DNA from: Chrysemys picta bellii
Taxonomy: Eukaryota > Chordata > Testudines > Emydidae
Reading direction: 5' to 3'
Assembly (NCBI RefSeq): GCF_011386835.1
Contig: NC_088791.1
Location: forward strand, 127,758,943 to 127,822,942
DNA length: 64,000 bases
Shown here in pieces: positions 1 through 64,000 of this stretch. A model generated the notes under the pieces. It ran no database searches and was not told the DNA's origin. It saw nothing but the letters and a program-made list of their open reading frames with translations. Numbering within the stretch: position 1 is the first letter of the stretch; every line of letters starts with the position of its first letter. The translations under genes and the position numbers were made by a program.

Positions 1-236
1 CAGGTTTCCTGTGAGGTCAGATATAGAGTGATCACTTTGTGAAAAGTGTTCACCCACAGGTGATGGGATGGTTTTGTCTTTTATCATTTTCCTGTGTAAG
101 TTCATTTGAGAGTGTAGTGATTGGCTGGTTTCACCCACCTAGTTCTTATTGGGGCAATTGTCTCTCTCACCAGCAGAAGTTGGTCCAATAAAAGATACTA
201 CCTCACCCACCTTGTCTCTCTAATAGCCTGGGACCA
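1..236. repeat. Penelope-like element (PLE) fragment, left part
   Basis: This AT-moderate stretch ends in a block (about 165-236) that reads through 'ccaataaaagatactacctc' and 'ccttgtctctctaat'. The same block occurs inverted and direct at 39.2-39.35 kb, and I recognise it from abundant turtle repeats associated with PLE ends. The repeat seems to resume at 1471-1490 (acacggctacaac), so a single copy was split by the insertion at 237-1458. No coding motif survives here. Class assignment rests on memory of similar repeats, not on a visible domain. Confidence 0.5.
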
Positions 237-1458
237 TGGGCAGCTGGTATAATAGGCATGGGGAGGCACTGCCTCCCCTAACACAGCTGTCCCTGCCACC
301 CAACATCTGGGCCATGGTATCCCCCCTCCCACCTCTTCCCCTCCCTGCTCTGACCCTTCCCTGAGGCTCTCACCGCTTGCTGCTGCTAGGGTGAATCTTC
401 CTCCTCTCCTCTCTTCTCCTCCACCCCATCCCCTTCCCCCATTGGAGGTCCATGCAGCTGCCGGCCACATCTCTCCTCACCCCCCACTCCCTGCGGGGCA
501 TGGTGTGTGTGTGAGAATGCAAGCGGGGAGTCAGTGGTAGACAGGGGTGCGTGAGGAGACGCGCAGAGGGGATCCCTGAGTAACTTTACGCAGGGAAAAA
601 GCCTTCCAGAGACCTAGTAGCAGAGATCACTGAAACTGTTAAAAGGCCATTAAAGTGGTAATGAAGCCATTTAACAGGCATTTGCCAAGGCTCAGGAAGC
701 CTTTGGCCACATTCAGCTGGCTTTTATATTGTAGGAAAATGTGTTATTGGGGTTAAAAGCAGTTTCCAAATGACGACCCTTCAGTTATTCTCTGTATCCA
801 GAAGAAGTAAGTGCTAATCTGGCTCAAGGAGGAGCTGACATAGCCAGTGAGTTTATTTCTTGATCTAGTGATTTTATTCAAACCCAGTTTAAGTAAATGA
901 GTCTGGCAGGGAATTCTGTGTAAGAAAGGTGATTAAACTACTGCCTTAGTGCAGGCTGTCAATGACAAGCACTTTTTCAAAAGGAGAGATTAGGCTTCAG
1001 TTTGGCACAGGTAGCCTGCCTGGCTTTCTGTCTCTCTCTATACAGCATACACCGAACTCCCTGCCGCGCAGAGGAGAATCTATCTGGCAATTGTGCTATA
1101 CCTGTTGCCTGTTCAGTTCCCTTGGGGAATGTTATTAGTGCTTTAAGGTAAAGAGGGGAAAGGGTGTCAGGTGGGGGGGGCAGAGGCAGGTGAGGAGGCA
1201 AGCCAGCTGCACAGCAGGTGGTGGTGGGGTCTCGTGGTGGGCGGGGAAAGGGTCTAGCGGGGTGGGGGGTGAGAAGGCGAGCAGCAGGTGGGCGAGCGGC
1301 AGACGGACGGGGGAGGAGGCGAGCGGACGGGGGATCACGGGGAGGTGTGTGTGAAGGGGTGAGGGGTGAGTCAGCGGTGGGTGGGAGTGGGGCCTGGGGC
1401 AGAGCTGGTGTGGAGTGTGGGCCGAAGAGGCAGGACAAGGAGCTTGCCTCCCTCAGGA
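237..1458. mobile_element. Unclassified 1.2-kb GC-rich insertion with 12-bp TSD
   Basis: The segment is flanked by perfect direct copies of AGCCTGGGACCA (225-236 and 1459-1470). The repeat sequence on its left continues on its right, so the two copies look like a target-site duplication. The body is pyrimidine-rich at the left (about 290-480), then mixed, then extremely purine/G-rich (1160-1420). Open frames here (977-1474 minus, 1218-1505 plus) are low-complexity proline or glycine/arginine readings of GC-rich DNA, not genes. A 12-bp duplication suits a LINE-mobilised sequence better than an LTR element or hAT, but there is no clear poly-A or 3' tail. Confidence 0.5.
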
Positions 1459-1470
1459 AGCCTGGGACCA

Positions 1471-2096
1471 ACACGGCTACAACACTGCATACTAAAACAC
1501 TTTGATATTCTTAAAGGGACTATGTAAAGCCAAATGTTGTAGTAATAAATGTACTAACTCATTCACGATCAACAGCGCGTACAGTCCTGTGAGTGCTCTG
1601 TGCATGGAACTTCCCTTTTTGCATGGGCATTTCACACAGCAAAAGCGGAGAAAACAGCATTTAAAAATAGGAAAATATGGTTATAATGTCACAAAAATTG
1701 GCAGAGAGAATCAGGGCAGCAGTAGTACTTTTAACACCATTTTTTACAATAGATTAGTTTTCAACTTGGCTGTGTCTCCTTAAAAACTCTGATGCTCTGT
1801 AACAGGGCCGTGCTAATGAGACATACAAAATCACTGAAGTCAATGGGAGTTCCATGTGTGAAGGTCTTGCAGAACCTGGCTCTTCATGAATAAAAACAGT
1901 CTAGGTTGGTTGTTCTACTTTACCATAAATGTCATTTCGTTATAGTTGAGTCACTATGGACCCAATTCTGCAAAGTGCCGAGCACTGTCAACTCCCATTA
2001 ATTTTAATTGGAGCCTCGAGCCCTATCATTGGCTCATATTGTATGGACCGTTTGCTCTGACAACTTTAATTTTATTTAATTTAAATAAAATTTAAA
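1471..2096. other. Intronic sequence, no gene
   Basis: It begins with the last about 20 bases of the split PLE repeat. Around 1825-1900 and 1955-2040 it contains wording typical of old amniote palindromic MITEs ('tcaatgggagttccatg', 'cccaattctgcaaagtg'). An AT-rich block (2060-2096) abuts the SINE body that follows. No splice-flanked coding exon is visible. Confidence 0.5.
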
Positions 2097-2241
2097 GCCT
2101 GCCACAGACTTTGTGTGATCTTGGGCAAGTTACTTAGCCTCTCTGTGCCTCAGTTACCCATCTGTAAAATAGGGATAATGGCACTGCCCTACCTCCCAGA
2201 GGTGTTGCTAGGATAAATACATTGAAATTGTATGGTGCTCA
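2097..2241 (+). repeat. CORE-SINE (MIR-like) body, headless copy
   Basis: The sequence carries the conserved core of MIR-type SINEs: a gatcttgggcaagttac block, the cctctctgtgcctcag block and the tctgtaaaatagggataat block. It lacks the tRNA-derived head. It is identical over all 145 bp to 3144-3288 about 1 kb downstream, where the tRNA-like head is present. See the finding on this pair. Confidence 0.85.
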
Positions 2242-2599
2242 TTAATTATTTAAATAATTAAATAAATATTGTAATAATTAAAACAATCACAATGAAACGA
2301 TGATGAAATGCTGTATACTGTGCAGAACCTTATTTTATGTATTCTTCACTGCCATTTGCATGATGTCATCTTTTTCTGTATTATGTTATGTCATGTGTAA
2401 CCGGGAAAACAAATTCCTTGGGGCAGTGGTCATGTCTTTATTGTGTTGTAAATCACCATGCACACCTGGGCGCTTGCTGCAGAAACATGTTAAATAACAC
2501 CTTTTAAAAGGATCCCTGAATTAAGGATAGTTTTAAGTATTAAACTGCGGTTTCTAGGCACACTAATGTGTGCTCAGAATAGAATGGCAGCTCTAACGT

Positions 2600-2830
2600 C
2601 GAAATGCCTTGTTTTTGTAGATTTTGGTCAGATCACTGGTGTTACTTGAATAGGTCTGTGCAGTGTCTTTTAGTAGTCCAGTACAATTGTTGTTATCATT
2701 TGTATTGCAGTAGCACCCAGAGACCCCCAACTGAATTTGGTGTTCCTGTGTGCTAATCATTGTGCATAGAAGAGTCAGGCTCTGCCACAAAGAGCTGACC
2801 ATCAATAGACGACATACGGAGTGTGGTAGA
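2600..2830 (-). repeat. LINE 3'-tail-like amniote repeat, degraded
   Basis: On the minus strand this reads as an old LINE-tail/SINE repeat: 'ggcagagcctgactcttc' then a 'gcacacagga' block and 'gggtctctgggtgctactgc', then an ATTTGTATTGC-like inverse. Related copies lie at 8.76, 25.68, 31.05 and 57.4 kb. No coding content. Confidence 0.4.
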
Positions 2831-2849
2831 AAGAAAATAGTATTTCTGT

Positions 2850-3056
2850 TTCACGGGCAGGGAACTGAGGCATAGACATTAAGGCCTCTATCCAACAAAG
2901 AAAACTGTGTGAGCACACCGAGCTGTCCAACTGTATGATTCTCTATGCAGGATTGGGGCCCAGCATCACTCAGAATATCAGTAGTAGAGCTGAGAACTGA
3001 AGCCAGACTTCCTGAATTCCAGTCCAATGGCTTAAGCACAAAAAAATCCTTCCTTT
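2850..3056 (-). repeat. CORE-SINE, antisense, interrupted
   Basis: Read on the minus strand it has a degraded SINE head region (the complement of 'agagctgagaactgaagcc' and 'ttccagtccaatggcttaa') and core ('gggaactgaggcatagac'). A short foreign piece of about 75 bp (2885-2960) separates the two, probably another small MITE. Only about 30 bp further on is the plus-strand CORE-SINE at 3085, so two SINEs lie head to head. Confidence 0.6.
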
Positions 3057-3084
3057 CAGGAGTAAGGCTTATTGAAGAGAAAAA

Positions 3085-3290
3085 GAATGGCCCAGTGGTT
3101 AGGGTACTAGTCTGGAACTTAGCAGACGTGGGTTCAATTCCTTGCCTGCCACAGACTTTGTGTGATCTTGGGCAAGTTACTTAGCCTCTCTGTGCCTCAG
3201 TTACCCATCTGTAAAATAGGGATAATGGCACTGCCCTACCTCCCAGAGGTGTTGCTAGGATAAATACATTGAAATTGTATGGTGCTCAGT
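3085..3290 (+). repeat. CORE-SINE (MIR-like), with tRNA-derived head
   Basis: The head has A-box-like (tggcccagtggttaggg) and B-box-like (gggttcaattcc) Pol III promoter blocks at about 3089 and 3130. It is followed by the MIR-type core with 'cctctctgtgcctcag'. Bases 3144-3288 are identical to 2097-2241. The family is a tRNA-derived retroposon moved by LINE machinery; this copy is non-coding. Confidence 0.85.
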
Positions 3291-3930
3291 TTCTATGGTG
3301 ATGGAAACCATATAAGTTCTTACCTCTGTGTAATTGCTCAGAGTTTTCTAGAGCCCATAAAGTCTTAGAAGAAAGTGAACAAATATGTGGTATGGATCAT
3401 TAGTAAATAGCACAGGAATGTAAAGGTGTAGTTAATTTGAAAAAGAGAAATGCCTATACTGTCTTAACGATAATGTCCTAATAATGATCTACTACATGGT
3501 CATTAGTATTGTCAAACTGTTATGATGTTATGCCTCCTAATTATTTTGTCCTCTTTTATGCTTTCAAAGTGCACTCTTAGACTTAAAAAAATTGTCAGTC
3601 ATGTAACAAAATGCTGTCACCAATTTGCAAACCATTTCTCCCCACTTGAGAATTTACTTTTAGCAGAAACATATACATTGTTGATAAAATCAAATATCCA
3701 CAAGAAAAGCTGTACCACACATTTGACCTAAGCACCTGAGAAAATTTAATGGAATAATCCAGTCAGGAGCAATCCTAGCTGTTTTGCCTGTCATGGTGGT
3801 AAATGTTTTCATCCTCTTCCCCACCCCACCCCCCATTCGGCCAGTAAATCAGGGGCAGAGTCACACAAAAAAACCGAGCGGCACAGCAGTTTGGCACCCG
3901 GGCAACTGCCTAGCCCTAAAACCAGCCCTG
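3291..3930. other. Intronic sequence, no gene
   Basis: AT-rich unique-looking sequence, with a C-rich run near 3815-3835. I see no exon, RNA gene or recognisable repeat before the MITE at 3939. Confidence 0.5.
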
Positions 3931-3938
3931 AATCCAGT

Positions 3939-4060
3939 TAGGGTGACCAGATAGCAAGTGTGAAAAATCAGGACGGGGGTGAGGGGTAACAGAAGCCCCT
4001 ATAAAAAATGCCCCAAATATCGGGACTGTCCCTATAAAATCGGGACATCTGGTCATCCTG
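3939..4060 (+). mobile_element. hAT-type MITE, TAGGGTGACC family, copy 1
   Basis: A 122-bp element with terminal inverted repeats TAGGGTGACCAGAT and ATCTGGTCATCCTG, bounded by a perfect 8-bp duplication AATCCAGT (3931-3938 and 4061-4068). An 8-bp duplication plus a YAGGG terminus is the hAT superfamily signature. It contains the 'cgggactgtccctataaaat' block shared with copies at 4245, 42269 and 56985. Non-autonomous; there is no transposase frame. Confidence 0.9.
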
Positions 4061-4244
4061 AATCCAGTAGACCCTATACCATGTGAAATGACTGGATTTG
4101 TTCTATTACATGGAATGCCTGCATGTGACACTGTGAGATTTAGCAGCTGTAGAATGTATGTGTTCTGATCTATATATGTTTTAGGAAAAAGCAGCACTAG
4201 GAAGTTGCCTTGTAATAGACTGTAAGCAGGTGGTGTTCCAACCC

Positions 4245-4367
4245 TAGGGTGACCAGACAGCAAGTGTGAAAAATCAGGACAGGGGTGGGGGGTAATAGGA
4301 GCCTATATAAGAAAAAGATCCAAAAATCGGGACTGTCCCTATAAAATCGGGACATCTGGTCACCCTA
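4245..4367 (+). mobile_element. hAT-type MITE, TAGGGTGACC family, copy 2
   Basis: A 123-bp copy of the element at 3939, in the same orientation. Termini are TAGGGTGACCAGAC and ATCTGGTCACCCTA. It is bounded by a perfect 8-bp duplication TCCAACCC (4237-4244 and 4368-4375). The different duplication from copy 1 shows independent insertion 185 bp away rather than local duplication. Confidence 0.92.
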
Positions 4368-4512
4368 TCCAACCCTGCGCTTAACACTCTACACCAACAT
4401 TGGATAGAGTCAAAACTTTTCTTTTATTATTGACTTAAAATAACAACACATATAAACTTCCTGCCAGAGCTTTCTCTGAAGCTGGCTTTTTCTAATATTG
4501 CAGGACTCCAAG

Positions 4513-4757
4513 CAGGGCCGGCTCCAGCATTTCTGCCGCCCTAAGCAAAAAAAAAAAAAAAAAGTTGCAATCGCAACCGGCGGCGGCAGTTGGGGGGGGG
4601 GGGAAAGCCGCAATCGGCGGCAGCAGTTCGGCGGCAGGTCCTTTGCTCCTAGAGGGAGTGAGGGACCTGCCGCCCCCCAAATTGCCGCACGTGCCGCCCC
4701 TCTCCCTTGGCCGCCCCAAGCACCTGCTTGTTAAGCTGGTGCCTGGAGCCGGCCCTG
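4513..4757 (+). mobile_element. hAT-type MITE, CAGGGCCGGCTC family, copy 1
   Basis: A 245-bp GC-rich element with termini CAGGGCCGGCTCC and GGAGCCGGCCCTG. It includes an A17 run at about 4546 and a G run at about 4591. Flanking 8-mers ACTCCAAG and ACGACTAG match at only 5 of 8 positions, so the duplication has decayed or a neighbour changed. The same family is nested in the LINE at 16.1 kb with a perfect duplication. Confidence 0.85.
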
Positions 4758-4791
4758 ACGACTAGTTCCCTCTGGCTCAAAAAGACACTCT

Positions 4792-5090
4792 AAGGCCAAG
4801 TCTACAGTTACAAGCTTACAGCGGCACAGATTTACCAATACAGTTGTACTGCTGTAAGATTGCTCGTGTAGCCATGTTATGCAGACAGGAGAGAGCTCTC
4901 CTCTTGACATAATAAAACCACCTCAACGAGCGGCTGTGGCTATATTGGCGGGAGAGCGTTTCCTGCTGACATAGCGCTGTGCACATGAGCACTTATGCCG
5001 GCAAAACTCATGTCGCTCAGGGGTGTGGTTTTTTCACACCCCTGAGAGACAAAAATTTTGCTGACATAAGTGCAGTGTAGACATGGCCTA
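4792..5090. mobile_element. DNA-transposon MITE, GGCCA-GTCTACA termini
   Basis: The ends are inverted copies: aggccaagtctacag at the left and gtgtagacatggcct at the right. Inside are further near-palindromes (5011-5048, 'ctcaggggtgtggtt' / 'cacacccctgag'). No clean duplication is visible at the borders, so superfamily is uncertain; hAT is likely by similarity with the 7.8-kb element. Confidence 0.65.
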
Positions 5091-7818
5091 ATACTTTTGT
5101 ATCCTGGATTGGGGCTAATGCGATACATTTAGTCTGGCGACCAGTGTGAAACAGCAGAATGGCTCTTCATCCTGGTGCAAGATTCTAGAATCTAACACCT
5201 TATTATATGGTGTAAGTATTTATGTGCATGCACTGGCCTGTGCCCACGAATTCTTTTTTTAAGTCCTATGAACACTAGTGCAGTCCTTGAAATGTCTAGA
5301 TTTTGCAAATACATCCTTTCATAAACAGTTACAATGGAATTGCAATCACAAGGAAATCCGGTCCTCTCGAAAGTTTCTATGTGTGAGATACTGCTGATTT
5401 CAAATGAGATGCCTGAATTTACAGTATACAAAGTTAACCCCAATTATAAGGCAAGTGGTTTCTTTTTAGACATATAGTGTATTATACCTCTTCCACTAAT
5501 TAATGGAGAGGAACACTCTAGAATAGCTGATTAAAGAAAGAAAGGCTAGTAATCTTTTTCACAAGTTGTTCACATTGGGTTCAGCATATTACTGGTGTCA
5601 AGATGGTCTTGCCTATTGAAAGATTTCTATGTCTGCAAAAACAAAATTTAAAAGGTTATTAATACTAATTTTAGAGGACAGTGGGAGTCCATGGACAATT
5701 CTGTCTGAGTAAGGACTGAAGAATCAGTCCCCTATATTGTAACATTGCATTGGTAGAAAATTATAGGCTAGGAACTTGTTGGAAATCTGCTAGCGAGGGT
5801 CATGCAACGAAACCAATATTCCATAGAACAAATTTGAGAACAGTTGAAATGGTGAAGGCTGGAATTAAAGTTGATAGTAACCGTTTAGAGATTTTGAGCA
5901 CTAGATGTGAACTGTTTGAATTTCCTTTAGGGTTCTTCCACAGTGCATACACTTTGGGATGAAATGTCATGCCTTTCTATATATGCTGTAAAGAAAAAAA
6001 AATCTGCTCAATGCAAACTACATAACAGAGGTCTGCACAGCAAAGGTATAATACAATGAGAATTTAGAGTGATAAGATGGTTTTATAGATCTGGCTAATA
6101 TATTGAAATGGTAACTTTTAGGATTAGCCAGCATAACAAAGTAGAATTGTTCAAGGCATATGGTGCATTTTCTCAGAGGTAGATAATTACTGTATTTGTT
6201 GTAGTATGTGTATTGAACATATCATTTGGCTGTCATGCAGTTAGCAGTAGGTGTTGTAGAAAAATTCATTTTGGGCCAGAGCTGCACTGATTTTTGCACC
6301 TGCTCAGAATCTAGTACTTTGTGTTTACAGAATTTAAATGTTTAACTGGGTGCCACTGAAATTTTGAGTTAACTCCTGGCAGTAGTTAAATTTACTGCAG
6401 TATCTGCAGTATTACCTATTCGGTATATAAGGAATGGGTAAATATCAGTATGTGATAAACATAACATGACTGATTCTTATTTGCGCTAAGACCTCTTTAT
6501 CCAGTCTGACAGTGTGAAAGGGCTTTAAAGTGAGTATACATTTAATTGCTACAGTGGTGTAAAGGAACCTTAGTGCAAATGAGAATTTAGCCCCAAAATG
6601 CTGATAGCATCCATTCTAACTTAATATTTCTACATTATCCTGTATTATATTTTGTTTTGGAAAATAGAAAATATTAGATTAAAAACAGAAAGGTCCTCTA
6701 TTAGTCTTAATAATTAGGATGAAAAGATTATGCTCCATACAGTGACACTTATTTTAGTAAATTTTCCTAGCTTGTCATATTATAATTCTACTCTGTTCCA
6801 CCTAGGTATGAAAAAGAATAAACGTTTCTGAAAAGAAAAACACTACTTCTGCCCAGCCATGAAATTTCTGAAATAGGTGGCAGGTAAGTACCAAACTTTT
6901 AAGGTAAAAACTCATGCTGGATTTCAGCTCTAATCCTACAGAAAAAGGATGTGATCAGGAGGTTCTAATAGAGTCTTCTAAAGAATTATAAAATGGCATT
7001 TCATTCTGCATAACTTAGGGATATTTATCTTTTTGAGCCCATGCTATCTGAGACAGATATTTGTTTAGGGTGTCACCATGTCTTATTTTCTGACAAGGAA
7101 TGTCACATGCAGTGATGGATGAATAATATGCAACAAATAATGTATTTGAATTTAGCTTTTTTTCTGTTATAAATAGTGAACGTATCACAAAATTCTCAGA
7201 TGTTGGTGTTTGAAATCATTCTTAGATTTCTTCAGTGATGAATTCTTCAGATTTTTCATTCACAGTGTGCTGTGAATAGTCAAGTGGTTACGTAAGTTAT
7301 ATGCTATTGTTTCTGTTGCCTGGATAGATGGCTTATATAACTAACACAACATGACTTGCAAATTTTACAAATGAACATACAATGTGAATGTCCTTAAATT
7401 TGAGTTTTAAATTTGTTTCTCTTGAGAATTCATTGTAACTTAGTCAAATTTGTGGAAAGCAAGCAAGAATGGGTTTTGAATAGGGTCAAATCAAAATTTG
7501 CTTTCAAATTTGAACAAATATTTGTGGAAATGTTTTCCCACTTTAAAAAAATAAATATACCATTTTCTCAGTTTAAAAGAATAAATGTACCATTCATTAC
7601 TTTGGATAAACACACAAAAGTTTGGGTGCTTATTCAGTCCTCTGGTTTGCAAAATGGATCTGGAAATCTCACGAGCAATTTTTTTTTTTTGCAGTACAGT
7701 ATACTCACATTTATCTGGATGGCCTGGAGGACATCCAAAACTTAGATAACTGGGTGTTCAGATAGACAGAAGTGCTATTTTGAGCAGCAGTTTCACTGCA
7801 TGTAGGCCTATGTTAGTT
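5091..7818. other. Intronic sequence, no gene
   Basis: 2.7 kb of AT-rich sequence. Short open frames (for example 5750-5962 and 7413-7745 on plus) have no recognisable domain, no codon-like composition and no splice context. One short internal near-repeat occurs at 7545-7600 ('aataaatataccatt' / 'aataaatgtaccatt'). Nothing else identified. Confidence 0.5.
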
Positions 7819-8197
7819 CAGACTTGTCTTTACTACCGGAGAGATCGACGCTGCTGCAATCGATGCAGCGGGCGTCAACTTAGTTGGTCTAGTGAAGACC
7901 CACTAAATCGATGGTAGAGCACTCTCTGGTCGACTTCGGTACTCCAGCGCCCTAAGAATAGTAAGATAAGTAGACAGGAGACCGTCTCCCATTGACGCAG
8001 CTCAGTGAAGACACTGAGCACTAATTAGCACTAATAGATGCTAAGAGACTAATTGAGACACTATTAGCAAGTGATTTAGGGCTTGTCTTCACTACCAGGG
8101 TAAGTCGACCTAAGGTACTTCAACTCCAACTACATTATTCACGTAGCTGGAGTAGCATAACTTAGATCGACTTACCCTGGTAGTGAAGACAAGCCCT
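7819..8197 (+). mobile_element. hAT-like MITE, CTTGTCT-CACTACC termini, rearranged
   Basis: Termini are gacttgtctttactaccgg (7821-7839) and the inverted ctggtagtgaagacaagcc (8177-8195). The interior has 'gatcgacgctgctgcaatc' and ends in a small stem (8129-8157, ctccaacta / tagctggag). This matches a common turtle MITE, except that at about 8018-8100 an inverted copy of its own right end and flank has been added, making the hairpin described separately. Non-coding. Confidence 0.7.
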
Positions 8198-8251
8198 AAA
8201 TCACTTGCTAATAGCGTCTCAATTAGTCTCTTAGCATCTATTAGTGCTAAT
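8024..8251. repeat. Long hairpin 1: 85-bp inverted arms, 58-bp loop
   Basis: Arm 8024-8108 is the reverse complement of 8167-8251 with a single mismatch (the A/G at the 'gagac.ctatt' position). The right arm consists of the MITE right terminus plus about 54 bp of flank beyond it. The left arm is therefore an inverted duplicate of element end and flank placed inside the element. This is the pattern expected from template switching or foldback repair. Confidence 0.92.
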
Positions 8252-8260
8252 CAATTGTTT

Positions 8261-8443
8261 TGTACTTCTAATGCTTAATATTTTGTACTTATTAAAGAGT
8301 AAAAAAACAACTTTGAGTTATTAAAATACCAGAACTGTATTAAAATTATATCCCTGGTGACTTTAATACAATTCTGATATTTTAATAAACTCAAAGTTGT
8401 TTTTTTACTTTAATAAATACCAAGTATTAAGCATTAAAAGTAC
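8261..8443. repeat. Long hairpin 2: about 83-bp inverted arms, 17-bp loop
   Basis: Arm 8261-8344 pairs with 8362-8443 with several mismatches and small indels, clearly more diverged than hairpin 1. It is AT-rich and includes poly-A and poly-T runs that pair (8301 and 8401). It starts 9 bp after hairpin 1 ends. It may be an older palindromic MITE; no clean flanking duplication is visible. Confidence 0.85.
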
Positions 8444-8749
8444 AGAGCCATTCATTCACACCAAGATGGTAATTGAGAGGTTATTAGTGGGTGGTTAACT
8501 AATTTAGGTCTATATGGAGGACACAATGTGGATTTGGATAACTAGGATATTTGGATAAATGGGAGTGTACTCTATTTCAGCTCCTATGCTTTGGTCCTTA
8601 CTGGACTAGGAAGTGAGGAGACTCACAAAACAGTTGTTTGAATATTTTCAGACTTAATGAAAACAGATTGGGTTTCCTCTTACTTTATGTGGACCAATAT
8701 GCCCATATGCAGTCATTGTTTCAGATCAGTTGTATAAATGTTTTAATTT

Positions 8750-8885
8750 ATTGTGGCAACATCTAGGAGTTCCTGTCATGGACTAGGGCCCCATTGTACT
8801 AGATGCTGTACAAACACAGAACAAAAGGATGGTCCCTACCCCTCTTGTCTTCTATAATTTCAGTAAAAGACAAGAGACAAGTAGA
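8750..8885 (-). repeat. LINE 3'-tail-like amniote repeat
   Basis: Contains 'actagggccccattgtacta', a gctgtacaaacacagaacaa block and 'ggatggtccctacccct', wording of a common amniote repeat that on the opposite strand ends in (AATA)n. The copy is truncated and degraded. Confidence 0.55.
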
Positions 8886-10540
8886 TACAGAAGTTGAGTT
8901 AACAGTCTTCAGAATCCTTTAATCTAGAAATTAAACCATTCAAAGGATGAGGAAATAATACTCTAGTCTGCATAGAACTACCAGATGTTTTTCAGGAGGA
9001 ATATCTCAGAAGTGGAGATGAGGCTTGCTTTAACCAAACCTCAGCTGCAAACACCCTAGAACTTCAGGGTGTTCAGACTTGAGGCCTGGACCCAGTCTTT
9101 GTGGTTTGACCCCACCTCTCACCAGAAATAGTACACCCAGTCCATTTCGGTGATATACTAACAATTAAATAATTGGTTTTATAGTAACACCAAACTTCCA
9201 GCCACTAATTAAATAACCATTTTAAAAAAGTTTTAGCAAATTTCTCTATTCCAAAACCACCTTTACAATTAGAGATGGATCTGAATCAAAACTCCAAACA
9301 ATCTCAACAGCCCCACACTTTGGCGACATTTGTCTCCAGATCTGAACTTTGCAGCTGACCCCTCTCTCGATGATGGGCCAAACCAAAAGCCAGATCTGAA
9401 CACCACTGAACTCTGGGAAAGTTCAAATCCATCTTTTGTGGTTCAGGTTGATCTCTAATTAAAACAAACCAGTTTAAAAGGCAAATGTCTTAAAACCAAA
9501 ACAAAACAAATGTTTCACGTGAAAAGTCTGGATTAGACTACATTGTACCAAGTTGTGTTTTATTCTCTCACGTGATGTAATGTTACTCTGTGTACCATAA
9601 AGTGACAACATGCTATAAAAAACATTCAAGGCAATCACTTTGAATTTAACTTTCTACAAGGTACTGTACACATGGAAATAAAGACCTGCAGACAGCCTTA
9701 CTCGGCTCTCAACTTTGGGCATAATCCATCGCCTTTCAATATTGCAGTGTACATCCCCAGTAATGCAGTATGTCTGGGATCCTTTAAAAAATCAGTTTCT
9801 GGCCTTTTTTGTATGAACCTTATGCCTCATTATGTCAGTAGTATGTGGAATATTGCCACTAATCCCCGAAAACAAATAAAAAAGTGTTGCTGTGGAAAAT
9901 CCTGTTGTGTAATAGGTCAGGGAAATCCCAGCTAACTCTCCTGCTAAGAGCTTCTGTTTATATTGTAGTTAATATTACAGTGTCTGTAATAAAGCAACAC
10001 AGTTGATGAATGGACAAGAGAAAAGCAAACAAAAGCGAAGGGAACATGGTTTCAGCATTACTGAAGTGCTGAAGTAAAAGTAAATCAGAGACAGAAAGGA
10101 AAAAAAGAGAAAATGTTCAAGCCTCACTGCTAATGTCAGAATGTCACTGTGCACCAGTAGCTAGAAAAAGAATCTCTTGGACAGTAAGAGTTACTCAGAG
10201 AATGACAGCACAGAGATAGAACAGTGAGTATACAGTAATCACTAGTTTCTTTCCCTGTGGCCTTTGTTCTATCCTCTATTTTTTGTACATGCCTTACAAA
10301 TACCAGTAATAGGCAAACTTTGTGAAGTAGAGTTCTGTCTTTATGAATACTGATCGAGAGTATACAAACTTCTTGCCTACAGAAATTGGGCTGGAAAGCT
10401 CATTAGACCAGGTTTTCTCATGGGATTTTACAGTAGTCCTGCTTTCAGGCAGGGCACAAAGTCCATGAGAACAACCCCTTTCATGGTATTTCTGCCCTCC
10501 TGCTAATTGTTCAGATAAGAAGACATTACATTTATAGAAC
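8886..10540. other. Intronic sequence, no gene; one unclassified repeat
   Basis: AT-rich. The stretch 9265-9470 ('gagatggatctgaatcaaaa' through 'gttcaggttgatctctaatt') resembles 45.74-45.93 kb and 49.03-49.18 kb and is probably an old, unclassified interspersed repeat. Nothing else recognised; open frames such as 9672-9935 have no domain. Confidence 0.4.
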
Positions 10541-10742
10541 ACCTTTCATTTGACGATGTCAGAGCATTTTACAAACATAAATTAAGCCTCACTGCTCCCC
10601 ACTGAGATTAGAATTATCATCTGAAGTGAAAGACTGGGAAACTGTGTCTTAGAGAGGTGAAATGACTTGCCCACGGTCGCACAGGAAGTCTGTGGCAGAG
10701 CTGGGAATTGAACCCAGGTTTCCCAATCTGTGGTTCAACCAT
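10541..10742 (-). repeat. CORE-SINE (MIR-like), antisense, near complete
   Basis: On the minus strand it reads tRNA-like head (the complement of 'attgaacccaggtttccc'), then core (the complement of 'gacttgcccacggtcgcaca' and 'gggaaactgtgtcttagaga'). The B-box complement is well preserved. Confidence 0.75.
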
Positions 10743-13417
10743 AAAACGATCTTTCCCCAGATTGAACCAGGAAGTGCAGGAGCAGGTGAAAATGAAAAGG
10801 TAGGGAAATTCATTGAATTTATTGAACTTCAGTTCAGTTTGGGCTTTGGCAGGGAGATTGAGACAGAGAGGGAGGAGAATTATTTTATTTATTCAGAGCA
10901 AGTTTAATCAACCTTTAATCAATACTGATGATGCTGTTGATCTTTACTCAAAAGCAACTTTTACTTCAAACTCTTCTCTACTGGTCACATCATGGTTTAA
11001 AAAACAATTCCCTAATACTATTTCAAGTTCTTTTTCTATGGAATTCTATAAAGCATACCTATCAAAAACAAAGCAATATTGCAGGTCTTTGCAAAGAAAT
11101 GGAGAAAATCCAATCACCACAATGTTTTTTTTCTTCCCTAATCTTTTATAGTTTATGGGTGGAGATTGCTAATAGCCTACGTCTTTTTAAATTGTCTTGA
11201 GAAACTAGGGGAAAAGGAAGATAGGGAATTAGTACATGCCCAAGTCTTGTTCATGTTGTTGTCCTAGTTATCATACTATGACATTTAGATCAAATAAATG
11301 TGGAATACAAGGAAGATCTTGCTTTGCTAACACTACAGAAAATCTAAAAATGTGTCTATAAACCTTAGCAGAGCACTAGTGGGGGATCGTCATTCACCAG
11401 AAATGCTGATACATAAAGAGAAGAGAAAACCAGTCCACATTTCATTAAACACCACGACTTTTATTAGTCACCTATCACAAGGTTCCACACATTTCTGCTT
11501 GCGTTATTGGTGTTGGTAACCTTCCATAATGCTGACTTCCCCATCAATGCTACCCCATGAATGTCCCCACGAGTTAACCATCTGTTAGTACTCTGAACTA
11601 ACCTCCTTACCAAACACCACTCCACAAGTCCCCTGTACTGACCACTGCCATTTGTTGAACTGTCCCACAGCCATTCACCATTACTGAAGTTGTCTGTCTG
11701 TCTCACACACACACACACACTCACTCACTCACTCTCTCTCTCAAGTCACCCAAAGTTGTAACAGCTTAAAGGCTTCCATTGTAAAGATTGAAAACAGTCT
11801 CAACATTAAATGTAACAGTATAGTGTAACTGATGGACAGATTCACGTTTCAAATACATTTAATTTAGATTGCAACTCAGACCGAGTAGTGCGGGGAAGCA
11901 ACTTTATTGGTTGGTGGGTTCTGTGGCTGCCTTTTCAGTTGAAGTGTATGTCAGCTCCTTGCCAAAGAGGAGCTCAGTCTGGTGCTAATTTTGAACTCCC
12001 AATTGCGTTTAAATTCTCAGATATCAGTGGTGGGTTGTTTTGCTATTTTTAATCTGCAGTTAGCACCGGGGTTGTGGCATTTAATGCTTTGTCACAAAAC
12101 CTTCAGATTTAAGATTTCTTTTCTTGTGATTTTGGGGTCTCTAAAGGTGTATGCTTACTATAGGTGACAACATTAATTAAGGGAAAACTTCCATGTTTGG
12201 CATATGGAGTGTATATACACAACCTTATCTGAGGGCCAAATCATCCCCTTGAACAGCACACGGAGAGGTGGCAAAGCTTCATGGGTAGCAGTCAAAATGG
12301 ACATTAAAAACAGAAGGTGGGGGAGATTTTTAGAACTCACCACTTTTTCTCCCTCAGTGGTTTGAAACCCCTTAATTTTGTGGCAGAAGCAGGATTGCCA
12401 CTCTCTGTGACATCATTCCCCTCAGAACCCGCAAGATAATGCTGACCCTGTCAAACACGACCTTGCATGGAAACCTCCCCTGAATAGGATGGAGGTTCAG
12501 CTGGATGAGGGCAGGGTTTCCTGCTGTCACTGGGAGGCAGAGGAGTAGCAATAAAATATTGCCCATGGGTACAATGCATTCCTGACTTTGTGTTTATATT
12601 GCGCAAAGCTTTTAAACCTGAGGGCAATTTCTTTTTAATTATGAATTGATTTCAGAGCCAGTCTGCATTTCTTGTATGAATAGCTGCAGATTCCTCCTCC
12701 CTTCCCTCTGTGTACCCATTGGGTTTCTGGGGTGCAAACAGTTTTCTAAAGAGAATCTGCCCATCCAAACACAGCTTTTACCTAAAATTTGTTTGGGGTT
12801 CTGTCCCTAAGCATTCTCTTATTTACCCATCCCCAAATCCTCAAGATGCACTTGTGAGAGACTAAAAGGTGTTTCCCAGGCCCACCCAAAAAATGCTAAG
12901 GTCAGTTCTGACCAGAGTCTAAGGAGCAGACTCTCAGTTCTGTGTAAGGGGCAGAAACTGACCAATTCCACCAGCTGAGAATCTCCTCCCAAATTTGTTA
13001 ATTTGAAAACTCCAATTCATCAAGATATTCCTATGGATCAAAGCATTTCAGCATGTGCTTAACATTAAACATATGCTGAACAGGGATGGACTTCAAGTGC
13101 TTTGCTGAATTGGGGCCTCAGAGCACAGAGCAACCCTGAAAGTGCAGTGCATGTCTCAGAGTACAATGCAATGCAAGGCTTATCTTTTCAAGTGTTCTAT
13201 GGCACTGCCTTCTCATTCTCTCTTCCTTTTTTTAGTCTGATTTGATGATTGTTCCTTTATGTCCCTAGTAATAATAATTTGGATGTCATGGTGATGGCTA
13301 TACTGTATATTATTCAAACAAAAATGAAATAAAGGTAAGGGTAATCGAATCTCATGCTGCAGAGCCACACAGAGTGTTAGCTAAAAGGAAGTGCAAGGCT
13401 CAGGAAGGAAATTCTGC
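10743..13417. other. Intronic sequence with one microsatellite, no gene
   Basis: Unique-looking AT-rich sequence. A compound simple repeat (CA)n-(CACT)n-(CT)n lies at about 11703-11742. Part of an old palindromic repeat ('catgtgcttaacattaaaca', 'ttgctgaattggggcctcag') is at 13050-13120. No exon or RNA gene seen. Confidence 0.5.
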
Positions 13418-13490
13418 CTATAAGGTGCCACAGGACTCTTTGTCGCTTTTTACAGATCCAGACTAACATGGCTACCCCTCTGAACCTTGC
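13418..13490 (+). repeat. PLE 3'-end fragment
   Basis: 'aggtgccacaggactctttg' followed by 'tttttacagatccagactaa' and 'catggctacccctctgaa' matches in order the right end of the PLE at 19199-19261. A truncated copy; no coding sequence. Confidence 0.7.
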
Positions 13491-14560
13491 CACTTGTCAT
13501 AGTTCATTTTGTGGACTCTTTTGGATTCTACAGAACTGTCCATTGCTAGAGGCAGGGTAGCAGGCTGGATGGATCAGTGATCTGATCCAGTATGGTAAAA
13601 CATTTGTTTGTAAACCAAAATGTACTAATCGCTAAATGCAGTTACTGAATAATATGATGTAATGCAATTAGAGTACACTCTCTGTACATTGTCTCACACA
13701 TAAGAGTGTATATGCACAAGGCATATACACAAACACCTCTGATGCAGTCATTTTCTTTTTCTCTTATTTTATTCAAGAAAGGAAAGAAAATGCCTTATGT
13801 TAGCCAAAGAGGTAGCTGAAAAGATGAGTCTTGTGTACATGTAGCACTTATTTGCATTGTATCATTATTCTGCAACATGTGTATAAATTTATGGTGCATT
13901 ACGTTGTGTTTTTCATTCTATTTCTAGATACTGCTTAGTACACTTTGATTGAAGAACGTGTGGTTTACCAAATAGGATATATGTGAAACAACAGAGAAGA
14001 AAAGGGAGGATGCTACACATGTAGCTATGAGTTGTAATGCTATGTTTAGTCTTTCCTGCTTGATGTAAAGGGTTGGACTGGATGACCAAACCTATCATCT
14101 ATTATTCTAGGGAAGAGATTTTGACAACCTAGAAACCACAAGAGTAAAGCTTAACTGATTTGTAATATCATTAGTACCCCCCAAACATGCATAGATTTTA
14201 ATTTATTAGTGTACTAATTATTTACCTGCATTACTTTTTATTTTACCATAAATTGTTTTTCTTACAATAACATCAGTTACCATCTGACTCTGTGAATATG
14301 TATTTCTGAAAAGAAATTAAATTTAATGTTGTTAAAGAGGTTTTTTTTAATTTGAGTTGTGCCCAGACTGAAAATATGAAACTAAATCCATGTTTCAGCC
14401 TTCCATGTCCCAATGTTTAGAGCTATGAATCACATTGAAATTCAGATCTGCATTTATATTCTGGACCCACTCAAAAGTCAGGTGTGTTCACAACTTCCAT
14501 TGAATTCACTGGGGCCACTATTTCATCAATGAGGTTTTGGTTGAGCCCCATCCCTATATG
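13491..14560. other. Intronic sequence, no gene
   Basis: It contains a short LINE 3'-UTR-like piece at about 13545-13612 ('atctgatccagtatggt'), related to the antisense ends at 37.98 and 53.87 kb. The remainder is AT-rich without recognisable features. Confidence 0.45.
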
Positions 14561-17500
14561 TATAGAGACTTGGTAGGATGAGTTTCTGGACTGGAATATT
14601 GATTAGAAAGGTATAGCTTGTTGTGGAAGGACAGGCAGAGTAAAAGGGGAAGAGGTGTTACATTATACATCAAGAGTCTATACACTTATTCTGAGGTGCA
14701 GAAGGAGATGGGAGGAAGACCAGTTCAGAATTTCTAGGTAAAGATAAAAACAGCAAAAAAGAGGGGTGAAGGTAGAGGTCCACTATAGACCAACAAATCA
14801 GGAAGAGGAGGTGAATGAGGCATTTCTAGAACAAATAACAGGAATATCCAAAACACAAATCTGGTAGTAATGGAGGACTTTACCCAGACATCTGTTGGCA
14901 AACTAATACAGCAAAACACTGAACTTTCAGTAAGTTCTTGAAATCTATTAGGGACAATTTTTTGTTTCAGAACAAAGCAGGGAGACAGACATTTTAGACT
15001 TGATTCTTACCAACAGGGAGGAACTGGTAGAGAATCTGAAGGTGGAAGGCAATTTAGGTGAAAATGATCATGAAATGATAGATTTCATAAGTAAAAGAAA
15101 AGAAAGGAGTGAGAGAAGCTGAATAAGGACAATGGACTTCAAAAAAGAAGACTTTGACAAACTCAGAGAAATGGTAGTTAAGGTTCCTTGACAAAAAAAA
15201 ATCTAAGGAAAATAGGAGTTCAGGACACCTGGCAGTTTCTCAACGAGACAATATTGAAGGTACAACTACAAACCATGCCAATGCAAAGAAAATATAGGAA
15301 GAATAAGAAGGGGTCAATTTGGCTACATTAGGAGATTTTCAATGACCTGAAAATCAAAAAGGAATCCTACAAAAAGTGAAAACATGGACAAATTGCTGAG
15401 GCAGAGAACAAAATAATAGCACAAGCATGTAGGGACAAAATCAAAGGCTAAGGCACAAAATGAGTTACACCTAGCAAGGAACATAAAGGAGAATAAGAAG
15501 TTGTTCTTTAATTACATTAGGATCAAGAGAAAGACAAAGGAAAGTGTAGGTCCTCTACTTAGCAGCAAAGGACAGCTAATATTTTATGACACCAAGAAAG
15601 CTGAGGTGTCGAATGTGTATTTTGCTCCATTCCTCACTAAAAAGGTTAAAGGTGACCAGATATTTAACACAATTAATATTAACAACAAGGGGTAAATGAA
15701 CACAAGCCAGGGAAAGAGCAGGTTAAAGAATATTTAGGATAAGTTAGATGTATTGAAGTTGGCAGAAATTGATTAAGTTGATGAAATTCAAACTAGGGTA
15801 CTTAAGGAACTAGCTGAAGCAATCTTGGAACTGTTAGCAATTATCTTTGAGAACTCCTAGAAGACGGGTTAGGCCCCAGAGGACTGGAGAAGGCAAACAT
15901 AGTACCTATCTTTAAAAAGGGGAATAAAGAGGACCCAGGGAATTATAGGCCAGTGAGCCTACCTTTGATACCTGGAAAGATACTGGATTGAATTATTAAG
16001 CAATCAGTTTGTAAGCACCTAGAGGATAATAGGGTTCTAAGGAACAGCCAGCATGGATTTTTCAAGAATAAATCATGCCAAACCAACCTAATTGCCTTCT
16101 TTGACAGGGTTACTGGCCTAGTGGATAGAGGGGAAGCAGTCAGGGCCGGCTCTACTGTTTTTGCCACCCCAAGCAGCACGCCAAATTGTTGCCCCGGACG
16201 GCAGGGGCAGTCCATGTGCCATTAGGGCGGCACACGCATTTCCACAGTGGTGGCACTTCAACGGCAACTTCTGTCTTCAGCCGGAAGACAGAAGCCTCCG
16301 AATTGCTGCCACAGGCAGGTGAATATAGAAGCTGCCGCCAAATTGCCGCCGCCGCGGAAACGCGTGTGCCGCCGTAACGGCACACGGACTGCCCCCACTG
16401 TCCGCGGTGGCAATTCGGTGTGCTGCTTGGGGCGGCAAAAACACATGGACTGCCACCCCTTGCAGATTGCCGCCCCAAGTACCTGCTTGGAATGCTGGTG
16501 CCTGGAGCCGGCCCTGGAAGCAGTAGATGTGATATAGCTTGATTTTAGTAAGGCTTTTGACACAGTGCCACATGACATTCTCATAAGCAAACTAGGGAAA
16601 TGTAGGCATGATTAAATTACTATAAGCAAGGTGCTCAACTGGTTGAAAGACAGTATTCAAAGAGTAGTTATCAATGTTTTGCTGTCAAACTAGGAAAGTG
16701 TGTCTAGTGAGGTCCCACGTAGGTCAGTCCTAGGTCGGGTACTTTTCAATATTTTCATTAATGACTCGGATAATAGAGTGGAGAGTATGCTTATAAAATT
16801 TGCAGAGGACACCAAGCTAAGTGGGGTTGCAAGCACTTTGGAGGACAGGGTTAGAATTCAAAATGACCTTGAGAAATTGGAGAATTGGTCTGAATTCAAC
16901 AAGATGAAATTCAGTGAAGATAAGTGCAATATAGTGGACTTAGGAAGGAAAAAACAAATGCACAACTACAAAATGGGGAATAACTGGTTAGGTATACTAA
17001 CTGCTGAAAAGGATCTGGGAGTTATAGTGGATCACAAACTGAACATGAGTCACAATGTGATTCTGTTGCAAAAAAATGCCAACACCATACTGGGGGGTAC
17101 AGAAGTGTTATATGTAAGACATGGGAAGTACCACCCTATTTAGCCTTGGAGTACTGTGTCCAATTATGGGTGCCACACTTTAGGACTAATAGGAGAGAGT
17201 TCAGATGAGAACAACAAAAATGATAAAAGATTTAGAAAACATGAACTATGCAGAAAAGTTTAAAAAGCTGGGCATGTTTAGTCTTGAGAAAAGAAGACTG
17301 CGTTGGGGTGGGGGGGAAGGAGGGACCTTATAACAATCTTCAAATATGTTAAGGGCTGTTATAAAGAGGATAGGGATCAATTGTTCTCCATGTCCACTGA
17401 GGGTAGGACATGACACAATGGACTTAATCTGCAACAAGGGAGATTTAGGTTAGATATTGGGAAAAAAATCTAATTATAAGGATTATTATCTAGTTGAGCT

Positions 17501-17655
17501 CTGGAATGGGCTTCCAAGAGAGGTTGTGGAATCTCCGTCATTGGAGGTTTTACAGAACAGGTTGGACAAACACCTGTCTAGGTTTATTTGGTCCTGCCTC
17601 AGTGCAGGAGGCTGCACTTGCTGACTTTTTGGTCCCTTCCAGCCCTACGTGTCTA

Positions 17656-17661
<6 letters not shown>
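14561..17661 (+). pseudogene. CR1-like LINE, ORF2 remnant (endonuclease + RT), decayed
   Basis: A heavily mutated retrotransposon ORF2. Left of 14600 a reading with E-T-W-W-D marks the APE-type endonuclease start. Around 15920-15960 the 'D-P-G-N-Y-R-P-V-S-L' region opens the reverse transcriptase, 16535-16575 gives D-F-S-K-A-F-D-T-V-P-H, and 16700-17143 is an open block with [16 protein letters not shown] (catalytic F-A-D-D box with D to E at the first Asp) and E-K-D-L-G-V. Many stops and frameshifts make it non-functional. Its 3' UTR runs to 'gtctatgattt' at about 17660. Compared with the CR1 at 26.3 kb it is clearly older, and it lacks ORF1. A hAT MITE (16141-16516) sits inside the RT domain. 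Confidence 0.88.
16141..16516 (+). mobile_element. hAT-type MITE, CAGGGCCGGCTC family, copy 2, nested
   Basis: A 376-bp element with termini CAGGGCCGGCTC and GAGCCGGCCCTG, bounded by a perfect 8-bp duplication GAAGCAGT (16133-16140 and 16517-16524). Removing it and one duplication rejoins the LINE reverse transcriptase sequence, so it inserted after the LINE. Overlapping open frames on both strands (16152-16590) are GC-rich by-products. Confidence 0.95.

Positions 17662-17696
<35 letters not shown>
17662..17696 (+). repeat. (GA)n microsatellite at LINE 3' end
   Basis: About 17 uninterrupted GA units directly follow the LINE tail 'gtctatgatttga'. It probably grew from the LINE terminal repeat. 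Confidence 0.95.
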
Positions 17697-17699
<3 letters not shown>

Positions 17700-17792
17700 A
17701 CGCTGATAATTTAAGTTCATGTTATCGTGCAGTTCATTGGCGGGTAGGACCATGACATCAGAAGTGACTCAGACAGTCAGCATGCTTTAGAG

Positions 17793-18125
17793 CAGTGTTT
17801 CCCAAACTTGGGACACCGTTTATGTAGGGAAAACCCCTGGAGGGCCGGGCCGGTTTGTTTACCTGCCGCGTCTGCAGGTTCAGCCAATCGCAGCTTCCAC
17901 TGGCCGCGGTTCGCTGCTTCAGGCCAATGGGAGCTGTGGGAAGCGGCGCGGGCCGATGGATGTACTGGCCGCTGCTTCCCGCAGCTCCCATTGGCCTGGA
18001 GCAGCGAACCGCGGCCAGTGGGAGCCGCAATCGGATGGACCTGCGGACGCGGTAGGTAAACAAATCGGCCCAGCCCGCCAGGGGCTTTCCCTACACAAGC
18101 AGCGTCCCAAGTTTGGGAAACACTG
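17793..18125. mobile_element. hAT-type MITE, CAGTGTTTCCCAAACTTGGG family
   Basis: A 333-bp element. Its first 22 bases (CAGTGTTTCCCAAACTTGGG plus AC) are the exact inverse of the last 22, and the near-terminal blocks also pair. Perfect 8-bp duplication CTTTAGAG (17785-17792 and 18126-18133). The GC-rich interior is itself a long palindrome (17880-18060, 'ccactggccgcggttcgctg' and inverse). No transposase. The target is nearly the same 8-mer as for the element at 59233. Confidence 0.96.
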
Positions 18126-18457
18126 CTTTAGAGCACTTGTATCCTGCAACCTTATTGTATAATTAGATAAAAAAATTACATTAAAGTGGCAAAATCAAGC
18201 ATTGAAAAGAGAGGAAATGTAAGAATTAATGTTTCCTATGCAACCTTAAATCAGCCCCTTTGTGTTTATGCATTAATTACGTGATTGCATATTATTTATC
18301 CACCTACCTCATTCAGATTGAGGCAGACCCCTGACATAGAAAGTTTTATCCTGAATGGTTAAAGTTGGCAAAGTTATATGCAACTGGAGATAGGATCTTG
18401 CATTGGGAAGTGACAGGAAACCTTAACTATAGGCCAGTTTCCAACTCTGCCTATAAT

Positions 18458-19261
18458 AGGAGTACTAGTGGCACATTAGAGACTAACAAATTTATTTGAG
18501 CATAAGCTTTCGTGGGCTACAGCCCACTTCTTCAGATGCATAGAATGGAACATATATTGAGGAGATATATATACAGATACAGAGAGCATGAAAAGGTGGG
18601 AGTCTTCTTACCAACTCTGAGAGGCCAATTAAGTAAGAAAAAAACTTTTGAAGTGATAATCAAGATAGCCCAGTACAGACAGTTTGATAAAAAATGTGAG
18701 AATACTTACAAGGGGAGATAGATTCAATGTTTGTAATGGCTCAGCCATTCCAAGTCCCTATTCAAGCCTAAATTGATTGTATCTAGTTTGCATATCAAGT
18801 CCAGCTCAGCAGTTTCTCGATGGAGTCTGTTTTTGAAGCTTTTCTATTGCAAAATAGCCACCCACAGGTCTGTCATTGAATGACCAGACTGGTTAAAGTG
18901 TTCTCCTACTGGTTTTTGAGCGTTATGATTCCTGATGTCAGATTTGTGTCCATTAATTCTTTTGGGTAGAGACTGTCCGGTTTGGCCAATGTACATGGCA
19001 GAGGGGCATTGCTGGCACATGATGGCATATATCACATTGGTAGATGTGCAGGTGAATGAGCCCCTGATGGCACGGCTGATGTGATTAGGTCCTATGATGA
19101 TGTCACTTGAATAGATATGTGGCCAGAGTTGGCATCAGGCTTTGTTGCAAGGATAGGTTCCTGGGAAAGCTTATGCTCAAATAAATTTGTTAGTGTCTAA
19201 GGTGCCACTAGTACTCCTGTTCTTTTTACGGATACAGACTAACACAGCTGCTACTCTGAAA
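18458..19261 (-). mobile_element. Penelope-like element, truncated, inverted ends, 12-bp TSD
   Basis: An 804-bp insertion bounded by TCTGCCTATAAT (18446-18457) and TCTGCCTACAAT (19262-19273), a 12-bp duplication with one mismatch. Its ends are a 54-bp inverted repeat (18458-18511 and 19165-19218, two mismatches), the inverted terminal-repeat arrangement seen in Penelope retroelements. Between them the minus strand encodes the GIY-YIG endonuclease remnant annotated separately. The right end continues to 'acagactaacacagctgcta', the same tail as at 13.4 kb. The RT domain is absent. Confidence 0.85.
18722..19062 (-). pseudogene. PLE GIY-YIG endonuclease remnant
   Basis: The minus strand from about 19062 to 18844 reads through C-Q-Q-C-P-S-A-M-Y-I-G-Q-T-G-Q-S, then R-I-N-G-H-K-S-D-I-R-N-H and V-G-E-H-F-N. 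The Y-I-G, the following Arg and the H-F-N block are the signature of the GIY-YIG nuclease at the C-terminus of Penelope-like proteins, which nicks target DNA during retrotransposition. The reading continues in nearby frame to about 18722 with a typical C-terminal R-E-T-A-E-L-D segment. There is no start, RT or intact stop: this is a fragment of a much longer protein. Confidence 0.85.
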
Positions 19262-19273
19262 TCTGCCTACAAT

Positions 19274-20379
19274 GCCACTCTATACAGAACACTGATCTGC
19301 TTCCAGAGACCTTCCACTAAAGCTAGTCTAAAAATGCAGTAGCTGGAAAATTGAAATTTTCCATTCAAATCAATTCAACAAAACATTAAACTGCATTGCC
19401 TTATTAGCACATTTCCTTGTGGGAGTTGTAGTTTGAGCCTCCATTCTCTCCTATGCACTAGGCCCCTTGGAGCACATCATCAGCCATAATGTAAAGTGGA
19501 TTTCCTTCAGATTGAGCTGTGTGAGGCATCATGGAAGTTACATTACTTCGGGTGCATCATCTGAGATATAATCTGGCTAGGGAGGCTGCCAAACTACAAC
19601 TTCCCCAAGGAAAAACTCAATAATGGGAAAAGGCAATTTAATGTTGAACTTACTTGATACAAAATGTTTTGGGTCGGTCCAATAGACCAACATGAAACAT
19701 TTCAATGTCAGGAATGTCAAAATGTTTTGTTTTGGTCAAAAATGTCACAATGAAATGTTTCAGTATTTCCTAATAAAAATTTTGCAGAATTTTCCATTGA
19801 ACAAAATTTCACCGTTTTGTTCTGATGTAGAATGAAAACAAATATTTAAATTTTTGAATGTGCCCTGGGGTGGTTATTCCAGTGTTGCTCAACTCTACCT
19901 TTTACCACTTTCTAGTTGCCTGCAACTCATACAATGCTTATTAAGTAATTATATGAACAATTTACTACAGTATTTAGAACCAGGATCTCTGCTTTTAAAG
20001 CAAGAGTTCTGCCAAAGAGCTAAATGTGCATCTGTTTTAATGAAAGTCAATGCAATTTTTCTTTAAAGACAATCTATACTTTTCTTCAAACTCATAACCT
20101 TTGAAAACAAAATCTACTGAATTTCAGTTTAAATAGCTATTTGTATCTTAACAAAATTAATTGCAGAGGAAGGCAAGGTGTGTAAAATAAATGTTTATTT
20201 TAAGGATCAGGAGAAAATGATTGGTCTATAGAGAATTCCATTATAGTAGGGAGGGAGGCAGAGAGAGAGGAAAAGACGACGATATGAATAAAGCCAGATG
20301 AGCACAGTTTCTAATAAAGTCAGCCAAAACTTTACTAATAGTGAATCACTTCTTAAAAATAAAACTGAGAATTTTCATA
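19274..20379. other. Intronic sequence, no gene; AT-rich repeat
   Basis: At 19650-19830 there is a low-complexity interspersed repeat made of variations on 'aaatgtttt' and 'ttccattgaacaaaatttc', also seen at 45.31-45.59 kb. The rest shows nothing recognisable. Confidence 0.45.
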
Positions 20380-20790
20380 GTCCCTTTTCACACATGGATC
20401 TCAAAGTATTTCATAAATATTAATCCAGCCTCACTAACACCTTGAGGTTGTCATTTTACAGATTGGTAAACTGAAGTACAAAAAGATTAATACTCACATT
20501 TCCAAAAAGGTTCACTCAATTTTGAATCCTCAGTTTTGGGGTACCCAATTTCAGATTCATGGGATCTGATTTTCAGAAATGCTGAGCACCCGCAGCTCCC
20601 ATTAAACTTCAGTTGGAGGTAGGGGTACTCAGCCTGTGGGAAAATCTGGGGATAGGAGTCTCAAGTTGAAATTTGAAGCACCTGCAATTAGTGGACACTC
20701 TTCAAACATTTGGAATGTGATTTGTCCAAAGCCACAGGGTGACTAGGTGGCAAAACTAGAAATATAATCCAAAAATCTTCACTTCTGTTT
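20380..20790 (-). repeat. CORE-SINE, antisense, split by another repeat
   Basis: 20380-20480 ('cattttacagattggtaaac', complement of the SINE core end) and 20712-20775 ('gatttgtccaaagccacagg', 'tagaaatataatcc') are two parts of one antisense CORE-SINE. The insert (about 20490-20710) carries 'gattttcagaaatgctgagc', a repeat also found at 47.79-47.88 kb. Confidence 0.55.
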
Positions 20791-22583
20791 GCTAGACAGT
20801 ATCTCCTGCCATTGGATACTCAACCTGGACATGTGCCTTTATGGTTTTAAAATCCTATATTGAACATTTACTCTCTCATCTAAATAGTCTCTGTGAAAAA
20901 TTACCTTAATTTATTGTGATGTTTGTGACTAAATGCTTAAATAACAATCTGTTTCCTAGTATTAAAAAAAAAAAAAAGAAGAAAACCTTCCAAAATTTGA
21001 GAAGCTTGACCCTATCACTCTCATTATGGCAGAATAATATTTCTCATTGATAAAAGATAAGGGATGCTTTTCCTTACCTAATCCTAGAATATTTCAAATG
21101 ACTACTACTTCCAAGTGGTCTATCTTCTTACTAAGGTTTAGGTACCTTGTAGTTTGGCCGCTTCCTTAAAAGAATACCCATCTTTTTCTGCCAGAAAGGA
21201 TGGATTGTTTGTTTCTTCTCTTAAACTCCCTCCAAGACAATATAAATCAGAAACAGGAATAGCCTCCTCTTTTACCTTCTCTTTTACACTCTAGTTTTCC
21301 TTAGTGGTCTTAAATTACACTCTAAGGAGAGTCTTCATGCTTACGAGAGAACTTAAAATTTGCAGCTAGCCCGCTTTGCACCAATTTACTACTACTTGAG
21401 CAATTAAAATAAAGCCGTGGGTTCACTGTTCTTTTGGGTGGGAAAGTTCTTTGGTCTGACATACTTTCTACTGCTTTTTAGGAGTTCAAAGGTACAGTCC
21501 TATGGAAGGTGCCTGCCTTTACATGAAATCATATGTCCCAGTAATATATTGCAAACACAATTGATCCTTATTCATCATTTGCCTTTGTGTCTGCACCCAG
21601 AGGAGAAATGTTGATTAGGGAAAGAAGTGCGTTTTTTGAGCCATCGGTAGAAGACATTGCAGTGAGTACTAAAGACACCTTTATGTTTTTGCTGCAAAAT
21701 GATAACATTGAGAGTCACCCCAACTTTTATTTCTGTTTCTATTCAACAGTCAACCCAGTCTGCCTGTTTCTGTTATAAGTGGTGTCTCGCTATTTTTTGA
21801 TTCAGTCTAATTAAGAGAAGGACTTCTCTGTAAACATTCTCACTAAGATTATTCCAAAGTTCCAGAATTTTGCATCTTGTAGTATATAGACTGGAATCCA
21901 TTAAGAACTAGAATTTTTTCACCCACAGCTGTTAAATTTGTCATGTTATTTATGCTATTTTCTATTTGAACTAAACGAAATACTGCAAATATCATGATAA
22001 ACATCAATTTTTGTACAAAGGCCCCCCAGTATCTAGCTGCTGTTAGATAACTATGAACTCAGGTTGAAGATTTGATTGAGGCTGGCACCATGTTGTTTTC
22101 TGGAGGCTGTGAATTAGTGGAGATTTAAATTGAATGAATATGCACTGCATGCTTTTATGATGACATTTCAAATATCATAGTTTTGCAGATGTCATAGAGT
22201 TGAAAATTTATGTGATTTCTTAAGAAGCCACCTCTTGAGGTGAACTACGGGAGCCACTTGATATTACCAATTCAGATGTCAAGTTCAGATTGTTGAGACC
22301 AAGTTTCTTACTGATGGTTTGCTTGAATGTTAATAGGCTGGACTCCCACTTATCTGAAGATAAGAAAAGATCCAGATAAATATTGCAGCCCACGGTTCAA
22401 TCCAGTCCCCAAATGACTGACAAATGCCTACATCACTATAGCACCTACTTCTATGTTAAAGATGATTCTTCTCTTTCTTTTGATAAAGTCTGTCCTACTC
22501 TGTATTACATTAAAAATTATCTAATTACTGCTCCAATTTGTTTCCATCTCTCTGATTCCTTTTTTCTCCTCATGTTACTTGTG
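20791..22583. other. Intronic sequence, no gene
   Basis: AT-rich, with a poly-A run at about 20965-20977. Open frames at 21417-21614 and 21587-21778 have no domain resemblance. Nothing else seen. Confidence 0.5.
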
Positions 22584-22720
22584 GACTTTAAGGCCAGAAA
22601 GGACCATTGTGATCATCTAGTCTGACCTCCTGCACATTGCAGGTCACAGAACCTCACACCCCCACCACCACCACCTATAATAAACCCATAACCTCCGGCT
22701 GAGTTACTGAAGTCCTCAAT
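22584..22720 (-). repeat. CR1 3'-end fragment, antisense
   Basis: 'aaggccagaaaggaccattg' then 'tgatcatctagtctgacctc' is the complement of the CR1-type 3' UTR. It is the counterpart of the plus-strand copy at 46.04 kb. 5'-truncated, as most CR1 copies are. Confidence 0.75.
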
Positions 22721-24392
22721 TAATGATTTAAAGACTTCAAGTTATAGAAAATCCACTATTTACATTTCTTGTTTTATTGGCTTAAATAGAAATACATAAA
22801 GATAGATTTTCTTATAATAAACATACAATTAATCTGACCTATTAACATGTATTAAGTATAATGAACATATAAATAACCAGTAAATAAGAAAATAAAAATG
22901 AGACTGTGAAAGGAGAAAGAAATGGCACCAGAAAAGGAAAGGAAAACAGAAAGGTAGAAGTTTGACCACATTAAGCCCAACTATTTGGATTCATTTACGG
23001 TTCCTCATTTTATTGATTTGCTGATAGCACTGTAAGACAAGTGTGATTGTGATTTCTATCAGTCCTGACTGTCCTCGTATATTGGAAGTCTTCCACTTTT
23101 ATGAAAAGGCATGCTTTTCATATTGACTAGCTCATTGAGAGCACCATTGTACTGTATGCATGTGTCTAGTTCAATGGATTTCTTTTTTGAAAATAATACC
23201 ATTGACTACTTGCAACTACTTGCAACACTCTTGGTAGGAGTTTTTATGAATATTTGGCATGTCAGTTAAGCTCCCATCATAGCCAAGAGTAAAGATTACT
23301 AAATCCATCTGCAAGCCTGAATCCAGAACTAAATCAAGCTTATCTATGGCTTGCATCCAAAAATAACTCATTGGCTGGCCCTCCTACAACATGTGTGATA
23401 ACATGCCATTAATTTCCCCACACTACCAGCTCTTGTTGACACATCTTGAGCCCACTTTCCATATTCTCTTTGGAGACCTGTGTACCCAAAACAATTTTTT
23501 CCTAAACTTTTTCTGAGATCCAATATGGATTTAATCACACTGAGTCCACACAGTCACCATTTTTCTTACTGGTCTCTGCAGTGCAGAGCTTCTTCCCCTT
23601 TCTCCCCTCACTCACAATTTGTAATTGTGGTCATCATCTTAATTATCTACTGTATATATGCAAATGTTCTGCTTTGCTTTGTGCCCATTTTTTCCCAAGT
23701 GGCTTACAAGATTTGGTTCACCTGGCAACATTGGTGCAATAAAATCCATGCCCTGATTACTGTGGTCCTTAAAATCGTAGAGCGTTTCCTTTTATTTTTT
23801 TATTTTTAGGGTAGGGCAGAAGATGGGAGAGCGATGGGGGGGGAGGAGGGGAGAGGGCTGGATTCTAAACTCTGCAGACATTATTATTCTCTTAAACCAC
23901 ACACTGTAGAGAAGCTTAATGTCATCTCACAGGCATTCTTTCAAGATGTCAGAGATTCACAAATCCACACAAAAGTTAATAGATGTAAAAAGCCTTCAAA
24001 ATACCCTTGTTTCTTGCCCTGTAATTTGCTGATTCTTTACAACCATCAGGTGGCTGTCTCAATCATTTGAGTTAGTTTCCCCCACCCCAAATCTCAAAGG
24101 TTTTCCTTGAAATATATTCAGAGATGTGAAATACAGTCAGATGAACAATTATAAAGCCAATCATTTTCCAGGTCTGGCACAGGGGTCATCTGCAGATCAA
24201 TTCTGACATCTTGTCAGCTACACCCTCCACAGACACTTTCATCTTCCAGCCCTCATTTTTGCCCTGGATTTACCCCTGATAAGAGAAGTAATTTATGAGC
24301 CATGCAATACTTAGAGTTTCAGAGGGAATGGTCAATACACAAAGCATTATCTTGCATAATCGTCTTTCAAAGAACAATAGTAAATCTCACTT
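22721..24392. other. Intronic sequence, no gene
   Basis: AT-rich unique-looking DNA with a short G-rich run at 23836-23860. The open frame 23480-23809 has hydrophobic stretches but no recognisable family or splice context; I regard it as chance. Confidence 0.45.
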
Positions 24393-24590
24393 TTGCCATT
24401 TACTCTGGCTCTATGCTTCAGAGGCTGCCCTGGCTTCCTCTTTTGCTTCCAGGTGTTGTTAATGATCTATAAAATCTGCACTGGTTTAGATCCTAGCTTT
24501 GTGAGAAATTGCCTTTATGCCAAGGCACCGTTGTGGCAAATGAGCCTTCTAGTCTGGAGTTCCCTTCCACCAATGATCTGATAGAGCCAG
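24393..24590 (+). pseudogene. Possible LINE RT C-terminal fragment (L2/Rex-like)
   Basis: The plus-strand reading contains F-Q-V-L-L-M-I-Y-K-I-C-T-G-L-D-P-S-F and, 20-odd residues later, W-S-S-L-P. This recalls the conserved 'F-K-x-L-x-x-x-Y-K-A-L-x-G-L-A-P-x-Y ... W-N-S-L-P' ending of some vertebrate LINE proteins (L2, Rex families). It is short, unanchored by a catalytic motif and could be chance. Confidence 0.4.
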
Positions 24591-26282
24591 AGTTTGTTAA
24601 CCTTTGGGGCAAGAGGCTTTTCCTTGAGATAGGTTTTGGGAGGAGGGGGATTCTTTTGGGGATAGGTCTCAAATAAGGAAGCATTCATAGTTCTGAGTAA
24701 TACCAATCAACGAATAATTCACTGCCTAAAAATAACTAACTGGATCATTCCTGAATCAATTGGCACACAAAGGAACCTCACTGGCAGGCAGGTGGCGATG
24801 TATAGCAGGAGGAGAGATCGGAACATCAGCCTTCAAGCAGTGGGTAAGGTGGTAGCAGCCCAAAGGGGTGTCGTATGCAGCCATTGCTGTGAGAATGGGA
24901 GGGAAGGGATTCAGCAAAGCTCAATTTGTATGCGGACGAGTCCAATAGGAGAATGTTGAGCAGCGTGGGAGGTGGGTCAAGTTAAGTGGGCGTGCCAAGG
25001 GATGAGTTATTGGCTGGGGGATCATGGCTTTGGAGAAGGTCATAGCTATAAGTATACAAAAACTATGCAATTACTTTGCTAATTCATTCCCCTGGATCAG
25101 CCTTGTTAAATTCATTGCTTCTGCTCCCAGACTGGGTCACTTTTTCATTTGTCCCTAACTGCAGTAACAGATCCATTCAAATCTGAATGCCTCACTTGTA
25201 TAATTCAACATAATTGTTGTGTATTCATCATTTTTCCCTTTGAATAAACCGTTTGCAATGTTCTCAATGCAATTGGCTAGATCCTGGCCCTGATATAGCC
25301 TGAAATCACTGAAATACTACAGAGCGGTGGAGCTAGCCTAGCCAGCTGCATTGTAGAATCCCCAGGTGTCTTAAGATTCAAAAGTTGGCGCTGTGCCACT
25401 GCGTTCTGGCCTTCCCTGGTGTATGTGTCATGCCGGAGCATGGCCAAAGGAGAGGCATGTCAGGAGCGCACTGGCATGCCAATGATCCCCAGCTGCTGGA
25501 AAAACCTGTTGGGTGCCTTTGCAGCCAGGCATAAATTAGAACAGCCTGATTCTGCAACCCCAAGTGAGCTCAATCAGATCCAAGGATCTGGCCCGATATT
25601 TCTGTGTCCCTCATTTAAAGTTATATTACCCATATGAACTGGTATGCATACAAGTTTATGTACCTAGCCACATTTTTTAGCACCTGGCACAGTAGGGCCT
25701 CTAGTTGCTACTCTACTAATACAAATAAATAAATACATGAACATCATGGAATTCTTTACAGGCCTTGGTGAAACTCATCTGGTTCAGTTTGCATGGGTCA
25801 TGTGGACCTTTTTCATCAGTTATAATTCATGTGGTTTGACAATTCTCCCATTTAAGCTTGTGTTTTGCTTTCAAATAAACCTGAAATCTCAAAGCAAAAC
25901 TGCCAAGTTTAGTATGAGTTTGTGTTAAACCATAAAAAACCCCACCATATTCCACATCAGTCAGTTAAGAAGTGCTTGTAACCACGCCGGTTCAGTGAAA
26001 AGTTCACAGAGCTAATGTACATTTTGGCAAATATGGCCCAAGTTTTGGCCCAAAAATCAGGCCATTTTTTTCTGGGTTTTACATAGCTTTAACCAAAGAC
26101 TGCTGTGGCATCTGTGTTCATCCTTAAGCAGAATAATTTGGATATTAAGCCATTTTTTCTCATTTGTATAGAAATTTTCCAGTGAAAATGGCTACATAAT
26201 TCACAATTAAAAGGTTTGTACAGCTCCCTTATTCATAGTAAATCTTCACTGGCATTCAGTCACACTCATCTGCAAGTTCTCA
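24591..26282. other. Intronic sequence, no gene; one LINE tail
   Basis: A short LINE-tail-like repeat at 25675-25736 ('tagcacctggcacagtaggg', ending in AATA repeats) is the only element recognised. The rest is featureless. Confidence 0.45.
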
Positions 26283-26310
26283 AATAGTGAATATGAAAAG
26301 GGATGTCAAA

Positions 26311-26606
26311 CGGCGAACAGCAGAGGCTAACAGAGGGAGTTTGCCTGGGAGCTGTCCGAGAGGAGGTACGCTAAGTGCTGCATTAGGGGGGCTGTGTTGG
26401 TGAGTATCCGAGTGTCTGCTGCTGGGACAGTTGGTCAGTTTGACCGTGTGCTTGATTGCTTGCTTGTTTGTTTGAAAAGTGTGAATTGGGAGTGCTTTGT
26501 TCCAGGTGGGCCTTGAGTGGGCCTGACTGGTGTATATAAGGGCAGTCAGCAGCAAACCAGCTGAGCGGTGAACAGCAGAGGCTAACAGAGGGAGTTTGCC
26601 TGGGAG
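26311..26606 (+). promoter_or_regulatory. CR1 5' UTR with duplicated 41-bp block and TATA-like site
   Basis: The block starting CGGCGAACAGCAGAGGCTAA (26311-26351) recurs at 26566-26606 with two differences, 255 bp apart. This suggests two 5'-UTR monomers or a 5' extension by template switching. Between them GTATATAAGG (26532-26541) lies about 25-30 bp before 'gtcagcagcaaacc', a possible promoter and start arrangement. Promoter function is inference. Confidence 0.5.
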
Positions 26607-26698
26607 TTCGCTTGGGGAGAGCTCACTGAGGCTTTCATCTACAGGTTTCTCTGAGTAGTTCCTGCAACAGTTGAGGAAGCTCTTAAGAGGACGGTGAT

Positions 26699-27678
26699 AT
26701 GGAAGGTGAGCGATCAGCTGTTGTAACCTGCACAGGTTGTGCCATGTTTGTCTTTCTTCCACAGGACAGAAGCGACTTTGTCTGTACAAAGTGCAAGCTG
26801 GTCTCCATATTGGAAGAGAAGGTTCGAGGGCTGGAGAAACGAGTATCTACTCTGTGTTGCATAAGGGAAAATGAAGATTTCCTGGACAGACGTCAGGAGA
26901 TGCTTCTATGGCCACAATGTTCTGAAGATTCAGAGCAGGCGCAGCAGGGACAGAAGGATTGTGAAGAGGTTTGGCAGCATGTGACCTCCAGAAGGAGAAA
27001 GAGGAGCGTCCATGCACCAGCAATGGAGATACAGGTGAGCAATCGTTTCCATGTTCTCTCTACAGGTACTAATGTGGAGAGTGGACTAGATGACCCATCT
27101 GAGGGAAGGGAGCAGAAGGAGACTCCACCGATTGGAAGGCAAAAGATGCACTGTCCTAGGGATGGGGGTTCCACGACCACCACTCCCAAGAGGAGGAGGA
27201 GAGTGGTGGTGGTCGGGGGCTCCCTCCTCAGGGGGACTGAGTCATCTATCTGCCGCCCCGACCAGGAGCTAGGATACACGATGTGACGGAGAGACTACCG
27301 ATACTCATCAAGCCCTCGGATCGCTACCCCTTCCTGCTTCTCCACGTGGGCACCAATGATACTGCCAAGAATGACCTTGAGCGGATCACTGCAGTCTACG
27401 TGGCTCTGGGAAGAAGGATAAAGGAGTTTGAGGCGCAAGTGGTGTTCTTGTCCATCCTCCCTGTGCAAGGAAAAGGCCTGGGTAGAGACCGTCGAATCGT
27501 GGAAGTCAACGAATGGCTACGCAGGTGGTGTCGGAGAGAAGGCTTTGGATTCTTCGACCATGGGGTGGTGTTCCAAGAAGGAGGAGTGCTAGGCAGAGAC
27601 AGGCTCCACCTAACGAAGAGAGGGAAGAGCATCTTCGCCAGCAGGCTGGCTAACCTAGTGAGGAGGGCTTTAAACTAG
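26699..27678 (+). pseudogene. CR1 ORF1: zinc-finger/coiled-coil plus SGNH-esterase protein, one frameshift
   Basis: The frame starting at 26699 has a C-x2-C ... C-x2-C zinc-binding cluster (C-T-G-C then C-T-K-C, residues about 12-37) and a following leucine-rich heptad segment (V-S-I-L-E-E-K-V-R-G-L-E-K-R-V). At about 27210 it reads V-V-V-V-G-G-S-L-L-R-G-T-E, the block I of the SGNH-type esterase domain. After a deletion-type frameshift at about 27255-27285 the domain continues in another frame: H-V-G-T-N-D-T-A (block III) and D-R-L-H-L-T (the Asp-x-x-His block). Family members usually have G-D-S in block I; here it is G-G-S, so the catalytic Ser remains but the Asp is lost. In CR1 the protein binds RNA and helps form the retrotransposition particle. 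Broken as it stands. Confidence 0.88.
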
Positions 27679-27722
27679 GTTCACCGGGGGAAGGAGACCA
27701 AAGCCCTGAGGTAAGTGGGGAA

Positions 27723-30548
27723 ATGGGATTCTGGGAGGAAGCACAAGCAGGAGAGCACAAGAGGGGAGGACTCCTGTCTCATACTGAGAAAGAGGGACGA
27801 TCGATGAGTTATCTTAAGTGCCTATACACAAATGCAAGAAGCCTGGGAAACAAGCAGGGAGAACTGGAAGTCCTAGCACAGTCAGGGAACTATGATGTGA
27901 TTGGAATAACAGAGACTTGGTGGGATAACTCACATGACTAGAGTACTGTCATGGATGGATATAAACTGTTCAGGAAGGACAGGCAGGGCAGAAAAGGTGG
28001 GGGAGTTGCATTGTACGTAAGAGAGGAGTATGACTGCTCAGAGCTCCGGTATGAAACTGCAGAAAAACCTGAGAGTCTCTGGATAAAGTTGAGAAGTGTG
28101 AGCAACAAGGGTGATGTCGTGGTTGGAGTCTGCTATAGACCACCAGACCAGGGGGATGAGGTGGACAAGGCTTTTTTCTGGCAACTAGCAGAAGTTGCTA
28201 GATCGCAGGCCCTGGTTCTCATGGGAGACTTTAATCACCCTGATATCTGCTGGGAGAGCAATACAGCAGTGCACAGACAATCCAGGAAGTTTTTGGAAAG
28301 TGTAGGGGACAATTTCCTGGTGCAAGTGCTGGAGGAACCAACTAGGGGCAGAGCTTTTCTTGACCTGCTGCTCACAAGCAGGGAAGGATTAGTAGGGGAA
28401 GCAAAAGTGGATGGGAACCTAGGAGGCAGTGACCATGAGATGGTCGAGTTCAGGATCCTGACACAAGGAAGAAAGGAGAGCAGCAGAATACGGACCCTGG
28501 ACTTCAGAAAAGCAGACTTTGACTCCCTCAGGGAACAGATGGGCAGGATCCCCTGGGAGAATAACATGAAGGGCAAAGGGGTCCAGGAGAGCTGGCTGTA
28601 TTTTAAAGAATCCTTATTGCGGTTGCAGGAACAAACCATCCCGATGTGTAGAAAGAATAGTAAATATGGCAGGCGACCAGCTTGGCTAAACAGTGAAATC
28701 CTTGCTGATCTTAAACGCAAAAAAGAAGCTTACAAGAAGTGGAAGATTGGACAAATGACCAGGGAGGAGTATAAAAATATTGCTCAGGCATGCAGGAGTG
28801 AAATCAGGAAGGCTAAATCACACTTGGAGTTGCAGCTAGCAAGAGATGTTAAGAGTAACAAGAAGGGTTTCTTCAGGTATGTTAGCAACAAGAAGAAAGT
28901 CAACGAAAGTGTGGGCCCCTTACTGAATGAGGGAGGCAACCTAGTGACCGAGGATGTGGAAAAAGCTAATGTACTCAATGCTTTTTTTGCCTCTGTCTTC
29001 ACGAACAAGGTCAGCTCCCAGACTGCTGCACTGGGCAGCACAATATGGGGAGAAGGTGACCAGCCCTCTGTGGAGAAAGAAGTGGTTCGGGACTATTTAG
29101 AAAAACTGGACGTGCACAAGTCCATGGGGCCGGATGTGCTGCATCCGAGGGTGCTAAAGGAGTTGGCGGATGAGATTGCAGAGCCATTATTTTTGAAAAC
29201 TCATGGCGATCGGGGGAGGTCCCGGATGACTGGAAAAAGGCTAATGTAGTGCCCATCTTTAAAAAAGGGAAGAAGGAGGATCCGGGGAACTACAGGCCAA
29301 TCAGCCTCACCTCAGTCCCTGGAAAAATCATGGAGCAGGTTCTCAAGGAATCAATTATGAAACACTTAGAGGAGAGGAAAGTGATCAGGAACAGTCAGCA
29401 TGGATTCACCAAGGGGAAGTCATGCCTGACTAACCTAATTGCCTTCTATGATGGGATAACTGGCTCTGTGGATGAGGGGAAAGCAGTGGATGTGTTATTC
29501 CTTGACTTTAGCAAAGCTTTAGATACGGTCTCCCACAGTATTCTTGCCGCCAAGTTAAAGAAGTATGGGCTGGATGAATGGACTGTAAGGTGGATAGAAA
29601 GCTGGCTGGATCGTCGGGCTCAACGGGTAGTCTAGTTGGCAGCCGGTTTCAAGCGGAGTGCCCCAAGGGTCGGTCCTGGGGCCGGTTTTGTTTAATATCT
29701 TTATTAATGAACTGGAGGATGGTGTGGACTGCACTCTCAGCAAGTTTGCAGATGACACTAAACTAGGAGGCGTGGTAGATACACTAGAGGGTAGGGATCG
29801 GATACAGAGGGACCTAGACAAATTAGAGGATTGGGCCAAAAAAAACTTGATGAGGTTCAACAAGGACAAGTGCAGAGTCCTGCACTTAGGACGGAAGAAT
29901 CCCATGCACTGCTACAGACTAGGGACCGAATGGCTAGGTAGCAGTTCTGCAGAAAAGGACCTAGGGGTCACAGTGGACGAGAAGCTGGATATGAGTCAAC
30001 AGTGTGCTCTTGTTGCCAAGAAGGCTAACAGCATTTTGGGCTGTATAAGTAGGGGCATTGCCAGCAGATCGAGAAACGTGATCGTTCCCCTTTATTCGAC
30101 ATTGGTGAGGCCTCATCTAGAATACTGTGTCCAGTTTTGGGCCCCACACTACAAGAAGGATGTGGAAAAATTGGAAAGAGTCCAGCGGAGAGCAACAAAA
30201 ATGATTAGGGGTCTGGAGCACATGACTTATGAGGAGAGGCTGAGGGAACTGGGATTGTTTAGTCTCCAGAAGAGAAGAATGAGGGGGGATTTGATAGCAG
30301 CCTTCAACTACCTGAAGGGGGGTTCCAAAGAGGATGGAGCTCGGCTGTTCTCAGTGGTGGCAGATGACAGAACAAGGAGCAATGGTCTGAAGTTGCAGTG
30401 GGGGAGGTCCAGGTTGGATATTAGGAAACACTATTTCACTAGGAGGGTGGTGAAGCACTGGAATGCGTTACCTAGGGAGGTGGTGGAGTCTCCTTCCTTG
30501 GAGGTTTTTAAGGCCCGGCTTGACAAAGCCCTGGCTGGGATGATTTAG
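27723..30548 (+). pseudogene. CR1 ORF2: APE endonuclease-reverse transcriptase, three lesions
   Basis: The likely start is ATG 27804 (M-S-Y-L-K-C-L-Y-T-N-A-R-S); an upstream ATG is at 27723. The endonuclease has T-N-A-R-S (27834), I-T-E-T-W-W (27907), L-M-G-D-F-N-H-P (28218), and the G-S-D-H catalytic His block (28425). The RT has N-Y-R-P-I-S-L (29287), L-D-F-S-K-A-L-D (29503; usually A-F-D), [11 protein letters not shown] (29663) and the catalytic F-A-D-D (29746). Lesions: TAG at 27939-27941 where the family has Trp (same frame continues), a frameshift around 29180-29230, and a second frameshift/deletion at about 29630. The C-terminal part after RT is open to 30548. It makes the nick, primes at the target and copies the element RNA. 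Not functional in one piece. Confidence 0.93.
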
Positions 30549-30652
30549 TTGGGAATTGGTCCTGCTTTGAGCAGGGGGTTGGACTAGATGACCTCTTGAG
30601 GTCCCTTCCAACCCTGATATTCTATGATTCTATGATTTGATTCTATGAAACC

Positions 30653-31317
30653 CATCCATGGAAATAAAGAAGAGGATTCTTGCCAGTCATTAAAAAGGTG
30701 GCACTGCAAGATTCCGGAAGGTGCTTGCTCTTTTCCTCCCACCTGTGGTTGGCAGTAAAGTCTGGGAAGAAACAGCCATCTCCACCAAATGTTTAGTGAC
30801 TGCCCAGAATTTGAGCTCCAAACTTGAATTCATGGCTTTGGGTGCTGGCTGCACCCCGCCCCCTCCTTTTGCAAAAGTCTGCAAATAGTGATAAGTGAGC
30901 TTCAGGGTGAGAGATATGGCACTAAAAACACCAACGGAGAGATTTTAAAGTCTCTTTCAAAACAAAGCATGGGTACTCTTTTTAAAGGCAGCCAATAAAA
31001 TATCAATTTCTCTGCATGCACCACTCCTTCTTATTTGTATTACACTACTGCCTCCTGTCCCTAACTGAGATCAGGATTGTCCTAGACATTGTACAAACAA
31101 ACAGTAAGAGAGAGTTTCAGTAAGAGTTTCATAAGGGTGCAAGGAACAGAAATAAAATCTACAGAAACTGAGTGTCCATGCTGAGCTTTCCAAAGCCATG
31201 CAAGAGATTTAACCACACATCATCCATTAATTTTAATATCTTTAATTTTAAAGCTATTTTGCCTCCAACACCTCTTTTAAAACTCATTCCTAAATTTTAA
31301 TCCTGAGGTGAAAGTCA
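30653..31317. other. Intronic sequence, no gene; LINE-tail fragment
   Basis: At about 31045-31110 ('tgagatcaggattgtcctag', 'ttgtacaaacaaacagtaag') there is a degraded antisense copy of the amniote LINE-tail repeat also at 8.76 kb. No exon. Confidence 0.45.
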
Positions 31318-31560
31318 AAGAGTCCTGGGGTAATTCTGCACCAAAAAATTAAAAATTCTGCGCACAATACAATTCCACAACATTCTGCATATTTTATTTG
31401 TCAAAATAATGCAATATAATCACTCTGGTTTCAATTATTTCAGTAATTTATTTAAACTACAATACAATGGATAGAGAATGGGAGTGGAGAGCAAATCCCC
31501 TTGCCTAATAGTATTGTAGCTAGGTTTGATCTTTTATTTCGAGTTATTAGTCAACAAATA
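31318..31560. repeat. DNA-transposon-like repeat, CTGGGG-AATTCTG end
   Basis: 'gtcctggggtaattctgcac' and the following 'ttctgcgcacaatacaattc' match the end of a common turtle repeat. The complementary type of end appears at 37850-37880 ('cagaattcgtccaggacta'). The pieces at 31.3 and 37.45-37.88 kb may be the two halves of one old element separated by later insertions, but I cannot prove it. Confidence 0.4.
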
Positions 31561-32215
31561 TGTGCAGCCATATGCTCAGTGTTACAATATAGGCAACTGA
31601 GGGCAGGGGAATCAAACTCACAATTTATATTGGCTACTGACCATCTCCAGAAAGGTCAGTACCAAACAGTTCACTGATAGGGTTACCATTCGTCCGGATT
31701 TACCCGGACATGTCCTCCTTTTTGTGCTAAAAATAGCGTCCGGGGGGAATTTGTAAATCACTCAAAATGTCCGGGATTTCCCCCCTCCCCCAGCAGAGCA
31801 GAGCGAGCGGCTGGGAGGGCTGCAGGGAAGTCACGGGCTGGACTCCGGAGCAGCTGTAGAGGAGCTCCACCCTGCATTCTGAGCCGGCAGCTCTCCCCTG
31901 CAGCCCGGCTCCGGCAGCACTGTGCAGGGCCAGGGACCGGGTTTTGTTGTGCTGGGGAGCACAGCCACGTGTCCGGCTCGCACAGAGCCCAACACCCTGT
32001 TCTGAGCAGCAGGGTAAGGGGGCCAGGGGGCAGGAGAAGGGGCAGGGAGGTTCTGGAGGGGGCAGTCAAGAAACGGGGGGAGCTTTTTGGGGGGAGTGGA
32101 GAAAGTTTTGGGCAGTCAGGGTACAGGCAGGGGGTAGGGTCCTGGGGGGCAGTTGGGGGGGGTCTTAGGAAGGGGCAGTTAGGGGACAAGGAACAGTGAG
32201 CCCGGTCAATAGGGG

Positions 32216-32454
32216 CAACCCCTACCAAGATCTGAGCCTTTTCTCACACGCCCGTTAGAGCTCGACATTATGCTGTTTGGGACCCCTCTTTGAGGAAAGC
32301 CTCTGGATTGCAAGTCCAACCGCTACCTCCTTGTGGTGAGAGTTGGTAACTGGCTTGGATAGCCAGGCGGATTGCGGAGGACGAACCCACATCCCACATT
32401 CAGTGGGGTGTGGGACGGGGTTGGGCAGCCCCATATGGTGCCACATGGATGCCC
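32216..32454 (+). other. R2 5' UTR, structured leader (possible ribozyme)
   Basis: Short stems are visible here: cctc/gagg at 32285-32295, gga/tcc around 32305-32317 and ccca(c)/gtggg near 32393-32412. R2 5' ends in other animals encode an HDV-like self-cleaving ribozyme; whether this leader folds that way cannot be told by eye. Stated only as the region to test. Confidence 0.35.
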
Positions 32455-32638
32455 CCCGGTAAGGGTAGCCTCCCCCAGGTATGGGTTGACTCCCCCTGGT
32501 AAGGGTTAGATTCCCCCTGGTAAGGGTAGCCTCCCCCAGGCACGAGTTAGTTTCCCCCTGGAAAGGGTAAGTTTCCCACAGGTACGGGTTAGTTTCCCCC
32601 TGGAAAGGGTTAGTTTCCCCCTGAGAAGGGTAAATCTT
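32455..32638 (+). repeat. Nine 20-21-bp tandem repeats before the R2 start codon
   Basis: Units resemble CCCCCTGGTAAGGGTTAG-TTT. I count about nine, ending 6 bp before the ATG at 32645. The later units are exactly 21 bp and stay open in the ORF frame from 32510 on, giving a heptapeptide series (E-R-V-S-F-P-L type). An in-frame TAG at 32507-32509 closes the frame further upstream. Confidence 0.85.
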
Positions 32639-32644
32639 TTAGCT

Positions 32645-35600
32645 ATGGAAAAAAGTAATTTATATTTTTATACCGGATTGGCGCTGGACCGGGTTAATAA
32701 CGCCCCCGCTGTTGGCTTTGATGCCCCGGCCGACAGTGTTAAATATATTAGGGGTGTGATCAGGGTCGCTGGACCAATGGATAAAATGGTGTGGACTATA
32801 ATGAAGTCTCATGAGAATGAGAGTGAGAATCAAGTCCTCCCAGTGGAGCATGGAGAGGAGGTAGAGGAGAATGTTTGTGATGATCGTGGTGAGAAGATTT
32901 TATCTATCTTACCGATGGTTTTTACAAGGGACACTTTTAATGATTTAACTATGGACAGTTTTAATCCAGCTTTTAAGTATTTAAGTACATTTGATGATCC
33001 ATATGTTAGGGAATCGGGATATCTTAATGCTCATTTAATTAATGGGTCTAGTTTATTAAATAGTTTTAGACCAAGTACTGATTTTAATAGGGATCGTAAT
33101 AAGGATCTTAACAGTACTGGTAGTAATATAAATATATTAGAAAGTAGTTCGTGGAAGGATGGGGTTTTTTATTTAGAGTATCCCGTTGATAGTTTTAATT
33201 GTCCAATATGTCCCCAGATATTACCAACATTTGGTAAATGGGCCAAACACATTAATGTGGTTCATAAAAGTAAAGCCATACGAGTTGTATGTAGTAAATG
33301 TGGAAAATCTTCTCAATATCGTAATATAGCTTGCCACTACCCCAAGTGCATACCCAAGAAGGCGGATACCCCAATGAAGAGCCATACGTGCTCGGTCTGT
33401 GGGCTTGGTTTTCATACTAGATCTGGATTGAGCCAACACTGTAGACATAGACACCCTGCTGTGAGGAATGAGCAAAGAAAAGAAGATATGGCTGCTAAAA
33501 GTAAGATCAAAGAGGGATCGATTAGATCTCGTATATGGACCAAAGATGAGGTTGCGCAGCTTATACAGTTGGAAAGGAAATATATTGGGAAAAGGAATAT
33601 AAATAAATGTATTGAGAGCGAGATGAGGACCAAAACGAATAAACAAATATCAGATAAAAGACGAGAATTAGCAAAGAAGAAGTTAGTGGTAACAGGAGAT
33701 AGGGAGGAAGTGACTGAGGTAGAGGACATTAGAGTAAATATATTAGAAATTCCGCCCCCAAGAGAGAGGATTTTACCACTAAAAGGACATCCAGAAGTGG
33801 ATTTAGTGGAGAAAATATGTGAACGGGGAAAACAAAGTAGGGAGGGAAGAGAAATAATAAATAGTTTAGGGGATATTGAAGGATTATTAAAGGAGGATTT
33901 AACAAAAGCTCTCGGATGGGCAATGTTGGAAAAATTATGTTATTCATTAGTAGAGGGAAAGGACCCTAGAAATGAAAGTCAAATAGAGTTGAGGAATAAA
34001 GGAAAAGGGAAGATGAGAAAGGAGGGGAGAAGGAAGCAATTTAATGCAAGTAGGAGATATGCTACAAAGAAAGCTAAGTATAAATTCTATCAACAATTAT
34101 TTGATAAGGATAGAAGAAGATTGACTCGCATTATAATGGGAGAGCCAGATAAGGCTAAGTGTGCTATCCCTATGAAAGAAATTGAGGAATACTATGTAAA
34201 TATTTTGGGAACAATTGGACATGGTAATATGATAGGGTGGCCATCATCCACAGAGAATGCGGATAATGATATATTAATGAATCCGATCTCTGTGGATGAG
34301 ATTAGAATAGCTTTAAGAGAAATAAGAAAAGATAGTGCTCCTGGCCCAGATAAAGTAAAAGTGAGCAATTTGTGGGATATTTTTAATTTAGACTCCTTAA
34401 TACTTACAAAAATTTGTAATATATGGTTTCTAAATAGACAGGTACCAGATGAATTTAAGAAAAATAGAACGATTTTAATACCAAAGACACAAGATGAGGA
34501 GGAAATGAAGAAGTTAACATCTTGGAGACCATTGACAATTGGGTCAGTTTGGATTAGAATCTATACCAAAATATTAGCAAAAAGACTGGTGGAAACAGTT
34601 AAGATATGTAGTAGACAAAAAGGGTTTATATCCGCCCCTGGGTGTGAGGAAAATATTGCTATATTAGATAATTTGATTAAAGGGGCTAAACGAAATGGGA
34701 ATGAAATTGCAATAGTGTTTGTAGATCTGGCTAAAGCATTTGATTCTGTGGGACACGGACATATAATAGCCGGGTTGAGAAGATTTGGTATAGATGAACA
34801 TTTTATAGATATTATTAGGGACCTTTATGATAATTGCACAACTAGGGTATGGGTGGGTGATGAAGCTACTGAGTCTATTTTAATTAGGAGGGGGGTCAAG
34901 CAGGGTGACCCGTTGTCCCCAATTTTGTTTAATATTGCTATGGATCCCCTTTTAACTAGATTAGAAGTAGAAGGAAGTGGTTTTTATGTTAAGGGTAATA
35001 GTGTCACGTCATTGGCTTTTGCCGATGATGTGGCAATTTTAAGTAGCTCATATAAAGGAATGATCAAAAATTTGGGTATCTTAGAGGAGTTTTGTAAAAA
35101 TACTAATCTCTCTGTTAATGTGAAGAAAACGAAAGGCTTTCATATTTTAACTAAACATAAAACCTATGTAGTTAATCCTAAGGATAATTGGCAGATAGGG
35201 TCAGAGGAGATTGAATATGTTCAACCAGGGGATTTTGAAAAATATTTAGGAGCTAGAATAGATCCCTGGATAGGTGTAGGGGGACCGGTACTTAAAGAAA
35301 AATTGAAAGATTGGAGTGAGAATTTAATTAAGGCCCCATTAAAACCGGCCCCAAAAATATTAATTTTACAGACATACATCTTACCGAAGCTATTTTATAA
35401 TCTTCTTTTAATAGAACCCCCTTTTAATCTTTTAGATGATCTTGATGTGTTAGTTAGAAAAATAGTTAAAGAGATTTTACATTTACCTCAGTGTACCACA
35501 GATGGGATATTTTATTCTAGAGGTAGGGATGGTGGTTTAGCTCTCACTACGTTTAGTGTGCAAATCCCAAATATGTTAATTCGTAAATGGAGGAGACATA

Positions 35601-36427
35601 TTGTCTCGAGAGATGATTGGATGGACCTATCTTATCTAAATGCAGGAGAAAATCTTGTGGATAAAATATTGTTATTTAGTGCAGTAACATCTCATCCCAA
35701 GAAATGGAGGGAAGAGGAATTTTTAAGATGGTCGGAACTGAGATGTCAGGGAATAGGGATAAAATATTTTAAAAATGATTTAATTAGTAATTCGATTTTT
35801 AGAAACTCTAGTAAAGTTAAATCGTCAGTGTATATCGCAGCATTGCAGCTTAGGGCAAATATTTATCCTACTAGGGAGACATTAGCAAGAGGAAGAGGAG
35901 GTGTGAATGCTCTTTGTAGATGGTGCGGTAAAGTGCGGGAGACTGTTCCCCATATCTCAGGACAATGTTATAAGACTAAGAATGCTAGGATAAAAAGGCA
36001 TAATAGAGTAGTGTCTGCAGTTGTAGATAAGGTTGGTAAATTAGGGTGGAAGGCAATAATAGAGCCCCATTTGAGAAATAGTAAGGGTGAGTTAAGAAAG
36101 CCGGATATTATATTTATAAAAGGAGATACAGCAGTGGTGGTTGATGTTACAGTGCGATGGGAGGATAATGCCGGAAGTTTGGAACAAGCCCACAGTGAGA
36201 AGGTGGCTTATTATCTTGAGTTAGAGGAAGAAATTAAAAACTTAACGGGAGGTAAAAATATCCACTTCTTTGGTTTTGTGCTTGGGGCGCGTGGCAAGTG
36301 GAGTGAAGGGAATAATGATTTGTTACAATTATTGGGAATGGACAGAAGTAAAAATTTTAAGGAGAGTATATGTAGACTTGTTTTATATTCCATTATTGGT
36401 ATGATGGCTATATTCAGTGACAGGTAA
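32645..36427 (+). CDS. R2-type retrotransposon protein (ZnF-Myb-RT-RLE), intact
   Basis: 1260 residues, in the usual range for R2 proteins. In order: three zinc fingers, CCHH (C186, C189, H202, H207), CCHC (C216, C219, C230 or H231, C235) and CCHH (C249, C252, H265, H270), the three-finger arrangement of R2 clade A; a Myb-like segment (about 295-342, W298); a reverse transcriptase (about 550-880) with V-F-V-D-L-A-K-A-F-D (D694), Q-G-D-P-L-S-P and F-A-D-D (D794, D795); a C-terminal zinc knuckle (C1091, C1094, H1103, C1108); and a restriction-like endonuclease with K-P-D (D1154) and V-V-D-V-T-V (D1167). The fingers and Myb bind target DNA; the endonuclease nicks it and the RT primes there. The ATG is the first in frame, but the frame is open upstream to 32510. 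No stops or frameshifts. Functional status unknown; sense is opposite to WNT7B. Confidence 0.95.
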   Translation: MEKSNLYFYTGLALDRVNNAPAVGFDAPADSVKYIRGVIRVAGPMDKMVWTIMKSHENESENQVLPVEHGEEVEENVCDDRGEKILSILPMVFTRDTFNDLTMDSFNPAFKYLSTFDDPYVRESGYLNAHLINGSSLLNSFRPSTDFNRDRNKDLNSTGSNINILESSSWKDGVFYLEYPVDSFNCPICPQILPTFGKWAKHINVVHKSKAIRVVCSKCGKSSQYRNIACHYPKCIPKKADTPMKSHTCSVCGLGFHTRSGLSQHCRHRHPAVRNEQRKEDMAAKSKIKEGSIRSRIWTKDEVAQLIQLERKYIGKRNINKCIESEMRTKTNKQISDKRRELAKKKLVVTGDREEVTEVEDIRVNILEIPPPRERILPLKGHPEVDLVEKICERGKQSREGREIINSLGDIEGLLKEDLTKALGWAMLEKLCYSLVEGKDPRNESQIELRNKGKGKMRKEGRRKQFNASRRYATKKAKYKFYQQLFDKDRRRLTRIIMGEPDKAKCAIPMKEIEEYYVNILGTIGHGNMIGWPSSTENADNDILMNPISVDEIRIALREIRKDSAPGPDKVKVSNLWDIFNLDSLILTKICNIWFLNRQVPDEFKKNRTILIPKTQDEEEMKKLTSWRPLTIGSVWIRIYTKILAKRLVETVKICSRQKGFISAPGCEENIAILDNLIKGAKRNGNEIAIVFVDLAKAFDSVGHGHIIAGLRRFGIDEHFIDIIRDLYDNCTTRVWVGDEATESILIRRGVKQGDPLSPILFNIAMDPLLTRLEVEGSGFYVKGNSVTSLAFADDVAILSSSYKGMIKNLGILEEFCKNTNLSVNVKKTKGFHILTKHKTYVVNPKDNWQIGSEEIEYVQPGDFEKYLGARIDPWIGVGGPVLKEKLKDWSENLIKAPLKPAPKILILQTYILPKLFYNLLLIEPPFNLLDDLDVLVRKIVKEILHLPQCTTDGIFYSRGRDGGLALTTFSVQIPNMLIRKWRRHIVSRDDWMDLSYLNAGENLVDKILLFSAVTSHPKKWREEEFLRWSELRCQGIGIKYFKNDLISNSIFRNSSKVKSSVYIAALQLRANIYPTRETLARGRGGVNALCRWCGKVRETVPHISGQCYKTKNARIKRHNRVVSAVVDKVGKLGWKAIIEPHLRNSKGELRKPDIIFIKGDTAVVVDVTVRWEDNAGSLEQAHSEKVAYYLELEEEIKNLTGGKNIHFFGFVLGARGKWSEGNNDLLQLLGMDRSKNFKESICRLVLYSIIGMMAIFSDR

Positions 36428-36716
36428 AGATCCCGGAGTTTCCATTCCGTGTATCTTGCCAAAACTAAATTTTAGCTATTTTGGTTTCCATGCTCTAAAT
36501 TTTCAAATTTTTAATATTGTTTTGAACATTAACATATTTAGTGTTATTTAATATCTGCCCTTCAATAGAATGGTTTTAACTATATAATAAATACTTATTA
36601 ATGGATGAAATTCCAATTTAAATTATTAGTTTATTTTTTTTTTTAACTACTGGATGTGGATGCGGACTGGCCGCGTATAGTAACCAGGAAAGGGCAGGTA
36701 GTCACGCCTGTACATA
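36428..36716 (+). other. R2 3' UTR
   Basis: AT-rich for the first 200 bp, then a distinct tail ('gatgcggactggccgcgtat', 'gtcacgcctgtacataaa') before the G-rich host repeat. In R2 the 3' UTR RNA is the structure bound by the reverse transcriptase. No poly-A and no 28S sequence at the junction. Confidence 0.75.
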
Positions 36717-37305
36717 AATAGGGGGTGGAGTCCTGGGGGGCAGTTAGGAGCAGGGGTCCCAGGAGGGGGCGGTCAGGGGACAAGGAGCAGGGGGTGGGGG
36801 GTTGGGAGTTCTGGGGGGGGGCTGTCAGGGAGCAGGAGTGGGGAGAGGGATTGGAGCAGTCAGGGGACAGGGAGCAGAGGGGTTTAGATGGGTTGGGAGT
36901 TCTGGGGGGGAGCTGTTAGGGGGCAGGAGTGGGGAGAGGGATTGGAGCAGTCAGGGGACAGGGAGCAGAGGGGTTTAGATGGGTCGGGAGTTCTGGGGGG
37001 GACTGTCAGGGGGTGGGGAGTGGTTGGATGGGGCGTGGGAGTCACAGGGGTCTGTCTGGGGGTGGGGGTGTGGATAAGGGTTGGGGCAGTCAGGGGACAA
37101 GAGGCAGGGAGGCTTAGATAGGGGGTGGAGTCCTGGGGGGCAGTTAGGGGCAGGGGTCCCAGGAGGGGGCAGTCAGGGGACAAGGAACGGGGGGAGGGTT
37201 GGGGATTCTGGGGGGGCGGGAAGTGGGAGGGGCAGGGGCGGGGCTAGGGCGGGGCTCCTCCCGTCCTCTTTTTTGCTTGCTGAAATATGGTAACCCTATC
37301 ACTGA

Positions 37306-37452
37306 GTACATTTTGATAGGAAATTTTTTCAGTCCAAAATTTTAGACCAGTTCTAATCACTAAAGCAGTATATACGCATTTATAGGACCATACTGTCTTT
37401 TACAGCACTCTGGCAATGTAAAGGATCCTTAAAACTTTTACACTGTTTTATA
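37306..37452. other. Intronic sequence, no gene
   Basis: It continues the AT-rich sequence interrupted by the TIR element. Nothing recognised. Confidence 0.4.
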
Positions 37453-37885
37453 CTCCTGGGGGAATTCACAAAGACAGTGGGAATAATTCACTAAGCAGGC
37501 AGGCTGCTACATTCTGCTCTGTCTGAGGGGACAGAGCATGCCCTACTACACCTACCTCCTCAGAAACACCCTGAAGCCCTGCCCCTCCATGCCGAGCATG
37601 CTGCAATAGCAAGTGAGAGGGACAGAGTGTCTCTCTCTCTCTCTCACACAAATGCACCCCCCTCCTGGTGGTGGTTTACGTCTCTACCGGCTGCTCCAGG
37701 CGCCCAAACCAACCTGCCTGCACTGCTGGGGTGGGGCACGTGACCGCTCTTGAGCTTTCCTTTGCTTCCCCTCCAGAAGTAATTTTTCTGCTAGAAAGCA
37801 AAGAAATCTGTGGGGGGGTGGGGAGGGGAAATGAATTCTGTGCACACACAGTGACTCAGAATTCGTCCAGGACTAAGTGGCACTA
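37453..37885. repeat. DNA-transposon-like repeat, CTCCTGGGGGAATTC end
   Basis: It starts with 'actcctgggggaattcac' and ends with 'cagaattcgtccaggacta', an approximate inverted pair. It includes a (CT)n run at 37629-37644. It is related to the piece at 31318-31560. No coding frame. Confidence 0.45.
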
Positions 37886-37969
37886 TTAACCCATTTTCCG
37901 GTCTCAGAAAGTTTCCTAAAGAACAATGTATTAATCAATATTCATACATCCAAAAGTTTAAAATATTTT

Positions 37970-39590
37970 CAGCTACATAGGAATAGCTATACTGGATCAG
38001 ACCCAAGATCTATCTAGTCTCCAGCAGTGGCCAGAGGAAGAGCCCTGCAATAGTCCGATGTGGGATAATCTCTCCCCACATTATGTTTCATCCTGGTCTC
38101 TAACAGAGATTGGCTTAAGCTTTGATGCATGAGGTTTTATATCCCTTCTAAATTTTTGTTATCATTTATTATGATAGCTCTGCTATTCTTGCTATTCATA
38201 TAAATACCCAATCCCTTTTTGAATCTTGTGAAGTTCTTGGTCTCAACAGCTTCCTGTGGAAATGAGTATCACAGTTCAACTACATGCCCTTTGGAAAAGT
38301 AATTCCTTTTATTAGTTTAGAATTTCCCAGCTCCTTCATTTCATTCAATGTCCCCTTGTTCTCGTGTTATGAGACAGGGAGAACAGAAGCTCTAGAGCAC
38401 TTATTATTTTGTGTACTTTCATCATGTCCTGTCTTAGTCATCTAGTTTCTATGGTATACAAGCCCAATCCTTTCAATTTCTCTTTTATATAAAAGTTTCA
38501 CAATGCCTTTGATCATTTTCATCATTTTTCTCAAAATCCCCTCTAGTTCTGCAATATCCTTTTTGAGATGGGGTAACCTGTATTGCACACACAGTACTGA
38601 GACTGCACCATTGATTTATAGAAAGGCATTATGTTTTCCATATTATTCACCATCCCATTCCTTCGGCATCCTAGCACCATCTTTGCCTTTTTTGCCTCCA
38701 GTAGCACTTCAGCCAAGGTCTTTGTTAAGATGTCTACAGTAACACCCACGTTCCTTTCTTAAAGGTGTATGAGTAGTTTGAATTTTTCCTTCCAATGTGC
38801 ATTACTTTGCATTTATTGACATTGAATTTCATTTGCCATCAAGTTGCCCATTCATCTTGCTTGTTTAGATTTCTATGAAGTTCCTCGTATTCTTGTCTGG
38901 CCCTGACTAACCTAAATAACTTTGTGTCATCTTCACATTTTGCTACTTCACTACTCGCACCCTTTCCAAATGATCAATAAATATATTAAACAACATGGGA
39001 CCTAGTATGGAACCTTGAGGCACGTCCACTGTTAACATTTTGCCATGATAAAAATTGACCATTTAATCCGCCTCTTTGCTTTCGCGTGTTGGCTAGTTTT
39101 TGCTCCATGGCAATACTTTGCCTCTCACCTCATGACTACTTAGTTTATTTAGTAGCCTCTTGTGTGGAACCTTGTCAAAGACCTTTGCAAAGTCTACAAC
39201 AACACTACAAACAATTTATTTAGATGTGTTGGTCCCAGGATAGGAGAGAGACAAGGTGGGTGAAGAAGAGCTCTGTGGAGCTTGAAAGCATGTCTCTCTC
39301 ACCAACAGAAGTTGGTACAATAAAAGATATTACTTCACCCACCTAAATAGTCAACCTCTTCTCCTCTATTCACCATTTTATGAATAGATTCAAAGAATTC
39401 TAAGCAATTTGTGAGTCACAAGTTTCCTTTTCCATGCCGGTTAAACCCTATGGTATCATGAATTTCCAGGTGTTTTGTTATTCTGTTTGTAATTATTATT
39501 TCAACTAATTTACCAGCTTCAGATGTAAGGCTTACCATTTTATAATTCCCTGGATCACCTCTGGAGCCTTCTTAAGCCATTTTCAGATTT
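37970..39590 (-). pseudogene. Old CR1-like LINE, RT region, sense with WNT7B
   Basis: On the minus strand, reading from 39590: D-P-G-N-Y-K then S-L-T-S (39570-39530), G-F-N-R-H-G-K-G-N-L (about 39440), D-F-A-K-V-F-D-K-V-P-H (about 39215-39175), a decayed F-A-D-D box (C-E-D-D-T-K-L-F, about 38935) and, in 38749-38543, the C-terminal block ending V-Q-S-Q-Y-C-V. The 3' UTR runs to about 37975 ('tatactggatcagacccaag' complement). Many stops; no endonuclease or ORF1. A PLE fragment is nested at about 39225-39350. Confidence 0.82.
39225..39350. repeat. PLE end fragment, inverted pair, nested in LINE
   Basis: The left part (gtgttggtcccaggatag, gagagacaaggtgggtgaag) is the complement of the repeat seen at 195-236. 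The right part ('tctctctcaccaacagaagt', 'ataaaagatattacttcacc') is the same repeat in direct orientation. The two orientations meet near 39265, like the inverted-end PLE at 18.5-19.3 kb. Confidence 0.6.
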
Positions 39591-40440
39591 TTTCTTCTTG
39601 CTTTTACTTTTATTGTACATCTGTGTGTGCCCCTTCCTCCCCTTTCATTGTTCTGTCTTCATTCTAATGCTTCAGCTACAAGTTATTCCATCTCTTCGCT
39701 TTCATGCTCCATTTATGATTTCTCTGTTCTCTCTCTCTTTCTCCATGTTTTTTCAGTTTCCCTTTCCTCCCTCTATTCTCTTAATCTTCCTCTCGCTCAT
39801 TCCTTCTTCAGTCTCTCCTTTTCCCTATTCACTGCCCTCCTTCATTCTTTATCTCTGTGCCCCACCCCAATCTCCCCATTTCTTTCTTGACTTCCTCAGT
39901 CTCTGAATAACACTCCTCTAGTCCATTCTATCACTAATGCCTTTCCATTCATGTTACCACTCATTTATACCCACACTTTGCCACACAACACACACATGCC
40001 TTGCAAGATATATACCTCCGCACTCCGTCAGGCATGCATGCATACTACTCTGCCACACGTGTGTGTGTGTGTGTGTATAGATAGATAGATACATTGTGCC
40101 TCATATATGCCTACTTTTCCATACATACATACATACACACACACACTATCTGCCACAAACTCTGCAAACAAGGGCCATCTACAATATTCTCCCTCTAAGC
40201 AGGGGATAAGGGCCCATGATTTTCAACCCCAAATCAAGGTAGATGACCTAATATTCTATCATCTTTTCTCCTTTTCTCCTTCCCATTGAACTACCTCCCT
40301 ATCCCATCCCCATCAAGGGGGGAATGCTTTTCTCTACCCCAACCTGTGTTGGTCTGAAACTGAGCTGGGCAGGGACATATGGACTAGGAATAGCTGCAGT
40401 ATGAGCCAACTGGCAGGAAGGGAGTGTTGAAGGATCTTAC
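39591..40440. other. Pyrimidine-rich intronic DNA with microsatellites, no gene
   Basis: 39600-39900 is strongly C/T-rich, so its open frames on plus (39598-39906) are serine/leucine-rich artefacts. Simple repeats: (GT)n at about 40058-40075, (ATAG)n at 40078-40092, (CATA)n/(CA)n at 40118-40146. Confidence 0.6.
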
Positions 40441-40570
40441 CCAGGGTATGCCCACACTGCAATCAGAGGTGTGATTGCAGAACCTTAGATGTACCCAAGT
40501 TAGCTTTAAGCTAGCTTTAACCTAGCTAGCTCTGGTAACGATAGCAGTGAAGGTGTGTCAGAATGGACTT
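40441..40570. repeat. MITE fragment with TGCCCACACTGCAA end
   Basis: 'ggtatgcccacactgcaatc' at the left and 'tagcagtgaaggtgtgtca' at the right are imperfect inverses, with an internal 'agctagctttaacctagcta' palindrome. Termini are eroded. Confidence 0.5.
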
Positions 40571-42260
40571 CCAGTCAGGCTGACTGCCTGAATACGTACT
40601 TCAGTGCAGCACTTATTATACTTGGCACATATACATTTCTAGGAAATCTATATTGAGCAACAGCAGCTGCCATGGCAGAGGGTGGGGAGGGTTGATAAAT
40701 TGGGAACCCTCAGGGCTTTATCAGTTTCGGCTTCTGAATGCTGCAGCTGCCCCTATGTGCACTATTACCATTAATTTCTTAATTCAAGCCCCAAGTTGCA
40801 AAACCATCACATGTTCACACCCCAGTTTAAGTTCCAAAGCACAAGTAAATAGATTGATAGGGCTCAACAACCAGATACTCCTGGTTCAGCCAGAACAAAG
40901 GAATTAGGTTAACACATGTTGGCATGGATAGTCTGACTCCTACTGCTTCTGGCTTGGCAAAGGGTAAGCAAAATATGACTATGTGAGCAGGAAAAAAAAA
41001 AAGAGGCTGATAAGTTTTTTGTGAACTCTTTGCCCAATTGTGTATTTTGCTTGTTCTTCTTATTCAGTGCTGTCCTTGTTTCAGGTTGTAATAATGTGTG
41101 TTCATATAGTCAGCATTCAGTCTCCCAATCTGGTTCTATTTATGCTAAATTTTTGGAATGTCCATCCCTATCAGGATGTTCTCTCTAATATACTCAATAA
41201 AGCTTGCTCAGTGTTTCAAGTGTGCTTACCTATTTAAACCTCGCCAGTTCTCTTGCTAGCCCTATTGGGATGCACCGAATCTAATAAATAAAATAGAATT
41301 TATACCGAAGAAATTCTACAGGTGTGGAGTCACAGGCAGCTTCACACTATCAACAGTGTATCAAGATTTCACCATTGAACAACAGATGTCAGTGAGATAG
41401 CAGAAAAGCTTCCCCTTAAACATTAAATCCCCCAAACCACTAGCACTTGAAGAGGTTCAGGCATTTCTCTCTTCCCAGTAGGCAGCAGCAAGGAAGTGTC
41501 TGTGTAATTAGGTGGCTTGATGTCATTCTGATGCAATTAATGTTAAGAATAAAACTCAAATTACCCCCATCACTTGGAGTTTTGCTAGTTTGAGGATTGT
41601 CAACCTCTTTCCCCTTCTGGAGCCCTTCTTTTTGTGCAACAGTGAGAGAAATGAAAGATTATGCCGGTATCCAACAAAATTATAGTCATTTTGCATGACC
41701 AGAAAATTGCTTCAGGTGTAAAAGGGACTAAAAGAGAAAAACTTTTCTCAGGATGAATGTAGAAATATCTTAGTACAAGTGTAGAAAGAAACACTGACAA
41801 GTGAGATTGCATGAATGCTAAAATTCTTGGATAGGATGAGTGAACGAGTTCAGATATAGCAATACCTCTTCACCCCTGACCTTCCCCTAGCCAAACTCAA
41901 ATGCAGCGAAACCTTTTCTGAGCTCCAGAAAAGTTCAGATAATATTTTCTCCCATTTGTTTCCGTTTTTGCACTCTTCTGCACTTCTGTGTTTTTGTGTG
42001 ACGTGGAAGTGTCAAGACACAATGAGCTGGTATAAATCTGCTCCACTAAAGTCAGTGGAGTTATACTGGCTTACAGCAGTTTGGGAAATGGCCCATCGTG
42101 CCCATGAGATTTTCAGCCCAGCGTCAAACTCAAAGGCTTTGCATAATTGTTGGGTGAACATTCAGATCAATGCTTGTTTGAACCAAACATCAGCTTTTTG
42201 AGATTCACTCCTCACTAGTGTTAGAGGGAAGGCCTTCCTCCCGCAAGACAACCCAAGCAC
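40571..42260. other. Intronic sequence, no gene
   Basis: AT-rich with a poly-A run at about 40992-41002. The open frames found here are short and without domains. At 42030-42080 there is wording of an old palindromic MITE ('ctaaagtcagtggagttata'). Confidence 0.45.
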
Positions 42261-42268
42261 CATCTGAG

Positions 42269-42392
42269 TAGAATGACCAGATAGCAAATGTGTAAAATCA
42301 GGACAGGAGGTGGGGCGTAATAGGCGCCTATATAAGAAAAAGCCCCGAATATCGGGACTGTTCCTCTAAAATCAGAACATCTGGTCACCCTA
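42269..42392 (+). mobile_element. hAT-type MITE, TAGGGTGACC family, copy 3
   Basis: A 124-bp relative of the elements at 3939 and 4245. Termini TAGAATGACCAGAT and ATCTGGTCACCCTA; flanking 8-mers CATCTGAG and CATATGAA match at 6 of 8 positions, so this copy is older. Confidence 0.85.
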
Positions 42393-43532
42393 CATATGAA
42401 CCCTTCATTCCTCACATGGGCAGTGAATAAAGATATGTCATTCTTTCACAGTGTTACAAAAATCACTGATTGAACACCACAGGCCAAATTCGACTTTTGG
42501 TTCCCCTATGTGACTGACTACCGTTATTAAAATCAAGCACAGATATCACCGAGATCAGAATTTGACCCAGGGAAGATATATTACAGCTACACAAAGGAAG
42601 GGGACTGTAGTATTTTCAGGGACGTGTGGGACTATATGCTTTCTTTCTAGCACATTGATTCAATGCAACATTGTGATAACCAGATACAACAAACCCATAC
42701 ACTTGCATGTAAACAACAAACTGTGCAATTGATGGTGCTAGGGCAGCTTTTGAGGGACAGATAAAGGGAAAGATATCTGACCAGATGACAGTGACAATGT
42801 CAATGTTGGAGATATAGGCAGTTATTTTGTAAGATCTCTCCTCATGAAATAATATCACACATAGAATTGGTGGAAAGTGATAACACATGATACTGACTAT
42901 CCTGTAAGAGTTTGTTAGGCCATGTCCTATATACCAAGTTTTTTTTTTTTAATGTTTTTCACTTCAGATAATTTGTAGCGTCATCTTCACATGATAAAAA
43001 TCTGAGTAGAATATTTTTGTGTCACTTCTCTGTACTGGATGGTCAGCTGGGTATCATAGGCAATGTATTGCTAACAGCTAATTGAGATTCTCCTATTGCT
43101 GTTGGGGTCTGTGTTTTTGGAGCTGATTTCAGTTCCATTCCCAGCATGACTGTGGAATTCTGACTCGTCAGAGTGTGCAGCACAGTAACAATCCTGAAGT
43201 CCTAAATGCCTACAAATTTGTTATGAAATTATGGGATGAAATTGACGCAGGTGACTGCTGCCCCTACAGAATATTCTAGTCATTTTCATGTGTGGATTGG
43301 TATGAATAATGAAAGACACAACCTAGAAATCTCTAGATGTTTTCAATTACTAAAAATAGGGTTAGATAAGATCAGAAAAAGTGCCCCTGTTGTTCTGGAG
43401 GGTGCGTTGGTTTATTTTGTGTGGCGTGTAAATGCCTTATAGCATTACATCACTAAAGCACTGCAAGGGGAGAGCCAAAAGGCGAGCAGTCCCAATTTAT
43501 TATTATTAACACTATTTTAAAGAATCCCTTAC
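42393..43532. other. Intron next to the WNT7B exon, no gene
   Basis: The 1.1 kb downstream (in gene sense) of the exon. A poly-T run is at 42942-42951. No obvious repeat in the 300 bp next to the splice donor. Possible intronic regulatory DNA cannot be judged by eye. Confidence 0.45.
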
Positions 43533-43759
43533 CTACTCGAAGCTCTTGTCCAAAGACTGTTTTCTCTCCCAGCGCTGAGCAGTTCCACCTACCATAGCGG
43601 AACTGATATTGGCATTCATTGATTCCCATCTGTGCCCCTTCTCCGATCACTATGATGGCATCAGGGCGGCTCTGGCAGATCGCTCGTTGCCGAGGGGCCA
43701 AGCCTGGGATTTTGTTGCAGATTATATTTGCTCCTAAAGCCACCACAGATGACAAAGCT
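43533..43759 (-). CDS. WNT7B: WNT7B exon 2 (Wnt ligand), complete internal exon
   Basis: A 227-bp exon encoding 75 complete residues ([10 protein letters not shown] through G-Q-E-L-R-V). The acceptor is a pyrimidine tract then CAG (AG at 43760-43761 complement), entering in phase 2. The donor is G|GTAAGG (GT at 43531-43532 complement), leaving in phase 1 within a Gly codon. Wnt proteins are secreted, lipid-modified ligands for Frizzled receptors; this part holds the start of the mature N-terminal domain, with cysteines in N-I-I-C, A-I-C, N-E-C and W-N-C. WNT7B rather than WNT7A is indicated by [15 protein letters not shown] and E-K-T-V-F-G-Q. The residue before G-R-W-N-C is Tyr, where I recall Phe in human WNT7B and Asn in WNT7A. 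No frameshift or stop. The signal-peptide exon and exons 3-4 are outside the window. Confidence 0.97.
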
Positions 43760-44589
43760 CTGAAGAAAAGCAGAAAGAGGCATTAGAATCCAATTGAGAC
43801 CATTAACTCCATTTGCTCCATATTGCAGTGTGGCTGACAAGGCAATGGGCAAACAGCAAAATGTTTGGAAGTTTGGTTCCTATAATTATGCAGACTTATC
43901 CCAACTGCTTTGGTCTGGCAATTGGGGTTGGAAATCTTGCAGAATTTCTAGGAATTCCTGGTTTCATTTGGGCCAGAAAGCCCACATGAACAGCTTCATT
44001 CACAGAATATTGGCAATTCTGCATCTGGTCCCAGATAAAACCAGGAAGTAAGGAGAGGTGAAAAGTAATATTGAAAAATGTAAGTCAACAGGTCATTGAA
44101 CTTTGTAGAGTCTCAAAGGTTCACGTTCATCTTGAGTGTTGTGCTTAGGTTCAGCCTCAGTATTTAATTTACCAGAGCCAGTTCACCCACCTCTAATTTT
44201 AAACCACAGAATAAAATTTAGAGAATGACTTTATTCTACCAACATTGTTGCCCATTACTACTAACTTAAAGTACTGAGCAAATAATGGAAGTTTATGAGT
44301 ATTAATCAAGACCAACATGCTCACCAACATACAACGTCCATAACTGAAATTTGTGTCATTCTTATTCTTCAATATATTTTCAGAGCAATAGCTCATGAGT
44401 TACAACTCATTCTGAAGACTGCCTTTACCTTGCATCTGCCCAATGTAAGCCAACTAACTGTTTAAGATTGACACGATTTCCAGTTTAGACCATACATCTG
44501 TCATTTTCCAATTCATTTTTCAACATCTTTATCTGATGCATGTACGGCAATGTTTTTGTTTTTTTTTAAATAAGACATGGGATAAAATT
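43760..44589. other. Intron upstream of the WNT7B exon, no gene
   Basis: It starts with the exon's pyrimidine tract (complement of 'tgaagaaaagcagaaagagg', 43761-43780). The remainder is AT-rich with no recognised element. Confidence 0.5.
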
Positions 44590-44705
44590 TTCAATGTGGA
44601 CTAAGTGATTTAGGAGCCTGTCTCATTTTCAAAAGACTTTTATTAAGATTTAGGCTCCTAAGTCACTCTTGCAAATGGGACTTAAGCTCCCAAGTGACTT
44701 AGCGT
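44590..44705. repeat. Palindromic old MITE, TAGGAGCCT-type
   Basis: 'gtgatttaggagcctgtctc' at the left pairs imperfectly with 'tttaggctcctaagtcactc', and 'gggacttaagctcccaagtg' follows. It belongs to a widespread palindromic amniote repeat type; no clear ends. Confidence 0.55.
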
Positions 44706-46029
44706 TCTTCTACCCCTGGGCTAGAATTGATGGCCAGGAATGTCCAGACTAGTTGCCATGAAAACGTTCTAGATTATGCTTCTTAAATTCAGAGCCACAC
44801 TAAGGAGACTGATGAGGATAGGTGGTGCCTGGAGGTGTTATGCCTGTTCCATGCCCCACTGCACCTAGACAAACTTCCTCTAACCCAGTAAAAGCTGCTG
44901 GCAGAGCTAGCCAGGCCCATTGCCCTATCCCTATGCAAACTGGAGTGCTGGGAGACAATTAATGGCTGCTTCCTCTCTGGACGCTTCCTCATACTGCAGG
45001 GAAGGAGCTCTCTGGGTCATTTACCAAGCTAGCTCACCCAATAGCTTACTGTGCATTGAAAAAATGTTGGTGGTCTCAGTTCACTTCCTAGAAGACAAGT
45101 GTCTACCACCTTCACAACAAACACCATTGTTGACCATCTCAGCAAAGTAGGTGTTACACCCCAAGACAGGGCTGGGGCACTTGGATGTGGCTCAAGGATC
45201 ACAAGATCTGAAACTGCCTCCTATGTGGGTCCATAAAAGGATGAACTTGTTCCCCTACCACCTTGCACACTCATTCAGGGCAGCAACAGTGTAGCCCTTA
45301 ATTAGAGCTTGTCAAAAATTTTCTGACAGAAGAGTTTTCCACAGAAAAATACCAATTTGACAAAATCAAAACATTTAGCAGTAACATTATTGATTTAGTC
45401 AAAATTTTCAATGACAAATTATTGAAACTTTTTGATTCTATAAGGCTGAAGCATTTTGTTTTAACTTTATCATTTTGACTTTTATAATATAATAGATAAT
45501 ATAGTCAAAAAGATAAAATTGAAATGAAGCACTCACCAAAACAAAATATTTGAATTTCCCACAGAACAGAGATTTAGAGTTTTAGCCAGTTCTACCTTTA
45601 ATCTTCAATTTGACAGAGCTTTCTAAATTGACGTTCCGTTAAATTTATCCACAGCTTTTATATATGGTTGAATCATTTGAATTTTAGGATACTAGAGAAG
45701 AGTTAATGTGAGCATATTGTGCCATATTTCCTTTTTAAAAGAGATAGACAAGAAGTACAAAATTTGGATCCAAATCAGACCCCTCCCAAAGTTTGAGACA
45801 TGAAGGTTCGGATTGGGAGTTTTAGTTCAGTAGTGCTGGGTCCCAGACACAAAGTTTAGAATGGGACCAAAAATCCCCAAAATTCTGGCATATTCTGAAC
45901 CAGGTTTTGGTTCAGGCCCATCTCTGTTTAACTAACAATATACAATCTTTAAATGTGTACGTCCTTGACACAAGACTTGGATGTCTTTCTAAAAGAGATG
46001 CTGTAGCTCAAACATGTTATGGGCTTGAT
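44706..46029. other. Intronic sequence, no gene; two old repeats
   Basis: 45305-45590 is the AT-rich repeat also at 19.65 kb. 45735-45930 ('ttcggattgggagttttagt', 'ttggttcaggcccatctctg') is the unclassified repeat also at 9.27 kb. Nothing else. Confidence 0.45.
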
Positions 46030-46132
46030 GCAGAAATTACTGGGTGAGGTTCTCCAACCTGTGTTATGCAGAAGGTCTGACTAGATGATCATTATGGTCC
46101 CTTCTGGCCTTAAAAATCTATGAATCTGTGAA
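46030..46132 (+). repeat. CR1 3'-end fragment
   Basis: 'tgactagatgatcattatgg', then 'tcccttctggccttaaaaat' and 'ctatgaatctgtgaa' is the 3' UTR and terminal repeat of a CR1 LINE. Severely 5'-truncated. Confidence 0.85.
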
Positions 46133-46862
46133 AATTAGAGAAGAATTTGGATCATAGCAAAGAAACCTGAATATTTGGTTTAGGATTCAGGCAATTCTCA
46201 ATACTACAAAACAACTAATCCATTTTCTTTCATTGTTTATAGGGCTTTTCTCCCTCATGACGTGTGATACTGGTAGGTACAGTGTGTATAGTATGATCAT
46301 GTTGCAGTACAAAAAGGCTTAAAAGGAGAAAAAATGTATTCCAGGAATAACTGCTGAATTATGGGCTAGAAACATTTGCACTTTGGTTGTTTGTTATGAT
46401 CACTTTAAAATGCTGGGAATCCCTTTCTGAATTGTGTTAATTCCCAGGTCTTGTCCTTTTATGCAATTCAAGTGGCAATAATGAAAAGGCATTTTATATG
46501 CATTGTGTACAGTCAATCACATGAAATTCCAAAGCGTACACCTTTTAATATGAAGGGCATTAGTCAGAGGCCGCTTCCAGTGACTAACAAAATGCTGTTG
46601 TATGAATTTCCAACTAAATAAATAAATAATGCAACTACATGATGGATCACTGCTAAAACCACAGTTGACTGCGGGGGGATTCGTACAAGGGATTTGCTTT
46701 AATGTAAGACAATGGGGGAGAGCAGCTTTCAAATGTGGTTCTACTCTGAAAATGACTTATTATAAATAGCACTGACAAGGTTCCATGTTTATTCATCCTA
46801 ATGACTCCAGAACAAATTTGCTCAGTTTACAAGTATTTAACTGCCAGCTCTGCAAACTCAGT
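46133..46862. other. Intronic sequence, no gene
   Basis: AT-rich; no element or exon recognised. Confidence 0.45.
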
Positions 46863-47100
46863 CTGGGAGCTTGTCTACATGAACTAGGAGGGTCTGAATT
46901 GTAGAGTATTCTAACATGTTCTGCGCTAACTGCCTCATGTAGACCTGCTGGTGCACTCTAAAAGGAACCTAATGCACATTAATGTAGTCCTGTATGAAAC
47001 GGGACTACATCAGTGTGAACTAGGTACCTTTTATAGTGAGTCAACAGGGTCACTATAGGAATTTAGTCAACAGTTCTGCTGATGGTGGGCAAGTCTAAAA
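46863..47100. repeat. MITE fragment, GAGCTTGTCTACATGAAC end
   Basis: The left end 'gagcttgtctacatgaac' resembles the CTTGTCT-type termini of the 7.8-kb element. Internal 'taatgtagtcctgtatgaaa' / 'cgggactacatcagtgtgaa' pair with each other. The right end ('gtgggcaagtcta') is degraded. Confidence 0.5.
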
Positions 47101-48157
47101 AGAATCTAGATCAGCAGTGTTGTTTCTGCAGTGCTGGTAGTAAACATTTATTTTTTCACTGGAATAAGCAGATGTGACATTAAACACAGGGAGCAGAATA
47201 GCTGAAGAAGAAGGTGATGATCTCACATAGTCATTTTTTCAGGGCGAAACTACACTTTAAACTGTTTCCAGGGCTCCCTGCATGAGAAGATGGGGCTGAT
47301 TGGGCACTTTCAGCACATCTGTAAGGTGCATTGGGCATGCCCCTTCTCCAGTCAGTGCCTTCTAGACTGGCTTTGGCTGGCTTTGAGCCCTACAGTAGAG
47401 ATTGTGGGCCGGTTGTAGAATTTTCCCTCCTGTGGGCTCTGTTTCCTAGGTTATACCACTAGAAGCAGTCCGACACACAAACACGCACACTATATAGTAT
47501 GTGTGTCCATGAGAGCTGCAGCACTTCTGAATATCAAGTCCAAAAGGTGCCTCAAAAATGATGGCACCCAAGATTATAATTTGGATCAAAGACAGCCATG
47601 TATGTACAAAAATGGTGAAATTCTGGCTGCATTGAAGTCAATGGGAATTTTACCACTGATTTTACAGGGCCAAATTTCCACTCAGAGAGCACTATATGTC
47701 TCTCGTTAGCCAAACATTTCAGATTTGCCCTATAACTTTGGTGCCTTCATTTTTGAGTGGTCGACTTGAGACACCTTTTGACATGATTTTCAGAAGGGCT
47801 GAGCCCCTGGCAGCTCTCATTGACCTCATCTCAATTTGGGCACCCAAAACCTGAGGCAACCAAAATCAAAGGACAGTTTTGGCCATAGTGTTTACGCATG
47901 CATTAAAGATGTGCATTGGTTTCACCTCACTACTGTCTAGCAGTATGCGCGTGGAACTGATATGCAAAACTGTATTCCTACTGACTCTGTACCAAACCTT
48001 AGGCAAATGATTTTCTTCGGTATGGCTTAGCTTTTCCATCTGTAAAATAAGTAGAATCCTATCTGCCTCACAAAGGTGTTGTGAGGCTTAATTAATTAAT
48101 GCTTGTGAAGTGGTTTGAGATACTGTTGATGAAAGATACTATAAAAAATAAATTAAT
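47101..48157. other. Intronic sequence, no gene; repeat scraps
   Basis: 47785-47880 ('gattttcagaagggctgagc', 'gggcacccaaaacctgaggc') matches the insert at 20.5-20.7 kb. 48025-48105 resembles an antisense-oriented tail of a CORE-SINE ('ccatctgtaaaataagtaga', 'aggtgttgtgaggcttaatt'). No gene. Confidence 0.45.
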
Positions 48158-48335
48158 GGAGATATCCCATCTCCTAGAACTGGAAGGGACCTTGAAAGGT
48201 CATTAAGTTGAGTCTAGCCCAGCCCAGCCCCCTGCCTTCACTAACAGGACCAAGTACTGATTTTGCCCCAGATCCCTAAGAGGCCCCCTCAAGGATTGAA
48301 CTCACAACTTGGGGTTTAGCAGGCCTCCTCCCCAA
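48158..48335 (-). repeat. Turtle tRNA-derived SINE, copy 1, head lost
   Basis: Nearly the same sequence as 51538-51724: 'ctagaactggaagggacctt', 'ggaccaagtactgattttgc' and 'gattgaactcacaac' in order. The tRNA-like head beyond the 'gggtttagcaggcc' block is missing, and there is a small internal 'cagcccagcc' duplication. Confidence 0.88.
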
Positions 48336-49297
48336 ATAAATACAAACTATAATTACTAGGGGTTTTTTATTAATAGTACTTCAAGGGACTTCCCCTCTCT
48401 CTTCAGCCTAAATTTACCAGCGTATCCCTCAGACCTGTTGTTAGCTTACTGTTAAATTGTTACTCTAATTTATTGCCAACAGAAATGCTGAATCACGAAA
48501 CTGAGATTTTGGAAAACTTTATTTATATTAAAGAAATGCACCCAACAGCATTTCATGCTTCCTTGTTTGCTGTTTCTTGTGGCATCCCTCAGTTTGTGTG
48601 TTTGTCACACATGCTAAAGGGCTGTGTTGCATGTTTGGTCTTTGACAGGTTAAATGCTACATCTGTAACTGGATTGAGAGTGTTTTGCTTTATACCAGCT
48701 GTCAAAAAACCAAAATCCACATGCCACATTTAGCCATTGTCTGCCATCTAATCTTTCCTCCAGGAGCAGTAGTCTTACCACAAGGAAATCCTGAGTGCAG
48801 TGTTTGTTCAGATTTCTGCTGTAACCGTACTGTACGATGATAATGTGTGCACAGTTCTGAGTTCTACATTTGTTCATCAATGTGAAATACCCATTTAAGC
48901 AATACCAATGGAACCATGTGACAGCTCTTAGAGATTAATAATCATGGTTGGTTAAGAGGAGGTAAAGAGCCTTCACCTTAATCATTAATTCACAGGGAAC
49001 TGCTTGCAGTGAGTTTTTTTATTGTTATAAGTAAAGAGAGGTCAAAACCAGAACTCTGGATCTGAATCTGGGTTTGGACACAAGTTTAAAGTTCAAACCT
49101 ACAACAAGCCAAATCTTAACAGGGCATGTGAAGGTTTGGATTCACATCATGATTTTGAAACCTCAAGTTCAGTGTTCATATTTTTTTTAAATCAATCTGC
49201 AGTCATGACTGTTCCCCTAGGCTAGATATAAGCAAAATATTCTTAACAAAAGGAGGGGTTGTTTGTTTAAATTGCCTGTTTTTAAAGCATGTAAAGC
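48336..49297. other. Intronic sequence, no gene
   Basis: A degraded copy of the unclassified repeat of 9.27 kb at 49030-49180 ('ggatctgaatctgggtttgg'). Nothing else found. Confidence 0.45.
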
Positions 49298-50024
49298 TAG
49301 GGTTACCATATTTTGTGCCTCCCAAAGGAGGACATTCCACGGGGCCCCGCCCCCAGCCCAGCCCACGCCCCCCCCTGCCCCAACTCCGCCCCCTCCCCAA
49401 AGTCTCCGCCCCCTCCCCTGCTTCACGCGAACATTTGAGTCGCGGGAAGCCTGAAGCAGGTAAGGGGGAGTGTGGGGGGAGGAGGCGCGGCCCAGGCTGG
49501 CCCCGGCCCTGGGGTGCCGGCCCCGGGCCCGACCCCCGGCCTGCCCAGCACTGCGGCCCCCGACCGAGCACCCCGGCCCCTGGCACCGCCGGTCCCCAGT
49601 CTGGCCCCCGGCACCGCCGGCCCGTCCCCCGAGCCCCCGGCCCGGCCTGGCACCGCCGGCCCATCCCCCGAGTCCCCGGTCCCTCCGGCCCCGCCCCGGC
49701 GGAGCCCCCAAGCTCCCGGCCGAGCCCCCGAGCCCCCAGCCCGGCCCCGGCGGAGCCCCCGAGCCCCCGGCCAGGCACCGCACCGCCGGCCCGGCCCCGG
49801 AGCCCCCGGCCCGGCCCGGCCCCGCTCCGCCGGCCCGGCCTGGCCCCCAAGCCCCCGGCCCGACCCCCGAGCCTCCGGCCCGGCCCCCGAGCACCCGCAC
49901 GGCCGGCCCGGCATGTCCCGATTTTCCCGGACATGTCCGGCTTTTTGGGCTTTCCCCCCGGACGGGGATTTGGAGCCCAAAAAGCCGGACATGTCCGGGA
50001 AAATCCGGACGTATGGTAACCCTA
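49298..50024 (-). mobile_element. TIR element, TAGGGTTACCAT family, copy 2, CpG-rich
   Basis: 727 bp with termini TAGGGTTACCAT and ATGGTAACCCTA, bounded by a perfect 7-bp duplication GTAAAGC (49291-49297 and 50025-50031). Relative to copy 1 it is inverted: its right end has the 'ccggacatgtccggg' block that copy 1 carries on its left. The centre (49500-49910) consists of degenerate CCCCGAGCCCCCGGCCCGG-like repeats, very rich in CpG. A long palindrome lies at about 49929-50000 (ccggacatgtccggcttttt and inverse). The 190-240-codon open frames in four readings are compositional artefacts. Confidence 0.92.
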
Positions 50025-50924
50025 GTAAAGCAATATTACTAATAATTCCAATTTTTGTGTCAAAACAGTTTTGTTACCTACCTACCTCTCCACCACACTG
50101 CTTTCATAGTAATTTCTCACAAAGTTTTATGCAAAACCATAGCATCTTGAGCAAGTGAATTTTACAAGCCAGTCATACAAATATTATGGCCCCTTGAAAT
50201 TTCACAGAAATGTGCGGGCTGAAAAAGTATGTGAAATGGAAAGCTGTAAAATTTCATGCAAAATTGTGTAAATGTTTCTGAACAAATTTAAACCTCTACC
50301 ATAAGCATTTGCTACCTACCATAAGAAAGATTTACTGCTGTTTTGTAGGTTGCTTTCTCAGTCCCCTAACCAGCAAACACATGTATGTTTGTCTTGTGCA
50401 TGTGAGCAGTCTGACTGGGGTCAATGGGACAGCTCATGTACATAAAGTTAATCATATGAATAAGTGTTTACAGGATCAGGGCCTTTGTCAGAACTATTCT
50501 GGCAAATATAGAAATCCTATCCATCCATCCAGCCTTACAGCAAAGAGAATGAAAACAAAATAACTACACACCTTGTCAGAGAGAATGTTTTTTACTGTTG
50601 TTAGAACCTGAATTTTTAACATATGATAAAATACAGGTAAAAATATGTAAACCTTAAAGGTGTTCCCAAGCCTTGAAATACAGACCCAGATCCCCATCTG
50701 AATTTCCCCAAAGTTCTGAGGGGGTTGGCTCTGACAAATATCTAACCAAAGTAGATGTCAAACGGAGATAGTAAACGGTCAAGGCATTTAATACAGATAT
50801 ACTACATCTAGTTCATGTTTACCCAATACACTTTTGTTTAAAAAAATCTTACTTTTTACCACTCTGTTTCAGAAAATATATGCCACTAGAAGAAATGGCA
50901 TTTGACCCAGTCCCAATCAAGGGG
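50025..50924. other. Intronic sequence, no gene
   Basis: At 50400-50485 there is a piece of a palindromic old repeat ('catgtgagcagtctgactgg', 'acaggatcagggcc'), also at 58.07 kb. Otherwise AT-rich and featureless. Confidence 0.45.
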
Positions 50925-51066
50925 TGATATCAGGGTGCATTAACTTCCTTTGTGGTGCTCCTGGGGCAATTGAATCCAAGTCCAAGTGAATCTAAAGCAC
51001 CAGGCTAATTTGGATTCCTTGCTGCCTAGCAGTACAATGCACAAGACTTACCACTAGACCAGCCTG
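50925..51066 (-). repeat. SINE-like piece with tRNA-like head
   Basis: On the minus strand 51066-51040 reads 'caggctggtctagtggtaag', which fits a Pol III A-box as in Glu/Gly tRNAs. A B-box is unclear. It is probably a decayed tRNA-derived SINE rather than a tRNA gene, as no acceptor pairing is seen. Confidence 0.35.
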
Positions 51067-51537
51067 ACTGTATAGTCTTTGATTATTTATTGATTAGATG
51101 CCCTTCTGGTTTCTGTGATATCACTTCAAACTGTGCTGCTCAATATTAACCTTAGGTTGCTGTTGGGTGGGGATACATTTTCAGCATGGAATGAAGAGAT
51201 TTAGCCACACGAATCCCATTAGAAGAGGAGTTGCATGGCTAAAATCTCTGTGCACTGTACTGAAAACTTACCCCACAGTGTCTGATAAAAAGCTCTATAA
51301 TGGAATCTTTGTTAGAAAGAACCGCTGACATATTTTGTGGTGACATTGTGACACATCTGCAACAGAACACCCCTACTGAATGGTTTATTTAATTAAGAAT
51401 TCCTAAGTAAATATTTTGAGCATGCATAAGTTGCAGAAATTGGCAGAAGCTTTCCCAGTTCTGAATTCCATCTGCATATATTTATGCTTTCAATTTTGTT
51501 TTCCACAGCAGGCTTATAAATTAAATTATACATTTAT
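51067..51537. other. Intronic sequence with palindromic old repeat
   Basis: 51165-51285 is palindromic: 'gagatttagccacacg' against 'catggctaaaatctctgtgc', and 'ggggatacattttcag' against 'ctgaaaacttacccc'. This looks like an old MITE. No gene. Confidence 0.5.
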
Positions 51538-51724
51538 GGAGATATCCTATCTCCTAGAACTGGAAGGGACCTTGAAAGGTCATCAAGTCCAGCCCCCTGC
51601 CTTCACTAGCAGGACCAAGTACTGATTTTGCCCCAGATCCCTAAGTGGCCCCCTCAAGGATTGAACTCACAACCCTGGGTTTAGCAGGCCAATGCTCAAA
51701 CCACTGAGCTATCCCTCCCCCTGG
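51538..51724 (-). repeat. Turtle tRNA-derived SINE with CR1-like tail, copy 2
   Basis: On the minus strand: tRNA-like head with A-box ('gggatagctcagtggtttga', 51712 leftward) and B-box ('gtgagttcaatcc'), then a unique body, then 'ggtcccttccagttctagga', which is the CR1-type 3' end. This is the organisation of the tortoise Pol III/SINE family reported from cryptodiran turtles, and is the main clue to the organism. Confidence 0.9.
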
Positions 51725-53834
51725 CTTCAAGAAATCATTGTTCAGTGCATGTGATATTGAAATGGAAATCAAATAAGCCTGCTCAGTTCTGCCCTGTGGT
51801 GCGCTGATTCTGGCTGGAGCTCCAGCTTGATTCTCGAAATTGGTGCCATTGCAATGTTATTGCTTACAATACACAGGAGGGAGAGAATTTAAAGTGAGTG
51901 CAAGTGATATGGCCAGACAAATACCATCTCATTTAAGTAACATCATTCACCTGCCACTCCAAAAGGGAACTAGTAGGGTAGGTAGACTTGAGGGATGAGT
52001 CACACTGGGGGCAGAGGTGGACAACATGCCTGTGCAAAGGGGAAGTGGGAGTGAAAACTCTCCTGATGTTCCTGCTTTGGTTACATGCAATAGATTGGTT
52101 GAGAGGGGCAGAGCAATGGATTCACTCCCCTTACACACCAGCCAGCCAAGATGAGCTGGCAAGGGCTGTTGCAATTAGACCAGCAGTAAATTATTACTCC
52201 CTAGGAGGAAATAGAGGAGAAATTGTGTCTCAAGAGGTGTGCCTCTGAGTCACAATGCCTCCCAGGACAACGCCTTTGGCGGTGCAGCCGATGCATCCCT
52301 GCTTGCTGAGGGCTTCACCTCAAGTCACAATCTATGCCCTAGCAATTAGCAGTAGTTCAAACAAGAGGTGGATTCAGGTCCCTTGCTTCACAGACTTCCG
52401 GATGATTGCACCTTACAGAATATAAAATCCATGTTTGAATGCACTATCGTTAGGATCCTAGCAAATGCATTCCAAAAAAGCCCATCTTTTGAATATCAAG
52501 CGAAACACTCCAATGGGTGAGTTTTATTAGACCACAGGGAGATGTCAAAGTCCTATCACTATAGGACAGATTCTGCCACCGTTGCTCATGTTAAGTAGTG
52601 TATTTAACTTCACAAATAGTCCCATTGGGCTAGGTTGTGGCTTGGATTATATATTTATGCCAGGGAGCGAGAGAGCCTACTAACTGCCCTTGCAACCTTG
52701 TGCAAGCTACCCAGAAGTCAGATGTGGGTGCATAAGAGTAAGGGGTTATCCCACACCACATTACCCCCCACTCTCCACCCCAAGCAGGTGGGCAGGGAGT
52801 GGAAAGAGCATGGGCTCCACCCTCTTAACCACATATGACCTAGCAGAAGGGGTTTGGTAATTTGTTCCTGGTATAAACCAGCAGTAAATTGATACCTCCC
52901 AGAGCAAGGCGGAAGTGGGGAGGAGCTATGACTGAGAGGCATCTGAGTCATGGTGTCACCTGGGGCGGTGCTTGGCTCTGTGCCTAAAGTCATCACCTTG
53001 TCCATTGCAATCAATGGCGTTATTCACTCAATGTAAGAAAGTGTGTCAGAATCTATCCCCGAGTTATTTATAACACAGGGCTGGATAAAGCTCTGGATAG
53101 TATGCTATACAACTAATCCTGCCCTGAGAAGAGAATGGACTAGTTTATCTAGACAACATTATCCATCTCTAATTTATTTAAACCCAATCTCTGCTAGGCA
53201 GCTGTCGGGTTGTCCTTCAGTTCTATGTTAAATGAAAGAATGGAGTATGTTCTGGTAATTTTTCAAAGTACCTATCAACTGGGTCAGTTTCCAGGAGACC
53301 CACAGGTTCGACCCACTGAGTGTCAAACTGGAAATGTGTACTGTTTTCTCCAGAACGCAAAGCAGTGGGTTTCTTTCTCATTTTCAGTTTTGTACAGAAT
53401 AGAGCAATGATCCAAGGCCTGATCCAAAACCAGAACCCTCACTTTGTGATAGAGTCCATTTCTCAAGAAGGGGTACGACGGATGATAATCTTAACTCAGT
53501 AAATCTTAGTTATCATACGCTAGTTTAGGATCTGATCTTCCACATTGATCTGTGTGAGCAAATATTTGCCCCTCTGGGTAGGTTCATGGAAGTCAATGGT
53601 GTTTTTCACAGATGTAAATCTTGCAGGATTAGACCCTAAAATGTTCTCTCATGGCAGGAATCCCAGACTCTTCTTCTCCACTCAACTACATATTTTTGTT
53701 TATATTCACTTTTTTTATTGGCATTCCAAATTGTTTGACTGAAAATATTCACACATCAAAATCCATAAAATCATAATTCTACATTAAAAATAATCATGGT
53801 TTGGAAACTCTGATTACTAAGCAATTTTGGGTTC
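51725..53834. other. Intron with a diverged repeat pair, no gene
   Basis: 52175-52325 and 52875-53010 share, in order, 'ccagcagtaaatt', a 'cctcccagg/cctaggagg' block, 'cctctgagtcacaatg' / 'catctgagtcatggtg' and 'ggcggtgc'. They are diverged copies of an unclassified repeat. The flanks also share 'gcagggagtgg' wording with 56085-56120. No exon. Confidence 0.4.
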
Positions 53835-54045
53835 ATAAGAACATTTTATTTGTCACACCAGAGTCAGCCAATAGTCCATCAAGTCTAGTATCCTGCCCTT
53901 TGATATCTGTCATAGGTGGTCTATGCCTGATGCTGTAGAGAAAGCAGTAACTTCCCTTTAATTCACTAGGACAACTATGCAATGTAGTGTGAAGGGCTAA
54001 AAATTACCTCCTGACCCTCTCAGGGATCAAGGTGTTGAAGCATGA
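53835..54045 (-). repeat. LINE 3'-UTR fragment, antisense
   Basis: 'agagtcagccaatagtccat', 'caagtctagtatcctgccct' and the later 'cctgaccctctcagggatca' match the 3'-UTR type at the end of the LINE at 37.97 kb. No coding part. Confidence 0.55.
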
Positions 54046-56984
54046 GCTTTACTTGCACTTCTCTGAGCAGGTGTAACTAAAATATATTGGTCATACATAC
54101 ATTACATAATCGGACATAAAATTATTTAGCCCCCTTTTAAAGCCAACAACTGTATCTGATGCTAGGAATCAAAAGAAAATCAAATTTGAATCTCTGTTTC
54201 ATACAATTTATTCTTAAGCATATTGTATATAATAAGTTTTTACAGACTCCACCATTTCAACCATTAGAAAAAGCCCAGAGGTCCAGATTACATATTATAA
54301 GTACAAGGGCCACGCCTGCAAAATTCCAAGCACCCTCAACTCTCAATAATGTCAGTACCATTTCCTGAATACCAGTGCACCAACTCACTATTTTCAGTTG
54401 GCACTGAAGTCTACTCCTATTATTTGCTTTCTACCTCATTTGTGCTTTACGTCATCCTTAAAGAAGATCACGCTTATTCCAAAAGGAAGTTGCACTAAGT
54501 GCATTGGACAGTTCTTTGTTGGATGGTTTTTCTCTGTAGTGGAAGACATAGATGGGACAGAAAGCACATGATCTTGCTGGAGAATAACTGAGGCACAGTG
54601 CGATTGGGTGGCATTAAAGAGAAGAGCCATGTTTCTCACGCCTCTAGACAGAAGACAGTCCAACATGCAAGAAAGTATACTTCATATCACTTGATATGTT
54701 CCAAAATCTTATCAGCCCCCAAATCCTCATTCAACTTCATTGGAGTGCATCCTTGAATGTATGTCCTGAGTCTGGACCAGATTGCTCCCTCCTGCAGAAA
54801 AAGCTGCAAATAGAAGATAAAGGGGAGGAAATCCTGCCATCCAAGAATTGGCCAGACATTGTCCTGCTCAAATTGTGACAACTAATAAGATCACATCCTG
54901 AGGTGTTATGACAGTGGGCTGAAGGACAGACGTGGATAAAAACAGTGGATAGTTCATTGTGAAACATTATTTAGCTTTACTTTTTCAAAAGCAGGGAACA
55001 TACTTGTATTTTCTTGAAGCATTAAAGATGGACTCTGTGTGGAGCCTGTTTTACAGCAGAAATTCATGTTTTTTGCAATATTATTTTTAATACAATAGAT
55101 ATTAGGGCTAAATTCTTCTCTCACTTGCATACAATATATCTTGATTTCTATATTCAGCTCTTCTTATGTGCACGGAACTCGCATTGATATCAGTGGGAGC
55201 TTTAGGCATGTGAATAGAGCTGGATATCTCAGTCTGAATATGCAATGGGAGAAGAAATACTTTTGCCTTTCCAACCTGATGATTCAGGTAAATGCTCTTT
55301 ACTTATTAGGCGGGATCCTCAGCGGTCAGTAAAAGTCAGCAAATATGAAGTAAAAGGAGCTAAGCTGATTTACATCTGCTGAGGATCTGAGCCATTATTC
55401 TGGAAATTTTAACATTTCTATGAAAACTTGAAGGATACATCTGCAGTGCATGCTCAGATGACAGCATCAATGAGACTTTAAAATACAGCCAAGAAACTTC
55501 ATTTACCATCCAAACTATATTCTGAGGGCTTCCTTTAAGCAAGAAAAGTGACCTCACACACAATATGTAATTTGGACTAAATGACTGCTGGAGGTTGCTG
55601 TTTCTGTGCTGATACATAGCCACCAATCAAGCTATCTGCCTGACAACATGATGACTCAGAGACAGAGGTTTTGAATTTATAGGATAATAAGAGAAAAAAT
55701 TACATTCACTTTGTCAGTGCCACTAGCTTCTTGATTCTGTGACTATACCAGGAAGACTATGTCTAGATTTATTCCGTTTTTCATTTGTTGGTTGTGGCAT
55801 GAACCAAAACCCAATAATGTTGTTTGTCTTTACTTAATGGCATATTCCTAATGCAGGAGTGGCTCTCATGTTTTAAACAGTGGCACTGTTTGTTGTGCCC
55901 CTCCCCCCCCCCCACCCCCACCCCCGCCTCTGCTCTGAGATCACATTCAGGGCAAGGTTGTTATTTGCCTTATATACTGACACACAGGAGAGAGGGGGTG
56001 CAAGGTCCTCACCTTGTTTCCCTGAGCAGCTTACATCACATTGGGAGAAAAGCAGCCTCCACTGTTCCCTGTCCCATGTAAGCGGGCAGGGAGTGGGTAA
56101 GCAGGGGCAGGGAGTGGATGGAGCCTTAATTTCACTCTGCACAATACATCAGCCATCACTGAACAGGTATAGCCCAGACCAGTTTAGATTGATCTGCAGG
56201 CATAGACCTCTAGTAGATTATTTTCTTGAGTAAGGAGGAATCAAGAAATGAATTTTGACTCCCAGAGTCACACATCTCTCTCTGATCTCTTCCAGAGTCA
56301 GACAGCTAGGCGCTATCCTTCCTGAAGCAGACTGTCAGGTCACAATCTGGGCCTCAGATTGGTTGGCTTCTAACCACTCTAGCATTTGGTTCAAAGGCAA
56401 TGCTGGATTCTTTGTCTTCTAGCCTTCCCAAGATTTTTCTAACACTTAAGAAAACAATATTACACAGCTAACACCATTACACAACATTATCAGTAGGTTA
56501 GAACAGCCAGGCAGAGTTCCTGAATGATGACACAGGCACAAGCTCATTTAAACAACAGAACTACATCTGTTGATTGGGTGCAGAGGCAGCTCTGGTCCTG
56601 CTGCTGGTGATGCAGATGTAAACAGTGTCAGTCTTTTCTCTTTGCGGATTGCACACACAGACCCTCTTCTGCATTGCATCTTAGAAAAGGGGAGAAGCCA
56701 CAGCCTCAGTGGCCAAGGAACACCCACCCATCCGCCCAGCACAGCAACCCTCTTGTAGCACAAATATTCTCTCCTGATGCATACGGCTAATAAAAAAGGC
56801 CTTTTTCGACCATCCAATAGAATATAATTTGCAATCAAATTCTACAAGGTGGATCCAAAAAAACCTGTACAAATATATGCTCAGTTTCTATGGTAATGCT
56901 GACAAGAAGATTGTCTCTTGCCCTAAATAGCTAGGCAGGGAAGTTTAGGAAATAGAAGACTTGTCCATACTCCCCTGTGCAGTG
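54046..56984. other. Intronic sequence, no gene; simple repeats and scraps
   Basis: 55105-55390 contains old palindromic MITE wording ('agggctaaattcttctctca', 'aggatctgagcc'). A C-rich run lies at 55903-55925, 55970-56130 is G/C-rich. The open frames in 54436-54967 and 55824-56233 have no domain. No exon of WNT7B seen. Confidence 0.45.
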
Positions 56985-57107
56985 TAGGGTGACCAGATGT
57001 GCCGATTTTATAGGACAGTCCCAATTTTGGGGTTTTTTTCTTATATACGCTCCTATTAGCCTCTACCCACTGTCCCGATTTTTCACATTTGCTGTCTGGT
57101 TACCCTA
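56985..57107 (-). mobile_element. hAT-type MITE, TAGGGTGACC family, copy 4
   Basis: A 123-bp copy in the opposite orientation to the others (the 'ctgtcccgatttttcacatt' block is inverted). Flanking 8-mers GTGCAGTG (56977-56984) and GTGCAGTA (57108-57115) match at 7 of 8. Confidence 0.9.
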
Positions 57108-57528
57108 GTGCAGTATAAGGGAGAGAGCAGCCTTGGCAAGGCTGCAGCTACTCCAGCCACATAGGTGGATCAGGAGTAGGTGAGATGTGGTGAGGAATGC
57201 TGGAGTCAAGGATTTGCACCTACCCCCCATTCCAGTGCACCAGCCAACAGAGCTGAGCCAGCACAGGGTGGAGCATAATCTGCCCCCTTTTTGTTATAAT
57301 CAAGGCCTCTAGTGATGACTATTATTGAACCAAAACGCTTCATGTCGACTTATATTGTAAACTGTTTGGGGGTAAGGAGGAGTGTCTGTTTGTTCTGTGT
57401 TTGCACAGTGCCTAGCACAATGGAGTTTTGCTCCATGGCTGGGGCTCCTATGTGCTATGATAATACAAATAGTAAATAATAATAATTAATAACAACAACA
57501 TCGGTGTTCTATCATTATACCTAATGAG
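57108..57528 (+). repeat. LINE-tail amniote repeat (57390-57490) in intron
   Basis: 'ttgcacagtgcctagcacaa', 'ctccatggctggggctccta' and the final AATAAT run are the plus-strand form of the repeat also at 8.76 and 25.68 kb. The first 280 bp hold nothing recognised. Confidence 0.6.
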
Positions 57529-57656
57529 CCAGATTTTCCCACCCTTACTGAAACTGAGTAGTACTTTACTCCACGAACAGTCCAATTTACGATAGTAATG
57601 ACGACTTGTGAAATAAACTGCTACTCATCCTAAGTAAGAGTATCTGAATCTGGCCC
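57529..57656. repeat. MITE, AGCCAGATT termini
   Basis: Left 'agccagattttcccaccctt' and right 'gtatctgaatctggccct' are imperfect inverses, and 'actgagtagtactttactcc' pairs with 'ctgctactcatcctaagtaa'. A palindromic old MITE; target duplication not clear. Confidence 0.6.
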
Positions 57657-58859
57657 TACATAAACAAATAATAATAAATGTCAAAAACGTACATATCTAA
57701 GGAGCTGGGGCCCTGCTCCCCAGCAGATAACATCCAACAGATTGGAGACACACTCCGTAATATTTTTTACAATTCCAATAACTATTTATCCAACTGACTA
57801 ACAATAAAATGGATTTTTGTTGTTATTGCTACATAGTTTTTTTTTTATGAGCAAGTATGTAACCAAACTATAATTTAAATAAAACAATTTTGTAGGTATC
57901 TGTGTGTTCACTAATCACTAATCTGTCCCTTTGTTTTCAGGATCTGCTCAGTAACTTTGGAGACCGCAGTTTCTAGACCTGCAACATCATAACCTGTTGT
58001 AAGTAGAACTGCAAACTGCTTTTATGTCCCATGTCTGCAGTCTCTGCAGCCAATAAAATTAAAATCATTTGATAATTATGCAAAACTAGGTCCTCATCCT
58101 GCAATAATTTAAGAATCTGCTTAACTTGGCTTGAATGACTAATCCAGTTGAGGTCAATGAGACTGCTCATGTACACAAGGGTGCTCATGTGATTATGGGC
58201 ACCGACCGGGCTTTAATTGTTACTCAGTGCACCCTCAAGCACTCCCCAAAACTTCAGATTTGTTACCTGAACTCAGACACTGAGTATTGTTGTGACATTG
58301 CTGACAGCTGAAAGAGCATTCAGGGTAATAAATGGAGCAGTGCAAAACATTCTATGCAAAATTCAAAGCACTCTGTTTTTTGTTTGTTTGTTTGTTTTGA
58401 GTTCATGGATTTTCTGCAAACAAGTCGGGTTTAGTACACAGTGCCAGTAAAATTATTTTAAGATTGAAGTGATGTAAGTCCAATGGTAAAAGTGACACAG
58501 TATTTCTTTTAGTTCCTGATTGGCTGAGCTCACCCCAGGTGATCAGGAGGTTTAGCAGAAGTCATTTGGGCTTATTTTTCCAGAGGGGATTTTGTATGTG
58601 CCTTCTGGCCCAGGCATAAAAATTCTGCATCTCTGTTATTCTTCCTGAGCTGGCTATGTCTAAGCTGGGTGTATGTCTGGGGTCTGAGTCTTTTGCAAAT
58701 CACTGTGAGGTGGTGAAAGGCTTAGGGAGTAGCTCTGTGCTGCTTCTTGATGCAATACTTTTGGGATTCTCCACCACTACAGTTATATGCAGTTTTTTGC
58801 TATGGTGCATCTGGATTCCAGCAGTTTTATTTGTGTTTTTCAATGATGTGATAAGGGTT
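57657..58859. other. Intronic sequence, no gene; small repeats
   Basis: 58080-58195 is an old palindromic repeat ('tcatcctgcaataatttaag', 'gactgctcatgtacac'). A (TTTG)n run is at 58379-58400. The open frame 58656-58871 has no domain or splice context. Confidence 0.45.
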
Positions 58860-59222
58860 CCCAGGAGGTAGCACAGTCTACTAAAAAGGGCATTGGACTG
58901 GGAGTCAGGAGACCTGAATTCTATTCTCAGCTCTGACGCTGATCTGCTCTGTGATATTGGGCAAGACACTTTGCCTCTCGGCAAGGTGTTGAGCATTCCA
59001 GCCCTAATACAGCAGAGCATGTGCTTAACTTTAAGCATGTGAGTAGTATCACTGAAATCAGTGGGGCTTAAAATTAAACACATGCTTAAGTCCTTGGCTG
59101 GACCAGTGCCAGAGTGCTCAGCACCTTTCAGGATTGAGACCTATGTGTCTGTCTTTCCCAGTGTAAACTCTTCAAAGTGGGTCTGTCTTTATGGTTGGTG
59201 CTAAACAAATAACAGCATTCAT
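58860..59222 (+). repeat. CORE-SINE, split by a palindromic MITE
   Basis: 58870-58985 has 'ggactgggagtcaggagacc', 'gaattctattctcagctctg' and 'gatattgggcaagacacttt'. The SINE resumes near 59150-59220 ('tgtaaactcttcaaagtggg', 'ggtgctaaacaaataacagc'). The insert at about 58990-59140 is palindromic ('gcatgtgcttaactttaagc' against 'ttaaacacatgcttaagtcc'). Confidence 0.7.
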
Positions 59223-59232
59223 CGCTTTAGAC

Positions 59233-59389
59233 CAGTGGTTCTCAACCTGTGGCCCAATCAGCACACAGCTGCCACCCATGTGACATCTTCAGGGCCATAC
59301 AAGTAGTATATATAGTGTGTGGATGTGGCCTACGTAACACAGAGAGTTGTATATGCAGCCCACAGTGATAAGTAGGTTGAGAACCACTG
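59233..59389. mobile_element. hAT-type MITE, CAGTGGTTCTCAACCT family
   Basis: 157 bp with termini CAGTGGTTCTCAACCT and AGGTTGAGAACCACTG (perfect 16-bp inverted repeat). Flanking 8-mers CTTTAGAC (59225-59232) and CTTTATAC (59390-59397) match at 7 of 8. This is the standard hAT pattern, and the ends match an amniote hAT MITE type. Confidence 0.93.
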
Positions 59390-62300
59390 CTTTATACAGA
59401 AACACATTTTTTTTTAAATTGAATCAGCCTTGGCAAAAAACAATGGACTCAGTTAAAATATTATAAAATCACAAAAGCTGGAGACTGTTTAATCTAGACT
59501 TCTCCTCAAAAGAAAGAGCCATGTAAAAATATGACAAAATAGTCAGATCTTTGAAGGGGAAGGTACCTTGTGTTCCCGTTTTTCACCGAACTACAGGGCA
59601 TTACTGACAACAAGAGACTGTAAAGGATAGGAAGGATATAATGCTAGCCATTGTGAGCCGTACAAATCGCCGCGCATGGAGAAAATAGCAGTGGAAGTTG
59701 TTATTAGATATTCGCACACAGTCTTTCAAAACCAAATAAACACAAAATTCACAGCGAAATGCCAGAGGGGCGGCCATATTTAGGGACTCTTCTTTATGGG
59801 CTGGATCCTCTGGTACAGAAGAGTTAGGATCAGCATGAGCCAGAGGGTGGGATAGGACAAGGTGGCTGTATGGCACCTTTGCAGCTCCCTGTTCCTTAGA
59901 AAGAGCCTGGGATCTGGCCTCAGATCGTCTGGGATTGTCTCAAATTTAATAGTGCAATGGAAGAAATTCAATCCACGAGTTATCTCAGAGATGTAACCCT
60001 AAATACATGGTCTGATCGTATTAGGGCAATGGCCTGATTTACTGCAGCTGAACATAGAGAGAGGCCTGTTTAGAATCCTTGTGACTGCAGCCAGTAAATG
60101 TATTTCATCGCCCTGGCTGCAAAAACAAATACCAGCTATAGAAATGTGACTGACAAGAATGGAATAACTGGCTCTTATTTCCCACTCCGTCCAACCTGTG
60201 CTCAGACGTAGTGGAGAGAAGCAGCAGCAGGGAGCTGGTTGTGGATCACTGATTCAGGGCTGCTTGGGGCCAGCATACGTTAGAGCTGCCTCTTTGCAGC
60301 TCTAACTTATTCCCAGGACCTTAAACCAGAGGAGGAGAGGGTGCAGTATAACTCTGATCTATCATACCCCCTACCCTCCTATCCCATTCATGCCACTCTC
60401 CAGAGCACACTCAACCTGGCCCTCCGTCGCCTTGCACATGGGGTAGAAGGCCCAGCTTCCACAGAAGGCAGTAGCTCCACTTCCACTAGATTTTTACAAG
60501 TGGAGAGCTCACCTAAACAGAGGGAATTATCTGCTGTACTGACTATCTCCGGCAGCTTTAAGGAGCAGACAGTCCATCCCAATTAAGAGAGATGTAGCCA
60601 GTTACTGCCTGTATTTAATTAACCACTGCACTATTGGATGAAAGATGCACCAAGTGGGTTAAGCTGATTTTTAAAATTCATTAGTATGACTTTTGCAATA
60701 AAAATAAGTATATTTACTGTAACTTGTGGCCTCAACACTGCTATATCTTATCTACAGGCATGATAGGGAAAAAGAAAGGGTTGAATCTGAAAATAGATGA
60801 GAGGAAAGAACAGGGGGATGAAGAGGAGGAGGGCAAAAGAAGAATTACCATTTGTTCTTTATATTGTGATGAGCCTTTTTCACACCAGTGTTAATGCTAC
60901 TGATAGCTGAATAAAATGGGCCCCTGCTGAAGTATTTCCACTCTGTGGGGGAGGGTCCTTTGCCCCACCCCAAGTATCTTGAAGTTTAATGTTCCACTAC
61001 AAGTAGCAGGTGATTTGTGCCAGTTATGCAATAATTATGGAGCTATTTGCTGCTACTTTGGGGCTGCAGCATCTAATCTGATATGTTGGGCTGACGGGGA
61101 GGGAGGCAAGGTGAGCTGGAAGGGAGAGGGAGGAGACAGAGAACAACAAAAGTGCATGGAAATGTGGATCGCATAGCCTATGCCTGAAATCCACATAAAA
61201 GCTTCTGATGTCTGCTAAAGGTTATTACTTGGCAGGGAGAGAAGAGATCATTAATTAATATTTAAAATACAAAACTCTTATGTGTAACAATTCTATTTGA
61301 AGAACTTCTTATCTATTAAACACCCTAGTTTCTAACAGTAAACAGAGTCTGGGCAAATCTAAACCAAATTTTGGTGAGGCATTGAGTCACTAGAATTACT
61401 TAAGAGAAAAATGTTTGCCATTGAGCCACAACAGAATCAGTTCGTAGGTGTTTTGATCTCATAATATTTCAGATCAATCAAGGTAGTGATCAAGGAGGCT
61501 GCTCTGACAAGGGATATGTGAACTGGTTCAGAGAAATTAAGAACCTTTTACCTCCAGTGTCACTGAACCTTCTTTTGTCTCTCAAAACAAAGTGAAAAAG
61601 AACCTTTTCTAAGGTCTTGACATGTTGGGATGAGAAACTTTATTTCAGTTTTGGGCTCTGACCATGACCAAAAGTGTGAGAAATCTCATCGGAGAGCTTT
61701 TACTTGACTATCCCAGTTTTGTAGATTCAAGAGATTCAGATAGTTTGGATTAAACATCCAAACTATTGGGCACTTTTTTGGATTCTCTCCCTCGCCAGTT
61801 TTAACACTGCAAAGCTAGGAGTCAGGATGTCAGCATTCCTGGATATCCTATTCAACACATTGTGCACCCTGTTACCAATGCCATTTAAATAAATACTTAC
61901 AGATTTAAACCAATGTTTACATTTTTCTAATCAATGTCAAAGCATTTTATTGTTACTGAAGATTAAACTGATTAAACTGTCTGGATACTAATGTCTTACA
62001 TTATTCCATAGGAGTGAAGTGCACCGTTAAAGTCAAGTTTTGCCAGCCCAAACATGAAAGGCTTAAGATGCATTCTGTAGGTTTAAAAGTTTAGCCTATG
62101 GCATCTAGGCTTGAGATGACTGTAATGGCAGGACACAAATGGTACGTTGGAAAGTGTCACATTGAGATATAGCCCTACCTAAGAGCTGAAGTTAAATGTA
62201 AGTTTGAACACTGGGTTTTGATTTCCTTGAACCCTTAATCCCTAGAATGGGTCAAATTTTCCTCTAAATTGCTCATCCGGGTCAAATAACCATTGAACAG

Positions 62301-64000
62301 CCTAGGAGGCACTACCCATGCAATAAGATTAGGAGGTCATGGGTTCAGTCCCTAACCTGGCCCATTCACCCCTGTCACAAATCTACTGACTTGACAGACA
62401 AATCTTTGTGATGAGCTGGCCACCCATTCAGAGGGTCAACAGAACTCCCACTTTTTGGGGAAATTTGACCGTGAGACTGAAGCTGTCTGTGTGAAGAGGC
62501 CCACTCCATGAGCACCCATAAACTGCAAAATCACCATTCAAAATATATCCTCCCCCAGTCTCCTTCTGCAGTAACTAATGTCTTCCAAGTTGACTCACAC
62601 GACTCAAGAAGCTTTTATTCTTACTTCTCAGGCATCCTAAAGAAAAATATTTAAAGAATGTTTTAATGATCTGTGTTATAAAGGAAAAAATAAATGCAGT
62701 GGGTGTACATCGTGTTTATTTGTTGAGTAATTAACTTTAGCAAATAAAAGTGAATGTTCTGAATGCTTTCACTAAAAGCTATTATAAAATAATACCTTAA
62801 TGCCATGTCTTAAAGTATACTTTAGACTCTCTTAAACTGGCCTCTTGTGTTTTTCATGCTTCAAAACTTCCCCCACCCTAGGAAAAAAAATTCCACGGCA
62901 TTCTTTCTGCATTACATAAGTGCTAAGGTAAGAAAACCACCTTGTTTTGTTTTATTGTTGGGTGTTCGGAAAATACAGCCTCAAGCAGGATCTGATAACT
63001 AATCCATACGGTGCATTACACTGAAAATACAGTCCAAACATCACAAACCAATTCCCAAACTCCAGACAGGAATCAGTGTCTTTGTTGTAGAACAGAACAA
63101 TACAAGCCCACCCTAACCCAAAATCAGGTCTTCTGGAGCTATGGAATGTCTTTATGGCATACTTCATGCTAGAATTTAGATGATGATGGATGATTGTACA
63201 TGTAGTAATTTTTGAAGATGTAGCTGATTGGCTGAGAGATAAAACAGAAGCCCTGGTCTCTCGTGATGTCCAAGTTGCCCTGGCACTTTTTATAAGAGTA
63301 GTGCTGTTGCAAAATCAGGTAATTACATTTGTCTACCCAAATCTCCCTTAGGTTTTAACTGTATAATGTATTCTTCATTTCCTGTCTAAGCTGTTGTGTA
63401 TTATTGCTGTGCCCTGCTAAACAGCTGGTGTTTGTCACTCCAGGATTGGGTGCTTTTACCTGGGAGTTGGTATGAGCCCTGGATACAGTTTTGTATATGA
63501 CTTTATGGCCACATGGGAATACTCACAGTATGTAAAGTTAAGTGCAGTCTTTGCCATTAAGTATAAGTGTTTGCAGAATCATGACCTATGTTTGTAAAGT
63601 GCTTCAGAATGAAAAACTTCATAACTCACCATCAGCCAATTCCCCTGGTGGAAGGGAACTTGCCAGTGGCATAAAGCTGTGGAGCTGGCACCTGAGCCAG
63701 CTGCTCTACACCCCGGCATAGGGGAGTGTTGGGCGTAGGGAAGGGGGGTGGCAGAGCTGTGCTAGGCCAATCCTCTACTGGTGGCTATGGCAACACACAC
63801 CAAGGCCAACACTGAATCAGGGCTCCATAACCAGCACTCTGATGTCCTTTGGAGTCAAATGCAGGAGAGAATCAACCCAAAAGATATGGAATGAATTCCC
63901 ACCCTCTGCATCCCAGAAAACCTCAGTCAAATTGTGCTCCACCACACTCAAACGGCTCAACCCTCATCTGGAGCGTGGTTGGAACTAAAACATTCTGCAA
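59390..64000. other. Intronic sequence, no gene recognised
   Basis: 4.6 kb of mostly AT-rich DNA. A tRNA-like B-box ('gtcatgggttcagtccctaa') at about 62336-62355 may mark a decayed SINE. 63500-63590 carries the old palindromic repeat of 58.08 kb in part. Open frames at 59601-59971, 60341-60586, 60979-61176 and 62952-63167 have no domain or exon signals. No CpG island or signal-peptide exon of WNT7B is evident. Confidence 0.45.

Follow-up and report, generated by a model that had tools for sequence, protein, structure and literature searches.

The window, the whole 64,000-nucleotide stretch of Chrysemys picta bellii DNA analysed here (contig NC_088791.1), contains a retrotransposon of the R2 type inserted in a DNA transposon with terminal inverted repeats (TIRs), which in turn lies beside a Wnt exon (Table 1). 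The exon is of Wnt-7 type and probably belongs to WNT7B; the retrotransposon is antisense to the Wnt gene. The G-rich surroundings framed by TAGGGTTACCAT ends and the Wnt neighbour had both been described in a first-pass annotation of the sequence and are recovered here, but the start it gave for the element, 32208, is not: the copy begins 5'-truncated at 32196, and full-length members of the family reach ~115 nt further upstream. The host copy is bounded on both sides by TCACTGA, and a second element within the window has a 7 bp duplication; hAT transposons are marked by short TIRs and target duplications of 8 bp.

Table 1 Positions in the window of the retrotransposon, its host and neighbouring features
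Feature	Position	Strand	Details
Host TIR DNA transposon	31678..37298	+	Ends TAGGGTTACCAT...ATGGTAACCCTA; hAT-like by 7-8 bp duplications
R2-type retrotransposon	32196..36718	+	5'-truncated relative to full-length copies; 3' end ...GTACATAAA
Predicted HDV-like ribozyme core	32314..32382	+	P2, P3/L3, P1' (32338-32344), P1.1, P4, J4/2
Tandem repeat in 5' UTR	32452..32632	+	Units of ~20 and 41 bp
ORF, 1260 aa, uninterrupted	32645..36427	+	Three zinc fingers, Myb, RT, zinc knuckle, restriction-like endonuclease
3' RNA module	36652..36718	+	Possible pseudoknot, GAAAGG hinge, 3' stem, ACATAAA tail
Occupied (proximal) target, downstream half	36719..36734	+	TAGGGGGTGG...
Second, empty target in same host	37111..37128	+	GGCTTAGA^TAGGGGGTGG
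Wnt exon	43531..43725	-	Pfam wnt; best PDB match Wnt-7a

The open reading frame and the domains assigned to it at first reading all stand. The protein has three N-terminal zinc fingers (residues 186, 216 and 249), a Myb domain identified by alignment to PDB entries 9nl2 and 9dou, with W298 present, a reverse transcriptase (RT; Pfam RVT_1, 6e-35) with FADD at residues 792-795, a C-terminal zinc knuckle (residues 1091-1108) and a KPD...D endonuclease (KPD at 1152-1154, followed by VVDV). Its closest solved structures are the R2 proteins of Platysternon and Taeniopygia (9nl2 and 9dou). It combines RT and restriction-like endonuclease (RLE) with N-terminal zinc fingers, Myb and kinship to known R2, the set that defines an R2 protein, and three N-terminal zinc fingers are the mark of the A clade. 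Its identity to P0010, the canonical R2 of this turtle, is ~40%. The tree places the protein with shark sequences, and its separation from the R2 of turtles and birds has support of 100/100. In midpoint-rooted trees containing no R4, NeSL, Utopia or R2Bm outgroup rows, the protein is nested among R2-type rows. By protein sequence, then, the element appears to be an R2-type lineage apart from the canonical turtle R2. In the 3' module, a possible pseudoknot (GCGG..CCGC plus CTGG..CCAG) and the order of the parts were recognised by inspection, with a z of only -1.5 for the nested fold; the module offers no covariation because its sequence is unchanged in most copies.

The first-pass annotation had proposed counting copies in and out of 28S. 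Searching the genome yielded at least 40 places: of 231 candidates the best 40, window copy included, were scored, and 39 of these are 97-100% identical and one 92%, spread over ten contigs. Besides the window, 34 of the 39 places have a readable 3' junction and five do not, giving 35 junctions with the window. At 34 of these 35 the insertion lies at ...ACATAAA^TAGGGGGTGG, or at a motif closely resembling it, and always within one and the same host transposon family. Immediately past ...CCTGTACA, the sequence is TAAATAGG at 33 of 35 junctions, TAAATAGA at one and TAAATTGG at one, the last belonging to a copy outside the host. The host continues past the 3' junction in 33 of the 34 places other than the window, and the upstream flank is host in 37 of 39. 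The insertions occupy two positions in the host: the best match is the proximal target in 23 copies, the distal target in nine, and unclear in one; the distal target stands empty in the window. The specificity is not absolute: the one copy outside the host, L040/L059, is inserted at TAAA^TTGGGGTGG.

Ribosomal DNA (rDNA) is often collapsed in assemblies, and copies of the family may lie in it. The 28S sequence abutting the R2 site is TAGCCAAATG on the 3'-junction side and TATGACTCTCTTAAGG on the 5'-junction side, and insertion at this conserved site, by which R2 is strictly defined, was seen at none of the 35 readable 3' junctions among the best 40 of 231 places. Nor do the junctions have the variable flanks without a common target that characterise R2NS elements, given that 34 of 35 fall at one motif. 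Of the two origins first suggested for the element, these junctions support a change of target by the lineage. The 8-bp duplication AATAGGGG proposed as the footprint of insertion is not one. In each of the 20 other copies for which a 7-kb stretch was read, the 5' AATAGGGG lies inside the element because the family extends further upstream there, and on the 3' side AATAGGGG is made up of the A-rich tail of the element and TAGGGG of the host.

Across 39 copies, the 5' end of the family reads GGCTCTCTTAATGG in 28 and GACTCTCTTAATGG in one, is shorter or altered in seven and is missing in three. The 28S sequence that immediately precedes the R2 site, GACTCTCTTAAGG, is similar to GGCTCTCTTAATGG. 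The two share an exact run of 9 nt, a length reached by 51 of 200,000 shuffles; the longest run common to the 5' end and the new target is 4, and the first GG of the 5' end is indistinguishable from host GGGAGG in many copies. This run, though short, suggests that the 5' end is derived from 28S. Downstream lies the predicted ribozyme; R2 elements typically have a self-cleaving one of the HDV-like kind at the 5' end. The P1 5' strand is absent from the window copy because of its 5' truncation; there, two CpG positions have decayed and P1' reads GAGAGTT. P1' is GAGAGTC, which complements 28S GACTCTC exactly, in 19 of the 20 other whole stretches; the exception, L022, deviates at its first base. 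By inspection, the family 5' end can pair with GAGAGTC. The ribozyme scores 16.3 bits, below the Rfam gathering value of 44, and no Rfam family reaches gathering level in the window; its descriptor also matched once elsewhere in the window, and the core alone folds weakly better than shuffles (z -1.7). The window P1' had initially been read as indicating a 28S-resident lineage with a stray copy in the window, a reading withdrawn once the genome search and the copies revealed that the family is dispersed and carries a P1 strand itself. The 28S complementarity of P1' is best read as a relic.

We therefore consider it very probable that this is a young, multi-copy element of the R2 lineage, site-specific for GGGAGGCTTAGA^TAGGGGGTGG in an old hAT-like TIR transposon, and a former 28S R2 with an internalised P1. 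The repeated site and its two positions can be read directly from the junctions, and the 28S-like 5' end and the ribozyme pairing pattern from the copies; nick position, ribozyme activity, transcription and the order of events we infer as follows. The protein would nick the bottom strand before TAG, as R2 does in 28S (AAGG^TAGC), and the nick would prime reverse transcription of an RNA with a 3' end like that of A-clade R2. This RNA would be transcribed from or near the host transposon, and the predicted ribozyme would free its 5' end using a P1 strand, GGCUCUC, at the element's own 5' end. GGCUCUC may derive from 28S GACUCUC, formerly P1 in a 28S/R2 co-transcript. With this scrap of 28S internalised, the lineage would no longer have depended on ribosomal co-transcription and could have moved to a new target.

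An alternative account of the same features is that the lineage is still 28S-specific, its many dispersed copies representing spill-over at a site that resembles the 28S one (CTTAGA^TAG versus CTTAAGG^TAG). In its favour, P1' is perfectly complementary to 28S, copy L035 reads GACTCTCTTAA at its 5' end, the new target has kept A at -3 and the TAG that follows the nick, and the junction evidence covers the best 40 of 231 places. Yet none of the 35 readable 3' junctions lies in 28S, and finding 34 of them at a single non-rDNA motif indicates specificity rather than spill-over; moreover, the element itself carries a P1 strand that a 28S resident would not need. We regard this account as unlikely.

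Less likely still is that a single R2-type insertion into a TIR transposon was spread by cut-and-paste, so that the flanks are inherited and there is no target. Nearly all copies do lie within one host family, and the 7-8 bp duplication is a different one in every one of the 12 host copies whose two ends could be read, as a mobile composite would give. The host is an old, multi-copy, hAT-like family, however, whose ends diverge on average by 20% (15 copies) and 10.7% (17 copies), against 0.77% for the element (12 copies). The 5' junctions also differ, with truncations in L021, L042, L045, L046 and the window, repeated 5' ends in L023 and L041 and an extra stretch of ~130 nt in L016, and L040/L059 has no host at all. 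Because two host positions are in use, the 5' junctions vary and the host ends differ by 11-20% against 0.8% for the element, the insertions are independent and target-directed.

The low divergence of the copies indicates a young family, possibly still active. Recency had been deduced from the intact frame of the window copy; it holds in substance on the divergence, but the intact frame of this one copy is partly luck: six of the 21 copies whose ORF was read, counting that of the window, are intact. A candidate orthologous copy, P0001, was rejected; it is named after PDE3B and is on C4, whereas the window is on C1 beside the Wnt exon. A search of viral_contigs for relatives gave no pattern match. 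The other origin first suggested, a single off-target copy of the active, canonical turtle R2 with an 8-bp duplication, agrees with the R2 domain structure and with a site outside rDNA, but is exceedingly improbable in view of the 39 further places in the genome, the ~40% identity and shark grouping described above, and the fact that AATAGGGG is no duplication. We give equally little credence to a domesticated R2-derived gene held intact by selection, for which the 1260-codon frame and the six intact copies might speak, since the frame is disrupted in 15 of the 21 copies and the singletons in 18 copies (132 nonsynonymous, 51 synonymous and 6 stop, where neutrality predicts 0.695 : 0.268 : 0.037) carry no sign of selection.

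R2 is a textbook case of lasting fidelity to a target, and new tools for RNA-templated gene insertion are based on it. For the site-specific family described here, it is likely that an R2 lineage left rDNA by absorbing 28S sequence into its 5' end, which made its ribozyme independent of a 28S co-transcript, and came to parasitise a DNA transposon in a site-specific manner, with intermediate steps preserved: the 28S-complementary P1', the 28S-like 5' end and a new target with TAG at the nick. The direction of the move, from 28S to transposon, is suggested by the relic and the general R2 phylogeny. If true, this is a target switch with intermediates in a group known for 28S fidelity, and one vertebrate transposon uses another as a safe harbour. 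A young, possibly still active R2-type element of a vertebrate, aimed at a defined and multi-copy target other than 28S, would form a natural pair for mapping the parts of the protein responsible for target recognition. The 28S-like 5' end also makes directly testable, and ties to a target change, the model in Figure 8 of PMC3774820, in which a 28S P1 strand is internalised or the ribozyme cleavage site shifted.

The turtle element shares with vertebrate A-clade R2 (R2Pm and R2Tg) the three zinc fingers, Myb, RT, zinc knuckle and RLE, a junction before TAG and imprecise 5' junctions; its 3' module, judged partly by inspection, may likewise be of the A-clade pseudoknot-hinge-stem type. It differs in its target, a TIR DNA transposon rather than 28S, in its ~40% protein identity as a separate lineage and in carrying the P1 strand itself. 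Searches of open-access papers on R2 in turtles, and of those concerning targets outside 28S or within DNA transposons, found no report of this family, for which Repbase may nevertheless have an entry. Tx1L of Xenopus, found inside Tx1D, likewise targets a DNA transposon, but is an APE-type non-LTR element of another clade, whereas the turtle element is RLE-type and of R2 lineage. Transposons are named among known non-LTR targets in PMC4640811, and R2 retrotransposons are described as having invaded a W-chromosome region of a softshell turtle in PMC9951354. Among R2-superclade elements, PMC5035012 and PMC7650587 describe R8 (18S) and R9 (another 28S site), which likewise changed their specific target; theirs are still rRNA genes, and that of the turtle element is a transposon. 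The R2NS families and cockroach BLAG, in the same papers, are R2 relatives also outside 28S but reported as non-specific or randomly distributed, unlike the turtle element with its one motif. Finally, the ribozymes of Nasonia vitripennis R2 and Tribolium R2 B likewise use 28S sequence as P1, with cleavage at -13 too (PMC3774820); their P1 is in the 28S gene (4 nt only in Nasonia), whereas that of the turtle element is at its own 5' end.

The ORF of the window copy encodes a protein with three zinc fingers at its N terminus, a Myb-type segment containing W298, an RT (FADD at 792–795), a zinc knuckle near the C terminus and an endonuclease with KPD...D; the first-pass annotation had described this ORF and these features, and sequence and structure matches bear them out. 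The solved structures nearest to the protein are those of R2 proteins, one from turtle and one from finch. P0001, a protein of Chrysemys picta bellii, is 98% identical to it. This copy of the family carries a phosphodiesterase name (PDE3B isoform) in its public protein record, evidently an annotation artefact. The element runs antisense to a Wnt exon.

Features of the window copy and its surroundings
Feature	Position	Strand	Remarks
Presumed CR1-like LINE	27951–30548		broken; endonuclease and RT reading frames
5' end of window copy	32196		immediately past host sequence; 5'-truncated
Candidate HDV-like ribozyme	32310–32379		Rfam at relaxed threshold, 16.3 bits against a gathering threshold of 44
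ORF	32645–36427	+	1260 aa, stop-free
Foldable 3' module	36652–36718		
Proximal target	36719		
Second target copy in host	37119		empty in window; reads GGCAGGGAGGCTTAGA^TAGGGGGTGGAGTCC
Wnt exon	43531–43725	-	Pfam Wnt match; top PDB match Wnt-7a; presumably WNT7B
Second TIR element	49298–50024		same TAGGGTTACCAT ends as the host; 7-bp duplication GTAAAGC; insertion-free

The 2.37-Gb genome, in which the window lies on contig C1, was searched with the first kilobase of the element, and the best-scoring 40 of 231 candidates, window copy included, were scored and examined. Identity is 97–100% at 39 of these places and 92% at one. An off-target copy of a turtle R2, one option in the first-pass annotation, is thus not what we find, as the element is not single. 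The 39 other copies were examined as 7-kb stretches (20) or as junction pairs (19).

The 3' junction is visible in 34 of the 39 other copies (absent in L009, L010, L017, L051 and L064). Counting the window, 32 of 35 elements terminate in CGCCTGTACATAAA, with a single-base difference in L022, L027 and L059. The 3' flank is the same G-rich TIR transposon in 33 of the 34 other copies (34 of 35 with the window), and this host begins with TAGGGGGTGG or a near variant directly past the element. The sole exception, the copy L040/L059, lies off the host at TAAA^TTGGGGTGG, a sequence similar to the downstream half of the target. Located at C2:196.2 Mb and inserted at TAAA^TTGGGGTGGGAGG, it represents a natural off-target event that hints at which bases matter. 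Upstream, the flank is the same transposon in 37 of 39 copies, the exceptions being L040 and L016; in L016, the host and the element are separated by an unrelated, A-rich stretch of about 130 nt, possibly the product of template jumping to a different RNA.

By best match, 23 copies occupy the proximal target and nine the second, with one ambiguous. None of the 35 readable 3' junctions among the best-scoring 40 of 231 candidates lies in 28S. In the same register as the empty target, 28S reads GACTCTCTTAAGG^TAGCC; by inspection, the two have in common the TAG that follows the nick and, before it, the bases at -5 (T), -3 (A) and -2 (G), which offers modest evidence for a likeness of the transposon target to the 28S site around the nick.

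The possibility that the elements hitch-hiked with the transposon is rejected, because the host ends are old and diverged (mean 20% over the left 300 nt in 15 copies and 10.7% over the right 150 nt in 17) and the elements within host copies differ by 0.77% (12 copies). The host copies are therefore old and the insertions in them young. The 12 host copies with both ends visible, window included, are flanked by 7–8-bp duplications, every one different. Target-primed reverse transcription, occurring many times over, fits the use of two target positions, the varied 5' junctions, the presence of copies truncated at the 5' end and the single stray insertion.

The 8-bp duplication proposed by the first-pass annotation dissolves on comparison with other copies. 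Its left copy, AATAGGGG near 32208, is internal to the element in all 20 other 7-kb copies, since the family runs on upstream, to GGCTCTCTTAATGGCTCTCC in full-length copies; its right copy, AAATAGGGG at the 3' end, consists of the element tail and host TAGGGG. The 5' end is GGCTCTCTTAATGG in 28 of 39 copies and GACTCTCTTAATGG in one (L035), shorter or altered in seven and missing in three. The initial GG is ambiguous in many copies, as it could belong to host GGGAGG, but recurs despite different upstream sequence in L016, L031, L036, L038 and L040. The L035 end GACTCTCTTAATGG matches 28S exactly over GACTCTCTTAA, although its initial bases may be host-derived. The element 5' end and 28S have a run of 9 nt in common, a length attained by 51 of 200,000 shuffles; its match to the new target is no longer than 4 nt. 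Element 5' ends are repeated or partly repeated at the junction in L023, L041 and a GGCTTAATGGCTCTCT-like group (L011, L013, L014, L019, L029, L039 and L047), resembling those reported with 28S-derived 5' ends of R2.

The predicted ribozyme is composed of P2 (GUCC..CCGC/GCGG.GGAC), P3 with L3, P1', P1.1 (GG), P4 (CUGGCU/AGCCAG) and a C-bearing J4/2. The ribozyme descriptor has two matches in the 64 kb on both strands, the second without a 28S match. Of the 20 other whole stretches, 19 have GAGAGTC at P1' and 19 have TCCTCGT at L3. The window copy has T at 32332 (L3) and 32344 (P1') of the core, both in CpG contexts, where C is kept in 19 and 20 of the 20, respectively. GAGAGTC is the exact complement of GACTCTC, located at -13 to -7 relative to the R2 site in 28S, and by inspection GGCUCUC pairs with GAGAGUC at 7 of 7 positions, including one G-U. 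According to PMC3774820, 28S sequence serves as P1, with cleavage at -13, in the R2 ribozyme of Nasonia vitripennis (shown) and in that of Tribolium B (predicted); it was proposed there that 28S sequence duplicated at the 5' end may assume the P1 role, moving cleavage to the element end. The turtle family seems to have taken this route, with a probably 28S-derived P1 at its own 5' end, and then to have acquired a new target.

At the 3' end, the module could fold into a GCGG/CCGC stem whose loop would pair with downstream CCAG, then GAAAGG, a GCAGG/CCTGT stem and ACATAAA. This order of parts is like that of the turtle and finch R2 complexes, given in PMC12180492 as pseudoknot, GAAAAG hinge and 3' stem. 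The likeness lies in the order, since the fold alone, computed pseudoknot-free, is not significant (z = -1.5).

ORFs were aligned for 18 copies including the window (L009, L010 and L017 were omitted, as their 3' part lies outside their stretch). Mean divergence is 0.77% (0.42–1.12%), with 5–15 private changes per copy; the singletons (132 nonsynonymous, 51 synonymous and 6 stop) match neutral expectation, and the 1260-codon frame is intact in 6 of 21 copies, window included. Thus, the family underwent a recent burst, then neutral decay, with resident copies not under selection.

In two trees, one with 76 rows and one with 33, drawn from the best 120 of 517 hits and midpoint-rooted without an outgroup clade, the element and P0001 cluster with the shark proteins P0003 and P0024 and with P0002 and P0011 (support 97, then 98/96). 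Canonical R2 of turtle, bird and teleost origin falls outside this group, a split supported at 100/100 in the 33-row tree. Chrysemys picta bellii also has a canonical R2-type protein, P0010, 40% identical to the element protein, and two lineages therefore coexist in this species.

Beyond the observed junctions, we infer that the family works like A-clade R2. Its RNA would be freed by ribozyme processing and its 3' module used as in A-clade R2; the protein would read the transposon target and place the nick before TAG, and reverse transcription primed from this nick would end in imprecise 5' joining.

A literature search, with most subscription journals outside its coverage, turned up neither a description of this turtle family nor one of any R2-lineage element that targets a DNA transposon. 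Tx1L is a target-specific non-LTR element residing in a transposon. Non-LTR elements specific for transposon targets are known generally (PMC4640811), and the targets reported for the R2 lineage in PMC5035012 and PMC7650587 are 28S, 18S and other 28S sites, or there is no specificity. As its target is other than the 28S site, the family is outside R2 in the strict sense of Hassan et al. (PMC13188248). Its relation to R2 parallels that of R8 and R9, with a target outside the ribosomal genes.
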